Assembly (NCBI GenBank): GCA_016871535.1
Contig: VHCZ01000012.1
Coordinates: 1-54,506 of the forward strand
Direction of reading: 5' to 3'
DNA length: 54,506 bases
From: Verrucomicrobiota bacterium
Lineage (GTDB): Bacteria; Verrucomicrobiota; Verrucomicrobiia; Limisphaerales; SIBE01
Of the stretch, positions 1 to 54,506 are shown in pieces. A program made the translations under genes and the position numbers. A model generated the notes under the pieces. The model ran no database searches. It saw nothing but the letters and a program-made list of their open reading frames with translations, and was not told the DNA's origin. The stretch's first letter is position 1; the number at the start of each line of letters is the position of its first letter.

Positions 1-26
1 TCTTCTTCACACGGTTTGCGAGCGGC

Positions 27-1050
27 TCAATCCAAATCCGGTTCTTTCAACGTCTTCAAAACAGCGCCGCCATACTTGAGGCGTTCACGGACCGTTGGGG
101 CGCCAAGGATTTCCGAAAGAGCTGTGCCGGCGGCGGCGCTGACGGTTTGATCCTCGCTTTCGAAAGCCTCTTCGATGGCCGCGATGACATGCCGCGAACC
201 CGGCGCGATTTTCGCCAACGCACGAACTGCTGATGCCCGCGCAAAAGGTTCTCCGGTCCTGAGCATGTCCAACAGGTCTGGAACCGCTTCCGCGGCCGCC
301 GGTCCAATGTTTCCCAGCGCGACAGTCACGGGATGCAGAACATAGCCGCCGAACACGCCGGGAGAGGCCGCCCGTTTCACGGATCGCGTTATCCAGGCGA
401 CGTAATCCGGGTCTCGCAACATTCTGCGCAACGCGGCAACGGCGGGCTTGCCTTCGGCTTTCAGATTTCCCAGCGCATAAATTGCCAATCGACGCACGGT
501 ATCGTCCTCACACTACAGCGACAGATAAAGTGTCGCTGTCGTGCTCATCCTTCGTCGGGGTGATCAGCGGGTAAACGGCCGCCTTCGCGTCAGGCCCAAT
601 CGAGCCAAGAACTGACGCGGCGTTTTGACGGGCGCGGACCCGCGAATCCCGGAGCATCTGGACCAGCGAAGGAACGGCGGGCCGGGCATTGGCGCCTAAT
701 GTTTTGAATCCAAAATGCGCGCGACGCTGCCGGTCCAGCGCCGACGGAAAACGTGTTCTCAGCCAGCGGAACCGCGGGTTTCTGTCGATGAACGCCGCGG
801 ACCTTTCTCTCCAGGAAGAGCCGTCAGTCTGAAGGTCTCTGAGCAGCCACGGAATTGCCTTGGGACCGATCTCGCGAATCGCGCGTTCGGCTTTTGAGGC
901 GTCACCCCAGACGCCTTCGTTCAGCCATTGAGTCAGGCGCTTCCTTCCGAAAGCTGGCTCGCGAGGCTGCAGCGCAAGTCCCAGGATCCCGAAGATCAAG
1001 ATCGCGGCGACGGCAACAATTATGGCCCGGTGTCGTTTCGTCAAACGCAT
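27..1050 (-). pseudogene. HEAT-repeat protein with one N-terminal membrane anchor, frameshifted by a small insertion
   Basis: Reading leftwards from an ATG at 1050 (a GTG at 1062 is an alternative), the protein starts with a short basic stretch and one hydrophobic helix (about residues 9-27), followed by HEAT/PBS-lyase-like helical repeats such as ARPAVPSLVQMLRDSRVRAR and AAEAVPDLLDMLRTGEPFAR. HEAT repeats are protein-binding scaffolds, and no catalytic role can be read here. The frame ends prematurely at 508 and resumes in another frame at about 506, where EDDTVRRLAIYALGNL continues the repeat. The break is a 33-bp palindromic insertion plus a CTCA duplication. Deleting bases 511-547 joins the halves as LITPTKDEDDTVRRLAIYAL, giving an intact protein of about 328 residues that stops at 27. 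The gene is therefore recently inactivated, unless the two halves are still used separately. Confidence 0.85.
511..543. mobile_element. 33-bp palindromic micro-insertion with 13-bp terminal inverted repeats and CTCA target duplication
   Basis: The left end CACTACAGCGACA (511-523) and the right end TGTCGCTGTCGTG (531-543) are inverted copies with one mismatch, separated by GATAAAG. The element is flanked by the direct repeat CTCA at 507-510 and 544-547. It lies inside the HEAT gene. Removing the element plus one CTCA copy (37 bp) restores the reading frame exactly, so this is an insertion and not ancestral sequence. It has no coding capacity and must have been moved by a transposase acting in trans, or be the internal deletion product of a larger insertion sequence. 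Confidence 0.85.
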
Positions 1051-1186
1051 GGCTTGGACCACTCATGCACACTAATTCAGAAGCGGCTGGAAGCAACAGT
1101 TTGTGCGAACCTCGACATGAACTGGCTCATGGGACGGCCTGGTTCCCCGCCGTTCATTCTAAACCTTCTGCTGTCGTCTGCCATCT

Positions 1187-1297
1187 TCCCCCTCAGCCTG
1201 GCCTTCTCCCTCAGGGAGAGGGAACACCGTTGGCCGCGCGGGAGCCAATCTGGCCGCGTCGGACCGCGGACGAACAGTGACGGATTCTCCCTCTCCA
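1187..1297. repeat. CTCTCCC-type palindromic repeat (family C), copy 1
   Basis: The 1063-1421 gap contains no gene. It holds a member of a dispersed repeat whose hallmark is paired CCCTCTCCC / GGGAGAGGG words. Here TTCTCCCTCAGGGAGAGGGA (1204-1223) is followed by a GC-rich middle and a second CTCCCTCTCC word near 1287. The first half closely matches 16069-16110. Other copies lie at 8928, 11676, 16053, 21615, 39025 and 40811. Confidence 0.65.
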
Positions 1298-1330
1298 CGA
1301 ACCTGATTCAGCCACTGGTTACATGGATCA

Positions 1331-1376
1331 CACGGATTTCACGGCTTTCGCATCCGCGAAAGCCGTGAAATCCGTG
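1331..1376. repeat. Perfect 21-bp-stem hairpin of the CCGTGAAATCCGTG repeat type (family D)
   Basis: Bases 1331-1351 and 1356-1376 are perfect reverse complements with an ATCC loop. The text (CACGGATTTCACGG...) belongs to a recurring class built from the words CGCGGATT and AATCCGTGG, with further members near 28305, 37268 and 42258. It lies 46-91 nt beyond the stop of the leftward glycogen phosphorylase gene and could end or protect its transcript, but no T-run follows. Confidence 0.75.
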
Positions 1377-1421
1377 GTCAAGAAATCGGTTCAGACTGGC
1401 GGAGGCCGGTGTCACCGTATC

Positions 1422-3554
1422 TCACCGCGCCAGGTAATATTTCTCCGTGTACTCCTGGACCATTCGCCAGGTATCGTACTTCGGGACCAGCGTCGCCATC
1501 GCGCGCCGGATTTTCGCGATCCACTGGTGAGGAATTCCCATGGCATCGCGATTGTAGAAAGTGGGAATAACTTCCTCGGTGAGGACGCGGTAGAGATTCT
1601 CACTGTCGCGCCGGTCCTGTTCCTCCACGTTGTCCGGGTGGGAATCGTCGCCGATGACAAAGCCGTTCGTGCCGTCGTAGCCTTCGCGCCACCAGCCGTC
1701 GAGGATGCTCAGGTTGAGGCAACCGTGGCAGGCGGTTTTCTGGCCGCTCGTGCCGGAGGCTTCCAGCGGCCGGCGCGGATTGTTCAGCCAGACGTCGCAG
1801 CCCGACACCATCTGCCGCGCCACGTGAACGTCGTAGTTCTCGACGAAAATCAAATGATCCTTCAGTTCGGTGTATTTGCTCAGATGCAGGATGTGCTGGA
1901 TGTACCGTTTGCCTTCGTCGTCCTTCGGATGGGCTTTGCCGGCAAAGATGAACTGGATGGGCCGGTGTTTGTCCGAGACGAGCTTCACGATGTTGTCGAA
2001 CTGCTGGAAAATCAGCGGCGCGCGTTTGTAAGTGGCAAAGCGTCGGGCGAACCCGATCGTCAGCGCGTCGGGGTTCAGCAGTTGATCGAACGCAATGAAG
2101 TCGCTTTGGGTCAGGCGCTGGCCCTGAATCAACAAACGCCGCCGGGTGAATTCAATCAACTCGCGGCGGAGTTTGTAGCGCAAGGCCCAGATTTCCTCGT
2201 CGGAAATAAACTCCGGGTCTTCGACGCGCGCCCAGAACTCAGGCGTGTTGATGTTTTGTTCCCAGTCGGGTCCCAGTTTGCGTCTCCAAAAACGCCGCGC
2301 CGGTCCCTTCATCCAGCCGAGCAAATGAACGCCGTTGGTGATATGGCCAATGGGCACTTCGTCGGCGGTCTTCTTCGGAAAAAGCGGTTGCCACATGTGG
2401 CGGCTGACTTGCCCGTGCAGTTCGCTGACGCCATTGGCCGCGCGCGACAGTTTGAGCGCGAGCACGGTCATGCAGAAGAGTTCGGTTTCGCTCCCGGCTT
2501 CCACCTGTCCGAGTTTCATCAACTCCTTCAAGGAAAGTTTGAGCTGGTGCTGCAGCTTGAACAATGCATAGCTGATCAGATCGCTGCTGAACCGGTCGTG
2601 GCCGGCTTCGACGGGCGTGTGCGTCGTAAAAATGCATTGCGCCCGCGTGGCGGACATCGCCGCCGAAAGAGTTTTTCCTTCAGCGAGCTTTTCCCGGATC
2701 AATTCCAGCGTCAGGAAAGCGGCGTGGCCTTCGTTCATGTGAAAGACCGACGGCTCGATGCCCAGGTGCCGGAGCAAGCGGACGCCGCCCACGCCCAGGA
2801 GAATTTCCTGCATGATCCGCGTGGTGCTGTCGCCGCCATAAACGCGCACCGTCAGGTCCCGGTAGCGTTGCTCGTTTTCCGGAAGGTTGGTGTCGAGCAG
2901 ATACACCGCGCAACGCCCGACATTCACGCGCCAGGCTTTGAAATAGACTTGCGCCATCGCGATTTCGACCGTGCAGACGACCGGCTCGCCTTTGGCGTTG
3001 AGCACCGGTTCAAGCGGCAGGTCTTTCGGGTGCAAAAGCGGATAAACCTCAATCTGCCAGTTTTCGTGGTTGAAGGTTTGTTGGAAGTAACCTTCGCGAT
3101 AAAACAGGCTGATGCCGACGAACCCGATGTCCAGGTCGCTCGCGGACTTGGCGTGATCACCCGCGAGGATGCCCAGGCCGCCGGCGGCGATGGGCAGCGT
3201 TTCGTGAAAACCGAATTCGGCGCTGAAGTAAGCCACCGGATAGGTGTGAAGCGCAGGAGCGTGAGCCCGTCCCCAGGTGTTCTTGTCGGCCAGATACGCC
3301 TCGAATTTTCGGAGCGCTTCACGGACGTGTTGAGCGAATTCCTGGTCCTGGAGCCGCACGCGCAACTCATAATCGGAAACTTCCCGCAGCACGGCTACGG
3401 CGTTGTGGTAGAGGTTTTGCCAGCCGCGCGGCGAGAGTTCGTGGAACACCTCCTGAGCTTCCTGACTCCAGGTCCACCAGAGGTTGCGAGCCATCCGGTT
3501 GATCCCGACAATGAGGTCGGTCAATTCCGATGAAGACAGGGCGGTTTTGGTCAT
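1422..3554 (-). CDS. glgP: Alpha-glucan (glycogen/maltodextrin) phosphorylase
   Basis: This cytoplasmic PLP enzyme of family GT35 releases glucose-1-phosphate from alpha-1,4-glucans. The protein has 710 residues, the length of the short bacterial type (TIGR02094-like), with a DUF3417-type N-terminus (about 1-110, NLWWTWSQEAQEVF). The core motifs are AYFSAEFGFHETLPIAAGGL, FHMNEGHAAF, TTHTPVEAGHDRF and ITNGVH. The PLP lysine lies in EASGTSGQKTACHG (K606). Most homologues have M or Q-free variants such as SGMKA at this place, so the Q is a mild variation. No clear Shine-Dalgarno precedes the ATG at 3554. The gene stands alone, with no other glycogen gene next to it. Function is predicted from strong family similarity. 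Confidence 0.95.
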   Translation of the reverse strand: MTKTALSSSELTDLIVGINRMARNLWWTWSQEAQEVFHELSPRGWQNLYHNAVAVLREVSDYELRVRLQDQEFAQHVREALRKFEAYLADKNTWGRAHAPALHTYPVAYFSAEFGFHETLPIAAGGLGILAGDHAKSASDLDIGFVGISLFYREGYFQQTFNHENWQIEVYPLLHPKDLPLEPVLNAKGEPVVCTVEIAMAQVYFKAWRVNVGRCAVYLLDTNLPENEQRYRDLTVRVYGGDSTTRIMQEILLGVGGVRLLRHLGIEPSVFHMNEGHAAFLTLELIREKLAEGKTLSAAMSATRAQCIFTTHTPVEAGHDRFSSDLISYALFKLQHQLKLSLKELMKLGQVEAGSETELFCMTVLALKLSRAANGVSELHGQVSRHMWQPLFPKKTADEVPIGHITNGVHLLGWMKGPARRFWRRKLGPDWEQNINTPEFWARVEDPEFISDEEIWALRYKLRRELIEFTRRRLLIQGQRLTQSDFIAFDQLLNPDALTIGFARRFATYKRAPLIFQQFDNIVKLVSDKHRPIQFIFAGKAHPKDDEGKRYIQHILHLSKYTELKDHLIFVENYDVHVARQMVSGCDVWLNNPRRPLEASGTSGQKTACHGCLNLSILDGWWREGYDGTNGFVIGDDSHPDNVEEQDRRDSENLYRVLTEEVIPTFYNRDAMGIPHQWIAKIRRAMATLVPKYDTWRMVQEYTEKYYLAR

Positions 3555-3662
3555 AGAAAGTAAACGAAGTTACGCGAGTGTTTCAGTCGCGGTGCGCAAC
3601 GTAGCCAGAAGCGGAAAGCAGAGCAAACCAATTCCCGGTTTCAACGCGCCTGGGCTTGTTGG

Positions 3663-3804
3663 CAAAGTAGCGCAGATTTTCAATCTGCCGTATCGCCGAA
3701 TTGCATTCGGCAGCGGGGGCGGGAAATCCAAGCGCGCTCAACTCGCCGAGGCCATGCGGATTTCAAATCCGCGATACAGCAGAATTCGATTCTGCGCTAC
3801 TTTG
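3663..3804. repeat. GTAGCGC four-hairpin palindromic repeat (family A), copy 1
   Basis: The 142-bp element is bounded by the inverted ends CAAAGTAGCGCAGA (3663-3676) and TCTGCGCTACTTTG (3791-3804). Inside are four hairpins with 7-bp stems and 3-nt loops: GCAGATT-ttc-AATCTGC, GCCGAAT-tgc-ATTCGGC, GCGGATT-tca-AATCCGC and GCAGAAT-tcg-ATTCTGC, joined by CGTATCG/CGATAC-like linkers. The right end directly abuts the stop codon of the Sel1 gene at 3805. Related copies lie at 12774, 41041 and (variant) 43630. Confidence 0.9.
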
Positions 3805-4509
3805 TCAATGGCGCCGCCCCTGCGCCGCCGTGAATTCTTCCGCGCGGCGCTTGGCTTCGGCGACTTCATTTGGCGCCATGACTTGCGCGAAGAGGTAAAG
3901 GACGTTCACGGCCTGCGCATAGCGCTGCGACGCGGCCAGGCTGAACCATTTGTACGCTTCAATGTAATCGATAGGCACGCCGAGTCCTTTCGCGTGAAGC
4001 ACTCCGAGATTGAATTGCGCCTGAGCCGATCCGCTCTGCGCCCCCAGCATGTTCCAGCGGTGCGCCTCGGCGTAATCTTGCGGCACGCCTCGGCCGTGCG
4101 CATAAAGGCAACCGAGGTTGCTCTGCGCCGCGACAATTCCGCGCTCGGCGGCCTGGCGGTACCAGGCGGCGGCTTCGGCGTCGCTGGGGCGCACGCCGAG
4201 GCCGTTCTCATACATCAATCCGAGATTGTACTGCGCGCGAGCGTGTCCCTGGACCGCCGCTTTGTGATACCATTTGACGGCTTCGACAAAATCCTGGGGC
4301 ACGCCGCGGCCGGCGTCGAACAACACGCCGAGATTGGACTGCGCTTCCGGATCGCCCTGTTCCGCCGCCAGTCGATACCACCGGGCGGCTTCCGCCGGAT
4401 CTTCGGTTACACCGAGTCCATTGTCGAACATGACACCCAGGTTGTATTGAGCGGAGACGTTCCCTTGCTCCGCTCGCGCTTTGGTGCCTTCAAAATCCAG
4501 AGCCAGCAT
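3805..4509 (-). CDS. Sel1-like repeat protein
   Basis: The 234-residue protein is made almost entirely of about six Sel1-like (TPR-related) repeats of 36 residues, for example SAQYNLGVMFDNGLGVTEDP and ARAQYNLGLMYENGLGVRPS, with the usual A-x-x-WYRxAAEQG ends. Sel1 repeats form a superhelical protein-protein interaction scaffold, often in signalling or envelope-stress contexts. No signal peptide or membrane helix is seen, so the protein is probably cytoplasmic. The C-terminus (EFTAAQGRRH) ends exactly where a family A repeat begins, so the repeat may have replaced the original 3' end. A second Sel1 protein is encoded at 51583-52365. Confidence 0.85.
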   Translation of the reverse strand: MLALDFEGTKARAEQGNVSAQYNLGVMFDNGLGVTEDPAEAARWYRLAAEQGDPEAQSNLGVLFDAGRGVPQDFVEAVKWYHKAAVQGHARAQYNLGLMYENGLGVRPSDAEAAAWYRQAAERGIVAAQSNLGCLYAHGRGVPQDYAEAHRWNMLGAQSGSAQAQFNLGVLHAKGLGVPIDYIEAYKWFSLAASQRYAQAVNVLYLFAQVMAPNEVAEAKRRAEEFTAAQGRRH

Positions 4510-4656
4510 AAAGAATCGACTTCATTGGTATGGCTGAGAGGCAATCACGGCGCGGAAAGTAATCGATCCGTTAAGGCAGCGCAATCTCCGGCAATTTTAA
4601 CCTCGCGCCGCTGCGCAAAGAAAAGTATCCGTGTAGCCATCCTGAGTTCTGAGCGC

Positions 4657-4833
4657 ATGGACATCGAGCAAAACAAGGCCGTGGTCAGAGGCTTCGTTGA
4701 AGCGATCATCAGCATTTATCGAGTCGCAGACGGGCGAATTGCCGAGGCGTGGGTGGAGTGGGATTGCTTGAACGGGCTAGTTCAGCTAGGACACATCAGC
4801 CTGCCGTTGGCACGACTCGATACAACACCATGA
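4657..4833 (+). pseudogene. SnoaL-like (NTF2-fold) gene remnant with the middle deleted
   Basis: The frame starts MDIEQNKAVVRGFVEAI, a typical N-terminus of SnoaL-like polyketide-cyclase/ester-cyclase family proteins, and passes at about 4705-4711 directly into ISIYRVADGRIAEAWVEWD, the typical C-terminal strand and helix of the same family. The central 70-90 residues, which form most of the cone-shaped NTF2 fold, are absent. At 58 codons it is less than half the family length. The stop overlaps the ATG of the cupin gene (ATGA at 4830). The frame is intact across the scar, but the product can hardly fold, so it is called a remnant. Confidence 0.75.
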
Positions 4834-5327
4834 GCGCGCTGCGCAAAATCAACACGAAGGATATCCCCGAAATCTCGTGGTCGTCGCCCAAAGGAAAATT
4901 CGGCGGCGCCGGGAAGGAGATCTCCGAAGCGCTGGGGCGCAAGCCGAACTCGACCGACCTCCGAGAGCGGCATCCGTTCGACGTGGAGATTTGCCGCATC
5001 CCATCAGGCAAAAGCGCTTACCCATATCATTCCCACAGCGCCCAGTGGGAATTCTATCACGTGATCTCCGGCCGAGGGATCGTCCGGCACGAGCACGGAA
5101 CAACTCCGATCGAACCGGGCGACGCGTTCGTTTTCGGGCCGGGGCAACCTCATCAGATCACGAATCCCAACTCGGATTCGGGCGAGGACCTCGTGCTCTA
5201 CGTGGTCGCGGACAATCCGATCGGCGAGTCCTGCTATTATCCGGACAGCGGGAAATGGCTGGTTCGTTCGCCGGAGCGAAAACTGATTCGCTCGGACGGT
5301 CTGGATTACTACCAGGGAGAGGAATGA
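4830..5327 (+). CDS. Cupin-domain protein
   Basis: The 165-residue cytoplasmic protein has a single conserved cupin barrel (about residues 50-135). The motif YPYHSHSAQWEFYHVISGRG matches cupin motif 1 (HxH...E), and IEPGDAFVFGPGQPHQITN matches motif 2 (G-D...PxxxxH), so a metal site is likely. Small cupins can be isomerases, dioxygenases or sugar-binding regulators, and the substrate cannot be read from sequence. The start at 4830 is preferred over the upstream ATG at 4749 because residues before MSALRKI are not family-like and come from the SnoaL remnant, whose stop overlaps this ATG. Confidence 0.85.
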   Translation: MSALRKINTKDIPEISWSSPKGKFGGAGKEISEALGRKPNSTDLRERHPFDVEICRIPSGKSAYPYHSHSAQWEFYHVISGRGIVRHEHGTTPIEPGDAFVFGPGQPHQITNPNSDSGEDLVLYVVADNPIGESCYYPDSGKWLVRSPERKLIRSDGLDYYQGEE

Positions 5328-5371
5328 AACTCGTGAGCAGCGTTGCCCATGAACCGAAAACTGCGCGGACC

Positions 5372-5485
5372 GCAGCCTTCAGGCTGCTTCCAGCTCCGCG
5401 AGGTAGGGCGAGTCCGTCTCGGCGAGCCGTTCGACGATCTCGGAACACGTCCAGTCTGGCTCGCTGGGCACAGGCTCGCCCTACC
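5372..5485. repeat. Palindromic repeat with GGTAGGGCGAG inverted ends
   Basis: GGTAGGGCGAG (5402-5412) and CTCGCCCTACC (5475-5485) are perfect 11-bp inverted ends of an 84-bp unit that contains a second complementary pair (GGCGAGCC / GGCTCGC). Directly upstream is the hairpin GCAGCCT-tc-AGGCTGC (5372-5387) followed by TTCCAGCTCCG, a word also present in the variant element at 43630. The rest of the 5328-5590 gap shows nothing recognisable. Confidence 0.7.
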
Positions 5486-5590
5486 GTAAGGTTTAAGGGA
5501 AGCCGCCCTGGCCACGGCGCCATGCACACGGCCCATGAACCACGCCCTGCACGTAGTTCCGGCTTTAGCCTAATGCCATTCGGTAATTCT

Positions 5591-6100
5591 TCATGAGCGG
5601 GTTGAGAGGACGGAGACTTCCAAGGGACCTTCCGTGCTTTTTTGATTTCGTTTTCGCGGCCAGGGCTGGATCGGTTGGCGCATCGCTCGAGGACACGAGC
5701 GATCTCGTTTCTTGGCCATGACGCGGCGGGCCGCCAAGCGATAGAACCGATCACACAATTGTTGCTTCTGCTCTTCGGTCAGAATATCAGCCCCCAGAAG
5801 CAAAGTCAGCCAGAGGGGTTCGAGCGTCTCCCACGTCTTGATGAAGCTGACGCGGTGTTGGAGCGGTTCCCCGGGTTTGAGTTTGGCCCGTTCGTGGGCG
5901 ATCAAGGAGCTGCCGATGATCATCGCGCACACTTCCTGCGCCGCCGTTTCTGGCGTTTGACTGCGGAGCAGGTCATTGACGTTCAAGTGCCATTTCAATT
6001 CCCGGAAATAGAGTTCCTGTTCCCATCGGGCCGCATACAGGCGCACCAATTCCTCTATTGCGACGATTTGACCTACACGGCCAAACAGTGAAAGAAGCAT
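5591..6100 (-). pseudogene. IS4-type transposase, C-terminal fragment
   Basis: The 169-residue open frame contains LYAARWEQELYFRELKWHLN, the Y-x2-R-x3-E-x6-K (YREK) signature that carries the last catalytic glutamate of IS4-family DDE transposases, followed by the usual helical tail. The N-terminal two thirds with the two catalytic aspartates are missing, and no such sequence is found further right, so the element is dead. No terminal inverted repeats could be assigned. The fragment ends in a basic tail that may be read-through into unrelated DNA. Bases 6101-6280 hold only low-complexity TCTCTGTGTCTCTGT-like text. Confidence 0.8.
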
Positions 6101-6280
6101 CGTCCAGTTCTGAAACGAAACCCATCCGGATGCTCGTGGAGAGCGACGCCTTTGAGAGCGCCCTTCTTGAGAAAAAGCACAGAGAAATGGACCTCAATCG
6201 TCAGTCTCTGTGTCTCTGTTACCTCTGTTTCCTCCTGTTTAACATGCCTCGATATCGAGTCTGAATTTCCGGATCCGGGT

Positions 6281-8230
6281 TCAATTTCCGCCGAGAAGTT
6301 TTTGGAGATTGAGCCGGGCGGGGTCGTTGGACGGGTCCAGCCGAAGGGCTTCGCGGAAGTGGCGGATGGCTTCGCTTCGCCGGTCTTGTTTGAGGCAAAT
6401 CAACCCCAGATTGAAGTGCGCCTCCGCGTAATCCGGGTTGACCTCCAGAGCCCGGGCGAACATCGCGGCGGCTTTGTCAGTTTCCTTTCGTTCCGCGAGC
6501 GTTTTTCCCGCTTCGCAATACGGCGTCGCAAAATGGGGAACGAGTTCGCTGACTCGGCGCCACTGCGCGAGCGCGCCTTCGCAATCTCCCAGGTTCGCCA
6601 GCAGGAAGGCGAGCAGATCGTGCAGCACCCAATCGTCCTCAGCCTGGGTAATCGCAGCGCGGCACAAGCTGGCAGCGCGGTTCAAGCCGGTCGATTTGAT
6701 GCGGGGTTGAAGCTTGATCAGGTCTTCCTCCCATCGGCGAAGACGGTCGTCGTGGCCGAGCTGAGCCGTAAAGGGTGGCTGAAGCAATCGCTGCCGAATG
6801 TGTTGCTTGGCCCAGTAACGACTGTAGTCATTCCACGCCAGGCGCTGCGCGGCCTCCGATTCCGACATCCACGAGTTTCCGCGTCCGGTCCGGTTGGTGA
6901 TGCTTGCAGGAAGCAGCAAGGCAATCTGATCGGCGAACAACCGCGCGAGCAAATAATTCCCTTCGAAATTGAAGTGGACGTGTTCGTAGAGCCATTCGTT
7001 GCCGGGGATTCCGCCAGGGCTTTGCCGGGAGAATTCCGCCTCGGCGTCGAGCAGGCGCAGATCCGGTGTGCTGACCCGCGTCACCGCGTCGCGGATGATT
7101 TCGTTGAGCCGCTCATCCGCGCGGAATCGCAGCGTGTCCAGATCGCGAGCTTTCTGGAAATGGGCCCTGGCTTCGGTGAGTTTTCCGAGCGACAGCATGC
7201 ACCGGCCGCTGCGAAAATGAAGCTCTGCGAAGGTGTCGTCGATCCGCGCGGCTTCCTCATATTTTCCGAGCGCCTCGTCCAAGCGGCCCGCGGTTTCCGA
7301 CGCGACGCCGGCCTGAAAAGTTTGCTCCCAGGCTGCGCGCTCGGTTTCTTTCAAGTCGGGACGATGAAGCGAGGTGAAAGGCGGGCAGTCTCTGAGATTC
7401 GCCACCAGCGTGCTGAGGACGATTTTTGCGCCGCTCTCTCGGCCGAGGCGCAGGAGGTCGTCGAGATTTTTTTGAAAGTGATCGTGAATTTGGTTCATGC
7501 GCGGATCGTCCTGGCGCACTTGATGGCCGAGCATCATGGTCATTCCGGCCCAACCTGTGCGCGACCCGCGCATCGAGAGAAGCTTTTCGCCGGCGTGAGC
7601 CAGCAGTTGCCCGGTTCGTGTGGCCTTGAGGGCCAGGCTGGCGCGGATCACGGGAAGCGGCGGGCTTTTCCGTCCAAAGGGCGACCCGGCGCCGAAAGGC
7701 CCGACGACTTCGTTGTGGCCCATGTACACCAGCCACAAATCGCCTTGCAGGGCCGCGCATTCCCTGGCGATGGGCAGAAGCGCGTGCGAGTTGATTGCGG
7801 TGAACGCGACGTTGATCACTTCAAACCGAACGCCGGAGTATCGTTCGCTCAGCAACGCTTGCAGAATTCGCGCGAAGCTGAACACAGGATCGGGATCGCC
7901 TTGGGCCGCGGATTCGCCGAAGACAAAAATCCGGTAGGTCCCCGGCGGATTCTGCTTGGACAACAGCAGAGGACGAGGATAGCGCGCTGCGGTGCGTTCG
8001 AAGAATCGCCAGCTAAAGCGCTGATTTTCCACCAGGCTGCCGGGCGGAGCGGAGGGATGGTTCACGAAGAAATGCGTCGAATAGCCGTAGCCGGCCAGCC
8101 GCAACCCCAATTCCAACACCGCCAGCGCCAGCGCCGGGAGCACGGTCGCGGTCAAAATCCAGAACCATCGCTCGCGTCGTCGTGCCGCGCCAGGTTCGGG
8201 GCGATGCGGTTTTGGCCAACGCAAAGTCAC
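6281..8230 (-). CDS. Membrane-anchored SGNH-fold/TPR protein
   Basis: The 649-residue protein has an N-terminal basic stretch and a signal-anchor helix (about 22-43), so the main part should be periplasmic. An SGNH hydrolase-like domain follows: IFVFGESAAQGDP (block I, S107), YMGHNEVVG (block III, N173) and HVHFNFEGNYLLA (block V, His). In the last block the usual aspartate before VH is Glu-His, so the catalytic dyad is uncertain. TPR repeats lie at about 310-380 inside the domain and at 540-645 (NPDYAEAHFNLGLICLKQDR, SEAIRHFREALRLDPSNDPA). Such SGNH/TPR proteins are common in Verrucomicrobia and Planctomycetes and may act on acylated polysaccharides, but the substrate is unknown. It is not in an obvious operon. 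Confidence 0.85.
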   Translation of the reverse strand: MTLRWPKPHRPEPGAARRRERWFWILTATVLPALALAVLELGLRLAGYGYSTHFFVNHPSAPPGSLVENQRFSWRFFERTAARYPRPLLLSKQNPPGTYRIFVFGESAAQGDPDPVFSFARILQALLSERYSGVRFEVINVAFTAINSHALLPIARECAALQGDLWLVYMGHNEVVGPFGAGSPFGRKSPPLPVIRASLALKATRTGQLLAHAGEKLLSMRGSRTGWAGMTMMLGHQVRQDDPRMNQIHDHFQKNLDDLLRLGRESGAKIVLSTLVANLRDCPPFTSLHRPDLKETERAAWEQTFQAGVASETAGRLDEALGKYEEAARIDDTFAELHFRSGRCMLSLGKLTEARAHFQKARDLDTLRFRADERLNEIIRDAVTRVSTPDLRLLDAEAEFSRQSPGGIPGNEWLYEHVHFNFEGNYLLARLFADQIALLLPASITNRTGRGNSWMSESEAAQRLAWNDYSRYWAKQHIRQRLLQPPFTAQLGHDDRLRRWEEDLIKLQPRIKSTGLNRAASLCRAAITQAEDDWVLHDLLAFLLANLGDCEGALAQWRRVSELVPHFATPYCEAGKTLAERKETDKAAAMFARALEVNPDYAEAHFNLGLICLKQDRRSEAIRHFREALRLDPSNDPARLNLQKLLGGN

Positions 8231-8328
8231 GGCTCCAATTCAAGCCACCAAACACACGAAAGGCACGAAAAAGGGAGAACTTTTCGCCAGATTGGGACTG
8301 CTGCTGAAACCCCAGTTACCTTAACTGA

Positions 8329-10988
8329 GGATGCGTTGAACAGGAGATTGCGGCCATTCCGCCCGAAGTCCGGGTCGCGCTGGGATTCCTCGTTGGCATT
8401 GGCCTGGTGGTCGGCGGCGTGTTGATGCGCCAGAAGCAATACACGATCACGTCGCACACGCTTTGCGCGACCGGCGTCGTCATTCTCTATGCGGTCACGT
8501 TCGCGTGCCGGGCGATCTATCACTTCGCGTTTTTCGGTCCTGCGCCAACGTTTGCCTTGATGGCGCTCCTCACGGCGGCGGCTTTCGTTCTTGCGGTGCG
8601 CCTTGCGGCGCACGTGGTGGCTTTGCTGGGCATGTTGGGCGGCTTCCTGACTCCGATCCTGCTTTCGACCGGACAGGACGCTCCGGTGGCTTTGTTCACT
8701 TACATCGCGCTGCTCGATGCCGGATTACTGGCAGTGGCTTTGCACCGCCGATGGTTCTATCTCGCGCCGCTGGCCGCGGCGGGAACCATCCTGATGCAGA
8801 TCGGCTGGGTGTCGGAGTTTTTCGAGCGGGAACAATATTATCTCGGAAACAAGATTCTCATCCCGCTCGCGGTGCTGCTTGGATTCAACGCGCTGTGGTT
8901 GGGTGCCATGCGCCTGGCCAGAACCGGCCCCCTCTCCCGTCCTGCGGACACCCTCTCCCGCTCCGAGGGGGAGAGAGACAGGGAGAGGGGGTCGTTCAAG
9001 GACTCCACACAGGATGCTGGGAACAAACATCTCGTCAGCGGATCCATGCTGGCCCTGGCGGCGGTCGCTTTCGGCTTCACGTTTTACTTCATCAGCTTCG
9101 AATCGCTGGGGGCGCGGCCGTGGTGGATGTTCAGCTTCGCGTTTCTGGTGGACGCAGCGGTGTTTGCGCTGACGCGGCTGGATCGCCGGCTCGTGGCGGC
9201 GCAGCCGTTGGCAGGCGCGGCGATGTTTCTCCTCCTGGCCGTTTGGCTGGGCACGCGCGTTTCCAATGAACTGCTTCCCGCGGCTTTGACCTTCACGCTG
9301 GTGTTCGCCGCGTTCCATTCTCTGCTGCCGCTGGCTTTGCGGCGGCTCGACGGCGAACCCGGCACGCCGCCGAGGTGGACTCTCTTGTTCGCGCCCGGAG
9401 CGCTGCTCGTCCTGCTGATCCCGATTTTCCAATTGACGGAGCTGATCGTGCTCGTTTGGCCGGTGATCTTGCTGGTGGACGTTTTGGCGGTTGTTCTGGC
9501 AGCCCTGGCGGCGACGGCGGTGCCGGTGGTGGCGGCGCTCCTTCTCACGCTCGCGGCTGCGGCGGGAATCCTTTTCAAGATTCCTGCCGACCTGACGGGC
9601 CTCCCGCTCTTGCTGCTTGTCCTGGGCCTCTGCGCGGTGTTTTTTGCCGCCGCTGGAATCTGGCTCCAGCGCAAGCTGCCCGGGCAAAGCCCAGGAAACG
9701 ACTCGCAGACTTCGCCGGATGACGAGATCGCAGCGTCCCTCCCCGCGTTCGCACTCGTGCTTCCGTTCGCCTTGCTGGTGATGTTGACCGGGCGTGTGCC
9801 GTTGGCGAATCCATCCCCCGTGTTCGGTCTGGCGTTGCTGCTCCTGGGGATGTTGTTCGGTGTGACCCGGCTGTTTCAAGTCGAGTGGCTGCCGGTCATC
9901 GGACTGGGTTGCGTGGCGGCGCTGGAGTACGCGTGGCACATGCGCCTGTTCAGTACCGAGGCGGCTTTGACGCCGCTGCTCTGGTATGTGGCTTTCTTCG
10001 CGGCCTTCGCGGTGTTTCCATTTTGTTTCCTGCGGCAGTTTGGAGAAACCACCGGGCCCTGGGCCGCTGCAGCACTGGCCGGACCGGCGCAATTCTTCCT
10101 GGTGCATCGATTGGTGAAAGCGGCCTGGCCCAATCAGGTCATGGGCTTGCTCGGCGTTATTTTCGCGGTGCCCGCCTTGGTCAGTCTGGCGGCGATTCTG
10201 AAGCGGCTCGCCGCGGATTCACCGGCGCGAAAAGCGCAGCTTGCGTTGTTCGGGGGCGTGGGTTTGTTTTTCATCACGCTGATTTTTCCGCTGCAGTTCG
10301 AGCGGCAATGGCTGACCGTGGCGTGGGGGCTGGAAGGCGCGGCTTTGTGCTGGCTTTTTCACCGAGTTGCGCACGAGGGGTTGCGATTGACCGGCGTCGC
10401 GCTGCTCGTCATCGCTTTTGTCCGGCTGTCGTTGAACCCCGCCGTGCTCGGCTACCATGCCCGGAGTGAAATGCCCGTCTCAACTGGTACCTCTACGCCT
10501 ACGGTCTGGTGATTGTCAGCCTGTTCGCCAGCGCGCGTCTGCTCGCGCCGCCTCGCGACCGCGTTTTGAATGTGCGCGCGCCGGCGTTGCTTTGCACGCT
10601 CGGCGCCGTGCTCGCCTTTCTGCTGGTGAATATCCAGGTCGCAGACTTTTTCACCGCACCCGGCGCAAGGACGCTCACGTTCAAATTCTCCGGCAATTTC
10701 GGGCGCGACATGACGTACAGCATCGCCTGGGCGCTCTTCGCGCTCGTGCTGCTGGTCATCGGGTTGAACCGCGCAATCGCGGCGGCGCGGTATGCGGCGC
10801 TTGCGCTTCTGGGCGTCACGGTCTTGAAGCTGTTTTTACACGACCTCGCGAAGCTGGCGCAGCTCTATCGGATCGGTGCGCTCATTGGCGTTGCCGTGAT
10901 CGCGATTGTGGCATCGTTTCTTTACCAACGCTTCACCGCCAGCCTGGCCCGGACTCATGCAAACAAAACTATTCCGCCGGCGGATTGA
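8329..10988 (+). pseudogene. DUF2339 polytopic membrane protein, 5'-truncated and frameshifted
   Basis: The frame opens after a stop at 8326-8328 and reads IPPEVRVALGFLVGIGLVVG, a mid-protein region of DUF2339 membrane proteins. The N-terminal part (roughly 200 residues in the family) is absent, and the first usable start is the GTG at 8407. The protein continues through many transmembrane helices to NPAVLGYHARSEMPV, then shifts frame at about 10475-10487. The other frame goes on with LNWYLYAYGLVIVSLFAS and the typical C-terminus with FKFSGNFGRDMTYSIAWALF to 10988. A family C repeat (8928-8991) is inserted in frame as a hydrophilic segment. Three independent lesions make inactivity likely. 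DUF2339 function is unknown. Confidence 0.8.
8928..8991. repeat. CTCTCCC-type palindromic repeat (family C) inside the DUF2339 frame
   Basis: CCCCCTCTCCC (8928-8938) and GGGAGAGGGGG (8981-8991) are perfect inverted ends, with an inner pair CTCTCCC / GGGGGAGAG. The element is translated within the surrounding frame as TGPLSRPADTLSRSEGERDR followed by more charged residues, between two hydrophobic helices. Its length keeps the frame open. Confidence 0.75.
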
Positions 10989-10995
10989 ACGGACC

Positions 10996-12459
10996 TTAGC
11001 CGTAACTATGCTTCACAATGGTGCCATTGGGGTTCAGGCAACTCCAACAAAGGGCGGCGGAAAAGAATATGCCAGTGAAGAAAAGCAGAACCAGATTCCA
11101 ATTGCCCGTGGCGGCGACAATGCGTTCGACCACAACCGGACACAGGAACGCGCCCAAGTTGCCCGCCGTATTCATCATGCTGAAGACCAGCGGCACTTGT
11201 TTCCCGCCCATGTCGATGGTGGTGGCATACGCGCACGGCCCGCCACACGCCGCGCACAACGATCCCGCCGTGATGAGAAACACAGCAAAGCCGGCGTCTT
11301 TTGCGAAGTAAGCAAGGAGTGAAAAGAACCCGCAGCCGACCATTGCCGCAATGGCCACCCCTTGCCGGCTCCATCGCCGGCTGCCGGTCTTGACCAGAAT
11401 CCAGTCGATCACAAACCCGCTCACCAGCGCGCCGACCACGGTCGCGAGCAACGGCAGGCTCGTGAGATAACCCGCTTCGAGCGTGCTCACGCCGCGGGTT
11501 TCTTTCAGAAATTTCGGAAACCAGGTTCCGTAAAAGATGTAACCGGCGGCGCGAAAGAATTGCTGCCCGCAAATCAACCACATCGGCACGCTGGTCAGGA
11601 TCGGCTGCCATACCCGCGCGGCTTCGGCCTTCCCTGAAGAGGAATAGGCAGTTGGCGCTTCAGGCAAGGCATGCCTTTCTCTCTCTCTTCCCTGCGAAGG
11701 GAGGAGAGGGCCGGGGAGAGGAGGGCCCTCCTCTTGAGCTTTCCCCTCTCCTCGATCCTCTCCCCGCTCATGCCTCGCGGGGAGAGGAAGAATAGCTTCA
11801 GAATCGGCCCCCCGAATGTTTTCCAGTTCGGCTGCGTTGACGCCGCGGTGTTCGGCAGGCGTATCGCGAAACCAAAGGTAGAACACTGACGCCCAAATCA
11901 AGCCGGGCAAACAAAACACCGCGAACACCCAGCGCCAACTCATCTCTTGCAGCATCCATCCGGTCAACGCGACCGCTACCGCCCCGCCCGCGGACATGCA
12001 GCTCGCCAGCCAGCCGCAAGCCACCGCCCGCCGCGTGCTCGGCATCCACTGTCCGATGGATTGAGTCGAGGCCGGGAAGACCCCCGCTTGCGCCAGGCCC
12101 ATGCCCAACTGCGCCGCGAAGAGCGAGACGAAACCAGTCGCCAGTCCCATGGCCGACGTAGCCAGCGACCACACGGACGCGAACAGCGGCAGGGCGCGGC
12201 GGCTCCCCACCGTTTGCACCGTCCAGCCGCTTGGGATCTGAAACACGGAGTAGGTGGCGAAAAACGCCGACATGATCCAGGCCATCTGCCGGTCGCTCAA
12301 CTGAAGTTCGCGGCCAATCTTCCCGTCGGCCACCGCGACGCCCAGGCAGTTTCGGCTCATGTAGGAAATGGCCGCCGCCGCGCAGAGCGCCGCCAGGACG
12401 ACAAATCGAACGCGCGTGGGCCGCGAAAGTTCAGCGACTGTGCTGTTCATGTGCCCCAT
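10996..12459 (-). CDS. MFS transporter, ACS (anion:cation symporter)-like
   Basis: The 487-residue inner-membrane protein has 12 predicted helices. Family marks include MSRNCLGVAVADGKIGRELQ, the loop between helices 2 and 3 (GWTVQTVGSRRAL) and the WRWVFAVFCLPGLIWASVF segment with RDTPAEH after helix 6. This resembles the hexuronate/glucarate/phthalate-type ACS family, so a sugar acid or other organic anion is the likely substrate. The central cytoplasmic loop carries about 40 extra charged residues (about 225-270) encoded by an inserted family C repeat at 11676-11788. The helices on both sides are intact, so the protein may still work. The ATG at 12459 (or 12450) is preferred over a TTG at 12483. 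The gene converges with the DUF2339 pseudogene 7 bp away. Confidence 0.88.
   Translation of the reverse strand: MGHMNSTVAELSRPTRVRFVVLAALCAAAAISYMSRNCLGVAVADGKIGRELQLSDRQMAWIMSAFFATYSVFQIPSGWTVQTVGSRRALPLFASVWSLATSAMGLATGFVSLFAAQLGMGLAQAGVFPASTQSIGQWMPSTRRAVACGWLASCMSAGGAVAVALTGWMLQEMSWRWVFAVFCLPGLIWASVFYLWFRDTPAEHRGVNAAELENIRGADSEAILPLPARHERGEDRGEGKAQEEGPPLPGPLLPSQGRERERHALPEAPTAYSSSGKAEAARVWQPILTSVPMWLICGQQFFRAAGYIFYGTWFPKFLKETRGVSTLEAGYLTSLPLLATVVGALVSGFVIDWILVKTGSRRWSRQGVAIAAMVGCGFFSLLAYFAKDAGFAVFLITAGSLCAACGGPCAYATTIDMGGKQVPLVFSMMNTAGNLGAFLCPVVVERIVAATGNWNLVLLFFTGIFFSAALCWSCLNPNGTIVKHSYG
11676..11788. repeat. CTCTCCC-type palindromic repeat (family C) inside the MFS gene
   Basis: The segment is built from TTCCCTGCGAAGGGAGGAGA, GGGCCCTCCTC, TTTCCCCTCTCCTCGATCCT and CGCGGGGAGAGG, i.e. 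several nested CTCTCC/GGAGAG pairs. It is translated in frame in the loop between helices 6 and 7 of the transporter, where homologues have only a short linker. Confidence 0.7.
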
Positions 12460-12520
12460 AGGAAAGCAGGCTCTTCTAACCAAACCTCAATCCCAAGGAA
12501 CCAAGATAAGTGTTCTGCCT

Positions 12521-12610
12521 CGCGCCAGCGTCTTGGACTGCGGCAGTCGTCTGCCGTGTTTGGGCATGCTCTGCGCATCGAAAGTGCCGAAGACAACACG
12601 CAATTCTCCG
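12521..12610. repeat. CGCCAGCGTCTTGG repeat (family B), copy 1
   Basis: The text CGCGCCAGCGTCTTGGACTG and the following CGGCAGTCGTCTGCCG are shared almost word for word with 47405-47440. Each copy contains the small hairpin GGCAG-nnnn-CTGCC. The right half of this copy has diverged. It lies in the 577-bp intergenic region 12484-13060, which also holds a family A element and a TTAAC-rich stretch and no gene. Confidence 0.7.
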
Positions 12611-12773
12611 TCGAGAATCCCAACGGGATTCTGCCTCAAAGCCCAGGGCTGCGAGGAACGAAAGGTTCATATTCGGAAGCGCGCCCTGTGATGACAGCAG
12701 ATTTCCTCGCTTCGCGCGACCGATTTCGGCAAGGTGCAGCGCGCACGGTGCATCCACAAGTTGGCCGTGAGGC

Positions 12774-12906
12774 GTAGCGCGGATTTTCAATCCGCCGTAT
12801 CGCGACTTGTAGTCGGCTGCGCGACAAACTCACCCGACCGCACCGGATTGGCGGGCGTGCCGCAGATTCCAAATCTGCGATACGGCAGAGTGCAACTCTG
12901 CGCTAC
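12774..12906. repeat. GTAGCGC four-hairpin palindromic repeat (family A), copy 2
   Basis: The 133-bp element is bounded by GTAGCGC (12774-12780) and GCGCTAC (12900-12906). Hairpins: GCGGATT-ttc-AATCCGC, an imperfect GCGACT-tgt-AGTCGGC, GCAGATT-cca-AATCTGC and GCAGAGT-tgc-like ACTCTGC at the end. Stem bases differ from copy 1 but pairing is kept, for example GCAGATT/AATCTGC becomes GCGGATT/AATCCGC. Confidence 0.9.
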
Positions 12907-12974
12907 GTGGACGGCGACAACCAGTGGATGCACTGAACGCGCACGACTCAATTCGATCCAGGACTTGTCGTACA

Positions 12975-13053
12975 GCCGTTGAACCGATTTAACCGCTTTA
13001 ACCATTTAACTCATTTAACTGATTTGACGTTTGTAACGTTGTAACGCTGCAAC
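12975..13053. repeat. TTTAAC-rich degenerate short repeats
   Basis: The stretch is a run of imperfect words of the form ATTTAACCGC, TTTAACC, ATTTAACTC, GTTGTAACGC and GCTGCAACG. The same style appears at 34876-34982 and 15783-15806. It sits directly upstream of the DapA-like gene and leaves only a few bases before its ATG, with no visible ribosome-binding site. Confidence 0.7.
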
Positions 13054-13060
13054 GACCTCA

Positions 13061-13999
13061 ATGAACGAACCAACGCTCCTCCCAAAGAACACCCACCTGA
13101 GCGGTGTCTTGTCCGTCTTTCAAACGCCCTATCACGAAGACGAGTCCATCGACTTCGCGACGCTCGAACGCGAAATCGATTGGCTCTTTGAAAAGGGCGT
13201 CGATGGCGTGGTCATGGCGATGGTGTCTGAAACGTTGCGCCTCACGGACGCCGAACGCAGGCAGGTCGCGGAATTTGTGTGCCAGAAAGTTGGCGGGCGT
13301 GGAACTGTGGTCATCAGCGTGGGCGCAGAGAGCAGCTTCGCGGCGACCGAACACGCGCGACACGCTACCGCCGTTGGAGCCACCGCGCTCATGGCGATCC
13401 CGCCCGTCTCGGTCGGTGTCAGCGAAGACGCCTTGCGCCGTTATTACGACCGCATCCTTGCCGCGGCTCCTTTGCCCCTGGTCGTGCAGGACGCGAGCGG
13501 TTACGTGGGCCGGCCCATGTCGATTCAACTGCAAGCGAAATTGCTGGACGACTTTCCCGAACGCGTCCTGTTCAAACCGGAGGCCACGCCCATTGGGCCT
13601 CGACTCTCGGCGTTGCGGGACACAACCAATGGGCGGGCGCGAATCTTCGAGGGCTCAGGCGGGATTGGGCTGGTGGACAGTTTCCGGCGCGGCGTCGTGG
13701 GCACCATGCCGGGCGCAGAAATCATTGCGGCGATCGTTGCCCTCTGGCGCGCGCTCAAAGCCGGGGATGAAAAGAGAGCCTACGAACTTTCCTTGCCGAT
13801 TTCGTCACTGGTGGCGGTCCAAACCAGCCTGGACGCTTTCCTGGCCGTTGAAAAATACTTGCTCGTGAAGCAAGGCGTGTTCAAAAACGCAGTCATTCGC
13901 GGGCCGACGGGTTACACTCTGGACGAGGAAACCCGGCGAGAAGTGGATCGGTTGTTCGATTTGTTAGAGGAGGCGCTTGAAGCCGGGTGGAATTCTTAG
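13061..13999 (+). CDS. DapA-family (dihydrodipicolinate synthase/N-acetylneuraminate lyase-like) aldolase
   Basis: The 312-residue cytoplasmic TIM barrel matches the DHDPS/NAL superfamily in length and layout: GVLSVFQTPY at the N-terminus, LFEKGVDGVVMAMVSETLRL (substrate loop), VISVGAESSFAATEHARHA, and the Schiff-base lysine in LFKPEATP (K172). The catalytic tyrosine that true DapA has in its YNVP motif is not evident, since the matching strand reads LPLVVQDASG. The substrate-loop TTGE is also replaced by VSET. It is therefore unlikely to make dihydrodipicolinate, and a pyruvate- or keto-acid-dependent aldolase or dehydratase in sugar or amino-acid catabolism is more plausible. The gene stands alone, 388 bp from the convergent xylA. 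Confidence 0.85.
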   Translation: MNEPTLLPKNTHLSGVLSVFQTPYHEDESIDFATLEREIDWLFEKGVDGVVMAMVSETLRLTDAERRQVAEFVCQKVGGRGTVVISVGAESSFAATEHARHATAVGATALMAIPPVSVGVSEDALRRYYDRILAAAPLPLVVQDASGYVGRPMSIQLQAKLLDDFPERVLFKPEATPIGPRLSALRDTTNGRARIFEGSGGIGLVDSFRRGVVGTMPGAEIIAAIVALWRALKAGDEKRAYELSLPISSLVAVQTSLDAFLAVEKYLLVKQGVFKNAVIRGPTGYTLDEETRREVDRLFDLLEEALEAGWNS

Positions 14000-14182
14000 A
14001 GCGTGCTTTGAAGCTCGTAGCCGCCGACGTGAGGAGATCACTTCTTCCCGTTTCTCCAAGCCTCGTTACCCCGGCTGCTACGAAGCGGCGAAATTTTCAA
14101 ACCTGCTCTTCGTGGAAGCTTCACTGAAGGCGCGAGGACGCTTGCCGCACCTGCACTCCAACCGGAACGATTCCGTTGGAAC

Positions 14183-14334
14183 TGGGGGAGCAGACGCGCC
14201 CTCGCGTGTGCCGACTGGCACCTCGCCAGTCGGAGCGTCGTTGAATCAATGGCACGGAATGGGACGGTTCAGTGCGATGGAATGAAGTCGGCGAGGGCCC
14301 CGACTCCAGCACGCGGGGGCGCGTGCGCTCCCCA
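14183..14334. repeat. 152-bp element with about 25-bp imperfect terminal inverted repeats (family E)
   Basis: The left end 14183-14208 (GGGGGAGCAGACGCGCCC...) and the right end 14310-14334 (CACGCGGGGGCGCGTGCGCT...) are inverted copies with about three mismatches. An internal hairpin, CCGACTGGC-acctc-GCCAGTCGG, lies at 14211-14233. The right-hand 45 bp recur almost exactly at 16676-16724. The rest of the 14000-14387 gap shows no gene. Confidence 0.75.
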
Positions 14335-14387
14335 TCCGATCCGGCTGAGGGAATCACCCTTTGCCCGCGTATCCTGGCGCCGGCCCG

Positions 14388-15710
14388 CTAAACGAACTCG
14401 TTAATCAGATTCTCCAGGAACTCCTGGCGTCCGCTCGCGTTCGTCGTCACTTCTCCCATCTTGAGCGCGTACGCTTCCAGTTCCTTGAACCCGACTTTGC
14501 CTTTCTCGATCTTCTCGCCAATGCCGGAATCCCAGGAACTGTAGCGCTGCCGGACGAATTCCGCGAGACGCCCGTCCTTGCGGATGGCCGCCGCGATCTT
14601 CAGGCCGCGCGCGAAGGTGTCCATGCCCGCGATGTGGGCGTAGAAAAGATCGATCGGCTCGAAGCTCTCTCGCCGCACCTTCGCGTCGAAATTCGTGCCG
14701 CCCGTGGTGAAGCCGCCCATCTTCAGGATGGTCAGCATCACTTGCGTCGTCAGGTACAGGTCCGTCGGGAATTGGTCCGTGTCCCAGCCGAGCAAAATGT
14801 CGCCGGTGTTGGCATCGATCGAGCCGAGGGCCTTGGCTGCGGCCGCGACTTCCAATTCGTGCTGCATCGTGTGGCCGGCGAGGGTGGCGTGGTTGGTTTC
14901 AATGTTGAGTTTGAAATCCTTCAGCAGATCGCATTCACGAAGGAAATTCAGACACGCCGCAGCATCGGAGTCGTATTGATGCTTGGTCGGTTCCTTGGGC
15001 TTGGGTTCGATGTAAAACTGGCCTTTGAATCCGATCTTCTTCTTGTAATCGGCGGCCATGTGCAGGAACGCGCCGAGGTGATCCATCTCGCGTTTGAGGT
15101 CCGTGTTCAGCAAGGTGGTGTAACCTTCGCGTCCGCCCCAGAAAACGTAGCCCGCGCCGCCCAGTTGATGCGTCACTTCCATCGCCTTCTTCACTTGGGC
15201 GGCGGCGTAAGCGAACACGTCGGCGTTGCAGCTCGTGGCTGCGCCGTGCATGAAGCGTGGATGCACGAACAATTGCGCGGTGCCCCAGAGCAGCCTGACG
15301 CCGGTGCGTTGCTGTTCCTCCTTCAGCACCTTCGCCACGGCGTCGAGGTTCCGGTTCGATTCCTTCAGCGTCCTGCCATGCGGCGCAACGTCCCGGTCGT
15401 GGAACGCGTAGAACGGCGCGCCCAGTTTCTCGCAAAACTCGAAAAAGCAGCGGGCGCGGTGTTTGGCGGCTTCGACGCTGCCTTCGCCGAGTTCCCAGGG
15501 CCGCACCGCCGAACCCCAGCCGAACATGTCGGCGCCCGCGCCGCGCATCGTGTGCCAATAGACGACGGAAAACCGGAGATGATCTTTCATCGGTTTGCCT
15601 TCGACCAGCTCGTGCGGGTTGTAATGCTTGAAGGCGAGCGGATTCTTGGACCGAGGGCCTTCGTATTGAATCTTGGAAATTTTTGGAAACGCGGATGGCA
15701 TAGACTTCAT
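14388..15710 (-). CDS. xylA: Xylose isomerase
   Basis: XylA converts D-xylose to D-xylulose in the cytoplasm with two divalent metal ions. The 440-residue length fits class II enzymes. Catalytic His104 and Asp107 lie in [13 protein letters not shown], the family signature is [10 protein letters not shown] (about 187-196), and metal ligands lie in [29 protein letters not shown] and [12 protein letters not shown]. All expected active-site residues are present. No xylulokinase, regulator or transporter is adjacent, although an ACS-type MFS gene and a ribulokinase are within 12 kb. No clear Shine-Dalgarno precedes the ATG at 15710, and the in-frame ATG at 15701 is an alternative. Confidence 0.96.
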
Positions 15711-15799
15711 TTCAGGTTTCTTCGTTTCGGGCGGCGACTCTATCGCTCGACACGCGGCTTGGCAAGGAACCGCAACCCATCGTTAAATCGTTAAAGGGG

Positions 15800-16027
15800 T
15801 TAAATCGTTGCATCGCTCAGATGGACAGTTTTGCGGGTCTTCGCTGAGTCGTAGGCCGCATAGACCAAACGGAGCGTTTTCAGATTATCTTCGCCGGTCG
15901 TTTCGGCTGAGTTCTCACCGCGCAGAGCCGCAAGCTGAAACTGCGACCAGAAGCCCGCGCCGAAAATCGCGAAGCACAGTTCGCGGTTTGTCTCGACTGC
16001 CGGCTGACGCGTTCGGTTCATCTCCAA
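15800..16027 (-). pseudogene. Gfo/Idh/MocA oxidoreductase remnant with the middle deleted
   Basis: The 75-codon frame begins with ETNRELCFAIFGAGFWSQFQ, the Rossmann first strand and G-x-G-x2-x motif of Gfo/Idh/MocA NAD(P)-dependent oxidoreductases. It then jumps at about 15915-15922 into SAETTGEDNLKTLRLVYAAY, the typical last helix of the same family. Roughly 250 residues that should lie between them are missing, and the frame is kept across the scar. It lies 89 bp upstream of xylA on the same strand, so an intact ancestor may have been co-transcribed with sugar genes. Confidence 0.75.
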
Positions 16028-16052
16028 GTCAACTGGTTTTCGTCCGCCCTCT

Positions 16053-16190
16053 TCCCCTCACCCTCACCCTCTCCCTCAGGGAGAGGGAACGTCGTTTGCC
16101 GCGCTGGAGCAGGTCTTGGCGCGCGGATTGGCCGACGGACAACGACGGGTTCCCCCTCTCCCCAAGGGAGAGGGCCGGGGTGTGAGGGGG
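16053..16190. repeat. CTCTCCC-type palindromic repeat (family C), copy with both ends
   Basis: The left end CCCCTCACCCTCACCCTCTC (16054 on) with CTCCCTCAGGGAGAGGG, and the right end with CCCCCTCTCCCCAAGGGAGA and GGTGTGAGGGGG, form long imperfect inverted repeats around a GC-rich core. This is the most complete family C copy in the window. Confidence 0.8.
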
Positions 16191-16248
16191 AACAGCGGTC
16201 GTCCACCAAACCCTCGGCCTCTCAGAGTGGCGATGAACCGCAGATCCT

Positions 16249-16602
16249 TCATACCGGTGGAGCGAAGAGGGCTCGTTCAAAATCCACCACACAATGCCGC
16301 TTGCCGTTCTGGACCACGCGATGGCCTTCCGCTTGCAGCCGCTCGCGCAGCGCCGGAATTCCGCCCGGATACTTGGCGTTCAGTTCCCCGCCGGACTTGA
16401 GCGTCCGCCAGTAGGGCGTGACGCGTTTCCGTCCTTCGGCCGCGGCTTCCTCGGCGGCGTGCGCGGCAATCCAGGCGAAGATGCCGGTGGTAATCGGGCA
16501 GGCGATGTCCACGCGATGTTTCTTGGCCAGAACGCCGCGAATTTCATTGATCGTGATCAATCGGCCTTTGGGAATCCGCCGCATGATTTCATCAACCTCC
16601 AC
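16249..16602 (-). CDS. MGMT-family (alkyltransferase-like) protein, possibly N-terminally short
   Basis: The 117-residue protein resembles the DNA-binding domain of O6-alkylguanine-DNA alkyltransferases as found in alkyltransferase-like proteins (EVDEIMRRIPKGRLITINEI, ITTGIFAWIAAHAAEE, TPYWRTLKSGGELNAKYPGG, RLQAEGHRVVQ). The PCHR active-site motif with the acceptor cysteine is not visible. The nearest match is IACPITTGI, so it is more likely a DNA-lesion or other binding protein than a methyl acceptor. Homologues that I recall carry some 30 residues before EVDEIM. Here a TAA directly precedes the GTG start, so the 5' end may be lost. Confidence 0.75.
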   Translation of the reverse strand: MEVDEIMRRIPKGRLITINEIRGVLAKKHRVDIACPITTGIFAWIAAHAAEEAAAEGRKRVTPYWRTLKSGGELNAKYPGGIPALRERLQAEGHRVVQNGKRHCVVDFERALFAPPV

Positions 16603-16675
16603 TTAGGCAACACGGATTTGTCCATCGGTTGTCGCGACCGTTCTCCGGGAGGCGCCTTTGTGCGGAAGGATGTGG

Positions 16676-16724
16676 TTGGCGAGGGCGCCGACCACGGCAC
16701 GCGGGGGCGCGTGCGCTCCCCATT
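16676..16724. repeat. Solo right end of family E repeat
   Basis: GGCGAGGGCGCCGACCACGG and the following CACGCGGGGGCGCGTGCGCT match 14290-14334 with only a few differences. The left end seen at 14183 is not present here, so this is a partial copy. It lies between the MGMT-like gene and the secreted protein gene at 16742-17875. Confidence 0.75.
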
Positions 16725-16741
16725 TGAACTGTAGCGCGAAC

Positions 16742-17875
16742 TTACGGCAGCGATGCGACGCGGAGGAACATCGCCTGCGAAACGGCGCCGACTTCCAGCG
16801 TGCGGCTCAAAACGCCATCCGCGCCCGCCACGTCATCCACCACCGTGTTCCACGCGTTGAGATCGGTGCTGGCCTGGATGCGGTAATTCTGTTTCGCCGA
16901 ACTTTCCCAGGTCAGCTTGACGCCCTGCAACCCTGCCGCCTTCGCCTCCACGATCCGCAACGCCTTGTAGCGCGGCAGTTCCTCGCCCATGGCCCACTTC
17001 GCCGCGCGCACGAAAATCACTTGCCCGATTTCCGTGACCGCCATGAAAACACGGCGCGACCCGCCCGAACCTTGTTCGTTGGTGAACATGTGCACGAGGC
17101 GGGCGGAGGCTTTCTCCCCGTTGGCCAGCGTGCCGCCTTTCTCAACCACCGCCAGGCAAACGCGATCGTCGGCGCCGTCGAGCACTCCCAGCACCGTGGC
17201 GCCGGCGGCCGCGTCGGCTTTCACTTGCGTGCACCAGCGATACTCAAAATTTCGTTTGCCCCCCGTGGGCACGTGCGATTCCTCCTCCGGATACGGCTCG
17301 CGGAAAATCTTCACGCGGCCCTGCGCGTCCAACGGAATGCCCGCCATGATTGGATGATCCGGCGCGACGACTTTCATATACTTGGTCGCGGGAGGCGTGC
17401 TCGCTTCATTCGGGTCGCTGCTGGCGGTCCCGTTGTACATGAAAATGCTGCCCTGGCGCCCGGAATTGTTGCCCAGGCACACGTGCTCGCCCATCATCAC
17501 CGGAATGCCCGGTGGGGGAGGCGGCGTGTCTGCCGAGCCCCCGCTGCCGGACATGATCACCAGGCTGGGGGCAAATTCCTTGTTCGAGGGTTGCAGAAAG
17601 TTTTGCGGATCCTGCCCGACCGTGCTCGCGGCCGGGCCGAGCAATTTGTCGAGGATGAGCCGGCAGGCGTAGCCGTAATCGGAGAGCCTGGACGCCATGG
17701 CGACGTCGCCGGGCGTGACCATGCCCGGACCTTTTTCGTCGGTGACGAATTCCGTGCCGAACTGCGTGTCTTGCGGGTTGCGCGTGCTGATGAGGATCAC
17801 GCCGGCCTGGGTTGGAATGGAAGCGGCGATGAGCGCCAGCGCGAGCGCGCCGGCCCAGCGGGAATGATGTTTCAT
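16742..17875 (-). CDS. Secreted protein of unknown function
   Basis: The 377-residue protein has a clear signal peptide (MKHHSRWAGALALALIAASI, likely cut near TQAG). The mature part begins VILISTRNPQDTQFGTEFVT and includes DYGYACRLILDKLLG, a proline run (about 115-120) and APDHPIMAGIPLDAQGRVKI, suggesting a ThuA-like or flavodoxin-like alpha/beta domain. This is only a resemblance. The C-terminal 70 residues (LTWESSAKQNYRIQASTDLN, followed by W and TVV) are a short beta-rich module often found at the end of secreted Verrucomicrobia proteins, where it may bind carbohydrate or the cell surface. No active site is recognised. Confidence 0.75.
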   Translation of the reverse strand: MKHHSRWAGALALALIAASIPTQAGVILISTRNPQDTQFGTEFVTDEKGPGMVTPGDVAMASRLSDYGYACRLILDKLLGPAASTVGQDPQNFLQPSNKEFAPSLVIMSGSGGSADTPPPPPGIPVMMGEHVCLGNNSGRQGSIFMYNGTASSDPNEASTPPATKYMKVVAPDHPIMAGIPLDAQGRVKIFREPYPEEESHVPTGGKRNFEYRWCTQVKADAAAGATVLGVLDGADDRVCLAVVEKGGTLANGEKASARLVHMFTNEQGSGGSRRVFMAVTEIGQVIFVRAAKWAMGEELPRYKALRIVEAKAAGLQGVKLTWESSAKQNYRIQASTDLNAWNTVVDDVAGADGVLSRTLEVGAVSQAMFLRVASLP

Positions 17876-18167
17876 GCGATGGTTCTCCTATGTGCCGCGC
17901 GGAGCGGCGATCGACACCCGGTCCCGGGAGCAATCCTCAGGTGTCTCCTTGATTGATCTGGCTTCGCTTTCAATCGCGGCAGAACCGCCTCCCGAAACCG
18001 GAACTGCCTGCGGTTGGAAATCTGATAGCGCCACGGCTTGGGATTGTGCGCCGCGGCTCGATCCACCGTCAACGGCAAAACGGCAAAGCGGCCAGCCCTG
18101 AATTTTTTGTTTGTCTCCGGCGACGCTTGATGGGATTCCCTTTCCGGTCCGTTTGCCGACAAACATC

Positions 18168-18503
18168 ATGTTCCTTATGTCTATGAATCGCCAAATTCAA
18201 ATCTGTGGGTTTCTCACGCTCCTGGTCGCCCTGTCTGCCGCGGCTTCTGATTGGCCGCAATGGGGCGGGCCGCACCGAAACGGTGTTTCCCAGGAAACCG
18301 GTCTCCTCAAAGAATGACCGAAAGAAGGGCCGAAGCTCCGGTGGCGAGTCACTGACCTTGGCTCCGGGTACTCGACGCCCGATCAGCCGAAGCACACCAT
18401 TCCGGGCGAGAAGTCCTGGGCCTATCCCGTGGTCGCCAACGGGAACCTTTACATCCGTGATCACGGAACGCTCTGGTGCTACGACGTGCGTGCGGCGCGA
18501 TAA
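18168..18503 (+). pseudogene. PQQ-type beta-propeller protein remnant with internal deletion and a nonsense codon
   Basis: The frame starts with a signal peptide (MNRQIQICGFLTLLVALSAA) and DWPQWGGPHRNGVSQETGLL, the classic beginning of secreted PQQ-binding-like beta-propeller proteins. A TGA at 18315-18317 replaces the expected Trp codon. The same frame then reads [18 protein letters not shown] and at about 18378-18384 passes directly into [20 protein letters not shown] and [10 protein letters not shown], the usual C-terminal blade. About 300 residues are missing. The 168 bp after it (18504-18671) and the 292 bp before it hold no recognisable gene. Confidence 0.8.
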
Positions 18504-18671
18504 GGGCGTGTCGATGCAGCGAGAAACGAAGGAGCAGACAACTGCCTTTTGCTTTATCGGCTGTGGAGAGTCGCACCGCCTGAAACCTTGCGTGGACGAG
18601 TTGAGGAGGGCCTCACGACTACCAACTTCAAAGCAGTGACTTCGCTGCGCTGCATCCGCGCACTCCAGGCC

Positions 18672-20702
18672 TCAATCGAAATTCGGCCGCACCCACTCGA
18701 TCGATTTCATCTGCGATTCGAGTTCCTCGGCGAGCAGGCAGCGTTTGGAAATCAGCGCTTCGGCAGCGGCGCGGAATTGACGGGAGTAATCGTCGAAAGA
18801 CCGATAGCGCTCGCGCAAGGACGGACGCGGGTCGCCGAGTCGTTCGCGTTCGGCGGCCGTCTTCGCGAACGGCACGTAGCCACCCGCCAATGAGACCAGT
18901 TCGTTCTCGGCGCCGTGGGCGCGGCTGCGGAGGTTCCAGCTTGTGTAAGTGCCCGCGGGTACGGCGACCGCCGGGATGAGCAGCGCGCCCCGTTCATTGT
19001 TGTCAGCGCCGCAGGCCAGGACTTTCACGCCATACAGTCCGCGACTGATGGGCGGTTCGATGGTCGAGCGGCGGCGCGGAAAAAACTCCGAACCGCGATC
19101 GAGAAATTCGGGCGTGTGAATGACTTCGGGGTAACGAACGCCGGGAAGCGCGCTCCAGCCGCTCTCTTTTTCGCGCCAGCCGGCCAGCGTGCCATCGGAA
19201 ATGCGCGGATAAACGCTGGCCGGCGGTTCTTGGCCCGTGCGCACCCACTGATCGAGGGCCGTGAGCAAGGCGCGCAGTAGCGGGCGATAATCAGCGGGAT
19301 TGCCGATGAGTTGGCCGCGGTCGGGCGCAGAGCCCGGTTTGCCGCTGCCCGCGCCGTGTTGTGTTCCGCCGAAACAATAGACGCGCACTTCGCGGGGCAA
19401 CACGGAATCGCGAACGCCGGTCGGGTCCGTGTGGACCAGCGAACCGGCGCGGTGCCAGTACTCGCTGCTGCTTTGCGTGTGCATGACTTTCGGCACCGTG
19501 CCGCGCGCGCGGTCACGGCGCAGGATGCCGTCCTCACGTCCGGAGAAGGGATCGCGTTCGTCTCCGTACGTGAACGGGAATTGGTCAGCCGGAAAGAGAT
19601 GATTGTCGTGCTGGCTATTGTGCCGCGTGGGGGAGGCGAAGCGATGATTGAAGAAGCCCAGGCCGCCGCCGGCGACGTGCGGCATCACGGCATCGAAAAC
19701 TTGCCGGGCTTGTTCGTCCGCGTTGAAGCCGTCGTACAGGAACTGGCGCAAGCAGCGTCCGGATTGAGAAACGCCAAAACCGTAAGCGAACTTCATCGCC
19801 GAGGATTTTGCGCCGGCGCTGACGAATGGGTTCTGGTCGGAGGCGTCGTATTTCAGGAACGCCACCAGATCGCGAATCCCGGCCAGACCGAGACCTTGCA
19901 CGAGCGAACCCTGGGCTTCATAAACCACTTCGTAAATGTAGCCCGGCTGCAAACCGGCGGGCAGGACCAGGTCGATCTGCGGCATCTCGCCGCGCTCGCC
20001 ATTGACTTCAATCCAACGTTTCTCGAAGCGCCATTGTTCGCGCGGGATCGTGATGCGCGCATCTTTCTCGCGCAACCGCCAGGTGAGCACGGCGTCGCGT
20101 TCGCCGCGTTCGGTTGGCTCGAAGGAGCCTTGATTGGCCCATTGCGCCAGCGTGTGCCGGTCTGCCGCTGTTTCCGGCACGACTTCCGCGCGCACCAATC
20201 CGACCAGCGGTTTGCCATCTTGCAAGGCGGGCGGAGCGCGCAGGCGCAATCGTCCTTCACCCGGCTGAGTTTGCGCGATCCACCCGCTCCAGAGCACAAC
20301 GTAGCCTTTGCGCATCAGGAATTCGTCCGCGCCGGTATTGAACATGCCGGGCGCGACCTTGTTGCCGCGATTGTTCACGTCGTAAAGAACTGCGCCGTTG
20401 GCTTTGGCCAGATCTTTGGGCGCGAGCCATTCGACATCGGCTGAAAATTCGACCAGGCCGGCGGGGTTGCGCGGTGCCAGTCCCAGGTCAATGACCGTCT
20501 GATTCGCCGGATGTTTCGGATCAACCGCGAAGAAGGCCTGGCCGCGGCACCGTTCGTACGGTCCAATCTCGTCGAAAGCGCGTCCCTGGGCGTACGGCTC
20601 GCGGGAATTGATTTCGATGCGGGCGACGGTGGCCAGAAGGGAAGGCGCGATGGCGACGAGGCTCGCGGCCAAAAGACAGGAGAGGCGAAGGTGAGTGGTC
20701 AT
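18672..20702 (-). CDS. Secreted alpha/beta-hydrolase-domain protein (PF20091-like)
   Basis: The 676-residue protein has a signal peptide (MTTHLRLSCLLAASLVAIAP) and so acts in the envelope or outside. The first third is beta-rich (ARIEINSREPYAQGRAFDEI). The hydrolase part contains YGFGVSQSGRCLRQFLYDGF, a G-x-S-x-G nucleophile elbow, and conserved blocks DAVMPHVAGGGLGFFNHRFA, MHTQSSSEYWHRAGSLVHTD and CFGGTQHGAG, with a His suited to a catalytic triad. Homologues are annotated only as alpha/beta hydrolase domain-containing proteins, with ester hydrolysis inferred. The ATG at 20702 is chosen because the signal peptide begins there. Longer starts add only a basic stretch. Confidence 0.85.
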   Translation of the reverse strand: MTTHLRLSCLLAASLVAIAPSLLATVARIEINSREPYAQGRAFDEIGPYERCRGQAFFAVDPKHPANQTVIDLGLAPRNPAGLVEFSADVEWLAPKDLAKANGAVLYDVNNRGNKVAPGMFNTGADEFLMRKGYVVLWSGWIAQTQPGEGRLRLRAPPALQDGKPLVGLVRAEVVPETAADRHTLAQWANQGSFEPTERGERDAVLTWRLREKDARITIPREQWRFEKRWIEVNGERGEMPQIDLVLPAGLQPGYIYEVVYEAQGSLVQGLGLAGIRDLVAFLKYDASDQNPFVSAGAKSSAMKFAYGFGVSQSGRCLRQFLYDGFNADEQARQVFDAVMPHVAGGGLGFFNHRFASPTRHNSQHDNHLFPADQFPFTYGDERDPFSGREDGILRRDRARGTVPKVMHTQSSSEYWHRAGSLVHTDPTGVRDSVLPREVRVYCFGGTQHGAGSGKPGSAPDRGQLIGNPADYRPLLRALLTALDQWVRTGQEPPASVYPRISDGTLAGWREKESGWSALPGVRYPEVIHTPEFLDRGSEFFPRRRSTIEPPISRGLYGVKVLACGADNNERGALLIPAVAVPAGTYTSWNLRSRAHGAENELVSLAGGYVPFAKTAAERERLGDPRPSLRERYRSFDDYSRQFRAAAEALISKRCLLAEELESQMKSIEWVRPNFD

Positions 20703-20744
20703 GGGCTTTTGGGCGGTCATGACCCTACGCCGGCAGATCAGTTT

Positions 20745-20772
20745 GTTCAAAGTTCAAAGTTCAAAGTTCAAA
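20745..20772. repeat. Four tandem copies of GTTCAAA
   Basis: Four exact 7-bp GTTCAAA units lie in the divergent intergenic region between the secreted hydrolase gene (leftward) and the proline-rich protein gene (rightward). Copy number in such a short array can change by slippage and could tune spacing in this shared promoter region. Confidence 0.9.
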
Positions 20773-20860
20773 GTTGCGCCAGGAGTTTTCCTTGCGCCGT
20801 GGTCTGATCCGGCCTTACGCTCCTGCCCACCGTAGAAATGCAAAACTGGCTTCGTGACTC

Positions 20861-21490
20861 ATGAATCGAAACGTTTGGCTTGTCTTGGTCGCTTTGGCTG
20901 CGGGCGTACTTTTGTTGGCGCTCCTGGGTCGCCGCGAACCGGTGCCGTCGCAAGCCGGCGCGGCGCTGCAGCCGCCAGCTTCTCCCAGCGTGTCGGCCCC
21001 GGAAAAATCCGCGGCCGCCCCTCGGCCAGCTCCTCCTCCGCAGGCTGTCGCCCCTGCCCATTCGGCTGAACGGCCGGCTCCCGCTCCAGCGCCGCAAGCT
21101 TTGCCCGTCGAGCCGCCGGTCGCCACGCCCGAAGCCGCACTGCAAAAACTGGGAAGGAACTCCGGACTCGCCTTTTCCGCCGGGGCCAAAGTTCTCAGCT
21201 TCGGCGATGGCGGTGTGCCGGACCCGACGATTGGTTTTTATGAATGGGTCGTGGTGTCGCCGACGCCGCTGGCGTTGCCGAATGGTCTGCAGGTCGGCGA
21301 TCCGGGAGTTTCGAACCTTCCCGTCGCCCAGGCCGTGCAATTGGTGGAATCCAAGATGGGCGACACCAAGGTCGAGAATCCGCAGACGGCGTTCTCACTG
21401 AGCTGGCAGAAAAACGGATTCGCCTTCAGCGGGACATGGGTTCGCGCGCAGGGCGCCGATTACTTGATCGTGCAGCAGACGCGGAATTGA
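20861..21490 (+). CDS. Membrane-anchored protein with Pro/Ala-rich linker
   Basis: The 209-residue protein has one N-terminal helix (NVWLVLVALAAGVLLLALLG, about 4-23) and then a long Pro/Ala-rich low-complexity linker (about 28-88), as in envelope-spanning anchor proteins. A small folded domain follows (about 95-209: GLAFSAGAKVLSFGDGGVPD, GFYEWVVVSPTPLALPNGLQ, WQKNGFAFSGTWVRAQGADY). I do not recognise the domain. It may be periplasmic. It lies 49 bp before the propeller protein frame on the same strand. GC content and codon use resemble the neighbours. Confidence 0.75.
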   Translation: MNRNVWLVLVALAAGVLLLALLGRREPVPSQAGAALQPPASPSVSAPEKSAAAPRPAPPPQAVAPAHSAERPAPAPAPQALPVEPPVATPEAALQKLGRNSGLAFSAGAKVLSFGDGGVPDPTIGFYEWVVVSPTPLALPNGLQVGDPGVSNLPVAQAVQLVESKMGDTKVENPQTAFSLSWQKNGFAFSGTWVRAQGADYLIVQQTRN

Positions 21491-21539
21491 GGAACTTAAA
21501 CCAAGGCCGCGTTCCACCGCGTCCCGGATTAATCCCCGC

Positions 21540-23819
21540 ATGACTCATCACTTTTCTCTTGGCTTCAGACACAACCTGGTATTTGAGCGTCGATTCAGAT
21601 TCGACGCTCCTATTCCCCTCACCCCGGCCCTCTCCCTTGGGGAGAGGGAGGAATTCTATCCCGCGCAGGAAGCTCCCCATGCCCTGCCTTCAAACCCTGA
21701 TGGCCATGGTGCCACCCTCTCCTTGGGGAGAGGGCAGGGAGAGGGGAAAGGGAGCGCAGTTCAGCTTGGTGCTCACAAGTTGAGATGTGCGCTCGCCGTC
21801 CTTCTCGGAACGTCGTTGATTCCGATTTCCGCGGCGAACCACAGCGAGCTTCTCGGAGCGAAAGTTCCCCTGGCCAATGTCGTCGGCCCGCTCGAACCGC
21901 TTGGGAAGCCCAAGCAATTGCCCATCCGCGTTCTGCCGTTCATTGAACACGTCCGCGAGAACTTGCCGGGCGCCCCAACGAACGGCGTGAGATCCGTCCG
22001 CTTTGATGAGAACGGATTACTCGTGGTCGTGACGGACTCCGGCCCCCTCCGTCGCGACCGCGATGGCAAATGGCAAACGGCCGAAACCGCACCTTCCGCT
22101 CCCCCGGGGATTCCGCCAGGGACCAAAGCGACCTCGTGGGTGCACACCCGGAGTGGAATCTGGCTCGGCTCGGATTCCGGCCTTTACCACAAGACCCCGC
22201 CCGAAGCGCGGGCCCTCAAGCACGAGCACTATGGTGTGGACGGGCCGCTCTCCACCCGCATCACCGCCCTCGCCGTGGACTCGAAGGACACCCTCTGGAT
22301 CGGCACGCCGCTCGGACTCAGCGTGCGGCCGGCGGACGGCAAGTGGCGGCACCTCTGCGGCCGCGAGGGGTTGCCTGTCGAGGACATCACAGCGCTGGCC
22401 GTGGACAAGGACGACAACCTGTGGATCGGCACTTCGGAAGGCGCGATCTTTTACGGGCCCGACGCGCCGGATCGCAAATGGTTTTACCGCGCGGGACGGC
22501 GTTACCTTCCGGAGGACCGTGTTCTCTCGGTGGCGTGCGCGCCCGACGGGACGCCTTTCTTCGCCACGGCTGCCGGGGTCAGCCGGATCGCGTTGGTGAA
22601 AACCACCTTGCTGGAAAAGGCTCGCGCCATTGAAAAGCGCCTTAACGAGCGCCACCGCCGCTTTGGTCTCGTGGCGGAATCCATGTTGAACGATGCCGAA
22701 AATCCCGCCTCGCACACGATTGGCGACAACGACAACGACGGTCTCTGGACCGCGTATCACGTGGCCGCCATGTCACTTTGCTTCGGCGCGACCCAAGACG
22801 CCGCCGCCAAAGCGTCGGCGACGCAGAGCATGCACGCGCTCTATATGCTGCAGGACGCGTCCGGCACGCCCGGACTCGTGGCGCGCAGCGTCGTGACCGC
22901 CGAGGAAGGCCGGACCAAGAGCAAGCAATGGCGCCCCACGCCGGACGGCAAGCTGTACTGGAAGAGCGATACTTCGAGCGACGAGATCGATGGGCATTAC
23001 CTGGCGTTCTTCACCTTCTGGGAGCACATCGCGAAACACGATTCCACCGAGCGCGAGCGCTGCGTCCAACAAGTGCGCGAAATCACGGACTACCTTCTGG
23101 ACCACAATTACCAGCTTATCGACTGGACCGGCAAACGCACGCTCTGGGGGTTCTGGAATCCGGAGAACCTGAACGACGACCCGGAGCATTATCTCGAGAA
23201 CGGCCTGAACTCGCTCCAGATGCTCTCGTTCCTCAAAGTGGCCCACTACATCACGGGCGACCCGAAATATTTCGCCCATTACAAGAAACTCATTCTGGAA
23301 CACCGTTACCTCAGCAATGTGTTGCTCACGAAAAAGGTTTTCCCAGACGAAGTGAACCACTCGGACGACCAGCTCGCGTTCGTCGCCTGGTATCCGATCC
23401 TTCAATTGGAGAAAGACCCGGTGCTTCGCGCGGCGCTGCACGCGGCCGTGCGGCGCGATTACCAGGTCGTCGCGCCGGAGGGTCCCAGTTTCTACATTTT
23501 CACCTACGCGACCATCGATCCGAACCACGCCGACCTCGAAGCCGGCATCCGGAATCTCCGGGAAATTCCCACGGACCGCCGCACCTGGCGAATGCGGAAC
23601 AGCCACCGCGCGGACGTGGTGTTCGAGCCTCGGTCCGATCGATTCGCGCGCCGCCAACTCGCCCACGTGCTCCCGGCGGACGAGCGCAACTTTCAAAAGT
23701 GGAATTCAAATCCCTACGTTCCGGACAGCGGCGGAGATGGACGGCACGAGGACGACGGCGCGGCGTATCTGTTGCCCTACTGGATGGCGCGGTATCACGG
23801 GTTCGTTGCGGAGCCTTGA
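21540..23819 (+). CDS. Secreted propeller protein with C-terminal helical glycosidase-like domain
   Basis: Starting at TTG 21780, a signal peptide is seen (RCALAVLLGTSLIPISAANH). Then come two-component-regulator-type propeller blades (TRITALAVDSKDTLWIGTPL, DITALAVDKDDNLWIGTSEG, VLSVACAPDGTPFFATAAGV). A 450-residue helical C-terminal part follows, with SHTIGDNDNDGLWTAYHVAA, DEIDGHYLAFFTFWEHIAKH and TLWGFWNPENLNDDPEHYLE, which look like an alpha/alpha toroid with acidic residues, though no known family is claimed. No kinase domain is present, so it is not a hybrid sensor. The first 80 codons from the ATG at 21540 translate a family C repeat (21615-21746) and are atypical. The true start is probably TTG 21780, or the original start was displaced by the repeat. 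Confidence 0.75.
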   Translation: MTHHFSLGFRHNLVFERRFRFDAPIPLTPALSLGEREEFYPAQEAPHALPSNPDGHGATLSLGRGQGEGKGSAVQLGAHKLRCALAVLLGTSLIPISAANHSELLGAKVPLANVVGPLEPLGKPKQLPIRVLPFIEHVRENLPGAPTNGVRSVRFDENGLLVVVTDSGPLRRDRDGKWQTAETAPSAPPGIPPGTKATSWVHTRSGIWLGSDSGLYHKTPPEARALKHEHYGVDGPLSTRITALAVDSKDTLWIGTPLGLSVRPADGKWRHLCGREGLPVEDITALAVDKDDNLWIGTSEGAIFYGPDAPDRKWFYRAGRRYLPEDRVLSVACAPDGTPFFATAAGVSRIALVKTTLLEKARAIEKRLNERHRRFGLVAESMLNDAENPASHTIGDNDNDGLWTAYHVAAMSLCFGATQDAAAKASATQSMHALYMLQDASGTPGLVARSVVTAEEGRTKSKQWRPTPDGKLYWKSDTSSDEIDGHYLAFFTFWEHIAKHDSTERERCVQQVREITDYLLDHNYQLIDWTGKRTLWGFWNPENLNDDPEHYLENGLNSLQMLSFLKVAHYITGDPKYFAHYKKLILEHRYLSNVLLTKKVFPDEVNHSDDQLAFVAWYPILQLEKDPVLRAALHAAVRRDYQVVAPEGPSFYIFTYATIDPNHADLEAGIRNLREIPTDRRTWRMRNSHRADVVFEPRSDRFARRQLAHVLPADERNFQKWNSNPYVPDSGGDGRHEDDGAAYLLPYWMARYHGFVAEP
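21615..21746. repeat. CTCTCCC-type palindromic repeat (family C) at the 5' end of the propeller gene
   Basis: The left end CCCCTCACCCCGGCCCTCTC and TTGGGGAGAGGGAGG, and the right end CCACCCTCTCCTTGGGGAGA and GGGAGAGGGG, are imperfect inverted repeats. The element lies in the same open frame as the propeller protein, directly before its signal peptide. Confidence 0.75.
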
Positions 23820-23961
23820 TCGTTCGGGTCAACCGGCCAAGCGCGAATCCGCGCACCAGGGCACGGATGAAATCAAAGTTCTGTTGCCGTTTGTGCAACG
23901 GAAGAGTCAAGGCGGTGGCGCAACCATGGGAATCAAATCGCGTTCATTCCCGCCTTTTTCT

Positions 23962-24195
23962 TCAGGAGCGGCGATAGGTCTTGTTGGTGCTCAGGTCGGA
24001 CGGTCCTTTTACAGCTCCGAAATGGTGTCGCATGACCGTCAGTTGATCGCCGCGATGCAGGTGCGACTCCAAGGCCCGGCGCGCGATTTCGCCCTGGGTA
24101 AGAACCGTCTGCCGTGCCTGCTCCCGGAGAGCGTTGGCCAGTTTCTCTCCCAGCCGGATGGTCAAGGTTTCACTCACGGGCGGACCATAATACAT
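23962..24195 (-). CDS. Ribbon-helix-helix (CopG/Arc-type) protein
   Basis: The 77-residue protein begins MYYGPPVSETLTIRLGEKLA followed by NALREQARQTVLTQGEIARR, the strand-helix-helix pattern of CopG/Arc DNA-binding proteins, which are typically antitoxins or small regulators. The C-terminal 35 residues are less conserved. No toxin gene is visible downstream: bases 23820-23961 hold no plausible frame on this strand. It may be an orphan antitoxin or regulator. The start at 24195 is chosen because the family pattern begins just after it. It overlaps the 3' end of the sigma-factor remnant by 22 bp. Confidence 0.7.
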   Translation of the reverse strand: MYYGPPVSETLTIRLGEKLANALREQARQTVLTQGEIARRALESHLHRGDQLTVMRHHFGAVKGPSDLSTNKTYRRS

Positions 24196-24977
24196 CTTCC
24201 ATAGCAAACCAATCTGCGGAGAAACGCTGGAGCAACTCCGAGCGCTGCTGACCCAAGGTTGTCAGGAGCAATGCAGCGAGTCGGTTCGACAGACCCACGG
24301 CCAGTTCCGGGTTTGGCGGAATCGTCAGGCGCACCAGCCTGTCCCCTTGCGTTTCCTCCCGCCGCAGACTCGACCTCTCCCAGGCTGCAAATTCTTCTCG
24401 CGTACTGCCAAACGCGTCGTTCAGGCGCTGGCGCTCTTCTGCCTGATGGCAAACTTGCCAGACGAGCCAAAAGAAGCCCCGCGCCGGCCAACGCGGGTGG
24501 GGCTGCTTGAAGCGCGGCGTTCCCAACCAAGGCCGCTGTGGCCGCCGACACGGAAACTGCCGTGGGTTCCAAAACCGCAGCGAGCGCCGTGCTCGTCGCC
24601 GTTTTGAAGCCGCGGCGTCGAAAGAACTGAGCCAGTTTCTCCAGAGCGCTGCCGACGCGTTTGCGCGCCGCGTCTTCGTTGACGCCCAGCGCACTGGCGA
24701 CCGCACAGTCTGCTCCGAACATAGATGCCATCGCCGTCGCGCGGCGAGAAGATGACCGAACAACGCACGTCGCCTTTAGCGTGAGACGAATGGCATGGTC
24801 GGCGAAGCAGGCTCGGGCTTCCGGGGTGATTTCCGGGAAGTGGATCGCGTACTTCTCCCCTCGGATCAGAACTTCAGCATGACGGAGGTCCACGGTGACA
24901 AGGCAGACATTCTCGGAGGATTGTTCTCAAAGGCGCACACGATCCCCCTCTCGCTTCCAGCAAAGTTCGATGCTCAT
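24174..24977 (-). pseudogene. Composite remnant: unknown beta-rich domain joined to an ECF-sigma region 4 tail
   Basis: From ATG 24977 the frame reads MSIELCWKREGDRVRL, meets a TGA, and continues ENVCLVTVDLRHAEVLIRGE and KYAIHFPEITPEARACFADH, an unrecognised small domain. At about 24720 it passes into VASALGVNEDAARKRVGSAL and EKLAQFFRRRGF, which is the region-4 helix-turn-helix of ECF sigma factors, followed by the alanine-rich membrane segment that such proteins carry in Verrucomicrobia. Sigma regions 2 and most of 4 are missing. It looks like parts of one or two genes joined by deletion. The 3' half (after about 24400) has low similarity to anything recognised. Confidence 0.55.
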
Positions 24978-25014
24978 GGGTTGCCGGCCTCGACGTGGAT
25001 TAGGCCAATATTAG

Positions 25015-25060
25015 CCTTTTAAGAAGTCTAATTTCATGCGATTTTGGCCTTCTTAAAAGG
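25015..25060 (+). promoter_or_regulatory. 12-bp perfect inverted repeat overlapping the ATPase ribosome-binding site
   Basis: CCTTTTAAGAAG (25015-25026) and CTTCTTAAAAGG (25049-25060) are exact reverse complements separated by 22 nt. The right arm contains AAAAGGA (25055-25061), the best Shine-Dalgarno in this part of the window, 5 nt before the ATG at 25066. In RNA the arms would pair and hide the ribosome-binding site. In DNA they could be an operator. The arms are unusually AT-rich compared with the surroundings. Confidence 0.65.
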
Positions 25061-25065
25061 ACAAG

Positions 25066-26394
25066 ATGCGAGACGTAATCCGACAGAAATTAGTTGAGGC
25101 GCTGGCATTGAAGCCGCCGCGAATGACGCGGCGCGAGGCCAGACTGCCCGCCATTCCGAACAAGGTCCACGCCGTGATCGGCATGAGGCGCGCGGGCAAA
25201 ACCTGGTTTCTGTATCAATGCCTTCAGGATCGCCTGGCGGCCGGAACACCGCGCAAAGCCTTGGTCTATTTCAATTTCGAGGACGAGCGCCTGGCCGGAT
25301 TGGAGGCCAGGCAATTAGGCTGGGTGCTCGAAGAGTACTTCGTGTTGTGTCCGCAATTTCGTGATCAACAGCGGGTCACTTTCTTTTTTGACGAGATTCA
25401 ACAGATTCGCGGGTGGGAATTATTCGTCCGTCGAATTCACGATTCAGAGAAAGTGGAGATCTTCGTCAGCGGTTCCTCCGCACGGCTGCTGAGCCGAGAG
25501 GTTGCGACGGAACTCCGGGGGCGCGGGACGGAGACGGTTGTGTTTCCATTTAGTTTTGCGGAGTATCTTCAACATCACGGCGCCGAACGCCCGGCGCGGC
25601 CGTCGTTTACGAGCAAGGCGGAGCGGTCAAGACTGGAGCGGTCCTTCCGGGAATATCTGGACACCGGCGGATTCCCGGAAGCCCAAGGGCTGCCGGCGGC
25701 CGAGCGCGTCGGTCTGCTTCAAGGTTACGCGGACACGGTGGTCTTTCGCGATGTAATGGAGCGCTACGGGATCACCAATGTGGTGGCTTTGCGGCGGCTC
25801 GTGCGGCATCTGCTTGGGGCGGCTGGAGGGCCGTTCAGCGTCACGAAATTCTACAACGACCTGCGTTCTCAAAACGTGGCCGTGGCGCGAGAAGCATTGC
25901 ACCACATGCTGGCCCACCTGGAGGACGCTTTCCTGGTGCGTCTCGTGTCGCTCGCCACCACTTCCGAGCGCCAGCGAAAGGTCAATCCCCGCAAAGTCTA
26001 TCCTATCGACCCGGCCTTGATTTCAGCCTTTGACCGCAGCGGCAAGGCGAACCCAGGGCACGCTCTGGAAACCGCCGTGTTGGTCGAATTGGATCGTCGC
26101 AAGTGCGGGACGAGCTACGTGTTCACACCGTCCGGTTACGAGGTGGATTTCCTGGCGCGCAGTTGGAATGGCCGGCTGACCCTGATCCAGGTCGCGACGG
26201 ATCTGTCAGACCAGGCGACGCGTGAGCGCGAGTTTCGGGCGCTCGCGGATGCCTTGCCGGCGCATCGCCGCGCACAAGGACTGGTGCTGACCCTGACGGG
26301 CACGGACTCAATGGCGGCTCAAGCGGACGCACCCAAAGGCGTGGCCGTGAGGCCGGCTTGGGAGTGGATGCTTGAGCAGGAAGCGGAGACATGA
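25066..26394 (+). CDS. AAA-family ATPase with DUF4143 C-terminal domain
   Basis: The 442-residue protein has a P-loop (VIGMRRAGKTWFLYQCLQDR, about 38-57), Walker B (VTFFFDEIQQIRGWE), sensor-1 SGSSARLLSREVATELRGRG and a C-terminal DUF4143/endonuclease-like domain (VTKFYNDLRSQNVAVAREAL, HALETAVLVELDRRK, YEVDFLARSWNGRLTLIQVA). The E-V-D-F...Q pattern resembles a PD-(D/E)xK nuclease core (VDF, then IQV in place of E-x-K), so nuclease activity is doubtful. Such ATPases are widespread, often horizontally mobile, and of unknown role. The stop overlaps the ATG of araB by ATGA, so the two are translationally coupled. Translation may be controlled by the inverted repeat at 25015-25060. Confidence 0.88.
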   Translation: MRDVIRQKLVEALALKPPRMTRREARLPAIPNKVHAVIGMRRAGKTWFLYQCLQDRLAAGTPRKALVYFNFEDERLAGLEARQLGWVLEEYFVLCPQFRDQQRVTFFFDEIQQIRGWELFVRRIHDSEKVEIFVSGSSARLLSREVATELRGRGTETVVFPFSFAEYLQHHGAERPARPSFTSKAERSRLERSFREYLDTGGFPEAQGLPAAERVGLLQGYADTVVFRDVMERYGITNVVALRRLVRHLLGAAGGPFSVTKFYNDLRSQNVAVAREALHHMLAHLEDAFLVRLVSLATTSERQRKVNPRKVYPIDPALISAFDRSGKANPGHALETAVLVELDRRKCGTSYVFTPSGYEVDFLARSWNGRLTLIQVATDLSDQATREREFRALADALPAHRRAQGLVLTLTGTDSMAAQADAPKGVAVRPAWEWMLEQEAET

Positions 26395-28067
26395 GCGCCC
26401 AATACACCCTCGGACTTGATTACGGCACCAATTCGGTGCGCGCGTTGATCGTCAACGCCGCCAACGGCAAGGAGGTCGCCACGGCCGTCTGGAATTACGA
26501 GCACGGCGAGGTCGGTGTGATCCTCGCGCGCGATCCGAATCTCGCGCGCCAGCATCCGGCCGACTACGTCAAGGGCGCCGAAGTCACGATCAAGAAAGCT
26601 CTCGCCGGCGCCAGGCGAAACGTGCGTGGCTTCCGCCCCGAACAGGTCATCGGGATCGGCGTCGATACGACCGGCAGCACGCCGATCCCGGTAGATGAGA
26701 AGGGCAGACCGCTCGCGTTCGACAAGCGATTTGCCAAAAATCCGTCCGCAATGGCGTGGTTGTGGAAGGATCACACAGGGGTGGCTGAAGCCGAGGAAAT
26801 CACGGCGAAGGCGAAGGAGCTTCGGCCGCAGTATCTCGCCAAATGCGGGGGCACGTATTCGAGCGAATGGTTTTTCAGCAAGATTCTGCATTGCCTGCGC
26901 ACGGCGCCCGGCGTGTTCGACGCCGCTTACTCGTGGGTCGAATGCGCGGATTGGGTGCCAGCCATGCTCACGGGCACCGAAGCGCCCGAGAAGCTGACCG
27001 TGGGCGTTTGCGCCGCCGGGCACAAGGGGATGTACCACGACGATTGGGGCGGCTACCCGGACGCCGAGTTTCTAAGGGCGCTCGATCCGAAGCTGGGCGA
27101 GCTTCGCGCGCGGCTGCAGCCCCAAGCGCACACCATCGATCGCGCGGCGGGCGATTTGACGGAGGATTGGGCGCGCCGCACGGGATTGCGCGCGGGCATC
27201 CCGGTGGCAGTCGGAGCATTCGACGCGCATCTGGGCGCCGTGGGCAGCGGCATCGCGCCCGGCACGCTGGTGAAGATTATTGGCACCAGCACGTGCGACA
27301 TGATGGTGGTGCCCCTCGATCAGCCGCTGGCGGACGTGCCGGGGCTTTGCGGCATTGTCAACGGAAGCGTCCTGCCGGGTCACTTTGGACTCGAAGCCGG
27401 ACAGTCGGCCGTCGGCGACATTTTCAATTGGTTTGTGAACTACCTCCAGCCGGGCGGAAGAAAGCTCGGCTCGCATGAGGCGCTCACGGCGGGAGCCGCC
27501 AAGCTGAAGGCAGGCGAATCGGGATTGCTCGCGCTCGATTGGAACAACGGCAACCGCACGGTCCTCGTGGATCAACGCCTGACCGGCTTGCTGCTGGGAC
27601 AGACCCTTTACACGACGCCGGCGGAGATTTACCGCGCGCTCATCGAAGCGACGGCCTTTGGCGCCCTGACCATCATCAATCGCTTCGAGGAATACGGCGT
27701 GAAGGTGGAACAAGTCGTGAACTGCGGCGGCATCGCGGAAAAGAACCCGCTGGTCATGCAGATTTACGCGGATGTGACAGGACGTCCGATGATGGTTTCG
27801 CGCTCCGCCCAGACCTGCGCGCTGGGCGCCGCAATCGCCGGCGCCGTGGTGGCCGGTGCTTATGGCGATTATGCCTCGGCGCAAAAGGCGATGACGGCGC
27901 TGAAGCCGCGCGTGTTCCGGCCAAATCCGAAATACGCGGAGGTTTACAGGGACCTTTATGCGCTTTACAGAAAACTGCACGACGCCTTCGGCACGCAGGA
28001 GTGGAGCGGCAACCTTTATCCGGTGATGAAACAGCTCATCGACATTCGGAGTAAGGCCAGGAATTGA
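26391..28067 (+). CDS. araB: Ribulokinase
   Basis: AraB phosphorylates L-ribulose to L-ribulose-5-phosphate in arabinose catabolism. The 558-residue FGGY kinase shows the phosphate-1 motif [35 protein letters not shown], the AraB-type block [16 protein letters not shown], the catalytic Asp region [30 protein letters not shown] and the C-terminal adenosine motif [20 protein letters not shown]. Length and motifs are typical and intact. The start overlaps the ATPase stop (ATGA). Ten bp downstream is the truncated araD, so the operon was ATPase-araB-araD. No araA is in the window. Confidence 0.95.
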
Positions 28068-28077
28068 GAGGAGCGTG

Positions 28078-28257
28078 ATGCTTGCAGCACTCAAAACTGA
28101 CGTCTGGCGGGCCAATCACGACCTGGTAGAGCGCGGCCTGGTCATCGAGACCTGGGGCAACGCGAGCGGCATTGACCGCGCGCGCGGCCTGATGGTCATC
28201 AAGCCTTCCGGCGTTCCCTACGAGGGCATGCGCCCCCCAGCGGAGGGGTTCGGGTGA
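28078..28257 (+). pseudogene. araD: L-ribulose-5-phosphate 4-epimerase, truncated after about 50 codons
   Basis: An AGAGGAG ribosome-binding site (28067-28073) precedes the ATG at 28078. The frame reads [40 protein letters not shown] and GVPYEGM, the clear N-terminus of AraD (family length about 230 residues). After GVPYEGM it runs into RPPAEGFG and a stop within CCCCCCAGCGGAGGGGTTCG and GGTGAGGGAG, half of a family C repeat (about 28222-28260). The remaining 180 residues, including the zinc-binding histidines, are not found downstream. AraB product could therefore not be processed by this locus. Confidence 0.88.
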
Positions 28258-28304
28258 GGGAGAACCGACCGATTTCACGGCGTGGCGAAGCGCAACTCAC
28301 TAAA

Positions 28305-28373
28305 CCCGCGGATTACGCGAATCACGCCGATAGGAATCAGTCTGATCCGCGCCCATCCGCGAAATCCGCGGTC
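28305..28373. repeat. CGCGGATT...AATCCGCGG repeat (family D)
   Basis: ACCCGCGGATT (about 28304-28314) and AATCCGCGGTCA (28364-28375) form the inverted ends of a unit with inner GATCCGCGCCCATCCGCGAA text. The 354-bp gap 28258-28611 contains this element, the family C half at its left end, and CAACGAA-rich text (28418-28450) that also occurs near 37165-37215. No gene is seen. Confidence 0.7.
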
Positions 28374-28611
28374 AGAAATCCTCGCGAAAATGCGTCGTGT
28401 TAACGGACAGGAGCGCAACGAACAAAGACTTCGTTGGCTTCGTTGCCTTCTGTTGAGACTCTGCCCCGCTTGAGACACATCACTAGCCCTAAAACAAGCG
28501 TACTGCGCTACGTGTTGAGTGGCTGGTAAAAAATTTTGGGAAATTTGCGCATCAATTCTCGCGCTTCGGTGAGTGCCGAATAAAGGATGGCGATTCAACC
28601 GTCAAAAGGCT

Positions 28612-28977
28612 ATGAACCACCCCATGAAGACCCTGGATCGGAGATCTTTCCTGAAGACATCAACACTCGCCGGCTTTGGGTTGGCGGCTTCGTTTGCTCG
28701 GGCCGCGGAGACGCCAGGCCCCGGTCGGAAATTCACGATTGCCCTGTCTTGCGGGATGATCGGCGTGCGCGGCGATCCGCGCAAAGAGATCGAATGGGCA
28801 GCGCAATTTGGCTTTGAGGCGATTGAGCCGTCGGCGGCGTTCCTCGGCAAGCTGGCGGATACCGAACTGCAAGCTTACCTCGGCGAGATGAAGAACAGGA
28901 AGCTGTCGTGGGGTGCGGCGGGCTACCAGCCCGCCGGGCCTTTTGGCGGCAGGTTGCCGCCAAACACGGGCTGGTAG
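28612..28977 (+). pseudogene. Sugar-phosphate isomerase/epimerase-like TIM-barrel protein, truncated
   Basis: The N-terminus MKTLDRRSFLKTSTLAGFGL is a Tat-type leader (RRSFLK), so the ancestor was exported. It continues FTIALSCGMIGVRGDPRKEI, EWAAQFGFEAIEPSAAFLGK and LADTELQAYLGEMKNRKLSW, the first strands of a xylose-isomerase-like TIM barrel. After WGAAG the frame enters a double palindrome (28919-28981) and stops. Some 180-200 residues of the family are missing. The break coincides with the palindrome. Confidence 0.82.
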
Positions 28978-28981
28978 CCCG
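28919..28981. repeat. 63-bp nested palindrome at the end of the truncated TIM-barrel gene
   Basis: The outer arms CGGGCTACCAGCCCG (28919-28933) and CGGGCTGGTAGCCCG (28967-28981) are perfect reverse complements, and each arm is itself a near-palindrome. The inner hairpin TTTGGCGGCA-ggt-TGCCGCCAAA (28942-28964) is perfect. The element could form a cruciform or, in RNA, a strong stem. Confidence 0.88.
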
Positions 28982-29033
28982 TTTCACCCATTTTTCAGAC
29001 AGGCTCTAAGACACCCCCGTTCGCCGCGATCAT

Positions 29034-29062
29034 TTGACCGGAGTCACTGTCTCCCGTAAATT
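29034..29062 (+). promoter_or_regulatory. Possible sigma-70-type promoter of the DUF1501 gene
   Basis: TTGACC (29034-29039) and TAAATT (29057-29062) are separated by 17 bp, the optimal spacing, and lie 34 bp before the ATG at 29096. The -35 matches the consensus in five of six positions and the -10 in four of six. Confidence 0.4.
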
Positions 29063-29095
29063 TTCGCTGACGATTAAGTTAAGCCAATTCCCGAC

Positions 29096-30523
29096 ATGTT
29101 TGACTTCAGCCAGCCCATCACCCGCCGCCAGGCGTTGAAAACCGCCGCGTGCGGCTTCGGTTACCTCGCGCTGGCGGGCCTGGCTGCCCAACGCGCTGCC
29201 GCGGCAAATCCTCTCGCGCCGAAAATCCCGCACTTTCGCGCACGCGCCAAACGCGTCATCTTCATTTTTATGCAAGGCGGGCCGAGCCACGTCGATTCTT
29301 TCGACTACAAGCCCATTCTGGACAATGAAGATGGGAAGATGCTCAGCTTCGACGACGCGCGCACCATCGCTAACATCGGCAAACGCGCCACGCCTCAGCG
29401 CGTCATGAAGCCCCTCTGGAAGTTCGCGCGGCACGGACAGAGCGGGCGCTGGGTGTCGGACCTTTTTCCCGAAATGGCCCGGCACGTGGATAATCTTTGC
29501 TTCATCCACTCGCTGCACACCGAGGGCGTGGCGCACGGGCCGGCCACGCTGTTCCTGCACTGCGGTTCCACCAACTTCATTCGCCCCTCGATGGGTTCGT
29601 GGGTGACCTACGGGTTGGGCACGGAGAACGACAATCTGCCGGGCTTCGTGACGCTCAGTCCGTCCGGCGGCAATGGCGGTCCGCGCAACTACGGCAATGC
29701 GTTCCTCCCCGCGGTGTATCAAGGCACGGCCATTGGCCGGGCGGGCGCGCCGGCCAGCGAAGCCACCATTCGCAATCTCTCCAATCTTTCCGTTTCGCCG
29801 GAAGCACAGCGGCGGCAGTTCGAAATGATCCGCGAATTGAACGCCGAGCAATTGAAGCGAAACCCGGGCGACTTCGAGATCGAAGCGGTCATCAACTCCT
29901 TCGAACTCGCCTGGCGCATGCAGAACCACGCGCCCGGCGCGCTCGACCTCGCTCAGGAATCTCCCGCCACGCTCGCCTTGTACGGGATTGGCGAAAAGGC
30001 CACGGACAATTTCGGCCGCCAATGTCTGATGGCGCGCCGCCTGTGCGAAGCCGGCGTGCGCTACGTCCAGGTTACTTACGGCGATAACACCGCCAACCCG
30101 GCCTGGGACCAGCATTCCAATTTGCCGAAACACGCCGATCACGCGCGCGCGGTGGACAAACCCGTTGCCGGCCTGCTGGCCGATCTCAAGCAGCGCGGGT
30201 TGCTCGAAGACACCGTGGTCTGGTGGGGCGGCGAGTTTGGCCGCACGCCTTACGCCGAGAAGAACGGTACCGGCCGCGACCATAATCCCGGCGGCTTTAC
30301 GGTCTGGCTTGCGGGTGGCGGTTTGAAGGCCGGATTTGCTTTCGGCGAGACGGACGAGTTCGGCCATCTCGCGGTGAAGGACAAAGTTCACATGCACGAC
30401 CTGCACGCCACGATCCTGCACTTGCTCGGACTGGACCACGAGCAGCTCACGTATCGGTTCGACGGCCGCGATTTTCGGCTGACCGATGTCGCCGGGCGAA
30501 TCGTCAGAGAGATTCTCGTTTAA
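29096..30523 (+). CDS. DUF1501-family exported protein (alkaline-phosphatase/sulfatase-like fold)
   Basis: The 475-residue protein starts MFDFSQPITRRQALKTAACG, a Tat-type leader with twin arginine, and so is exported folded. DUF1501 proteins belong to the alkaline phosphatase-like superfamily. Typical blocks are AKRVIFIFMQGGPSHVDSFD, FPEMARHVDNLCFIHSLHTE, HGPATLFLHCG, RLCEAGVRYVQVTYGD, TVVWWGGEFGRTPYAEKNGT and GRDHNPGGF. In Planctomycetes and Verrucomicrobia the gene usually follows a DUF1549/DUF1553 cytochrome-like partner, but none is present here. Instead the truncated TIM-barrel gene lies upstream. The substrate is unknown. The 3' end overlaps the convergent nucleotidyltransferase gene by 4 bp. 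Confidence 0.92.
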   Translation: MFDFSQPITRRQALKTAACGFGYLALAGLAAQRAAAANPLAPKIPHFRARAKRVIFIFMQGGPSHVDSFDYKPILDNEDGKMLSFDDARTIANIGKRATPQRVMKPLWKFARHGQSGRWVSDLFPEMARHVDNLCFIHSLHTEGVAHGPATLFLHCGSTNFIRPSMGSWVTYGLGTENDNLPGFVTLSPSGGNGGPRNYGNAFLPAVYQGTAIGRAGAPASEATIRNLSNLSVSPEAQRRQFEMIRELNAEQLKRNPGDFEIEAVINSFELAWRMQNHAPGALDLAQESPATLALYGIGEKATDNFGRQCLMARRLCEAGVRYVQVTYGDNTANPAWDQHSNLPKHADHARAVDKPVAGLLADLKQRGLLEDTVVWWGGEFGRTPYAEKNGTGRDHNPGGFTVWLAGGGLKAGFAFGETDEFGHLAVKDKVHMHDLHATILHLLGLDHEQLTYRFDGRDFRLTDVAGRIVREILV

Positions 30524-31152
30524 GTTTCAGGCGAATCCAACAGGGTCTGCAGCCGCTCCGCCAGCGGCTGCGGCAATCGTTCGAGCCAGTGCCGATCCAC
30601 CAATCCCACCTCAATCAAGTCGCGCAAGTGCGTGCGGTCACGGTCGCGAAATGCGGCGAGCTTCATCCGGACCAGACCCTCAAGTGTAATCAGCCGGAAC
30701 TGGTCGCCGGCCTCTGCTTCGTCCACGCCGGGCGCGGGCGCGGGGCTGTCCGGACGCACCTTCTCGGAAGCAAACACGATGTGAACGGCGTCTCGGGCGC
30801 TGGCTGTCGGGCCATCCAAAAAGATGTCCAGCGTGCCGGCTTTTCCAAGGCTCGCCAGGCGGCGGTAAATGAATCCCGCCCTTTCCAACGCCGCCTTGGC
30901 GCTGTCCAGGTCCCCGCGGCGCAACAGAATATCGACGTCCCGCGTGTTGCGCACCGCCGCTTCATCCACGCGGGAAACCCAGGCGGCAACGGCGTTGCCC
31001 CCCACGACGGCGTAGGGAACACCTGCCGATTCCAGCGCGCGTGCGGCGCGCAACAACCGCTCCCGGACCTTTTCCACGGCGCGGATGATACGGGGCCAGG
31101 AGACCGGGGCAAGTTTCACGGAGGACTTCACGCCGGGGGTTCTGGGAGTCAT
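30520..31152 (-). CDS. Nucleotidyltransferase-fold protein, third gene of a toxin-antitoxin-like operon
   Basis: The 210-residue protein contains YAVVGGNAVAAWVSR (about 47-61) and NTRDVDILLRRGDLDSAKAA (about 69-88), the G-G...D-x-D core of the Pol-beta-type nucleotidyltransferase superfamily as in MNT, AbiEii or LinA-like proteins, and then LITLEGLVRMKLAAFRDRDR and LRDLIEVG, also typical of that group. It may add nucleotides or be a non-catalytic relative. D72 and D74 are present and a third acidic residue is likely at D103 (TLDIFLDG). The ATG at 31152 overlaps the PIN stop by ATGA, so it is coupled to the toxin gene. Confidence 0.78.
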   Translation of the reverse strand: MTPRTPGVKSSVKLAPVSWPRIIRAVEKVRERLLRAARALESAGVPYAVVGGNAVAAWVSRVDEAAVRNTRDVDILLRRGDLDSAKAALERAGFIYRRLASLGKAGTLDIFLDGPTASARDAVHIVFASEKVRPDSPAPAPGVDEAEAGDQFRLITLEGLVRMKLAAFRDRDRTHLRDLIEVGLVDRHWLERLPQPLAERLQTLLDSPET

Positions 31153-31553
31153 CCTCGGCTCGTTCGCCAGAGGATCGGCACGCCTCGCCACTGATGAATG
31201 CGCATGTCATTGCTGATGAGACGCAGACCATGCGCCAACGCCGTGGCGACAATCAGTTGATCGGCCGGATCCTTGTGAAATCCGGACGACTCCAACGAGG
31301 TCACGCGTTCGGCGATGGCGGGCGTCACGGGCAACACGGTCAATTCGGGAGTAACAGCCAGCCGGAAGAACTCCGCCAGCGGGATCGACAGTTGCAGCCG
31401 GCCCAATTCGACGAGCTTCGCCGCCTCCCATAACGAAATGTCCGCGAGTGCCAAAGCGTCGGCGTGAGCCGTTAACGTGCGCTCCACCAATGGCGGCACA
31501 GGTTCGTCGCAGGCGCGTTGGATCCAGGCATGCGTGTCCAGCAAATGGGTCAT
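31149..31553 (-). CDS. PIN-domain toxin (VapC-like ribonuclease)
   Basis: The 134-residue protein begins MTHLLDTHAWIQRA with catalytic D6, and has E43 in ADISLWEAAKLVELGRLQL and the acidic cluster in HKDPADQLIVATALAHGLRL (D95, D98). All expected PIN nuclease residues are present. VapC toxins cleave specific RNAs when released from their antitoxin. The ATG at 31553 overlaps the antitoxin stop by ATGA. It is followed by a coupled nucleotidyltransferase gene, an uncommon third member. Confidence 0.9.
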   Translation of the reverse strand: MTHLLDTHAWIQRACDEPVPPLVERTLTAHADALALADISLWEAAKLVELGRLQLSIPLAEFFRLAVTPELTVLPVTPAIAERVTSLESSGFHKDPADQLIVATALAHGLRLISNDMRIHQWRGVPILWRTSRG

Positions 31554-31759
31554 TTGGCCGACTCCCATTCCAGCCCGGTGCTGTAAAGCTCACCAAGGAT
31601 CTTGGCCTTGCCTTTCAGCGCGCCTTGCCAGGTCTTGGGTTGGACGCGCTGGAAGAGGAATTCCTGATCTCCGGAGGTCACATAGACGAGTTCGCCGGTG
31701 GCCGCGGCTTCTCGCATGCGGCTGAAATCACGCTGAAATTCGCGGGAGGTGACTTTCAT
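31550..31759 (-). CDS. Phd/YefM-type antitoxin
   Basis: The 69-residue protein starts MKVTSREFQRDFSRMREAAA followed by TGELVYVTSGDQEFLFQRV, the N-terminal DNA-binding fold and strand of Phd/YefM antitoxins. The C-terminus, ALKGKAKILGELYSTGLEWE, is the expected toxin-binding tail. It neutralises the PIN toxin and probably represses the operon. ATG 31759 is preferred over a frame extension to 31795 because the family pattern begins here and the extension would cover the operator-like repeats. Confidence 0.85.
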   Translation of the reverse strand: MKVTSREFQRDFSRMREAAATGELVYVTSGDQEFLFQRVQPKTWQGALKGKAKILGELYSTGLEWESAK

Positions 31760-31762
31760 GCC

Positions 31763-31794
31763 TGACAAACTGTCTGACAGCCGGTGATCTGTCA
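31763..31794 (-). promoter_or_regulatory. Operator-like TGTC/GACA repeats upstream of the antitoxin gene
   Basis: The 11-bp palindrome CTGTCTGACAG (31770-31780) lies between further GACA (31763) and TGTC (31790) half-sites, just upstream of the antitoxin ATG. Toxin-antitoxin operons are usually autorepressed through such inverted repeats, so this is a plausible binding site. The region also serves the divergent glycosyltransferase gene. Confidence 0.5.
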
Positions 31795-31897
31795 ATGGCC
31801 AGATTTTTGCACAGACCCTTGACGCTCCTTTTGAGGCGCTAAAATGGCATTTGACGGAAGCCCTCGCGTCGTCCGACCATCTTCGACGTTCCTAAAG

Positions 31898-33178
31898 ATG
31901 TGTCCGGACACTTATTACGAGCGCTTCGGTTTTTGCGAAGGACAAATTGCCGCGCCGCCGCATCCTGAGCTGGGCCTGGTGGTCGTCATCCCGTGCTTCA
32001 ACGAGCCGGATTTGATCGGCAGTCTCGGATCGCTTTGGAATTGCGACCGGCCCGCCGGCGCCGTCGAAGTGATCGTGGTTCTCAATTCTCCGGCGAGTTG
32101 TGACGCGGCGGTTCGCGAGCAGAATGAGCGAAGCTTTCAGAAGGCTTCCGACTGGATCGCGCAGCATCCGGACCCTCGCCTGAGCTTCCACTTGCTTCAT
32201 CTTCCGGACCTGCCGCCGAAGCACGCGGGCGTCGGTCTGGCGCGAAAAATCGGCATGGACGAGGCCGCGCGGCGGTTCGATCAGTTGGGCAAGCCGAGAG
32301 GGATCATCGTCGGCTTCGACGCGGATTGCCAGTGCGACGCCAACTACCTGACGGCGATTGAACGGCATTTTCTCGATCATCCGCGTTGTCCCGGTTGCAG
32401 TGTCTATTTCGAGCATCCTCTGGAAGGTTCCCTGGAGGCGGAAGTCTATGACGCGATCGCAGCCTACGAGCTTCACCTCCGTTTTTACAATCAAGCGCTG
32501 CGTTACGCCGGATTTCCTCATGCCCACCACACGCTTGGCTCCTGCATGGCCGTGCGAGCTAACGTCTATAAAAGCCAAGGCGGCATGAATAGGCGGCAGG
32601 CCGGCGAGGATTTCTACTTCCTGCAAAAAATCATCCCGCTCGGCGCGTTTGCCGATTTGACGGCGACACGCGTCATTCCTTCGCCGCGTCCATCGGATCG
32701 CGTCCCGTTCGGCACGGGGAAGGCCGTGCTGGATGCTTTGCGAGAAGGGAAACGCGCGACTTACCCGCTGGAAGCTTTTCTGGATTTGCGAACGCTTTTC
32801 CTAGCCATCCCCGCGCTCTGCGACGGTCACGCAATTTCAAACCCAGATTTCCTCTCTGCTGCGTCAAAGGCGATGCGCTCTTTTCTGGACAAGGAAGACT
32901 TCGTGAAGTCCCTGCAGGAGATTCGCCAGAACACCGCGAACGAAGCCACTTTCCGGAGCCGCTTCTTCCGCTGGTTCAATGCGTTCAGGGCGATGAAATT
33001 CGTGCACCACGCCCGAGACTACTTCTACGGCGAGCCGAAAGTTGGCCCCGAAGCGGTCCGACTTTTGCAGTTGGTAGCCGGCGACGTTCAAGGCCTCGAC
33101 GGAATGGCAGTCCGCGACCTGCTGGCGATTTACCGCGCGCTGGAACGCAAGGTCGGAAACAGCCAAGCAAAGGATTAA
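31898..33178 (+). CDS. Family 2-like glycosyltransferase
   Basis: The 426-residue cytoplasmic protein has the GT-A fold marks of family 2: LGLVVVIPCFNEPDLIGSLG at the start, the nucleotide-binding region VEVIVVLNSP, IIVGFDADCQCDANYL with a D-x-D metal motif, and LGSCMAVRANVYKSQGGMNR with GEDFYFLQK (the ED of the catalytic base). The C-terminal 150 residues are helical and unassigned. The acceptor is unknown. The ATG at 31898 fits the start of similarity, while an earlier ATG at 31844 would lie inside a possible -10 (TAAAAT 31840). AAAGGA near 33170 and a 2-bp gap tie it to the next gene. Confidence 0.82.
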   Translation: MCPDTYYERFGFCEGQIAAPPHPELGLVVVIPCFNEPDLIGSLGSLWNCDRPAGAVEVIVVLNSPASCDAAVREQNERSFQKASDWIAQHPDPRLSFHLLHLPDLPPKHAGVGLARKIGMDEAARRFDQLGKPRGIIVGFDADCQCDANYLTAIERHFLDHPRCPGCSVYFEHPLEGSLEAEVYDAIAAYELHLRFYNQALRYAGFPHAHHTLGSCMAVRANVYKSQGGMNRRQAGEDFYFLQKIIPLGAFADLTATRVIPSPRPSDRVPFGTGKAVLDALREGKRATYPLEAFLDLRTLFLAIPALCDGHAISNPDFLSAASKAMRSFLDKEDFVKSLQEIRQNTANEATFRSRFFRWFNAFRAMKFVHHARDYFYGEPKVGPEAVRLLQLVAGDVQGLDGMAVRDLLAIYRALERKVGNSQAKD

Positions 33179-33180
33179 TC

Positions 33181-34866
33181 ATGCACCCAATGAAGATTCA
33201 CTGGAACTTGGCCGCTCTGATCTGGGCTCTCACCACCGCCACGGGCCAGGCCGCGGATCTGAACTACGATTTGCTGATCCGTGGCGGCAAGATCGTCGAT
33301 GGCACGGGCAATCCGTGGTTTTACGGCGATCTGGCTGTGGCCGGTGATCGGATCGCGTCCGTCAGCACCGCCAAGCCCGCCACGGCCAAGCGGGAGATTG
33401 ACGCGCGCGGCCTGGTGGTCGCGCCCGGATTCATCGACATGCATTCCCACTCCGAATGGTTGTTGCTGGAAGACGGGGACGCGCAGAGCAAGATTCGCCA
33501 GGGCGTCACCACCGAAGTCTTCGGCGAGGGAACTTCCGCCGGTCCGTTCAAAGGCAAACTCCCCGCCCGGCAAGCGCGGATTGGGAATCGCCCCGCGGTC
33601 ATTACGACGCTGGGCGAGTATCTCGCGGCGATCGATCAAGCGCGGACGTCGGTGAACGTCGTTTCCTATGTCGCCGCAGGGAATGTCTGGCAGAGTGTCA
33701 TGGGCCATTCTTTCGAGCGCCCGACGGCGGCGGATTTGCAGAAGATGAAAGATCTCGTGGGGGAAGCGATGCGTGACGGCGCCTTTGGCCTTTCGAGCCA
33801 ATTGATGATGCCGCCCGGCTCCCTTGCCACCACCGATGACCTGGTCGAGTTGTGCAAAGTCGTCCACGAGTTCGGCGGCATTTTCGTGAGCCACATTCAC
33901 GATGAAGGCCTCGGCGTCTTCGATTCAGTGAAGCAGGTCGTGGAAGTTGCCGAACGCGCGAACGTGCCGCTGGACATTCTTCACCTGAAAATCGCGGATC
34001 AACAATATTGGGGCCGGATGAATGAAGTCGTGGCGTTGATCGACGAAGCGCGGCGGCGCGGCGTCAATGTCCAGGCCAATGTCTATCCCTACACGCGGGG
34101 CAACAACGATCTCGCCAGCATCATCCCGCCGTGGGCGCACGAAGGCGGGAAATCTCAAATGCTGGCCCGGCTCAAAGATCCGGCCCTGCGGCCCAAGCTC
34201 AAACACGATATTCAGAGCGGCATCCCCGGCTGGTACAATCATTACACCGCCGTCGGCGGCGATTGGAGCCGCATGCTCGTCAGCGCGAACAACCGCTACA
34301 AGGGGTTGACGATGGACCGGGTAATCGCGATGAGGAGTGAGGGAAAGACCCCGCGCCCGGATCCGTTGGACATTCTGTGCGAGGTCTTGATCGAGCACGA
34401 CGGATCGGTCGGCACGGTTTACGCCCATCACACGGAGAAGGACATGAATCTGGCGCTGGCCCAGCCCTGGTGTTCCGTGGGCTCGGACGGTTCAGCCTAC
34501 GCGACGGAGGGGCTGCTCCGCCGGGGAAATCCGCACCCGCGCAACTTCGGCACCTTTCCGCGCGTGCTGGGAGTGTATGTGCGCGAGCGCGGCCTGCTCC
34601 GACTGGAAGACGCGGTTCGGAAGATGACCTCGCTGAACGCCGCCAAACTCGGTCTCCGTGATCGCGGCCTGCTCCAACCTGGCGCGTTCGCCGATATCGT
34701 GATTTTCGATCCGGCGCGGGTCATCGATCGTTCCACGTACGAAGACCCCTTCCAATACAGCGAAGGGATTGAATTCGTGATCGTGAATGGACAGGTCGTA
34801 TTGGACCGCGGACGGCATACCGGCGCGAGACCAGGCCGCGCCTTGCGGCATTCGACACCACGTTAG
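33181..34866 (+). CDS. Secreted amidohydrolase of the N-acyl-D-amino-acid deacylase family
   Basis: The 561-residue protein has a signal peptide (about 1-24, WNLAALIWALTTATGQAA) and so acts in the envelope. It shows the urease-like amidohydrolase barrel of D-aminoacylases: VVAPGFIDMHSHSEWLLLED (HxH), VFGEGTSAGPF, GAFGLSSQLM, FVSHIHDEG, DILHLKIADQQYWGRMNEVV and the Asp motif VGSDGSAYATEGLLRRGNPH, ending in GAFADIVIFDPARVID. It would deacylate N-acyl-D-amino acids, such as those derived from peptidoglycan. It starts 2 bp after the glycosyltransferase stop, so the two are an operon. A related cell-wall gene is at 43854-46244. Confidence 0.88.
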   Translation: MHPMKIHWNLAALIWALTTATGQAADLNYDLLIRGGKIVDGTGNPWFYGDLAVAGDRIASVSTAKPATAKREIDARGLVVAPGFIDMHSHSEWLLLEDGDAQSKIRQGVTTEVFGEGTSAGPFKGKLPARQARIGNRPAVITTLGEYLAAIDQARTSVNVVSYVAAGNVWQSVMGHSFERPTAADLQKMKDLVGEAMRDGAFGLSSQLMMPPGSLATTDDLVELCKVVHEFGGIFVSHIHDEGLGVFDSVKQVVEVAERANVPLDILHLKIADQQYWGRMNEVVALIDEARRRGVNVQANVYPYTRGNNDLASIIPPWAHEGGKSQMLARLKDPALRPKLKHDIQSGIPGWYNHYTAVGGDWSRMLVSANNRYKGLTMDRVIAMRSEGKTPRPDPLDILCEVLIEHDGSVGTVYAHHTEKDMNLALAQPWCSVGSDGSAYATEGLLRRGNPHPRNFGTFPRVLGVYVRERGLLRLEDAVRKMTSLNAAKLGLRDRGLLQPGAFADIVIFDPARVIDRSTYEDPFQYSEGIEFVIVNGQVVLDRGRHTGARPGRALRHSTPR

Positions 34867-34875
34867 GTTAGGCAA

Positions 34876-34982
34876 AGTCGTTAAAAGCGTTACAACGTTA
34901 AACCGGTTAAGTGGGTTTACCCCCCCCCTTTAAAGATTTAACAGTTTAACGATGTAACGATGTAACGATGTAACGATGTAAC
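34876..34982. repeat. Low-complexity stretch: GTTAAC-like words, a nine-C run and four tandem GATGTAAC units
   Basis: The region between the deacylase and AI-2E genes contains GTTACAACGTTAAACCGGTT text, nine consecutive C at 34920-34928 and four exact 8-bp GATGTAAC units at 34951-34982. Both tracts are slippage-prone. It is related in style to 12975-13053. The AI-2E gene starts 68 bp later. Confidence 0.85.
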
Positions 34983-35050
34983 GAAACTCCCTTTCCCCTT
35001 CCCAAAACCGGTTGCCAAACCTAACTTTCGGGACACATTACACTCGATAT

Positions 35051-36172
35051 ATGATACGGCCTGCCCGGCTCTCCTACCTTTTCATCTTCGGCCTCCTTGT
35101 GCTCGTGGGCTGGACGCACATGGCGACGCCCTTGATCACGGTGTTGTTCGCGTATTTCGCGCTCGATCGATTGAGCGCGGGGCTCTTTTTGCTGCCCGCC
35201 CTGGACGCGCTCAATGCCACGGTCAAGAAATGGATGGTGGTCGCGATCTTCGCGCTGCTGGTCACGGGAATCCTTTACGCCTTCGGCCACTTCACCAAGG
35301 AAGCGGTCGAGGCGTTGCCGGCGATCGCGGACAAGTCCATCCCGAGAATCGTCCAGTTCGCAGAAGAGAATCGACTGCCGCTGCCGTTTGACAACCCCGA
35401 GGCTCTCCCGAAAGAGGAATTGCAATCGGGAGCGGCGAAACCATTCACTCTCACCAAGGAAGATTTGCAGCAAAGAGCGGTCAAAGCGATCAAGGAGAAC
35501 CTCCACTTCCTTGGGAACTTCGCCAAAGCGACCACCATGCAGTTCGTGCTGCTGGTCATCGGCCTCGTCGTGGCAGGCAGCCTGTTTATCAATCCCCAGA
35601 TGGACATCGAACGCGACCGCCGTCGGTTGAAGAATAATCTTTACACGCTCTCCTGCGACGAGATTACGACGCGCTTCCGGAACCTCTATCACAGCTTCGC
35701 GACCGTGATGGGCGCGCAAATCATCATCTCGGCGATCAACACGACGCTGACGGCCATTTTTGTCCTCTCCGTGAAATTGCCCTACGCGAGCGTCATCATA
35801 GGCGTCACCTTCCTGTGCGGCCTGTTGCCGATTATCGGAAACATCATCAGCAACTCCGTGATCGTCGGGATTGGCTTTACGATTTCTCCCATGCTCGCCA
35901 TGGCCGCGCTCGCATTCCTGGTCATCCTGCACAAGCTGGAGTATTTCCTGAACAGCAAGATTATCGGCGACCGCATCAAGAACCCGGTCTGGCTCACGCT
36001 GCTGGGATTGATCGTCGGCGAACGGGTGCTGGGTATCCCCGGCATGATTCTCGCCCCGGTCATTCTCCACTACGTCAAAATGGAGGCGGCGCAGATCGAG
36101 GTCAGCGAGGAGAAGGAGGAATTCGCTCTGGCCGGGGAAAATGATCCGCGGAATTCCGGCCGCGGCTTCTAA
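35051..36172 (+). CDS. AI-2E-family (PerM) membrane permease
   Basis: The 373-residue inner-membrane protein follows the PerM/YhhT layout of about eight helices with a central extramembrane section (about 90-165). The first helix pair is LSYLFIFGLLVLVGWTHMAT and PLITVLFAYFALDRL. The conserved C-terminal half contains LPYASVIIGVTFLCGLLPII, GNIISNSVIVGIGFTISPML and IGDRIKNPVWLTLLGLIVGE. Family members export or take up small molecules or ions, including autoinducer-2 in one case, so the substrate here is open. The ATG at 35051 is preferred to one at 35012 because similarity begins there. The end overlaps the nitrilase gene by 32 bp. Confidence 0.88.
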   Translation: MIRPARLSYLFIFGLLVLVGWTHMATPLITVLFAYFALDRLSAGLFLLPALDALNATVKKWMVVAIFALLVTGILYAFGHFTKEAVEALPAIADKSIPRIVQFAEENRLPLPFDNPEALPKEELQSGAAKPFTLTKEDLQQRAVKAIKENLHFLGNFAKATTMQFVLLVIGLVVAGSLFINPQMDIERDRRRLKNNLYTLSCDEITTRFRNLYHSFATVMGAQIIISAINTTLTAIFVLSVKLPYASVIIGVTFLCGLLPIIGNIISNSVIVGIGFTISPMLAMAALAFLVILHKLEYFLNSKIIGDRIKNPVWLTLLGLIVGERVLGIPGMILAPVILHYVKMEAAQIEVSEEKEEFALAGENDPRNSGRGF

Positions 36173-37034
36173 TTTGAAGCCGATCAGCAAACTTCGTGTC
36201 GCTGCCGCGCAGATGAAATTCCGCGATTTGCCCGCGGAGAATCTGGACTGGATCGGGGAGGTAGCTCACCGCAAGGCGCGAGAGGGCGTGGACGCCATCC
36301 TGTTCCCGGAATGCGCCGTGACCGGCTACAACCGCGATTTCGATGGATTATCGAGAGCGACAGCGACGGCCCGGCGAGCTCTGGAATTCCTGAGCCAGAC
36401 CGCCCGAAGGGCGCGCTGCCATCTCCTGGTCGGGTGTCCAACTTTCACCGGTGCGCGGCTCTTCAACTCCCTGGTGGTTTTTGACCGGCGCGGGCGGGAA
36501 ACCTTCCGTTACTCCAAGATTCATCTGACGGCGCGCGACCGGCGTTTCTTTGCGCCGGGAAACTCGATCGCGTTCTTTCACCTCGACCGCGTCCCGTGCA
36601 CGGCCATCATCTGTCATGAACGCCGCTTTCCCGAGCTGGTTCGCCTGCCGGTCATGCTGGGCGCGCAAATCCTTTTTCATCCGAACGCGGGCCTGGACTC
36701 CCTGCCGGTCTCGAAGGCCAAACGAAAGGGTCGCGACGGCATCGTGGCGCGGGCGTTCGAGAACGAGATCTTCTATGTCTTCGCGAATTCCGTCGGCCCG
36801 CAAGGGGACGGTTTGTGGTCTGCCGGAGACTCCAAAATCGTCGGCCCGGACTCGCGGATTTTGGCGCTGGCGAACAATCGCGACGCAAGGGTCATCGATG
36901 CGGAACTCGACCTCACGAAGGCCGGACGGCAATACGCGCGGGAGGCGCTGGTGCAACCGGCGTTCCTGCGAGCGCACTGGAGGTCGCTCCTGGCCGCATG
37001 CCGGCGGCAATTGCGAAAGTCCAAGACCACATAG
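36141..37034 (+). CDS. Carbon-nitrogen hydrolase (nitrilase superfamily)
   Basis: The 297-residue cytoplasmic protein has the complete Glu-Lys-Cys triad: Glu in AILFPECAVTGYN, Lys in FRYSKIHLTARDRRFFAPGN and Cys in CTAIICHERRFPELVRLPVM. The general fold is as in amidases, carbamoylases and nitrilases. The ring of aromatic and charged residues does not identify a substrate. Its start overlaps the AI-2E permease gene by 32 bp, so transcripts are shared. The first 16 residues (MIRGIPAAASNLKPIS) are not family-like, and an internal start is possible. Confidence 0.85.
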   Translation: MIRGIPAAASNLKPISKLRVAAAQMKFRDLPAENLDWIGEVAHRKAREGVDAILFPECAVTGYNRDFDGLSRATATARRALEFLSQTARRARCHLLVGCPTFTGARLFNSLVVFDRRGRETFRYSKIHLTARDRRFFAPGNSIAFFHLDRVPCTAIICHERRFPELVRLPVMLGAQILFHPNAGLDSLPVSKAKRKGRDGIVARAFENEIFYVFANSVGPQGDGLWSAGDSKIVGPDSRILALANNRDARVIDAELDLTKAGRQYAREALVQPAFLRAHWRSLLAACRRQLRKSKTT

Positions 37035-37267
37035 CCAGACCAGATCAACCGCGAATGAACGCCAATAACCGCGAATGACGACCGGATTGTCCAACGTCCT
37101 GAACTCACTAAGAGTTTAAGTGAAGCAAATCTGAATGGGGAAGAGGGCTTCCCCTTGTGCCCTTCTTCGTTCCCTTCGTTGGCTACGGTTTTTTAACAAA
37201 AGGCAACGAAGAGAACAAAGAGATGTGAGCGTCTTCCCGCGCTCTCCCTCCCCACGAACCTGATCCG

Positions 37268-37335
37268 ACCACGGATTACGCGGATAACCCGGAGAAGAGC
37301 GTTTCCTCATCCGCGAAATCCGCGAAATCCGTGGT
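37268..37335. repeat. ACCACGGATT...AATCCGTGGT repeat (family D)
   Basis: ACCACGGATT (37268-37277) and AATCCGTGGT (37326-37335) are perfect 10-bp inverted ends enclosing CGCGGAT and TCCGCGAAATCCGCGAAATC words. The wider gap 37035-37484 also contains two CCGCGAATGA words near 37050, CAACGAAG-rich text (37168-37216) and no gene. Confidence 0.75.
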
Positions 37336-37484
37336 TGAAAAATCTGTTCAAGGGTTCAACGCGCGAAGTTAAGTTTTGCCTGGGAGAATTCTCTCCCTGA
37401 GTGAGGGGTGAGGAGGAAGGGGGTGTTCATGCACCGACGATACCAACCCCTGAAAGCAGCGGACCCAAATTGTTTGAGGCGCGC

Positions 37485-38888
37485 TCACACGGCGCAGAAC
37501 CGTTCGAAGGCGCCGCCGAGAAGCTCCCGGGCATCGCGCTCGATTTCCGCCGGCGTCGCTTCCCACCCGCTTTCCGCGAGCGCCGCGTATTTGTCCACGA
37601 GCACTCGGGCGATGATTCTGCGGGAGTGCTGCCATTTGTAGATGAGTTGATCGAGAATGCGCGCATCGGAATGTTGCGGCGTAACGCTCAAGCCCAGAAG
37701 CTCGATCCGCATCCGGGTCATTTCTTCGACGACGTAAGGCACATTCGTGAACCACCAGCAGCCGAAGATGTGCAGGTTGCGGAATTTTCGGGCCAGCACG
37801 CAAAGCTCATGCTGGTTCTCGCGCGCCAGCACCGTCACCAGGAATTTGTTCTCCGGGTATTGCGAACACATATTGGCCAGCGCGGTCAAATCGCTCCTGC
37901 CCATGCCATCGCCTGCCATTCTCAAGCCGGGATTCTGCGCGCGCCTGACGCCGATCATGAGCGCGAACGGCAACCCGAATTCGCGGCCGTGCGGCAGAAT
38001 CGCCTTCTCGAGGAGTTGCGCGCAAGCGCCGGCATCCGGGAAGGCGAACTCCGGCGTCAGCGAAACCATCAGGTATTTGGCGTGGATGCGCCGCGTCCAC
38101 TCCCGGAGGAAACGGCGAACCTCGCGGATTGTTTTCGGGGAGAGATCCGGATCGACTTCGTAGCCCCATTGGCGGAGCCGCGGGGCGGTGTCGTTCCAGG
38201 CGAGCAAGAGAGGATCAATGCGCAGCGCGGCCACGAAGCGCTCGTCGCGTTTGAAACTGCGCTGCCAGACCGGACGCTCCAAATCATCGAACGGCGAGTT
38301 CGTCATGCAGATTTTGGCGACGCCGGCTTCGTTGAGGCAATGGTTGATGAAGTGCTTGAGTTTCCAATTGGCGAGGCCTTTGCGAATGGCCGTGAGGTTC
38401 TTTTGTTTCGGATCGAAGCCGAGGGTTTGAAGCGTTGTGACGACGCCCCGGCAGGCTTCGGAAACGGGGGAATGTTCGACGAACAGCTTCTTCCAGATAA
38501 GGTCCGCTTGCTGGGTCTTGGTCAATCTCCAGAAGCGCGCGTAAGGCGCGTCCAGATAACGGAACACTTCGGCGGCGAGATAATGATAGGTCAGTAAGTC
38601 GTCGATCCCCCACAGCAGAAGCTCGCCGAACGCCGGATCATAAAGATGCGTGTGGATGTCGAAGACGGGCGCTGAAAAGACCGCCCGGTTCACCAAGGCA
38701 GCGAGGCGCGAACGCCTGCGTTCCTGGACTTCGCGCAGGAGATCGAGGCTCGATTCGGCTCGCGGGCCGTTGGTGTCTTTGCCGGCGGCGCAGGGGTCGC
38801 ACAAGTGAAAGGTCTTTCGGCCCTGTCCGTGTTCAAACAGGTAGATATGTCGATGGGCTTCGTTCCGATGGCATAGATCGCAAAGCAT
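37485..38888 (-). CDS. McsA-like zinc finger fused to a uronate-isomerase-like amidohydrolase
   Basis: The 467-residue protein begins MLCDLCHRNEAHRHIYLFEH with a second CDPCAAG, a four-cysteine (CxxC...CxxC) module like the N-terminus of UvrB/McsA-type proteins (about 1-38). A linker with DLLREVQERRRSRLAALVNR follows, then a metal-dependent TIM barrel: VFDIHTHLYDPAFGELLLWG (HxH), LLTYHYLAAEVFRY, the central region KHFINHCLNEAGVAKICMTN, IFGCWWFTNVPYVVEEMTRM and a C-terminal GLSVTPQHSDARILDQLIYK. This is the pattern of glucuronate/uronate isomerases (UxaC). The His/Asp metal set appears complete. UxaC does not normally carry a zinc finger. The ATG at 38888 starts the finger. Confidence 0.8.
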   Translation of the reverse strand: MLCDLCHRNEAHRHIYLFEHGQGRKTFHLCDPCAAGKDTNGPRAESSLDLLREVQERRRSRLAALVNRAVFSAPVFDIHTHLYDPAFGELLLWGIDDLLTYHYLAAEVFRYLDAPYARFWRLTKTQQADLIWKKLFVEHSPVSEACRGVVTTLQTLGFDPKQKNLTAIRKGLANWKLKHFINHCLNEAGVAKICMTNSPFDDLERPVWQRSFKRDERFVAALRIDPLLLAWNDTAPRLRQWGYEVDPDLSPKTIREVRRFLREWTRRIHAKYLMVSLTPEFAFPDAGACAQLLEKAILPHGREFGLPFALMIGVRRAQNPGLRMAGDGMGRSDLTALANMCSQYPENKFLVTVLARENQHELCVLARKFRNLHIFGCWWFTNVPYVVEEMTRMRIELLGLSVTPQHSDARILDQLIYKWQHSRRIIARVLVDKYAALAESGWEATPAEIERDARELLGGAFERFCAV

Positions 38889-39024
38889 AAAAGTTTCGAG
38901 AGTCAGGCGGCGATGTAGTGTGAAAGTGAGAGCGCCGGGAGATTTGGTCAAGCGAAAGGGTGCGATTCAACAGGCGGTCAACGAAGTCTTCTCCCGAGGG
39001 CGCCGATTTCGCTCTTCCCAGAAG

Positions 39025-39063
39025 CCCCTCTCTCCCGACTCGGTCCTCGCGGGGAGAGAGGGG
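39025..39063. repeat. Short CTCTCCC-type palindrome (family C)
   Basis: CCCCTCTCTCCCGAC and GCGGGGAGAGAGGGG are inverted with a short loop (39026-39063). It lies in the divergent region 38889-39286 together with the MITE at 39128. No gene is present there. Confidence 0.7.
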
Positions 39064-39127
39064 AGCCAATCGAATCGCGACGGACCGACACTTTTAATCG
39101 CATCCCAAGAGAAAGCTGGAGACTTTT

Positions 39128-39239
39128 GTAACCCCTCAGTTAAGGCAGTTAAAGTGGGGCGAGGACTCCCGCCGAGCCAATGCCATCGAGGAGAAGCTCC
39201 GCAGGAGCGTCGTGCCACCGTCGTTAACTGAGGGGTTAC
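39128..39239. mobile_element. 112-bp MITE with 16-bp terminal inverted repeats and 8-bp target duplication
   Basis: The left end GTAACCCCTCAGTTAA (39128-39143) and the right end TTAACTGAGGGGTTAC (39224-39239) are perfect reverse complements. The direct repeat AGACTTTT flanks the element exactly on both sides (39120-39127 and 39240-39247). It has no coding capacity. The interior is GC-rich with GCGAGGACTCCCGCC and GAGAAGCTCCGCAGGAGC hairpins. It ends 47 bp upstream of the enolase-superfamily ATG, so it may change its promoter or leader. Confidence 0.93.
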
Positions 39240-39286
39240 AGACTTTTCACTCGTTGCCCGAGCGTTGTCGCGCTAACGTTGTTCTC

Positions 39287-40732
39287 ATGCCAGGTCAATC
39301 CATTCGAATTCAGAGCTGCGACATTCATCTGACGAATCTGCTGACGCGCATGCCGTTCAAGTACGGCATCGCGACCATGACGCGCGTGCCGCACGCATTT
39401 GTCCGGGTGCGCGCGGACGTCGAAGGCAAGGCGGCGGCCGGCATCTCCGCTGATTTACTCCCTCCCAAGTGGTTCACCAAGAATCCGGACAAACCGGTTT
39501 ACGAGGAGATTTTTGAAATGATCAAGGTGATCCGCCACGCCGCGACGGCCGCGATCGGGTTGAGCGGGGAGACCGCGTTCGCGGTCTGGCGAAGCCTTTA
39601 CCAGCAGCAAGATGATTGGGGCCGGAAGGAAAACCTGCCGCCGTTGCTGACCCACTTCGGCACCTCACTGGTCGAACGCGCGCTGATTGAAGCCGTGTGT
39701 CGCGCCGCCGGAAAGCCGTTCCACGAAATGGCGCGGTCCAATCGACTCGGCCTGCGGCTGGGCGAAATCCATGCGCCGCTGCGCGAGAAAAATCCGGGCG
39801 ACTTCTTGCCGCCGAAGCCGCTCGACCGAATCACGCTTCGGCACACCGTGGGGCTCGTCGATCCGTTGCTGGATGAACACATCGAGCCGGCGAACCGCCT
39901 CCAGGACGGCTTGCCACAGTCCTTCGCGGCGTGCGTCAGAACCTACGGCTTGCGCCATTTCAAAATCAAAGTCAGCGGCCATCTCGATCATGACCTGGAC
40001 CGATTGGAGCAACTCGCCCGCATTCTGCAACGGGAGGCGCACCCGGAATACAAGTTCAGCCTCGACGGAAACGAGCAATTCAAGTCGCTGGCCGACTTCC
40101 GCGTGTTCTGGGAAACCTTGGAACGGACCGAGAGTTTGAAGGAGTTTTTGCGTCACCGGCTGTTTGTCGAACAGCCGCTGCACCGCGACGTGGCCTTGCG
40201 AGCCGAAGTCGCCGAGGGGTTCGCTCAATGGCCGAATCGTCCCCTGACCATCATCGACGAATCTGACGGGACGCTGGGCAGCTTGCCCGCGGCGCTGGCT
40301 CTGGGTTACGCGGGGATCACTCACAAGAACTGCAAAGGCGTGTTCAAGGGCATCGCGAACCGATGTCTGCTGACGCATCTCGAACGAGAGAAGCCGCGGA
40401 CCAAATGGATCATGAGCGGCGAAGATTTGGCGACGATCGGGCCGGTCTCGGTCATTCAGGATTTGGCCGCGATGGCGGCGCTGGGCATCCAAAGCGTCGA
40501 GCGCAATGGCCACCATTATTTTCCGGGTCTTTCGATGTTCTCCAAAGAAATCCAGGAGCAAGTGCTTGCGGCGCATACGGGACTTTACGAGCGGGGCGGT
40601 TTGGGCTGGCCGAAGCTCACCGTGAAAGAAGGGTTGCTCGATGTGACTTCGCTGCACAAACAGCCTTTCGGCGCCGGCTTTACGGTGGACGTGGAAAAGT
40701 TCACGCCAGCGGACCGATTCACACCAGATTAA
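39287..40732 (+). CDS. Enolase-superfamily (mandelate racemase/muconate lactonizing-type) enzyme
   Basis: The 481-residue protein has the capping domain (SIRIQSCDIHLTNLLTRMPF) and the barrel with a K-x-K pair in LRHFKIKVSGHLDHDLDRLE, metal ligands in YKFSLDGNEQFKSLADFRVF (Asp), LFVEQPLHRDVALRAEVAEG (Glu) and LTIIDESDGTLGSLPAALAL (Asp/Glu), and a further Lys in GYAGITHKNCKGVFKGIANR. It is probably a sugar-acid dehydratase, racemase or epimerase, and the exact reaction is not readable. It is longer than most members (about 370-440), mainly through an insertion near residues 175-230. The ATG at 39287 is chosen because residues encoded from 39212 derive from the MITE. Confidence 0.85.
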   Translation: MPGQSIRIQSCDIHLTNLLTRMPFKYGIATMTRVPHAFVRVRADVEGKAAAGISADLLPPKWFTKNPDKPVYEEIFEMIKVIRHAATAAIGLSGETAFAVWRSLYQQQDDWGRKENLPPLLTHFGTSLVERALIEAVCRAAGKPFHEMARSNRLGLRLGEIHAPLREKNPGDFLPPKPLDRITLRHTVGLVDPLLDEHIEPANRLQDGLPQSFAACVRTYGLRHFKIKVSGHLDHDLDRLEQLARILQREAHPEYKFSLDGNEQFKSLADFRVFWETLERTESLKEFLRHRLFVEQPLHRDVALRAEVAEGFAQWPNRPLTIIDESDGTLGSLPAALALGYAGITHKNCKGVFKGIANRCLLTHLEREKPRTKWIMSGEDLATIGPVSVIQDLAAMAALGIQSVERNGHHYFPGLSMFSKEIQEQVLAAHTGLYERGGLGWPKLTVKEGLLDVTSLHKQPFGAGFTVDVEKFTPADRFTPD

Positions 40733-40771
40733 CCTCAGAGGCTCCTGGTTCGAGGAACGCCGCGCCACGAC

Positions 40772-40803
40772 AAAAAGTATGTCCCGTACGGGACATGCTT
40801 TTT
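40772..40803 (+). terminator. Likely intrinsic terminator of the enolase-superfamily gene
   Basis: The perfect 18-bp palindrome ATGTCCCGTACGGGACAT (40779-40796) is flanked by AAAAAG on the left and GCTTTTT on the right, 40 bp after the stop at 40732. A GC-rich stem with a following T-run fits a Rho-independent terminator that could work in both directions. The palindromic text may itself be a dispersed repeat. Confidence 0.6.
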
Positions 40804-40810
40804 GCGCCGC

Positions 40811-40885
40811 CTGCCCCTCCCTGGAGGGGAGCCTCGTTCTCGGCTCCTCTTTGAAGTTCCCCTCCTGGGAGGGGTGAAGGGGTGG
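40811..40885. repeat. CCCCTCC...GGAGGGG palindromic repeat (family C-like)
   Basis: GCCCCTCCCTGGAGGGGAGC and, further right, TTCCCCTCCTGGGAGGGGTG form two hairpins with related words, joined by CTCGTTCTCGGCTCCTCTTT. The gap 40733-41207 contains this, the terminator-like palindrome and a family A element, and no gene. Confidence 0.7.
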
Positions 40886-41040
40886 GTTCGTGGGGAGGCG
40901 AATGGACGGTTCGAGGACGCTTCGATTGGGACTGGTCAGCCCGGCTTGCTTGCAGTAGCGTGTGATCAATAGAACTTCCAAACAAGAAAGCTGATTTACT
41001 GTGCAGACCGTGGGATTGACGACAGATCGAGCGGAGAACC

Positions 41041-41174
41041 GTAGCGCAGATTTTCAATCTGCTGTATCGCCGATTTCCAATCGGCAGGGCGCCGGCAAGT
41101 CCCAGCGGGCTCGGACTGGGAGACGCCCCGCAGAATACAATTCTGCGATACGGCAGAGTGCAACTCTGCGCTAC
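41041..41174. repeat. GTAGCGC four-hairpin palindromic repeat (family A), copy 3
   Basis: The 134-bp element is bounded by GTAGCGC (41041-41047) and GCGCTAC (41168-41174). Hairpins: GCAGATT-ttc-AATCTGC, GCCGATT-tcc-AATCGGC, GCAGAAT-aca-ATTCTGC and GCAGAGT-gca-ACTCTGC. Compared with copies 1 and 2, stem bases change in pairs. It ends 33 bp before the pseudopilin ATG. Confidence 0.92.
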
Positions 41175-41207
41175 GAGCTTTGTCGTCCATCCTGCGGACC
41201 AAGCAGT

Positions 41208-41969
41208 ATGCGCGCAGTCATTCGCCCTTCACGGCCATACCGGGGCGGCTTCACCTTGATCGAACTGCTCGTCGTGATTGCCATCATTGCGATTCTGGCC
41301 GGCATGTTGTTGCCGGCGTTGAGCCGCGCCAAGGAAAAGAGCAAGCGCTCCGGCTGCTTGAACAACCTCCGCCAGATCGGCATCGGCATGACGATTTATG
41401 CCGACGACAACAATGACAACATGCTCGAGGCGCGGTTCGGCGAGGTGCAGATCTGCCTGAATCCTCCCGAAGGCCGCGCGGCCGCCACGGTGGGACTGAC
41501 CGTGGGCACGAATGACACGGTCGCGAAGATCTGGACCTGCCCCAGCCGGCCGACGTTCCCCACTTACGAGGCGGAATATCCTCAGTGGGTCATCGGCTTT
41601 CAATACTTCGGCGGCATCCGGACCTGGCGAAATCCGGCGGGAACCTTCACTTCGAGAAGTCCGGTCAAGTCCTCCATCTCGCAACCGGGTTGGGTGCTGG
41701 CGGCGGACGGAATCATGAAAATCGACCGCCGGTGGGGCGGCGGGCGAGATTCGGCTTTCAAGGATATGCCGCCGCACCGTGGACCCAATCGGCTGCCGGA
41801 GGGCGGGAACCAACTTTACATGGACGGTTCCGCGAGCTGGATGAAATTCCAGCAAATGCTGTTCATCCACAGTTGGAGCACGGACGGTTCACGGGATGGT
41901 TACTTTTATCAGCAGGATCTCGGCGAGCAGTTGGAAGCCAAGAAAGCGCAGATTAAGGCGAAGTATTGA
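41208..41969 (+). CDS. Pseudopilin-like (type II secretion GspG-type N-terminus) secreted protein
   Basis: The 253-residue protein has the prepilin cleavage and helix motif [20 protein letters not shown] (about 14-33), with Glu at position +5, as processed by a prepilin peptidase. It continues [20 protein letters not shown] and [20 protein letters not shown], the form expanded in Verrucomicrobia, Planctomycetes and Lentisphaerae. The C-terminal part is the usual beta-rich H-X9-DG domain variant ([20 protein letters not shown]). Such proteins occur in tens of copies per genome, not linked to a pilus operon, and their role is unknown. No prepilin peptidase or secretion gene is nearby. Confidence 0.9.
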
Positions 41970-42028
41970 AACCGCACAGTGCGGCAAGGCGCCAGCGTTG
42001 AAACGTTGAAGCGTTCAAAGGATCCACA

Positions 42029-42199
42029 AAGGAAGGCATCCGCATGGGGTCAACGCGCCACGAGGTCGTGAAAGCGTACGGTCCGCCGGAGAACACCCGG
42101 GACCAAGGCGAAGGTCTTGAAGAACTCAAGTAAGATACGGGCCGCACGCAGTATGTGCTCAAGAAGGACAAAGTGGTGCACATCACGTTGCGCCGATGA
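42029..42199 (+). pseudogene. SmpA/OmlA-like lipoprotein domain remnant with a nonsense codon
   Basis: In one frame the sequence reads GIRMGSTRHEVVKAYGPPEN, GEGLEELK, a TAA at 42131-42133, then DTGRTQYVLKKDKVVHITLR. The G-x-x-x-x-E-V...YGPP pattern and the VLKKDKVVHI strand match the small SmpA/OmlA (BamE-like) fold, which helps the outer-membrane assembly machine or acts as an isolated lipoprotein domain. The TAA replaces a probable Tyr codon. The N-terminus with signal peptide is not found. The rest of 41970-42400 holds an AACGTTGAAGCGTT stretch and a family D word at 42258-42285. Confidence 0.6.
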
Positions 42200-42400
42200 A
42201 CTCAAGGAGCGCGGTTCAGCCGCAGGGTTCGTGAGTTAGGTCGAGGTCTCCTATTAATAAACCGCGGATGTCGCGGATGGGCGCGGATGAGAAAGGAACC
42301 GGAGCAGCGGCTCTTGCGATAGCCGGGGAATCGGCGGAGTTCGCAGCCCATTTGGTTGCGGTTTCACCGGGCTGCCTCTGTGGAACTGACGGGTCTCGGC

Positions 42401-43489
42401 TTAAAGCTGCTTCATGGCCGCGTCGAGTGCGGCATAAAGCTGCCTCATACTCGCCTCAGTCTCATCACCCATATTGGAGATGCGGAAGGTGGTGCCTTTG
42501 ATTTTCCCGTAGCCACCGTCGATCAGGAATCCTTGGTCCTTCACCAGCTTTTGCAGCTTCGCCACGTCCACGACGCGCCCGACGGCTTTCGCGCCGTTGT
42601 TCACGCAGGTCAAGGTGACGGATTCAAATCCCTTTTCGGGGAACAGAGTGAAGCCGTGTCCGGCAGCCCATTGTCGCGTGAGTTCGGCCAGTTGAGCGTG
42701 GCGGCGGCAACGCGCTTCCAGCCCTTCGTCGAAGATGTCCTCCAGTTTCGATGCGAGGGCGTAGATGTGGCCGATGCTCGGCGTGCTCGGCGTCATGTGT
42801 TGCTCCGCGTTCTTCTGAAATTCAACGAAGTCGAAGTAATAGCCGCGGTCATCGATCGTCGCGGCTTTGGCCAGCGCAGCAGGCGAGCAGGTGAACACCG
42901 CCAGGCCCGGCGGCAACGCCAGCGCCTTCTGCGTGCCGGCCAGCAAGACGTCGATGCCGAGCGCGTCGAATTCGATTTGGATGCCGCTGAACGAACTGAC
43001 CGCATCGACGATGAACATGACATCGGGGAACTTCTTCTTCAGCGCGGCGATGTCCGCCAGCGGGCTCATGACGCCGGTCGAGGTTTCGTTATGGATCAAC
43101 GTGAGCGCGTCGAACTGGCCGGTCGCGAGTTTGGCTTCGACCTGTTCTGGACGGATGGGTGAACCCCAATCGACCTTGAGCGCGTCAGCCTGTTTGCCGC
43201 AGCGTTGCGCGACGTCGAGCCATTTGTCCGAAAACGCGCCGCACATGCAGCAGAGCACGCGCTTGGAAACGAGGTTGCGAATCGCGCCCTCCATCACGCC
43301 CCACGCGGATGACGTGCTGAGAAAAACCAGTTGTTTGGTGGAAAACAGCGCCTGCAATTGAGGTTGGATTTTGGCGTATAGATCTTTGAACCCCTGGCCG
43401 CGATGGCCGATCATCGGCGAGCGAAACGCCCGCAAAGTTTTCTCGCTGACTTCGACCGGCCCCGGAATGTGCAATTTGACGTGTCCCAT
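42401..43489 (-). CDS. Class V aminotransferase (alanine-glyoxylate/serine-pyruvate type)
   Basis: The 362-residue cytoplasmic PLP enzyme begins KLHIPGPVEVSEKTLRAFRS, typical of the PucG/SgaA/AGXT group. It contains FLSTSSAWGVMEGAIRNLVS, the PLP-contact Asp in FIVDAVSSFSGIQIEFDALG and the Schiff-base lysine in VLLAGTQKALALPPGLAVFT. The region YYFDFVEFQKNAEQHMTPST contains the TPST motif of the family. Substrate may be alanine or serine with glyoxylate, or a phosphonate-type amino donor. No linked pathway gene is present. The only leader feature is AAAGG, too far upstream to be decisive. Confidence 0.9.
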   Translation of the reverse strand: MGHVKLHIPGPVEVSEKTLRAFRSPMIGHRGQGFKDLYAKIQPQLQALFSTKQLVFLSTSSAWGVMEGAIRNLVSKRVLCCMCGAFSDKWLDVAQRCGKQADALKVDWGSPIRPEQVEAKLATGQFDALTLIHNETSTGVMSPLADIAALKKKFPDVMFIVDAVSSFSGIQIEFDALGIDVLLAGTQKALALPPGLAVFTCSPAALAKAATIDDRGYYFDFVEFQKNAEQHMTPSTPSIGHIYALASKLEDIFDEGLEARCRRHAQLAELTRQWAAGHGFTLFPEKGFESVTLTCVNNGAKAVGRVVDVAKLQKLVKDQGFLIDGGYGKIKGTTFRISNMGDETEASMRQLYAALDAAMKQL

Positions 43490-43629
43490 AAATTTTGACC
43501 GGGAAACCTTTCACACGCAGACCCTGGACGCAAGTGGAGTTTTGGCGAAGGTCCAACGGATTTTGATGTGGCACGGCAGCCTCGGCTGGGGACACGCTCT
43601 CAGCTTTCTGCATGGCTCCTTCGAGCGAA

Positions 43630-43754
43630 GTAGCGCAGGCTTTCGAGCCTGCGGGTTCACGGAGCTTTCCAGCTCCGTTTCGCGAACTGCGCCACTGGGG
43701 ACTACTGGGGACTGGAAAGTCCCCGTAACCGGCAGGCTGGAAAGCCTGCCCCAC
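43630..43754. repeat. Variant of the four-hairpin repeat (family A', 4-nt loops)
   Basis: The element begins GTAGCGCAGGC and ends GCCTGCCCCAC. It has four hairpins with 7-bp stems but 4-nt loops: GCAGGCT-ttcg-AGCCTGC, CGGAGCT-ttcc-AGCTCCG, GGGGACT-ggaa-AGTCCCC and GCAGGCT-ggaa-AGCCTGC. The layout matches copies at 3663, 12774 and 41041 although the stem sequences are different. The other parts of the 43490-43853 gap show nothing recognisable. Confidence 0.82.
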
Positions 43755-43853
43755 AACGTCACTCTCCTGCGGAAAGAAAAGAAGATGCGCTCGGTTGAGC
43801 TTGCGAGCCGGCCTGGCTTGCCACGCACTGGGTCGTGCGCGTAAAAGCTTCGC

Positions 43854-46244
43854 ATGTTCAAACAAGACCCCTTCGTGGTCCGCGGCCTGGCGCTGGTGGG
43901 CCTTCTTGCCTTGCCTGTGGGTTGCGGAACGGTGCCTGGCTCATCCTCGTCCTCCCGTGCGGAATTTTCTCAACCCAAACTTGCCGAAATGGACGCGGCG
44001 GTTCTCGGGACCATTTCCAGCAATCAAATCCCCGGCGGCGTGCTTTGGTTGGAGCGAAGCGGGCACGCGTATCACAAGGCATATGGCCGGCGCGCGCTGA
44101 TTCCGGCGAATGCGCCGATGACGGAGGACACGATTTTCGACGCGGCATCGCTCACCAAAGTCGTGGCCACAACGCCGGCCATCCTGCTGCTGATCGAACG
44201 GGGCAAGATCCATCTCGATGCGCCGGCCCGAACGTACCTCCCGGAATTCGGCAACTACGGCAAAGAAGCCACCACCGTGCGCCACTTGCTAACTCACACG
44301 TCTGGCTTACGACCGGGCCTGAGCGCCACGCCCGCGTGGTCCGGCTATGACAAAGCCATCGAACTGGCCTGCGCGGAGAAGCCGCTCCACGCGCCGGGGA
44401 CAGTCTTTCGTTACAGCGACATCAATTTCATCGTGCTCGGAGAAATCGCCCGGCGTGAGAGCGGCGTTCGTCTGAATGAATTCGTCGCCCGCGAGATTTT
44501 TCAGCCGTTGCGAATGGCGCACACAGGCTTTCTGCCGCCGCCCAGCCATCTGGCGCGCATCGCGCCGACGGAGCGCGTCGATGGCGAGATGTTGCACGGG
44601 AAAGTTCACGATCCCACTGCGCGGCGCATGGGTGGGGTTGCCGGGCACGCCGGGCTTTTCACGACCGCGGCGGATCTGGCGCGATTTTGCCGAATGATGC
44701 TGAACGGCGGCTCGCTTGACGGCGTGCGCGTTTTCAAACCCGAAACCGTGAAGTTGATGACTGCCGTGCAATCCCCGCCGAATGTCCCATCCCGCCGCGG
44801 CCTGGGCTGGGACATTGATTCAGGCTACAGCCGGCCGCGCGGCAGACATTTTCCACTTGGCTCCTACGGCCACACGGGCTTTACGGGAACGTGTCTTTGG
44901 ATCGACCCATTTTCGCGAACTTTCTGGATTTTTCTTTCCAATCGCGTGCATCCCGACGGCAAGGGCAACGTGCTGCCACTCCAAGCGGCGCTGGCCTCGC
45001 TGGCTGCGGAAGCGGTGGTTGGATTCAACTTCGCGGGTGTGAGCGGCGCCTTGCCGCCGCACGGGCTCACTGATGCAACTTTGCCTTCGCCCGGGACTCG
45101 GCGCGAAACTGGCGTCGCCCCGGTGCTCAACGGCATCGATGTCTTGGTTCAACAAAACTTCGCGTCCTTGAAAGGAAAGCGTGTCGGACTGATCACGAAT
45201 CACACCGGCGCCGACCGTCAGCGCAACTCCACCATCGACCTGCTCCGCGCCGCGCCCGAGGTGAAGCTGATCGCACTCTTCAGCCCGGAGCACGGAATTC
45301 GCGGCGCGCTGGATGAAAAGGTCGCGGACAGCGTGGATGAGAAGACCGGCTTGCCGATCTACAGTCTCTACGGCCAAACGCGTTCGCCGAAGCCGGAGCA
45401 ACTTCGGAATCTCGATGCGCTCGTGTTCGACATCCAGGACATCGGCTGCCGGTTTTACACTTACATCTCGACGATGGGGAATTGCCTGGAGGCGGCCGCG
45501 AAAGCGAAGCTCAAGTTTTTTGTGCTCGACCGCGTCAACCCGATTGGCGGGGCCGTCATCGACGGGCCGGTGCTCAACGGCGAAACCAGTTTCACGGGCT
45601 TTCATCCGATTCCTGTCCGCCACGGAATGACCGTTGGCGAGCTGGCGCGGATGTTCAACGTCGAGCGCGGCTTCAATGCCGATCTCACCGTCATTCCCTT
45701 GCAAGGCTGGCGCCGCGAGCTGTGGTTCGATGAAACCGGCCTGCCGTGGATCAATCCATCGCCCAACATGCGGAGCTTGACGGAAGCTGCGCTGTATCCG
45801 GGCATCGGACTTCTGGAGACCACCGCGCTTTCTGTGGGCCGTGGGACAGGCACGCCGTTTGAAGTCATCGGCGCGCCGTACATCGATGACCTCAAGCTGG
45901 CCGCGGAATTGAATCGCCTCGCGCTGCCCGGCGTGCGCTTTGTGCCAATCCGATTCACGCCGAACGCAAGCGTGTTCAAGGACCGGCCTTGCGTCGGCGT
46001 GAACATCCTTCTCACGGACCGCGAACGGTGCAGCGCGGTCGATGTGGGCCTCGCGATGGCGCAGACGCTGCATCGGCTCTATGCCGCGGAGTTCGGGCTG
46101 GAGAAATTGGACCGGTTGCTCGTCCATCGATCCACGGTGGAAGCGATCCGCGCTGGGCGGTCGCTCACGGAGATTCGGCAAAGCTGGGGCATCGACCTGG
46201 AGGAATTCAAGAAACGGCGCGCAACCTTTTTGTTGTACCCGTGA
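43854..46244 (+). CDS. Beta-lactamase-fold serine hydrolase fused to DUF1343/NamZ exo-muramidase
   Basis: The 796-residue envelope protein has an N-terminal hydrophobic leader ending LLALPVGCG (a possible lipoprotein site, although Pro at -3 is unusual). The first half is a class C beta-lactamase/DD-peptidase-like domain with S-x-x-K in FDAASLTKVVAT (S99, K102), Tyr-Ser-Asp (RYSDINF) and HTG in YGHTGFTGT. The second half (from about 420) is DUF1343, GIDVLVQQNFASLKGKRVGL, FSPEHGIRG, VFDIQDIGCRFYTYISTMGN and RVNPIGGAVIDGPVLNG. DUF1343 includes NamZ (GH171), which removes terminal MurNAc from peptidoglycan fragments. Fusion of the two suggests one protein handles sugar and peptide parts of muropeptides. 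Such fusions exist in other phyla. Confidence 0.88.
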   Translation: MFKQDPFVVRGLALVGLLALPVGCGTVPGSSSSSRAEFSQPKLAEMDAAVLGTISSNQIPGGVLWLERSGHAYHKAYGRRALIPANAPMTEDTIFDAASLTKVVATTPAILLLIERGKIHLDAPARTYLPEFGNYGKEATTVRHLLTHTSGLRPGLSATPAWSGYDKAIELACAEKPLHAPGTVFRYSDINFIVLGEIARRESGVRLNEFVAREIFQPLRMAHTGFLPPPSHLARIAPTERVDGEMLHGKVHDPTARRMGGVAGHAGLFTTAADLARFCRMMLNGGSLDGVRVFKPETVKLMTAVQSPPNVPSRRGLGWDIDSGYSRPRGRHFPLGSYGHTGFTGTCLWIDPFSRTFWIFLSNRVHPDGKGNVLPLQAALASLAAEAVVGFNFAGVSGALPPHGLTDATLPSPGTRRETGVAPVLNGIDVLVQQNFASLKGKRVGLITNHTGADRQRNSTIDLLRAAPEVKLIALFSPEHGIRGALDEKVADSVDEKTGLPIYSLYGQTRSPKPEQLRNLDALVFDIQDIGCRFYTYISTMGNCLEAAAKAKLKFFVLDRVNPIGGAVIDGPVLNGETSFTGFHPIPVRHGMTVGELARMFNVERGFNADLTVIPLQGWRRELWFDETGLPWINPSPNMRSLTEAALYPGIGLLETTALSVGRGTGTPFEVIGAPYIDDLKLAAELNRLALPGVRFVPIRFTPNASVFKDRPCVGVNILLTDRERCSAVDVGLAMAQTLHRLYAAEFGLEKLDRLLVHRSTVEAIRAGRSLTEIRQSWGIDLEEFKKRRATFLLYP

Positions 46245-46295
46245 ACCTGGAGACTCGCTCACCGAGTGGGTGGGATCGTTTCCCTGGCAACTCGT

Positions 46296-46500
46296 TAGGT
46301 TTTCGTGTGTTTCGTGTGTTTCGTGGGCCCAACTGTTTTCCCGATTCCAGCTCAGTCGAAGATCCACCAGGGATATTCTCCTTCGTCGCGCCTGAGCCCA
46401 AATGCGACGCAACAAAGTGTATTCTATCCCACGGTCTGATCAGTAAGGCGTCCGGACCAATTCGTGAGAAATTCGTGCAATTCGTGTCACGAACTTTGGT
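46296..46500. repeat. TTCGTGTG/AATTCGTG low-complexity repeats
   Basis: TTTTCGTGTGTTTCGTGTGT (46302-46321) and, further right, AATTCGTGAGAAATTCGTGC and AATTCGTGTCACGAA are direct repeats of a TTCGTG core. The reverse-complement style occurs at 8252-8272. The gap 46245-46533 has no gene. Confidence 0.65.
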
Positions 46501-46533
46501 CCGGGTGCAATGCGCGTCCGAGCAGCCACCACT

Positions 46534-47163
46534 TCATTCGGTGCCGAAGCTGAAATCGTCGAAGAGGGTCACGCTGTCGGCCTTGGTCCAAACGCCGACG
46601 GCTCCCGCTTCCGCGAACGTGGCATCCTCCGCCTCGTAAAGTGGCTTGCCGTTGAAGATGACTTTGAACCGGCTCCCCTCAAACTCCACGCGCAAGGTGT
46701 GCCATTGGTTGGCCGGCACCTTGAGGTCCGCGGTCTTGAACTGCGTGCGTTTGCCGTTCTTGAAATGATAAATGCGGACGTTGTCCTCGAGCGCGTTGGC
46801 GCGGGCGATGTAGTAATTGTCCGCGTCTTTCCACCGCCAGACCACGCCGCCCGCCTGATCCGTCTCGCCCGACAGCGGCTTGAATTTCACCTCGACATAT
46901 CCGTCCTTGAGCGAGACGTCGTTCTTCACGCACCACGGATACGTGCCTTCGCCGGATTGCTTGAGCACGCCCGGTTTGCTCGGCGCGGAATCCTCTTTCT
47001 CGATCGACCATTTGGGTGCGCCCTTCCCCGTGACGCCCGCAATCCAGCCCGCGGGAAGCGAGCCGCTCGCCGCGTTATCGAAATGGATCGTGGTGGCCGC
47101 CGGCGCATTCTGGACAAAGAGAATCGTGGCGAGGATTGGCGTCGAAAGGAGGAAGGTTTTCAT
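46534..47163 (-). CDS. Secreted LamG/DUF1080-like jelly-roll protein
   Basis: The 209-residue protein has a signal peptide (MKTFLLSTPILATILFVQNA, cleaved near APAAT). The mature part is a concanavalin-like beta-sandwich of the DUF1080/LamG type: GYVEVKFKPLSGETDQAGGV, VWRWKDADNYYIARANALED, NVRIYHFKNGKRTQFKT, NQWHTLRVEFEGSRFKVIFN and VGVWTKADSVTLFDDFSFG. Such domains bind or hydrolyse carbohydrates or lie in secreted enzymes. No catalytic residue is identified here. It stands alone. A family B repeat follows the divergent region. Confidence 0.85.
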   Translation of the reverse strand: MKTFLLSTPILATILFVQNAPAATTIHFDNAASGSLPAGWIAGVTGKGAPKWSIEKEDSAPSKPGVLKQSGEGTYPWCVKNDVSLKDGYVEVKFKPLSGETDQAGGVVWRWKDADNYYIARANALEDNVRIYHFKNGKRTQFKTADLKVPANQWHTLRVEFEGSRFKVIFNGKPLYEAEDATFAEAGAVGVWTKADSVTLFDDFSFGTE

Positions 47164-47404
47164 GCGCGTGAAATTAGAGTCTGTTCACCATGGTTTCAAG
47201 GTTGCATCGGCTCAGCCCATGAACCGTCTCCTCGGACCGTGGCCTTTAGGCAGCCTTTAGCCGCAAGAATTCAATTGAGAAACCGCGAATGAACGCGAAT
47301 CCGAGGGCCAAGGCGGAGGCTTCCGATGTGCAGGAGCGGTTACCGGAAGTTTCTAGGGCTCCCATCTGTGCATACGGCCCGTGCACCCATGAACCGAAGT
47401 TGTG

Positions 47405-47505
47405 CGCGCCAGCGTCTTGGAGTGCGGCAGTCCTCTGCCGCTTTTGCAGGGTCCGGCAATTCCGAAAGCGCCAGAGGACTGGCGCACTCCAAAACCTGGC
47501 GGCGA
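47405..47505. repeat. CGCCAGCGTCTTGG repeat (family B), copy 2
   Basis: CGCGCCAGCGTCTTGGAGTG (47405 on) with GGCAG-tcct-CTGCC, and on the right GCGCCAG-agga-CTGGCGC and CACTCCAAAACCTGGCGGCG, make an imperfect inverted repeat of about 101 bp. The left half matches 12521-12555 nearly word for word. Bases 47164-47526 hold this element, a CCGCGAATGAACGCGAAT word at 47282, and no gene. Confidence 0.8.
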
Positions 47506-47526
47506 TTTGGCCGTTTCATGGGAATG

Positions 47527-48648
47527 TCAGCGGACTCGGGCGGTGAGCCACAAGCCTGTGCCGCCAAAGGCGATGTTCGGCAGCCACGCGGCCAGCCACG
47601 GCGTCACCCAGTTCCCGGAACCTAGGGCCACGCCCAGCCGCATCAAGATGAAAAAGACGAAGCAGATGAAGATGCTGCTGGCCACACCGACAAACACGTT
47701 GCGCCGGGCGGACGCGGCTCCGAACGGGATGGCGATCAGCACCACGACCAGGCACGTCAGCGGCCACGCGAGCCGGCCGTGAAGCTGCGTTTGCAGCAGC
47801 GCGAAGTCTTTTGGCGACGGATCGGGATGGAGCCGCAAGTAGTTCAGGATTTCCGAAAGGGAAAGCTGCGCGCCTTTGGGTGAGATCAGGCTGCGGAGTT
47901 GATTGATCCGAATCTCGCTCTTGATTTGTTCCGGGGTCTCGGTGAATTCGGGCACCACGAGCGCATTGGTCTTCATCGGGGTTGTGTCCACTTCTCCCGT
48001 CGTCCGATACGTGAATTCCTCGACCTCCAGGAAGAGCCAGGTTTCGTTCGTTCGCACGGCCCGGCGAGCGTTCAAACTGCGCTCGGTGCGGTCGGAGGCG
48101 CGCCAGGACACGTGCGGGTTTTTCATTTCGAATGTGTCGAGGTTGAAGGCGCCCAGGCTCCAGAAGCGTCCGTGGCGGGCATTGTGAAAGTGCAGTTTGG
48201 GATGCCAGCGCCCGCCGGGGTCGGTCGATTGCGCCGTGGAGCTTCGATGGAGAATGGCTTCGACGGCTTCGACGCTTTTGGGAACCCAAAGTTCGTTCAG
48301 GGCGAAGAGCGCGAACGTGAAGACCACACCGACTGCGAAGTAGGGAGCGGTGAACCGCCACAGGCTGATGCCGGCCGCGCGCATGGCGGTCAGTTCCTGA
48401 TGGCGCGCGTGGGTGGTCAGCGCGTAGAGCAACGCCAGCAGGAGGGCGATGGGCAGCACGACGACCAGCAATTCCGGGGTCTTGATTAAATAGAGGCGCG
48501 CGATTTCCGGCGTGCGCAGGCCGCGTTGCTGATAATCGTCCAGCTCCGAAAAGAGGTCGAAAGAAATCCAGAAAACGAGGAATCCCGACAGGCAGTAGAA
48601 CAACGGGATCAGCAGTTCCCGCAAGAGGTAGCGATCCAACAGACGCAT
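47527..48648 (-). CDS. LptF/LptG-family permease
   Basis: The 373-residue inner-membrane protein has the YjgP/YjgQ layout: helix 1 in [40 protein letters not shown], the cytoplasmic coupling motif [20 protein letters not shown], a periplasmic beta-rich middle (about 130-270), and three C-terminal helices ending in [20 protein letters not shown]. With LptB it forms the ABC transporter that extracts lipopolysaccharide for the Lpt bridge. Only one permease gene is here, so its partner (LptF or LptG) must lie elsewhere, and the name cannot be settled. This supports a Gram-negative type envelope. Confidence 0.9.
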
Positions 48649-48779
48649 CGACTCGGCAGCCTGCCGTTGGCGGCTAGTGCTGTGACACGGGATTATCGTT
48701 ACATCCGCGGCAAGGAGTTTTTCGCGTGGACGAGGCGCGAGCGACGCGCATACCCTTCATGGGTCTGCGTTTCACAGCC

Positions 48780-49934
48780 CTAACCCTCGACGTAGATCGG
48801 CTCTCGGATCGGGCTGACCTCGGTGAAATTGCTCAGTTTCTTGAGCATCCAGGGAGAGATCCGGTTTCCGGCGTTGAGGATCAGCGTGCCATCCACGGTT
48901 TCGATAGGTTCCACCAGCACCTGGCCAGCGCAGAGATCTTTGAGGTGAACCGCCCGGCCTTTCCGTGGGGCTGAGGAAAACGCGGCGCAGACTTCTTCGA
49001 GCACTTTCGGATCATAGTTGCCCGAGGTCTTGCGCATGTCTTCCAGCGCTTTGGCCTTCGACATGCCTTCCGACTCGAATTGCACGAGATCGATCAGCAC
49101 GCGAAGAATGCGGGAGCCGAGCGGGATGTTCACGCCCGCCGTGGAATCCAGCGGGAATCCTGTGCCATCGAATTTCTTGTTCTGGTAATAGACAATTCGA
49201 GCCACATTTTCGAAGCGCGGAAAGCTGGTGAGCAGGTTCCGCCCGTGTTCCGGCAGCCGCTGCAAGGTGTCCTTTTCGGCGGGTGTCAATGCCATCCCGG
49301 CGCTCATTTTCTGGATCAGAATCGCCGGCAGAGCCACGTAACCAATCCGGCAGAAACCGGCCGCGATGTCCAACTCCCACGCGTTTTCGATCTTCATCGC
49401 CGTGGTGCAAATTTTCATGTACTCCTTGTACTTCTGCCCGAATTCAAAAGATTGCGGTTCGGCGATGGAAAGGATCTTCGTCAGGACCTTGATCGTGGCT
49501 TCGATGGTTTTCTCGAAGACTTCGGCTTCGCTGGCGCGCGCTTTGGCGCGTTCCTGTTCGACTTTGTGTTTGTGCAGAGCCATCTCCAAGGCGGTCTGAA
49601 GCTCCCACTCTTCGAACGGCTTGAGGATGTACGCGAACGGCTCCGTGATTTTTGCGCGCTTGAGTGTGCTTTCGTCGGCGTGCGCCGTCAGAAAGATGAC
49701 CGGCAAGCCGAAGCGTTTGCGGATTTCCTCGGCCGCATCGATGCCGTCCATCTGGCCCTGCAACACAATGTCCATGAGGACCAGGTCCGGGCTGAACACA
49801 GGTATTTTTTGGATAGCCTCTTCGGCCGTGGCGACCGTGGTGGGGACATCATAGCCAAGACTGGTCAACCGGTCCTGAATATCGGCAACGATTATTCCTT
49901 CGTCTTCAACGACAAAAACTTGTGGGTTAGACAT
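48780..49934 (-). CDS. Response regulator with a degenerate HD-GYP-like output domain
   Basis: The 384-residue protein has a receiver domain (1-120) with acidic pocket ED (10-11), phosphoacceptor D55 in LVLMDIVLQG, and AYILKPF (Lys). A helical linker (about 125-160) follows. The C-terminal part aligns with HD-GYP c-di-GMP phosphodiesterases (AAGFCRIGYVALPAILIQKM, PEHGRNLLTSFPRFENVARI, VYYQNKKFDGTGFPLD), but the HD pair of LLHDIGK is replaced by CR, GYP is GFP, and the histidines of the metal site are missing. It therefore probably binds or signals and does not hydrolyse c-di-GMP. The gene overlaps the kinase gene by 8 bp, so they are a pair. Confidence 0.85.
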   Translation of the reverse strand: MSNPQVFVVEDEGIIVADIQDRLTSLGYDVPTTVATAEEAIQKIPVFSPDLVLMDIVLQGQMDGIDAAEEIRKRFGLPVIFLTAHADESTLKRAKITEPFAYILKPFEEWELQTALEMALHKHKVEQERAKARASEAEVFEKTIEATIKVLTKILSIAEPQSFEFGQKYKEYMKICTTAMKIENAWELDIAAGFCRIGYVALPAILIQKMSAGMALTPAEKDTLQRLPEHGRNLLTSFPRFENVARIVYYQNKKFDGTGFPLDSTAGVNIPLGSRILRVLIDLVQFESEGMSKAKALEDMRKTSGNYDPKVLEEVCAAFSSAPRKGRAVHLKDLCAGQVLVEPIETVDGTLILNAGNRISPWMLKKLSNFTEVSPIREPIYVEG

Positions 49935-51537
49935 GAGATGACTTTCCTTCTTTATCTTTCGGCTCTCTGAAGGTTACTGTGAATTCAGTCCCACCGTTCC
50001 GGTGAAACGTTAGTGTTCCACCAAGCTGGCTGGTCAAAATCTTGACCAAACGAAGACCGAGCGTCGGTACTTTGTCAAGGTCAAACTCTCCCGGAAGGCC
50101 CACGCCATCGTCCCGCAAAGTCAGCACAAATGCTTCGTCGCCCACTGCGCGAAAATCGATTCGGATGATCCCGCATCGGTTCTCGGGAAAGGCATACTTC
50201 AGCGAATTGGACACCAGTTCGTTCACGAGCAACCCGACCGGAATTGCGGTGTCGATATCCAGAAAAATCGGGTCCACGTGGGTCTCGAGAGTAACCGTTC
50301 CGGAAAGCGCCCCGTAAGAGCGGAACAACATCGCGAGCAAGCTGAGGAGGTACTCGTTGAAGTCGATCCGCGCCAGGTCCTGGGATTGGTAGAACTTTTG
50401 GTGGATGAGCGCCATGAACCGAACGCGGTTCTGGCTTTCGCGGAACAATTCCTTGGCGGCCTCATCCTTCACATAGCCCGACTGCAACCGGAGCAGGCTG
50501 GAGATGACCTGGAGGTTGTTCTTGACGCGATGGTGAATCTCTTTGAGCAAGACTTCCTTTTCGCGCAGGGAACTTTTGACCTGCTCGTCAGCCCGTTTGC
50601 GCTCCGTGATGTTTTGAATCTGGGCGATGAAATAAAGCGGCTTTCCTTTGCCGTCGCGCAAAAGTGAAACACTCAAAAACACCCACACGACCGAGCCCGA
50701 CCGATGGATGAACCGCGCCTCCATTTGAAAGGCGCCGGTTTCTCCGGCCAGCAAGCTCCGCATCCGGGCCTGATGGTTCGCCACGTCCTCCGGATGCGTG
50801 AGGGAATGGAAATAGAGGGACCGGAAATCGCCTTCGGCATACCCGACAATCTCACCCAAGGAGCGGTTGACCTTCATCCATTTCCCGTTCGTCGCCACCA
50901 GCGCCATGCCGATGGCCGCATAATCGAACGCGCTGCGAAACCGTTCCTCGCTTTCCCGAAGCGCGACGATGGTTCGGGTGTGTTCGGCGAGCAAAGCTCG
51001 TTTGGATCCAAATGCCACGGCCTGATTGATGGCCGCCGACATGAAATGAGCCACCAACTGCAGCGTCTGGATGTCCGCATCGTCGAACGCGCCGGGACGA
51101 GACGAGATCACCTTTAACGCGCCTATGGAATTGTACTGGTGGCGCAGGGGGACCACGACGACGGAGCGGATGCTTCCGGTCCGGCATTCCGTTTGGTCCA
51201 CGCGCGGATCGGTATCAGTGTCGTCGCAGCGCAGAATTTCATCGGTGCGAATCGCCAGTCCCGAGAAACTCTTCCCCACCCGGATGCGTTTGCCGGCCTG
51301 GGAAGCGAGGGAGCCACTGGCCGACCGATAGACAATTTCGTCGCCTTCCACGAGCTCGATGGTGGCGCCGTCCGCGCGGGTGATTTGTTGAGCGCGGCTC
51401 ACCGCCAGTTTCATGATGCTCTCTTGATCCGGAGCGGCCGCGCCGATTTCCTGTTGAATGGCGGTGATGGCGGAAAGCCGCTCGGTATGCTGTTTGAGCG
51501 CACGCTCGGCGTCTTGAAGGAGGATCGCGGTGTTCAA
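49927..51537 (-). CDS. Sensor histidine kinase (GAF, PAS, HisKA_2 type)
   Basis: The 536-residue protein has no membrane helix, so it senses in the cytoplasm. An N-terminal GAF domain (about 25-180, SVVVVPLRHQYNSIGALKVI), a PAS domain with PAC (about 195-325, RFRSAFDYAAIGMALVATNG and FIAQIQNITERKR), and a HisKA_2/HWE-like core follow, with the phosphorylated His in EIHHRVKNNLQVISSLLRLQ. The ATPase part contains NELVSNSLKYAFPENRCGII (N box), LRDDGVGLPG (G1) and GLRLVKILTSQLGGTL (G2). It phosphorylates the overlapping response regulator. The Sel1 gene lies 45 bp upstream and may share the transcript. The signal is unknown. Confidence 0.93.
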   Translation of the reverse strand: MNTAILLQDAERALKQHTERLSAITAIQQEIGAAAPDQESIMKLAVSRAQQITRADGATIELVEGDEIVYRSASGSLASQAGKRIRVGKSFSGLAIRTDEILRCDDTDTDPRVDQTECRTGSIRSVVVVPLRHQYNSIGALKVISSRPGAFDDADIQTLQLVAHFMSAAINQAVAFGSKRALLAEHTRTIVALRESEERFRSAFDYAAIGMALVATNGKWMKVNRSLGEIVGYAEGDFRSLYFHSLTHPEDVANHQARMRSLLAGETGAFQMEARFIHRSGSVVWVFLSVSLLRDGKGKPLYFIAQIQNITERKRADEQVKSSLREKEVLLKEIHHRVKNNLQVISSLLRLQSGYVKDEAAKELFRESQNRVRFMALIHQKFYQSQDLARIDFNEYLLSLLAMLFRSYGALSGTVTLETHVDPIFLDIDTAIPVGLLVNELVSNSLKYAFPENRCGIIRIDFRAVGDEAFVLTLRDDGVGLPGEFDLDKVPTLGLRLVKILTSQLGGTLTFHRNGGTEFTVTFREPKDKEGKSSHV

Positions 51538-51582
51538 GTAATCCGACGTTGCCTGCCAGGCCCACTGGAATCCGGACGCGCC

Positions 51583-52365
51583 TCAATTCTCCGTGGCGCG
51601 CGAGAGGGGCGCGGCGGCGGGCTGGTTTGTTGACGCATTGATTTCACTTTTCTTCGGCGAAAACTGCACGGCGCGGCGTTGTCCCTCGGCAACCTGTTCT
51701 TGCGTCATGCTGACGCTCATTCTAGCCCGGTGCTTGACGGCGTTCGTATTTCCCTGGGCGGCGGACAAGTTGATCCATTTGTAAGCTTCCACGTAGTCCG
51801 GGTTCAAATCTTCCCCGCGGAGCAACATCAGTCCGAGACTCAGTTGCGCTTCCGGGTCTCCTTGCTCCGCGGCCTTGCCGAACCAAAGAACTGACTCTTT
51901 GAAATTCTCTTCCACGCCGCGGCTGAACAGCCATCCGAGAAAGTATTGGGCCTGGATAAAGCCCTGATCGGCGGCCTTCCGATACCACTTCAAAGCTTCT
52001 TGCGTATCCTTGGGAACGCCGGTTCCGTAGTAATAGAGGCTGCCCAGGTTGTATTGAGCCGTCGCGTAACCTTGCTCGGCGGCCAACCGGAACCACTTGA
52101 AGGCTTCCTCCACGTTCGCTTTTCTGACGCCCCGCCGTCCCGCTCCGTAGGCCATCCCCAGTTCGTTCTGGGCAACGGGATCGCCGTTTGTGGCCAGGTT
52201 AGTGAGCGTGGTCAAATTCATCGTCTGGTAATTCTTAAGCGCCGGTTTTGCCGCGCTGCCCGGGGCCGGTTGCTGCGCGCGATTGGGCAATCCAAGCACC
52301 AAGAGGCAGAAGGCGACCGCGACCGGGAAAACGGCCTCTTTCCAGCCCAAACGAAAGACTTTCAT
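51583..52365 (-). CDS. Exported Sel1-like repeat protein
   Basis: The 260-residue protein has an N-terminal signal sequence (KEAVFPVAVAFCLLVLGLPN, about 9-28), then a short linker, and five to six Sel1 repeats (AQNELGMAYGAGRRGVRKAN, ATAQYNLGSLYYYGTGVPKD, EAQLSLGLMLLRGEDLNPDY). The C-terminal 40 residues are charged and unstructured. Sel1 proteins act as adaptors. Together with the kinase and regulator downstream it may form a periplasmic-to-cytoplasmic signalling unit, which is an inference from adjacency (45-bp gap). The ATG at 52365 is chosen because the signal sequence starts there. Upstream ATG 52401 adds 12 residues. Confidence 0.85.
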   Translation of the reverse strand: MKVFRLGWKEAVFPVAVAFCLLVLGLPNRAQQPAPGSAAKPALKNYQTMNLTTLTNLATNGDPVAQNELGMAYGAGRRGVRKANVEEAFKWFRLAAEQGYATAQYNLGSLYYYGTGVPKDTQEALKWYRKAADQGFIQAQYFLGWLFSRGVEENFKESVLWFGKAAEQGDPEAQLSLGLMLLRGEDLNPDYVEAYKWINLSAAQGNTNAVKHRARMSVSMTQEQVAEGQRRAVQFSPKKSEINASTNQPAAAPLSRATEN

Positions 52366-52469
52366 GCTATCCAGGTTATTTTCATTCCCCTGGCCTGACA
52401 ATGCTTTAATGCTTTAATTTCAGCGATTCCGCTTGGCGCGGAAGTTTCGACTCAGTATCGGTAAGCGCC

Positions 52470-54506
52470 ATGCAACACTCCTTGGATTCGATTTTGCGAT
52501 GGCGTCCCTTTTGCAGAGCTGGCGCGGGGCCGGTTTCTTGGCGCGCAAGTCTCCTGGCCTGCTTGATCAGCAGCTTCCACGCGCTGGCCCAACTCGGGAT
52601 CGGCGGTGAAGCGGACAATGCTGCTCGAACATCCATCGAACGCCTTTCTCCGGAACGTTTGCAGGCCGTCCACGACGCCCGGTCGCGATTTGCCCGCGAA
52701 CGTCTGAACCTGCCCAATCTTGGCGTTTATGAAGATTTTCGCGCCGTCATGCACGTCCACGCGGAGGACTCGGACCACACCAAAGGCACGCGACCTGAAG
52801 TCCTGGCCGCGGCCAGGAAGGCCGGCGTTCGCGTCGTGATCTGGACGGACCATCGCGGACCGAAACCCGATACCTGGCGCGGCCTTCGCGAAGGCGTGCT
52901 GTTCATCGCGGGGTCGGAAGACGGGAATGGCGTCCTGCGCTTTCCGGATTACAGCCCGGAAGGTCAGCCGCTGGCGGAAGGCGGATTGCGGTTTCTCTCT
53001 CACATTGAGGAACGCTATGACGCCGCGAGCGAAGGGTTCGTCGGCATGGAAATCTGCAATCGCCACACGGACGCCGTGCTCGATAACACGATGTATCTGT
53101 TCCTGGCCGGCGCGTTGAACGATCCGGAGAAGTGGCGCAAGCTCGTCGAGAATTTTAAGGCGTATCCCGACGAGTTTTTCGGCGCCGGGACTGGATATCA
53201 GCCGAAGATTTTCGCCAAATGGGACAAGGAACTTCAGCAGCGACCCTTCACCGGCATCGGCGCCAACGACGCGCACCAGAACCAGATTTTCAAAGGGATC
53301 ACCTTTGATCCGTATGAAGTCAGCTTTCGCAACCTCTGCACGCACATCCTGGCGCAGGAACTGACTGAGACCGCCGTCCGCGAATCGCTCAAGGAAGGGC
53401 GCGTTTATGTTTCGCATGATTGGCTGAGCGATCCGACGGGGTTTGCTTTTGGCGCCGCCAACAATCTCGGCGTCTTCAGCCTGGGCGATACCGCGCCGAT
53501 GCTCGGAACGACGCGGCTGGTGGGGGTCGTTCCGATTTTTGCCCGGCTGAAACTGCTTCACAACGGCGCGAAGGTCCATGAAGTGGAAGGAACCAACCTG
53601 ACCTTCCAGGCGAAAGCGCCGGGCGCGTATCGGCTCGAAGCCTGGCTCCGCGTCGATGGCGAGGACCGGCCCTGGATTTACTCAAACCCTGTGTTCTTGA
53701 GAACGCCGTCCCTTGCGGATGTCCGCCTCCCTTCCAACGAGATCTCTCCGGAGGTCGAGGCCCACAAGGATATCGCCTATCGCCAGGGGGCGGCGGAGGA
53801 TGAGGCGAAACACCGGCTCGATCTCTATCGCCCCAAGGGCAAGCCAGCCGCGCCCGTCTTCTTCTTCATTCACGGCGGCGCGTGGAAAACCGGGGACCGC
53901 TCCCAATATCCGGCCATTGGAAATCGCTTCGCCAAGGAAGGCCTTGTGACCGTCGTGCCCAGTTATCGGCTCGCGCCGCAACACCCGCATCCGGCGCAGA
54001 TCGAGGATGTCGCTGCGGCGTTCGCCTGGGTCGCGCGGCACATCGCAGAATACGGCGGCGACACCAATCGCATTTATGTCGGCGGGCATTCCGCCGGCGG
54101 GCATCTGGCGTCGTTGCTTTCGCTGGACGCGAAATACCTTCAAACGCACGGACTCGCCCCCAGGCTCATTCGCGGGACGCTCGCCCTCAGCGGCGTTTAC
54201 AATCTGGCGACCGGCGAAAGCCAGGCTTCGGTCTTTGGGAAGGATCCTGAAGTCCGCCGCGACGCGTCCCCGCTTTTCCACGTGAAAGAAGGCGCCGCGC
54301 CGTTTCTGATCACGTATTGCCAGTGGGACTATGCGACGCTTCCGGCGCAGGCGCGCGAGTTCCACGCCGCGCTGAAAAGGGCAAACGTCTCGTCCGAACT
54401 CGTCTTCATTCCGCGCCAGAGCCACATTTCGGAAATGGTCAATGTGCCGAATGAAGATGATCCGACCGCGGCAGCCGTCCGGAGATTCATTCTCGGTCGT
54501 CCTTAG
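52470..54506 (+). CDS. PHP-like metallohydrolase fused to an alpha/beta-hydrolase esterase
   Basis: The 678-residue protein ends with its stop at the last base of the window. After a signal-like hydrophobic stretch (about 25-42) comes a PHP/CehA-type domain with VMHVHAEDSDHTKG (HxH), VVIWTDHRGPKP, FLSHIEE and FTGIGANDAHQNQIF, all candidates for metal ligands (about 90-290). A beta-rich linker (about 320-415) follows, then a BD-FAE-like alpha/beta hydrolase with VFFFIHGGAWKTGDRSQYPA (oxyanion HGG), IYVGGHSAGGHLASLLSLDA (nucleophile Ser), ITYCQWDYATLPAQ (Asp) and FIPRQSHISEMVN (His). All three triad residues are present. It may remove acyl groups and hydrolyse phosphate or another ester. The combination is unusual. 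Confidence 0.82.
   Translation: MQHSLDSILRWRPFCRAGAGPVSWRASLLACLISSFHALAQLGIGGEADNAARTSIERLSPERLQAVHDARSRFARERLNLPNLGVYEDFRAVMHVHAEDSDHTKGTRPEVLAAARKAGVRVVIWTDHRGPKPDTWRGLREGVLFIAGSEDGNGVLRFPDYSPEGQPLAEGGLRFLSHIEERYDAASEGFVGMEICNRHTDAVLDNTMYLFLAGALNDPEKWRKLVENFKAYPDEFFGAGTGYQPKIFAKWDKELQQRPFTGIGANDAHQNQIFKGITFDPYEVSFRNLCTHILAQELTETAVRESLKEGRVYVSHDWLSDPTGFAFGAANNLGVFSLGDTAPMLGTTRLVGVVPIFARLKLLHNGAKVHEVEGTNLTFQAKAPGAYRLEAWLRVDGEDRPWIYSNPVFLRTPSLADVRLPSNEISPEVEAHKDIAYRQGAAEDEAKHRLDLYRPKGKPAAPVFFFIHGGAWKTGDRSQYPAIGNRFAKEGLVTVVPSYRLAPQHPHPAQIEDVAAAFAWVARHIAEYGGDTNRIYVGGHSAGGHLASLLSLDAKYLQTHGLAPRLIRGTLALSGVYNLATGESQASVFGKDPEVRRDASPLFHVKEGAAPFLITYCQWDYATLPAQAREFHAALKRANVSSELVFIPRQSHISEMVNVPNEDDPTAAAVRRFILGRP

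Follow-up and report, generated by a model that had tools for sequence, protein, structure and literature searches.

The element at positions 39128–39239 of the window (the whole 54,506-nucleotide stretch analysed here, a contig of a Verrucomicrobiota bacterium) is a genuine miniature element (MITE) of 112 bp. Judging from its ends, its target duplication and its relatives in other genomes, we consider it very probable (roughly 0.88) that this MITE is of IS66 type and is mobilised by an IS66-family transposase encoded elsewhere.

Structure of the element

By direct reading, the element has perfect 16-bp terminal inverted repeats (GTAACCCCTCAGTTAA on the left, 39128–39143, plus strand; TTAACTGAGGGGTTAC on the right, 39224–39239, minus strand) and is flanked by a perfect 8-bp target site duplication (AGACTTTT, 39120–39127 and 39240–39247), just as the original prediction had it. 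That prediction also had the repeats enclosing 112 bp; the length is right, but it includes the repeats themselves, and only 80 bp (39144–39223) lie between them. The inverted match is identical at 16/16 positions and ceases beyond, and a mismatch search of the window (up to 3 mismatches) finds the end at those two sites only, against 0.06 matches expected. A perfect 16-bp inverted pair with an outer perfect 8-bp repeat is expected about 1e-7 times per window on a uniform-base estimate. The interior, which was aligned with 12 other genomic copies, is partly self-complementary, and open frames at the element merely run through it, none being its own, so that it is non-coding. The element thus shows the full set of MITE features: a length below about 500 bp, no coding capacity, terminal inverted repeats, a target duplication and many dispersed copies.

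Downstream, and outside the element, lies a gene for an enolase-superfamily-like protein of 481 aa (39287–40732, plus strand), so named from a weak match to MR_MLE_C (21.4 bits, below the cut-off). Its ATG at 39287 leaves the predicted 47 bp between element and gene start. A longer frame of 506 aa (39212–40732) begins inside the element and had been suspected to be an artefact; comparison with a sister species confirms that the element creates it. For annotation, the 506-aa frame from 39212 is therefore wrong, and the start of the enolase-like gene is to be placed downstream of the element.

A high-copy family in the same genome

The view that this is a mobile element is upheld by its copy number in its own genome (G000; 6.67 Mb in 460 contigs). 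With up to 2 mismatches allowed, the MITE end has 102 matches there and a reversed-pattern control has 3. A whole-element search yields at least 40 alignable copies, 83–93% identical over the aligned part, the best of them having 83–92% identity to the window copy; this count is a lower bound, as 40 of 234 first-look candidates were scored. Among the 37 copies in the fetched loci that are no longer than 135 bp and in which both ends can be recognised, nine are flanked by a perfect 8-bp duplication and nine more by one with a single mismatch (18/37), while shuffled flanks give about 0.5 copies in these two classes together. Five longer copies (309–631 bp), mostly enlarged by other repeats nested within them, still have an 8-bp duplication. 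Across 146 related genomes we found only weak matches, mostly to the MITE interior, which indicates that the family expanded on or near the window's lineage.

Fold-back repeats are nested in the copies at L010, L014, L051, L179, L183 and L190 (all in G000), several of them at the TTA(A) of the end repeat, for example TTA-GTGGTCCRTTTCRTAAATACG...GGACCAC-TTA and TTAGGGTCTGTGCAAAAATAA...; these are perhaps TA-targeting (IS630-like) MITEs. The same genome also contains 28-bp palindromes made up of the two MITE ends alone with a common TTAA (L157:3150–3177 on contig C88 and L170:3001–3028 on contig C9), beside which stand 8-bp duplications (gatagaaa/gacagaaa at L157; tgaattga twice at L170). The palindromes probably arose when a longer copy, once inserted, lost the DNA between its GTTAAC direct repeats, a simpler reading than movement as such.

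Empty site and age of the insertion

The sister species G001, of the same genus, has the same upstream gene (86% nucleotide identity) and an enolase-like orthologue that is 87% identical at the protein level. Its intergenic region reads CAAGAGAAAGCTGG-AGACTTTT-GCCTCG (the left flank is also given as AAGAGAAAGCTGG), with one AGACTTTT and no element, and so presents the empty site. On the strength of this element-free site with its single AGACTTTT, the insertion most likely occurred once the two species had separated, on the lineage of the window. The predicted recent movement stands to the extent that the insertion postdates this split, but the copy itself lies about 8% from the family consensus (about eight substitutions and one inserted base in 112, by manual count) and has no near-identical sister, its closest genomic match being 91–92% identical. 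Since the 48 bases of the ends and duplications are unmutated, most of this divergence is probably older than the insertion. Copies at L130, L033 and L135 have interiors identical to one another, a sign that another subfamily multiplied in a more recent burst.

An IS66 element with nearly the same ends

The predicted IS with such ends does exist in complete form in a genome of the same order (G668), but in the own genome only two truncated pieces of a probable relative were found, at contig ends. The G668 element is an IS66 of 1,854 bp with ends GTATCCCCTCAGTGACGG / CCGTCACTGAGGGAATAC (1 mismatch in 18), bounded directly by a perfect 8-bp duplication, CATTTTTG. Its end sequence, GTATCCCCTCAGTGAC, is nearly that of the MITE: the left end agrees with the MITE family end variant GTATCCCC at 14/16 positions and with the window copy's end at 13/16. 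The transposase, a 463-aa frame, reaches 231.7 bits with the NCBIfam IS66 model NF033517 (cut-off 180) and 118.9 bits with Pfam PF03050, and a DUF6788-like ORF (39.4 bits) lies upstream of its gene. Published IS66 ends read GTAAGCGTCC... or GTAACCGTCCGG..., with the pattern GTAAGCG or GTAACCG (PMC12888890), and 8-bp duplications are reported for IS66 elements (PMC3281130). The MITE has both marks of the IS66 type, namely ends shared with an IS66-family IS and an 8-bp target duplication.

In the own genome, contigs C396 and C398 share an identical end piece of 159 bases, which begins GTAACCCCTCAGTTAC. Read towards the end repeat, these pieces encode a transposase C-terminus, ...VLHTLRKRGGDTTALFAQALDKLAAQDALSPYDALFKIDSS*; this peptide and the C-terminal end of the G668 transposase are 49% identical across 37 aa (E 1.7e-4), so that the element is probably a truncated relative of the G668 IS66. 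A further genome, G224, contains an element of 762 bp whose ends read GTAAGGCCTCAG / CTGAGGCATTAC and whose 8-bp duplication, CCCGGCAC, is perfect; its DUF6788-like ORF is about 50% identical in its C-terminal part to the C396 peptide. Caution is called for, as in G000 the TTA of a MITE end also serves as a nesting place for other elements; the view that the end repeat forms the very start of the C396/C398 element is argued from G668, where repeat and duplication bound the IS directly. The body of the C396/C398 element is missing from the assembly, a pattern search did not find its left end, and no complete IS66 element with MITE ends was found among the 460 contigs.

Several other candidates were set aside. 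The one full IS66 transposase gene found in the own assembly, on C351, lacks the MITE ends, and its surroundings yielded no pair of ends with an 8-bp duplication; it is a 983-aa frame (L122:613–3564) combining an RNase_H_2 domain (326–497) with an IS66 transposase domain (650–913). The best match in this genome to the left-end pattern GCAGAATTGTAWNCCCTCAG, on C188, is a MITE remnant and not an IS left end. At the contig edge of C72 (L203 and L027, first ~140 bases) the ORF start MKALTISDKENMIMALQDEIRRN comes after a MITE end; this is more likely another IS nested at the TA in a MITE end than the left end of the IS. DUF6788 was rejected as a marker of the parent, being found also beside other transposases, as in the CROMO_BS_46_3 genome (L222:1–1845), where the transposase next to it is presumably IS1182-like. 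That IS has ends AAGGTGTGAAAAAATT and a CTCAG duplication and apparently lies inside a GTAATCCCTCAG-ended element; the insertion in L082 is similar. Searches of viral contigs with IS66 proteins gave no matches.

Similar ends in other bacteria

An exact 16-mer search of GTDB contigs returned mostly isolated matches at about chance level, together with two genomes that have many structured copies. In the MAG N1_Bin_METABAT__110_1 (G146) the end is matched 101 times, for the most part on elements of 226 bp that have 8-bp duplications and an interior unrelated to that of the MITE; a search of this genome for PF03050 gave no match. The Deltaproteobacteria MAG DeMMO6_17 has elements of 46 bp that carry the same 16-bp end and are flanked by perfect duplications. 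We would suggest only tentatively, and think it rather unlikely, that the end type GTAACCCCTCAGTTAA, probably of IS66, is conserved across bacterial lineages and serves several unrelated miniature elements, of which the 46-bp elements and the 28-bp palindromes are the smallest and all of which have 8-bp duplications. If forms this small moved as such, the transposase would need only the ends.

Proposed mechanism and the case for another transposase

We infer from the shared ends that an IS66 transposase moves the MITE and may still be active. Encoded elsewhere, it would recognise the 16-bp ends GTA[A/T]CCCCTCAGTTAA and excise or copy the MITE; a staggered target cut at insertion, once filled in, would leave the 8-bp duplication. 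The window copy would in this way have inserted into AGACTTTT, 47 bp before the present enolase-like ATG, after the split from the sister species, and a parent IS66 element spanning C396/C398 would be predicted to carry GTAACCCC ends and 8-bp duplications. Beyond the terminal 15–20 bp the MITE interior has nothing evident in common with the IS, so that the MITE did not arise from the IS seen by simple deletion.

Alternatively, the MITE could be moved by a transposase of another family that makes 8-bp duplications (IS1595, ISL3, IS256 or an unclassified one), its likeness to IS66 ends being convergent. A likeness limited to about 16–20 bp, the full IS66 not assembled in the own genome and the result for G146, rich in similar ends yet giving no PF03050 match, are all consistent with this. 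We nevertheless regard it as improbable: a complete IS66 in the same order has nearly identical ends and an 8-bp duplication, two contigs of the own genome have an IS66-like C-terminus next to the MITE end, and GTAA with 8 bp is the published IS66 pattern (PMC12888890, PMC3281130).

Possible effects on the downstream gene

A 22-base stretch (39106–39127; CAAGAGAAAGCTGGAGACTTTT) is identical in G001 amid otherwise diverged intergenic DNA, and possibly represents a putative control site of the enolase-like gene. The element stands directly 3′ of this stretch and 47 bp before the start codon, a position that would suit a MITE by origin that at present serves as a domesticated promoter or 5′ UTR of the gene. 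We find this distinctly improbable, in that the insertion is species-specific, the orthologous gene of the sister species manages without the element, and no sigma-70-like site is seen; neither sigma-70-like nor terminator-like sites were found in 38900–39400, by a scan that may not suit this organism. The position of the element is the one argument for the regulatory effect that the original prediction suggested.

It is barely credible that the element is a functional RNA or regulatory palindrome (an attenuator or REP-like element) kept by selection and not mobile at all: the interior is strongly self-complementary and folds as a single strand (z = -5.2), and its place is intergenic and near a start codon, but the element has target duplications and an empty site, is absent at the orthologous locus of the sister species, and has no terminator-like or promoter-like site. 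Across 13 copies, 0/32 pairs had both sides changed and the covariation term was unfavourable; with no compensatory pair, nothing points to selection on an RNA structure, and an RNA function of the interior was rejected.

Relation to known systems

A literature search for GTAACCCCTCAGTTAA or for its 12-bp core returned only papers from unrelated fields, with no published match in connection with a transposon. Among bacterial MITEs, MITEAba12 is one that we take to differ from the window element in both its ends and its interior. The two are alike in being short and non-coding, with inverted ends, target duplications and several copies (PMC6382973). The MITEs of N1_Bin_METABAT__110_1 (226 bp) and DeMMO6_17 (46 bp) have the same end and 8-bp duplications, but their interiors are unrelated. 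As in the IS66 family (NCBIfam NF033517, Pfam PF03050), the ends begin GTAA or GTAT and the target duplication is 8 bp, whereas the MITE is 112 bp long and codes for nothing. The related IS found here departs in its turn from the classic IS66 trio of tnpA, tnpB and transposase, having a DUF6788-like small ORF and a transposase. We conclude that the MITE family is most likely IS66-type and that it is new but of a known type, lineage-specific and otherwise ordinary. What the analysis contributes is a MITE family of high copy number for which there are a probable IS66 partner, a documented empty site and a defined end, the last also present on unrelated small elements of other bacteria; with this, one can test what IS66 transposases minimally need as a substrate.
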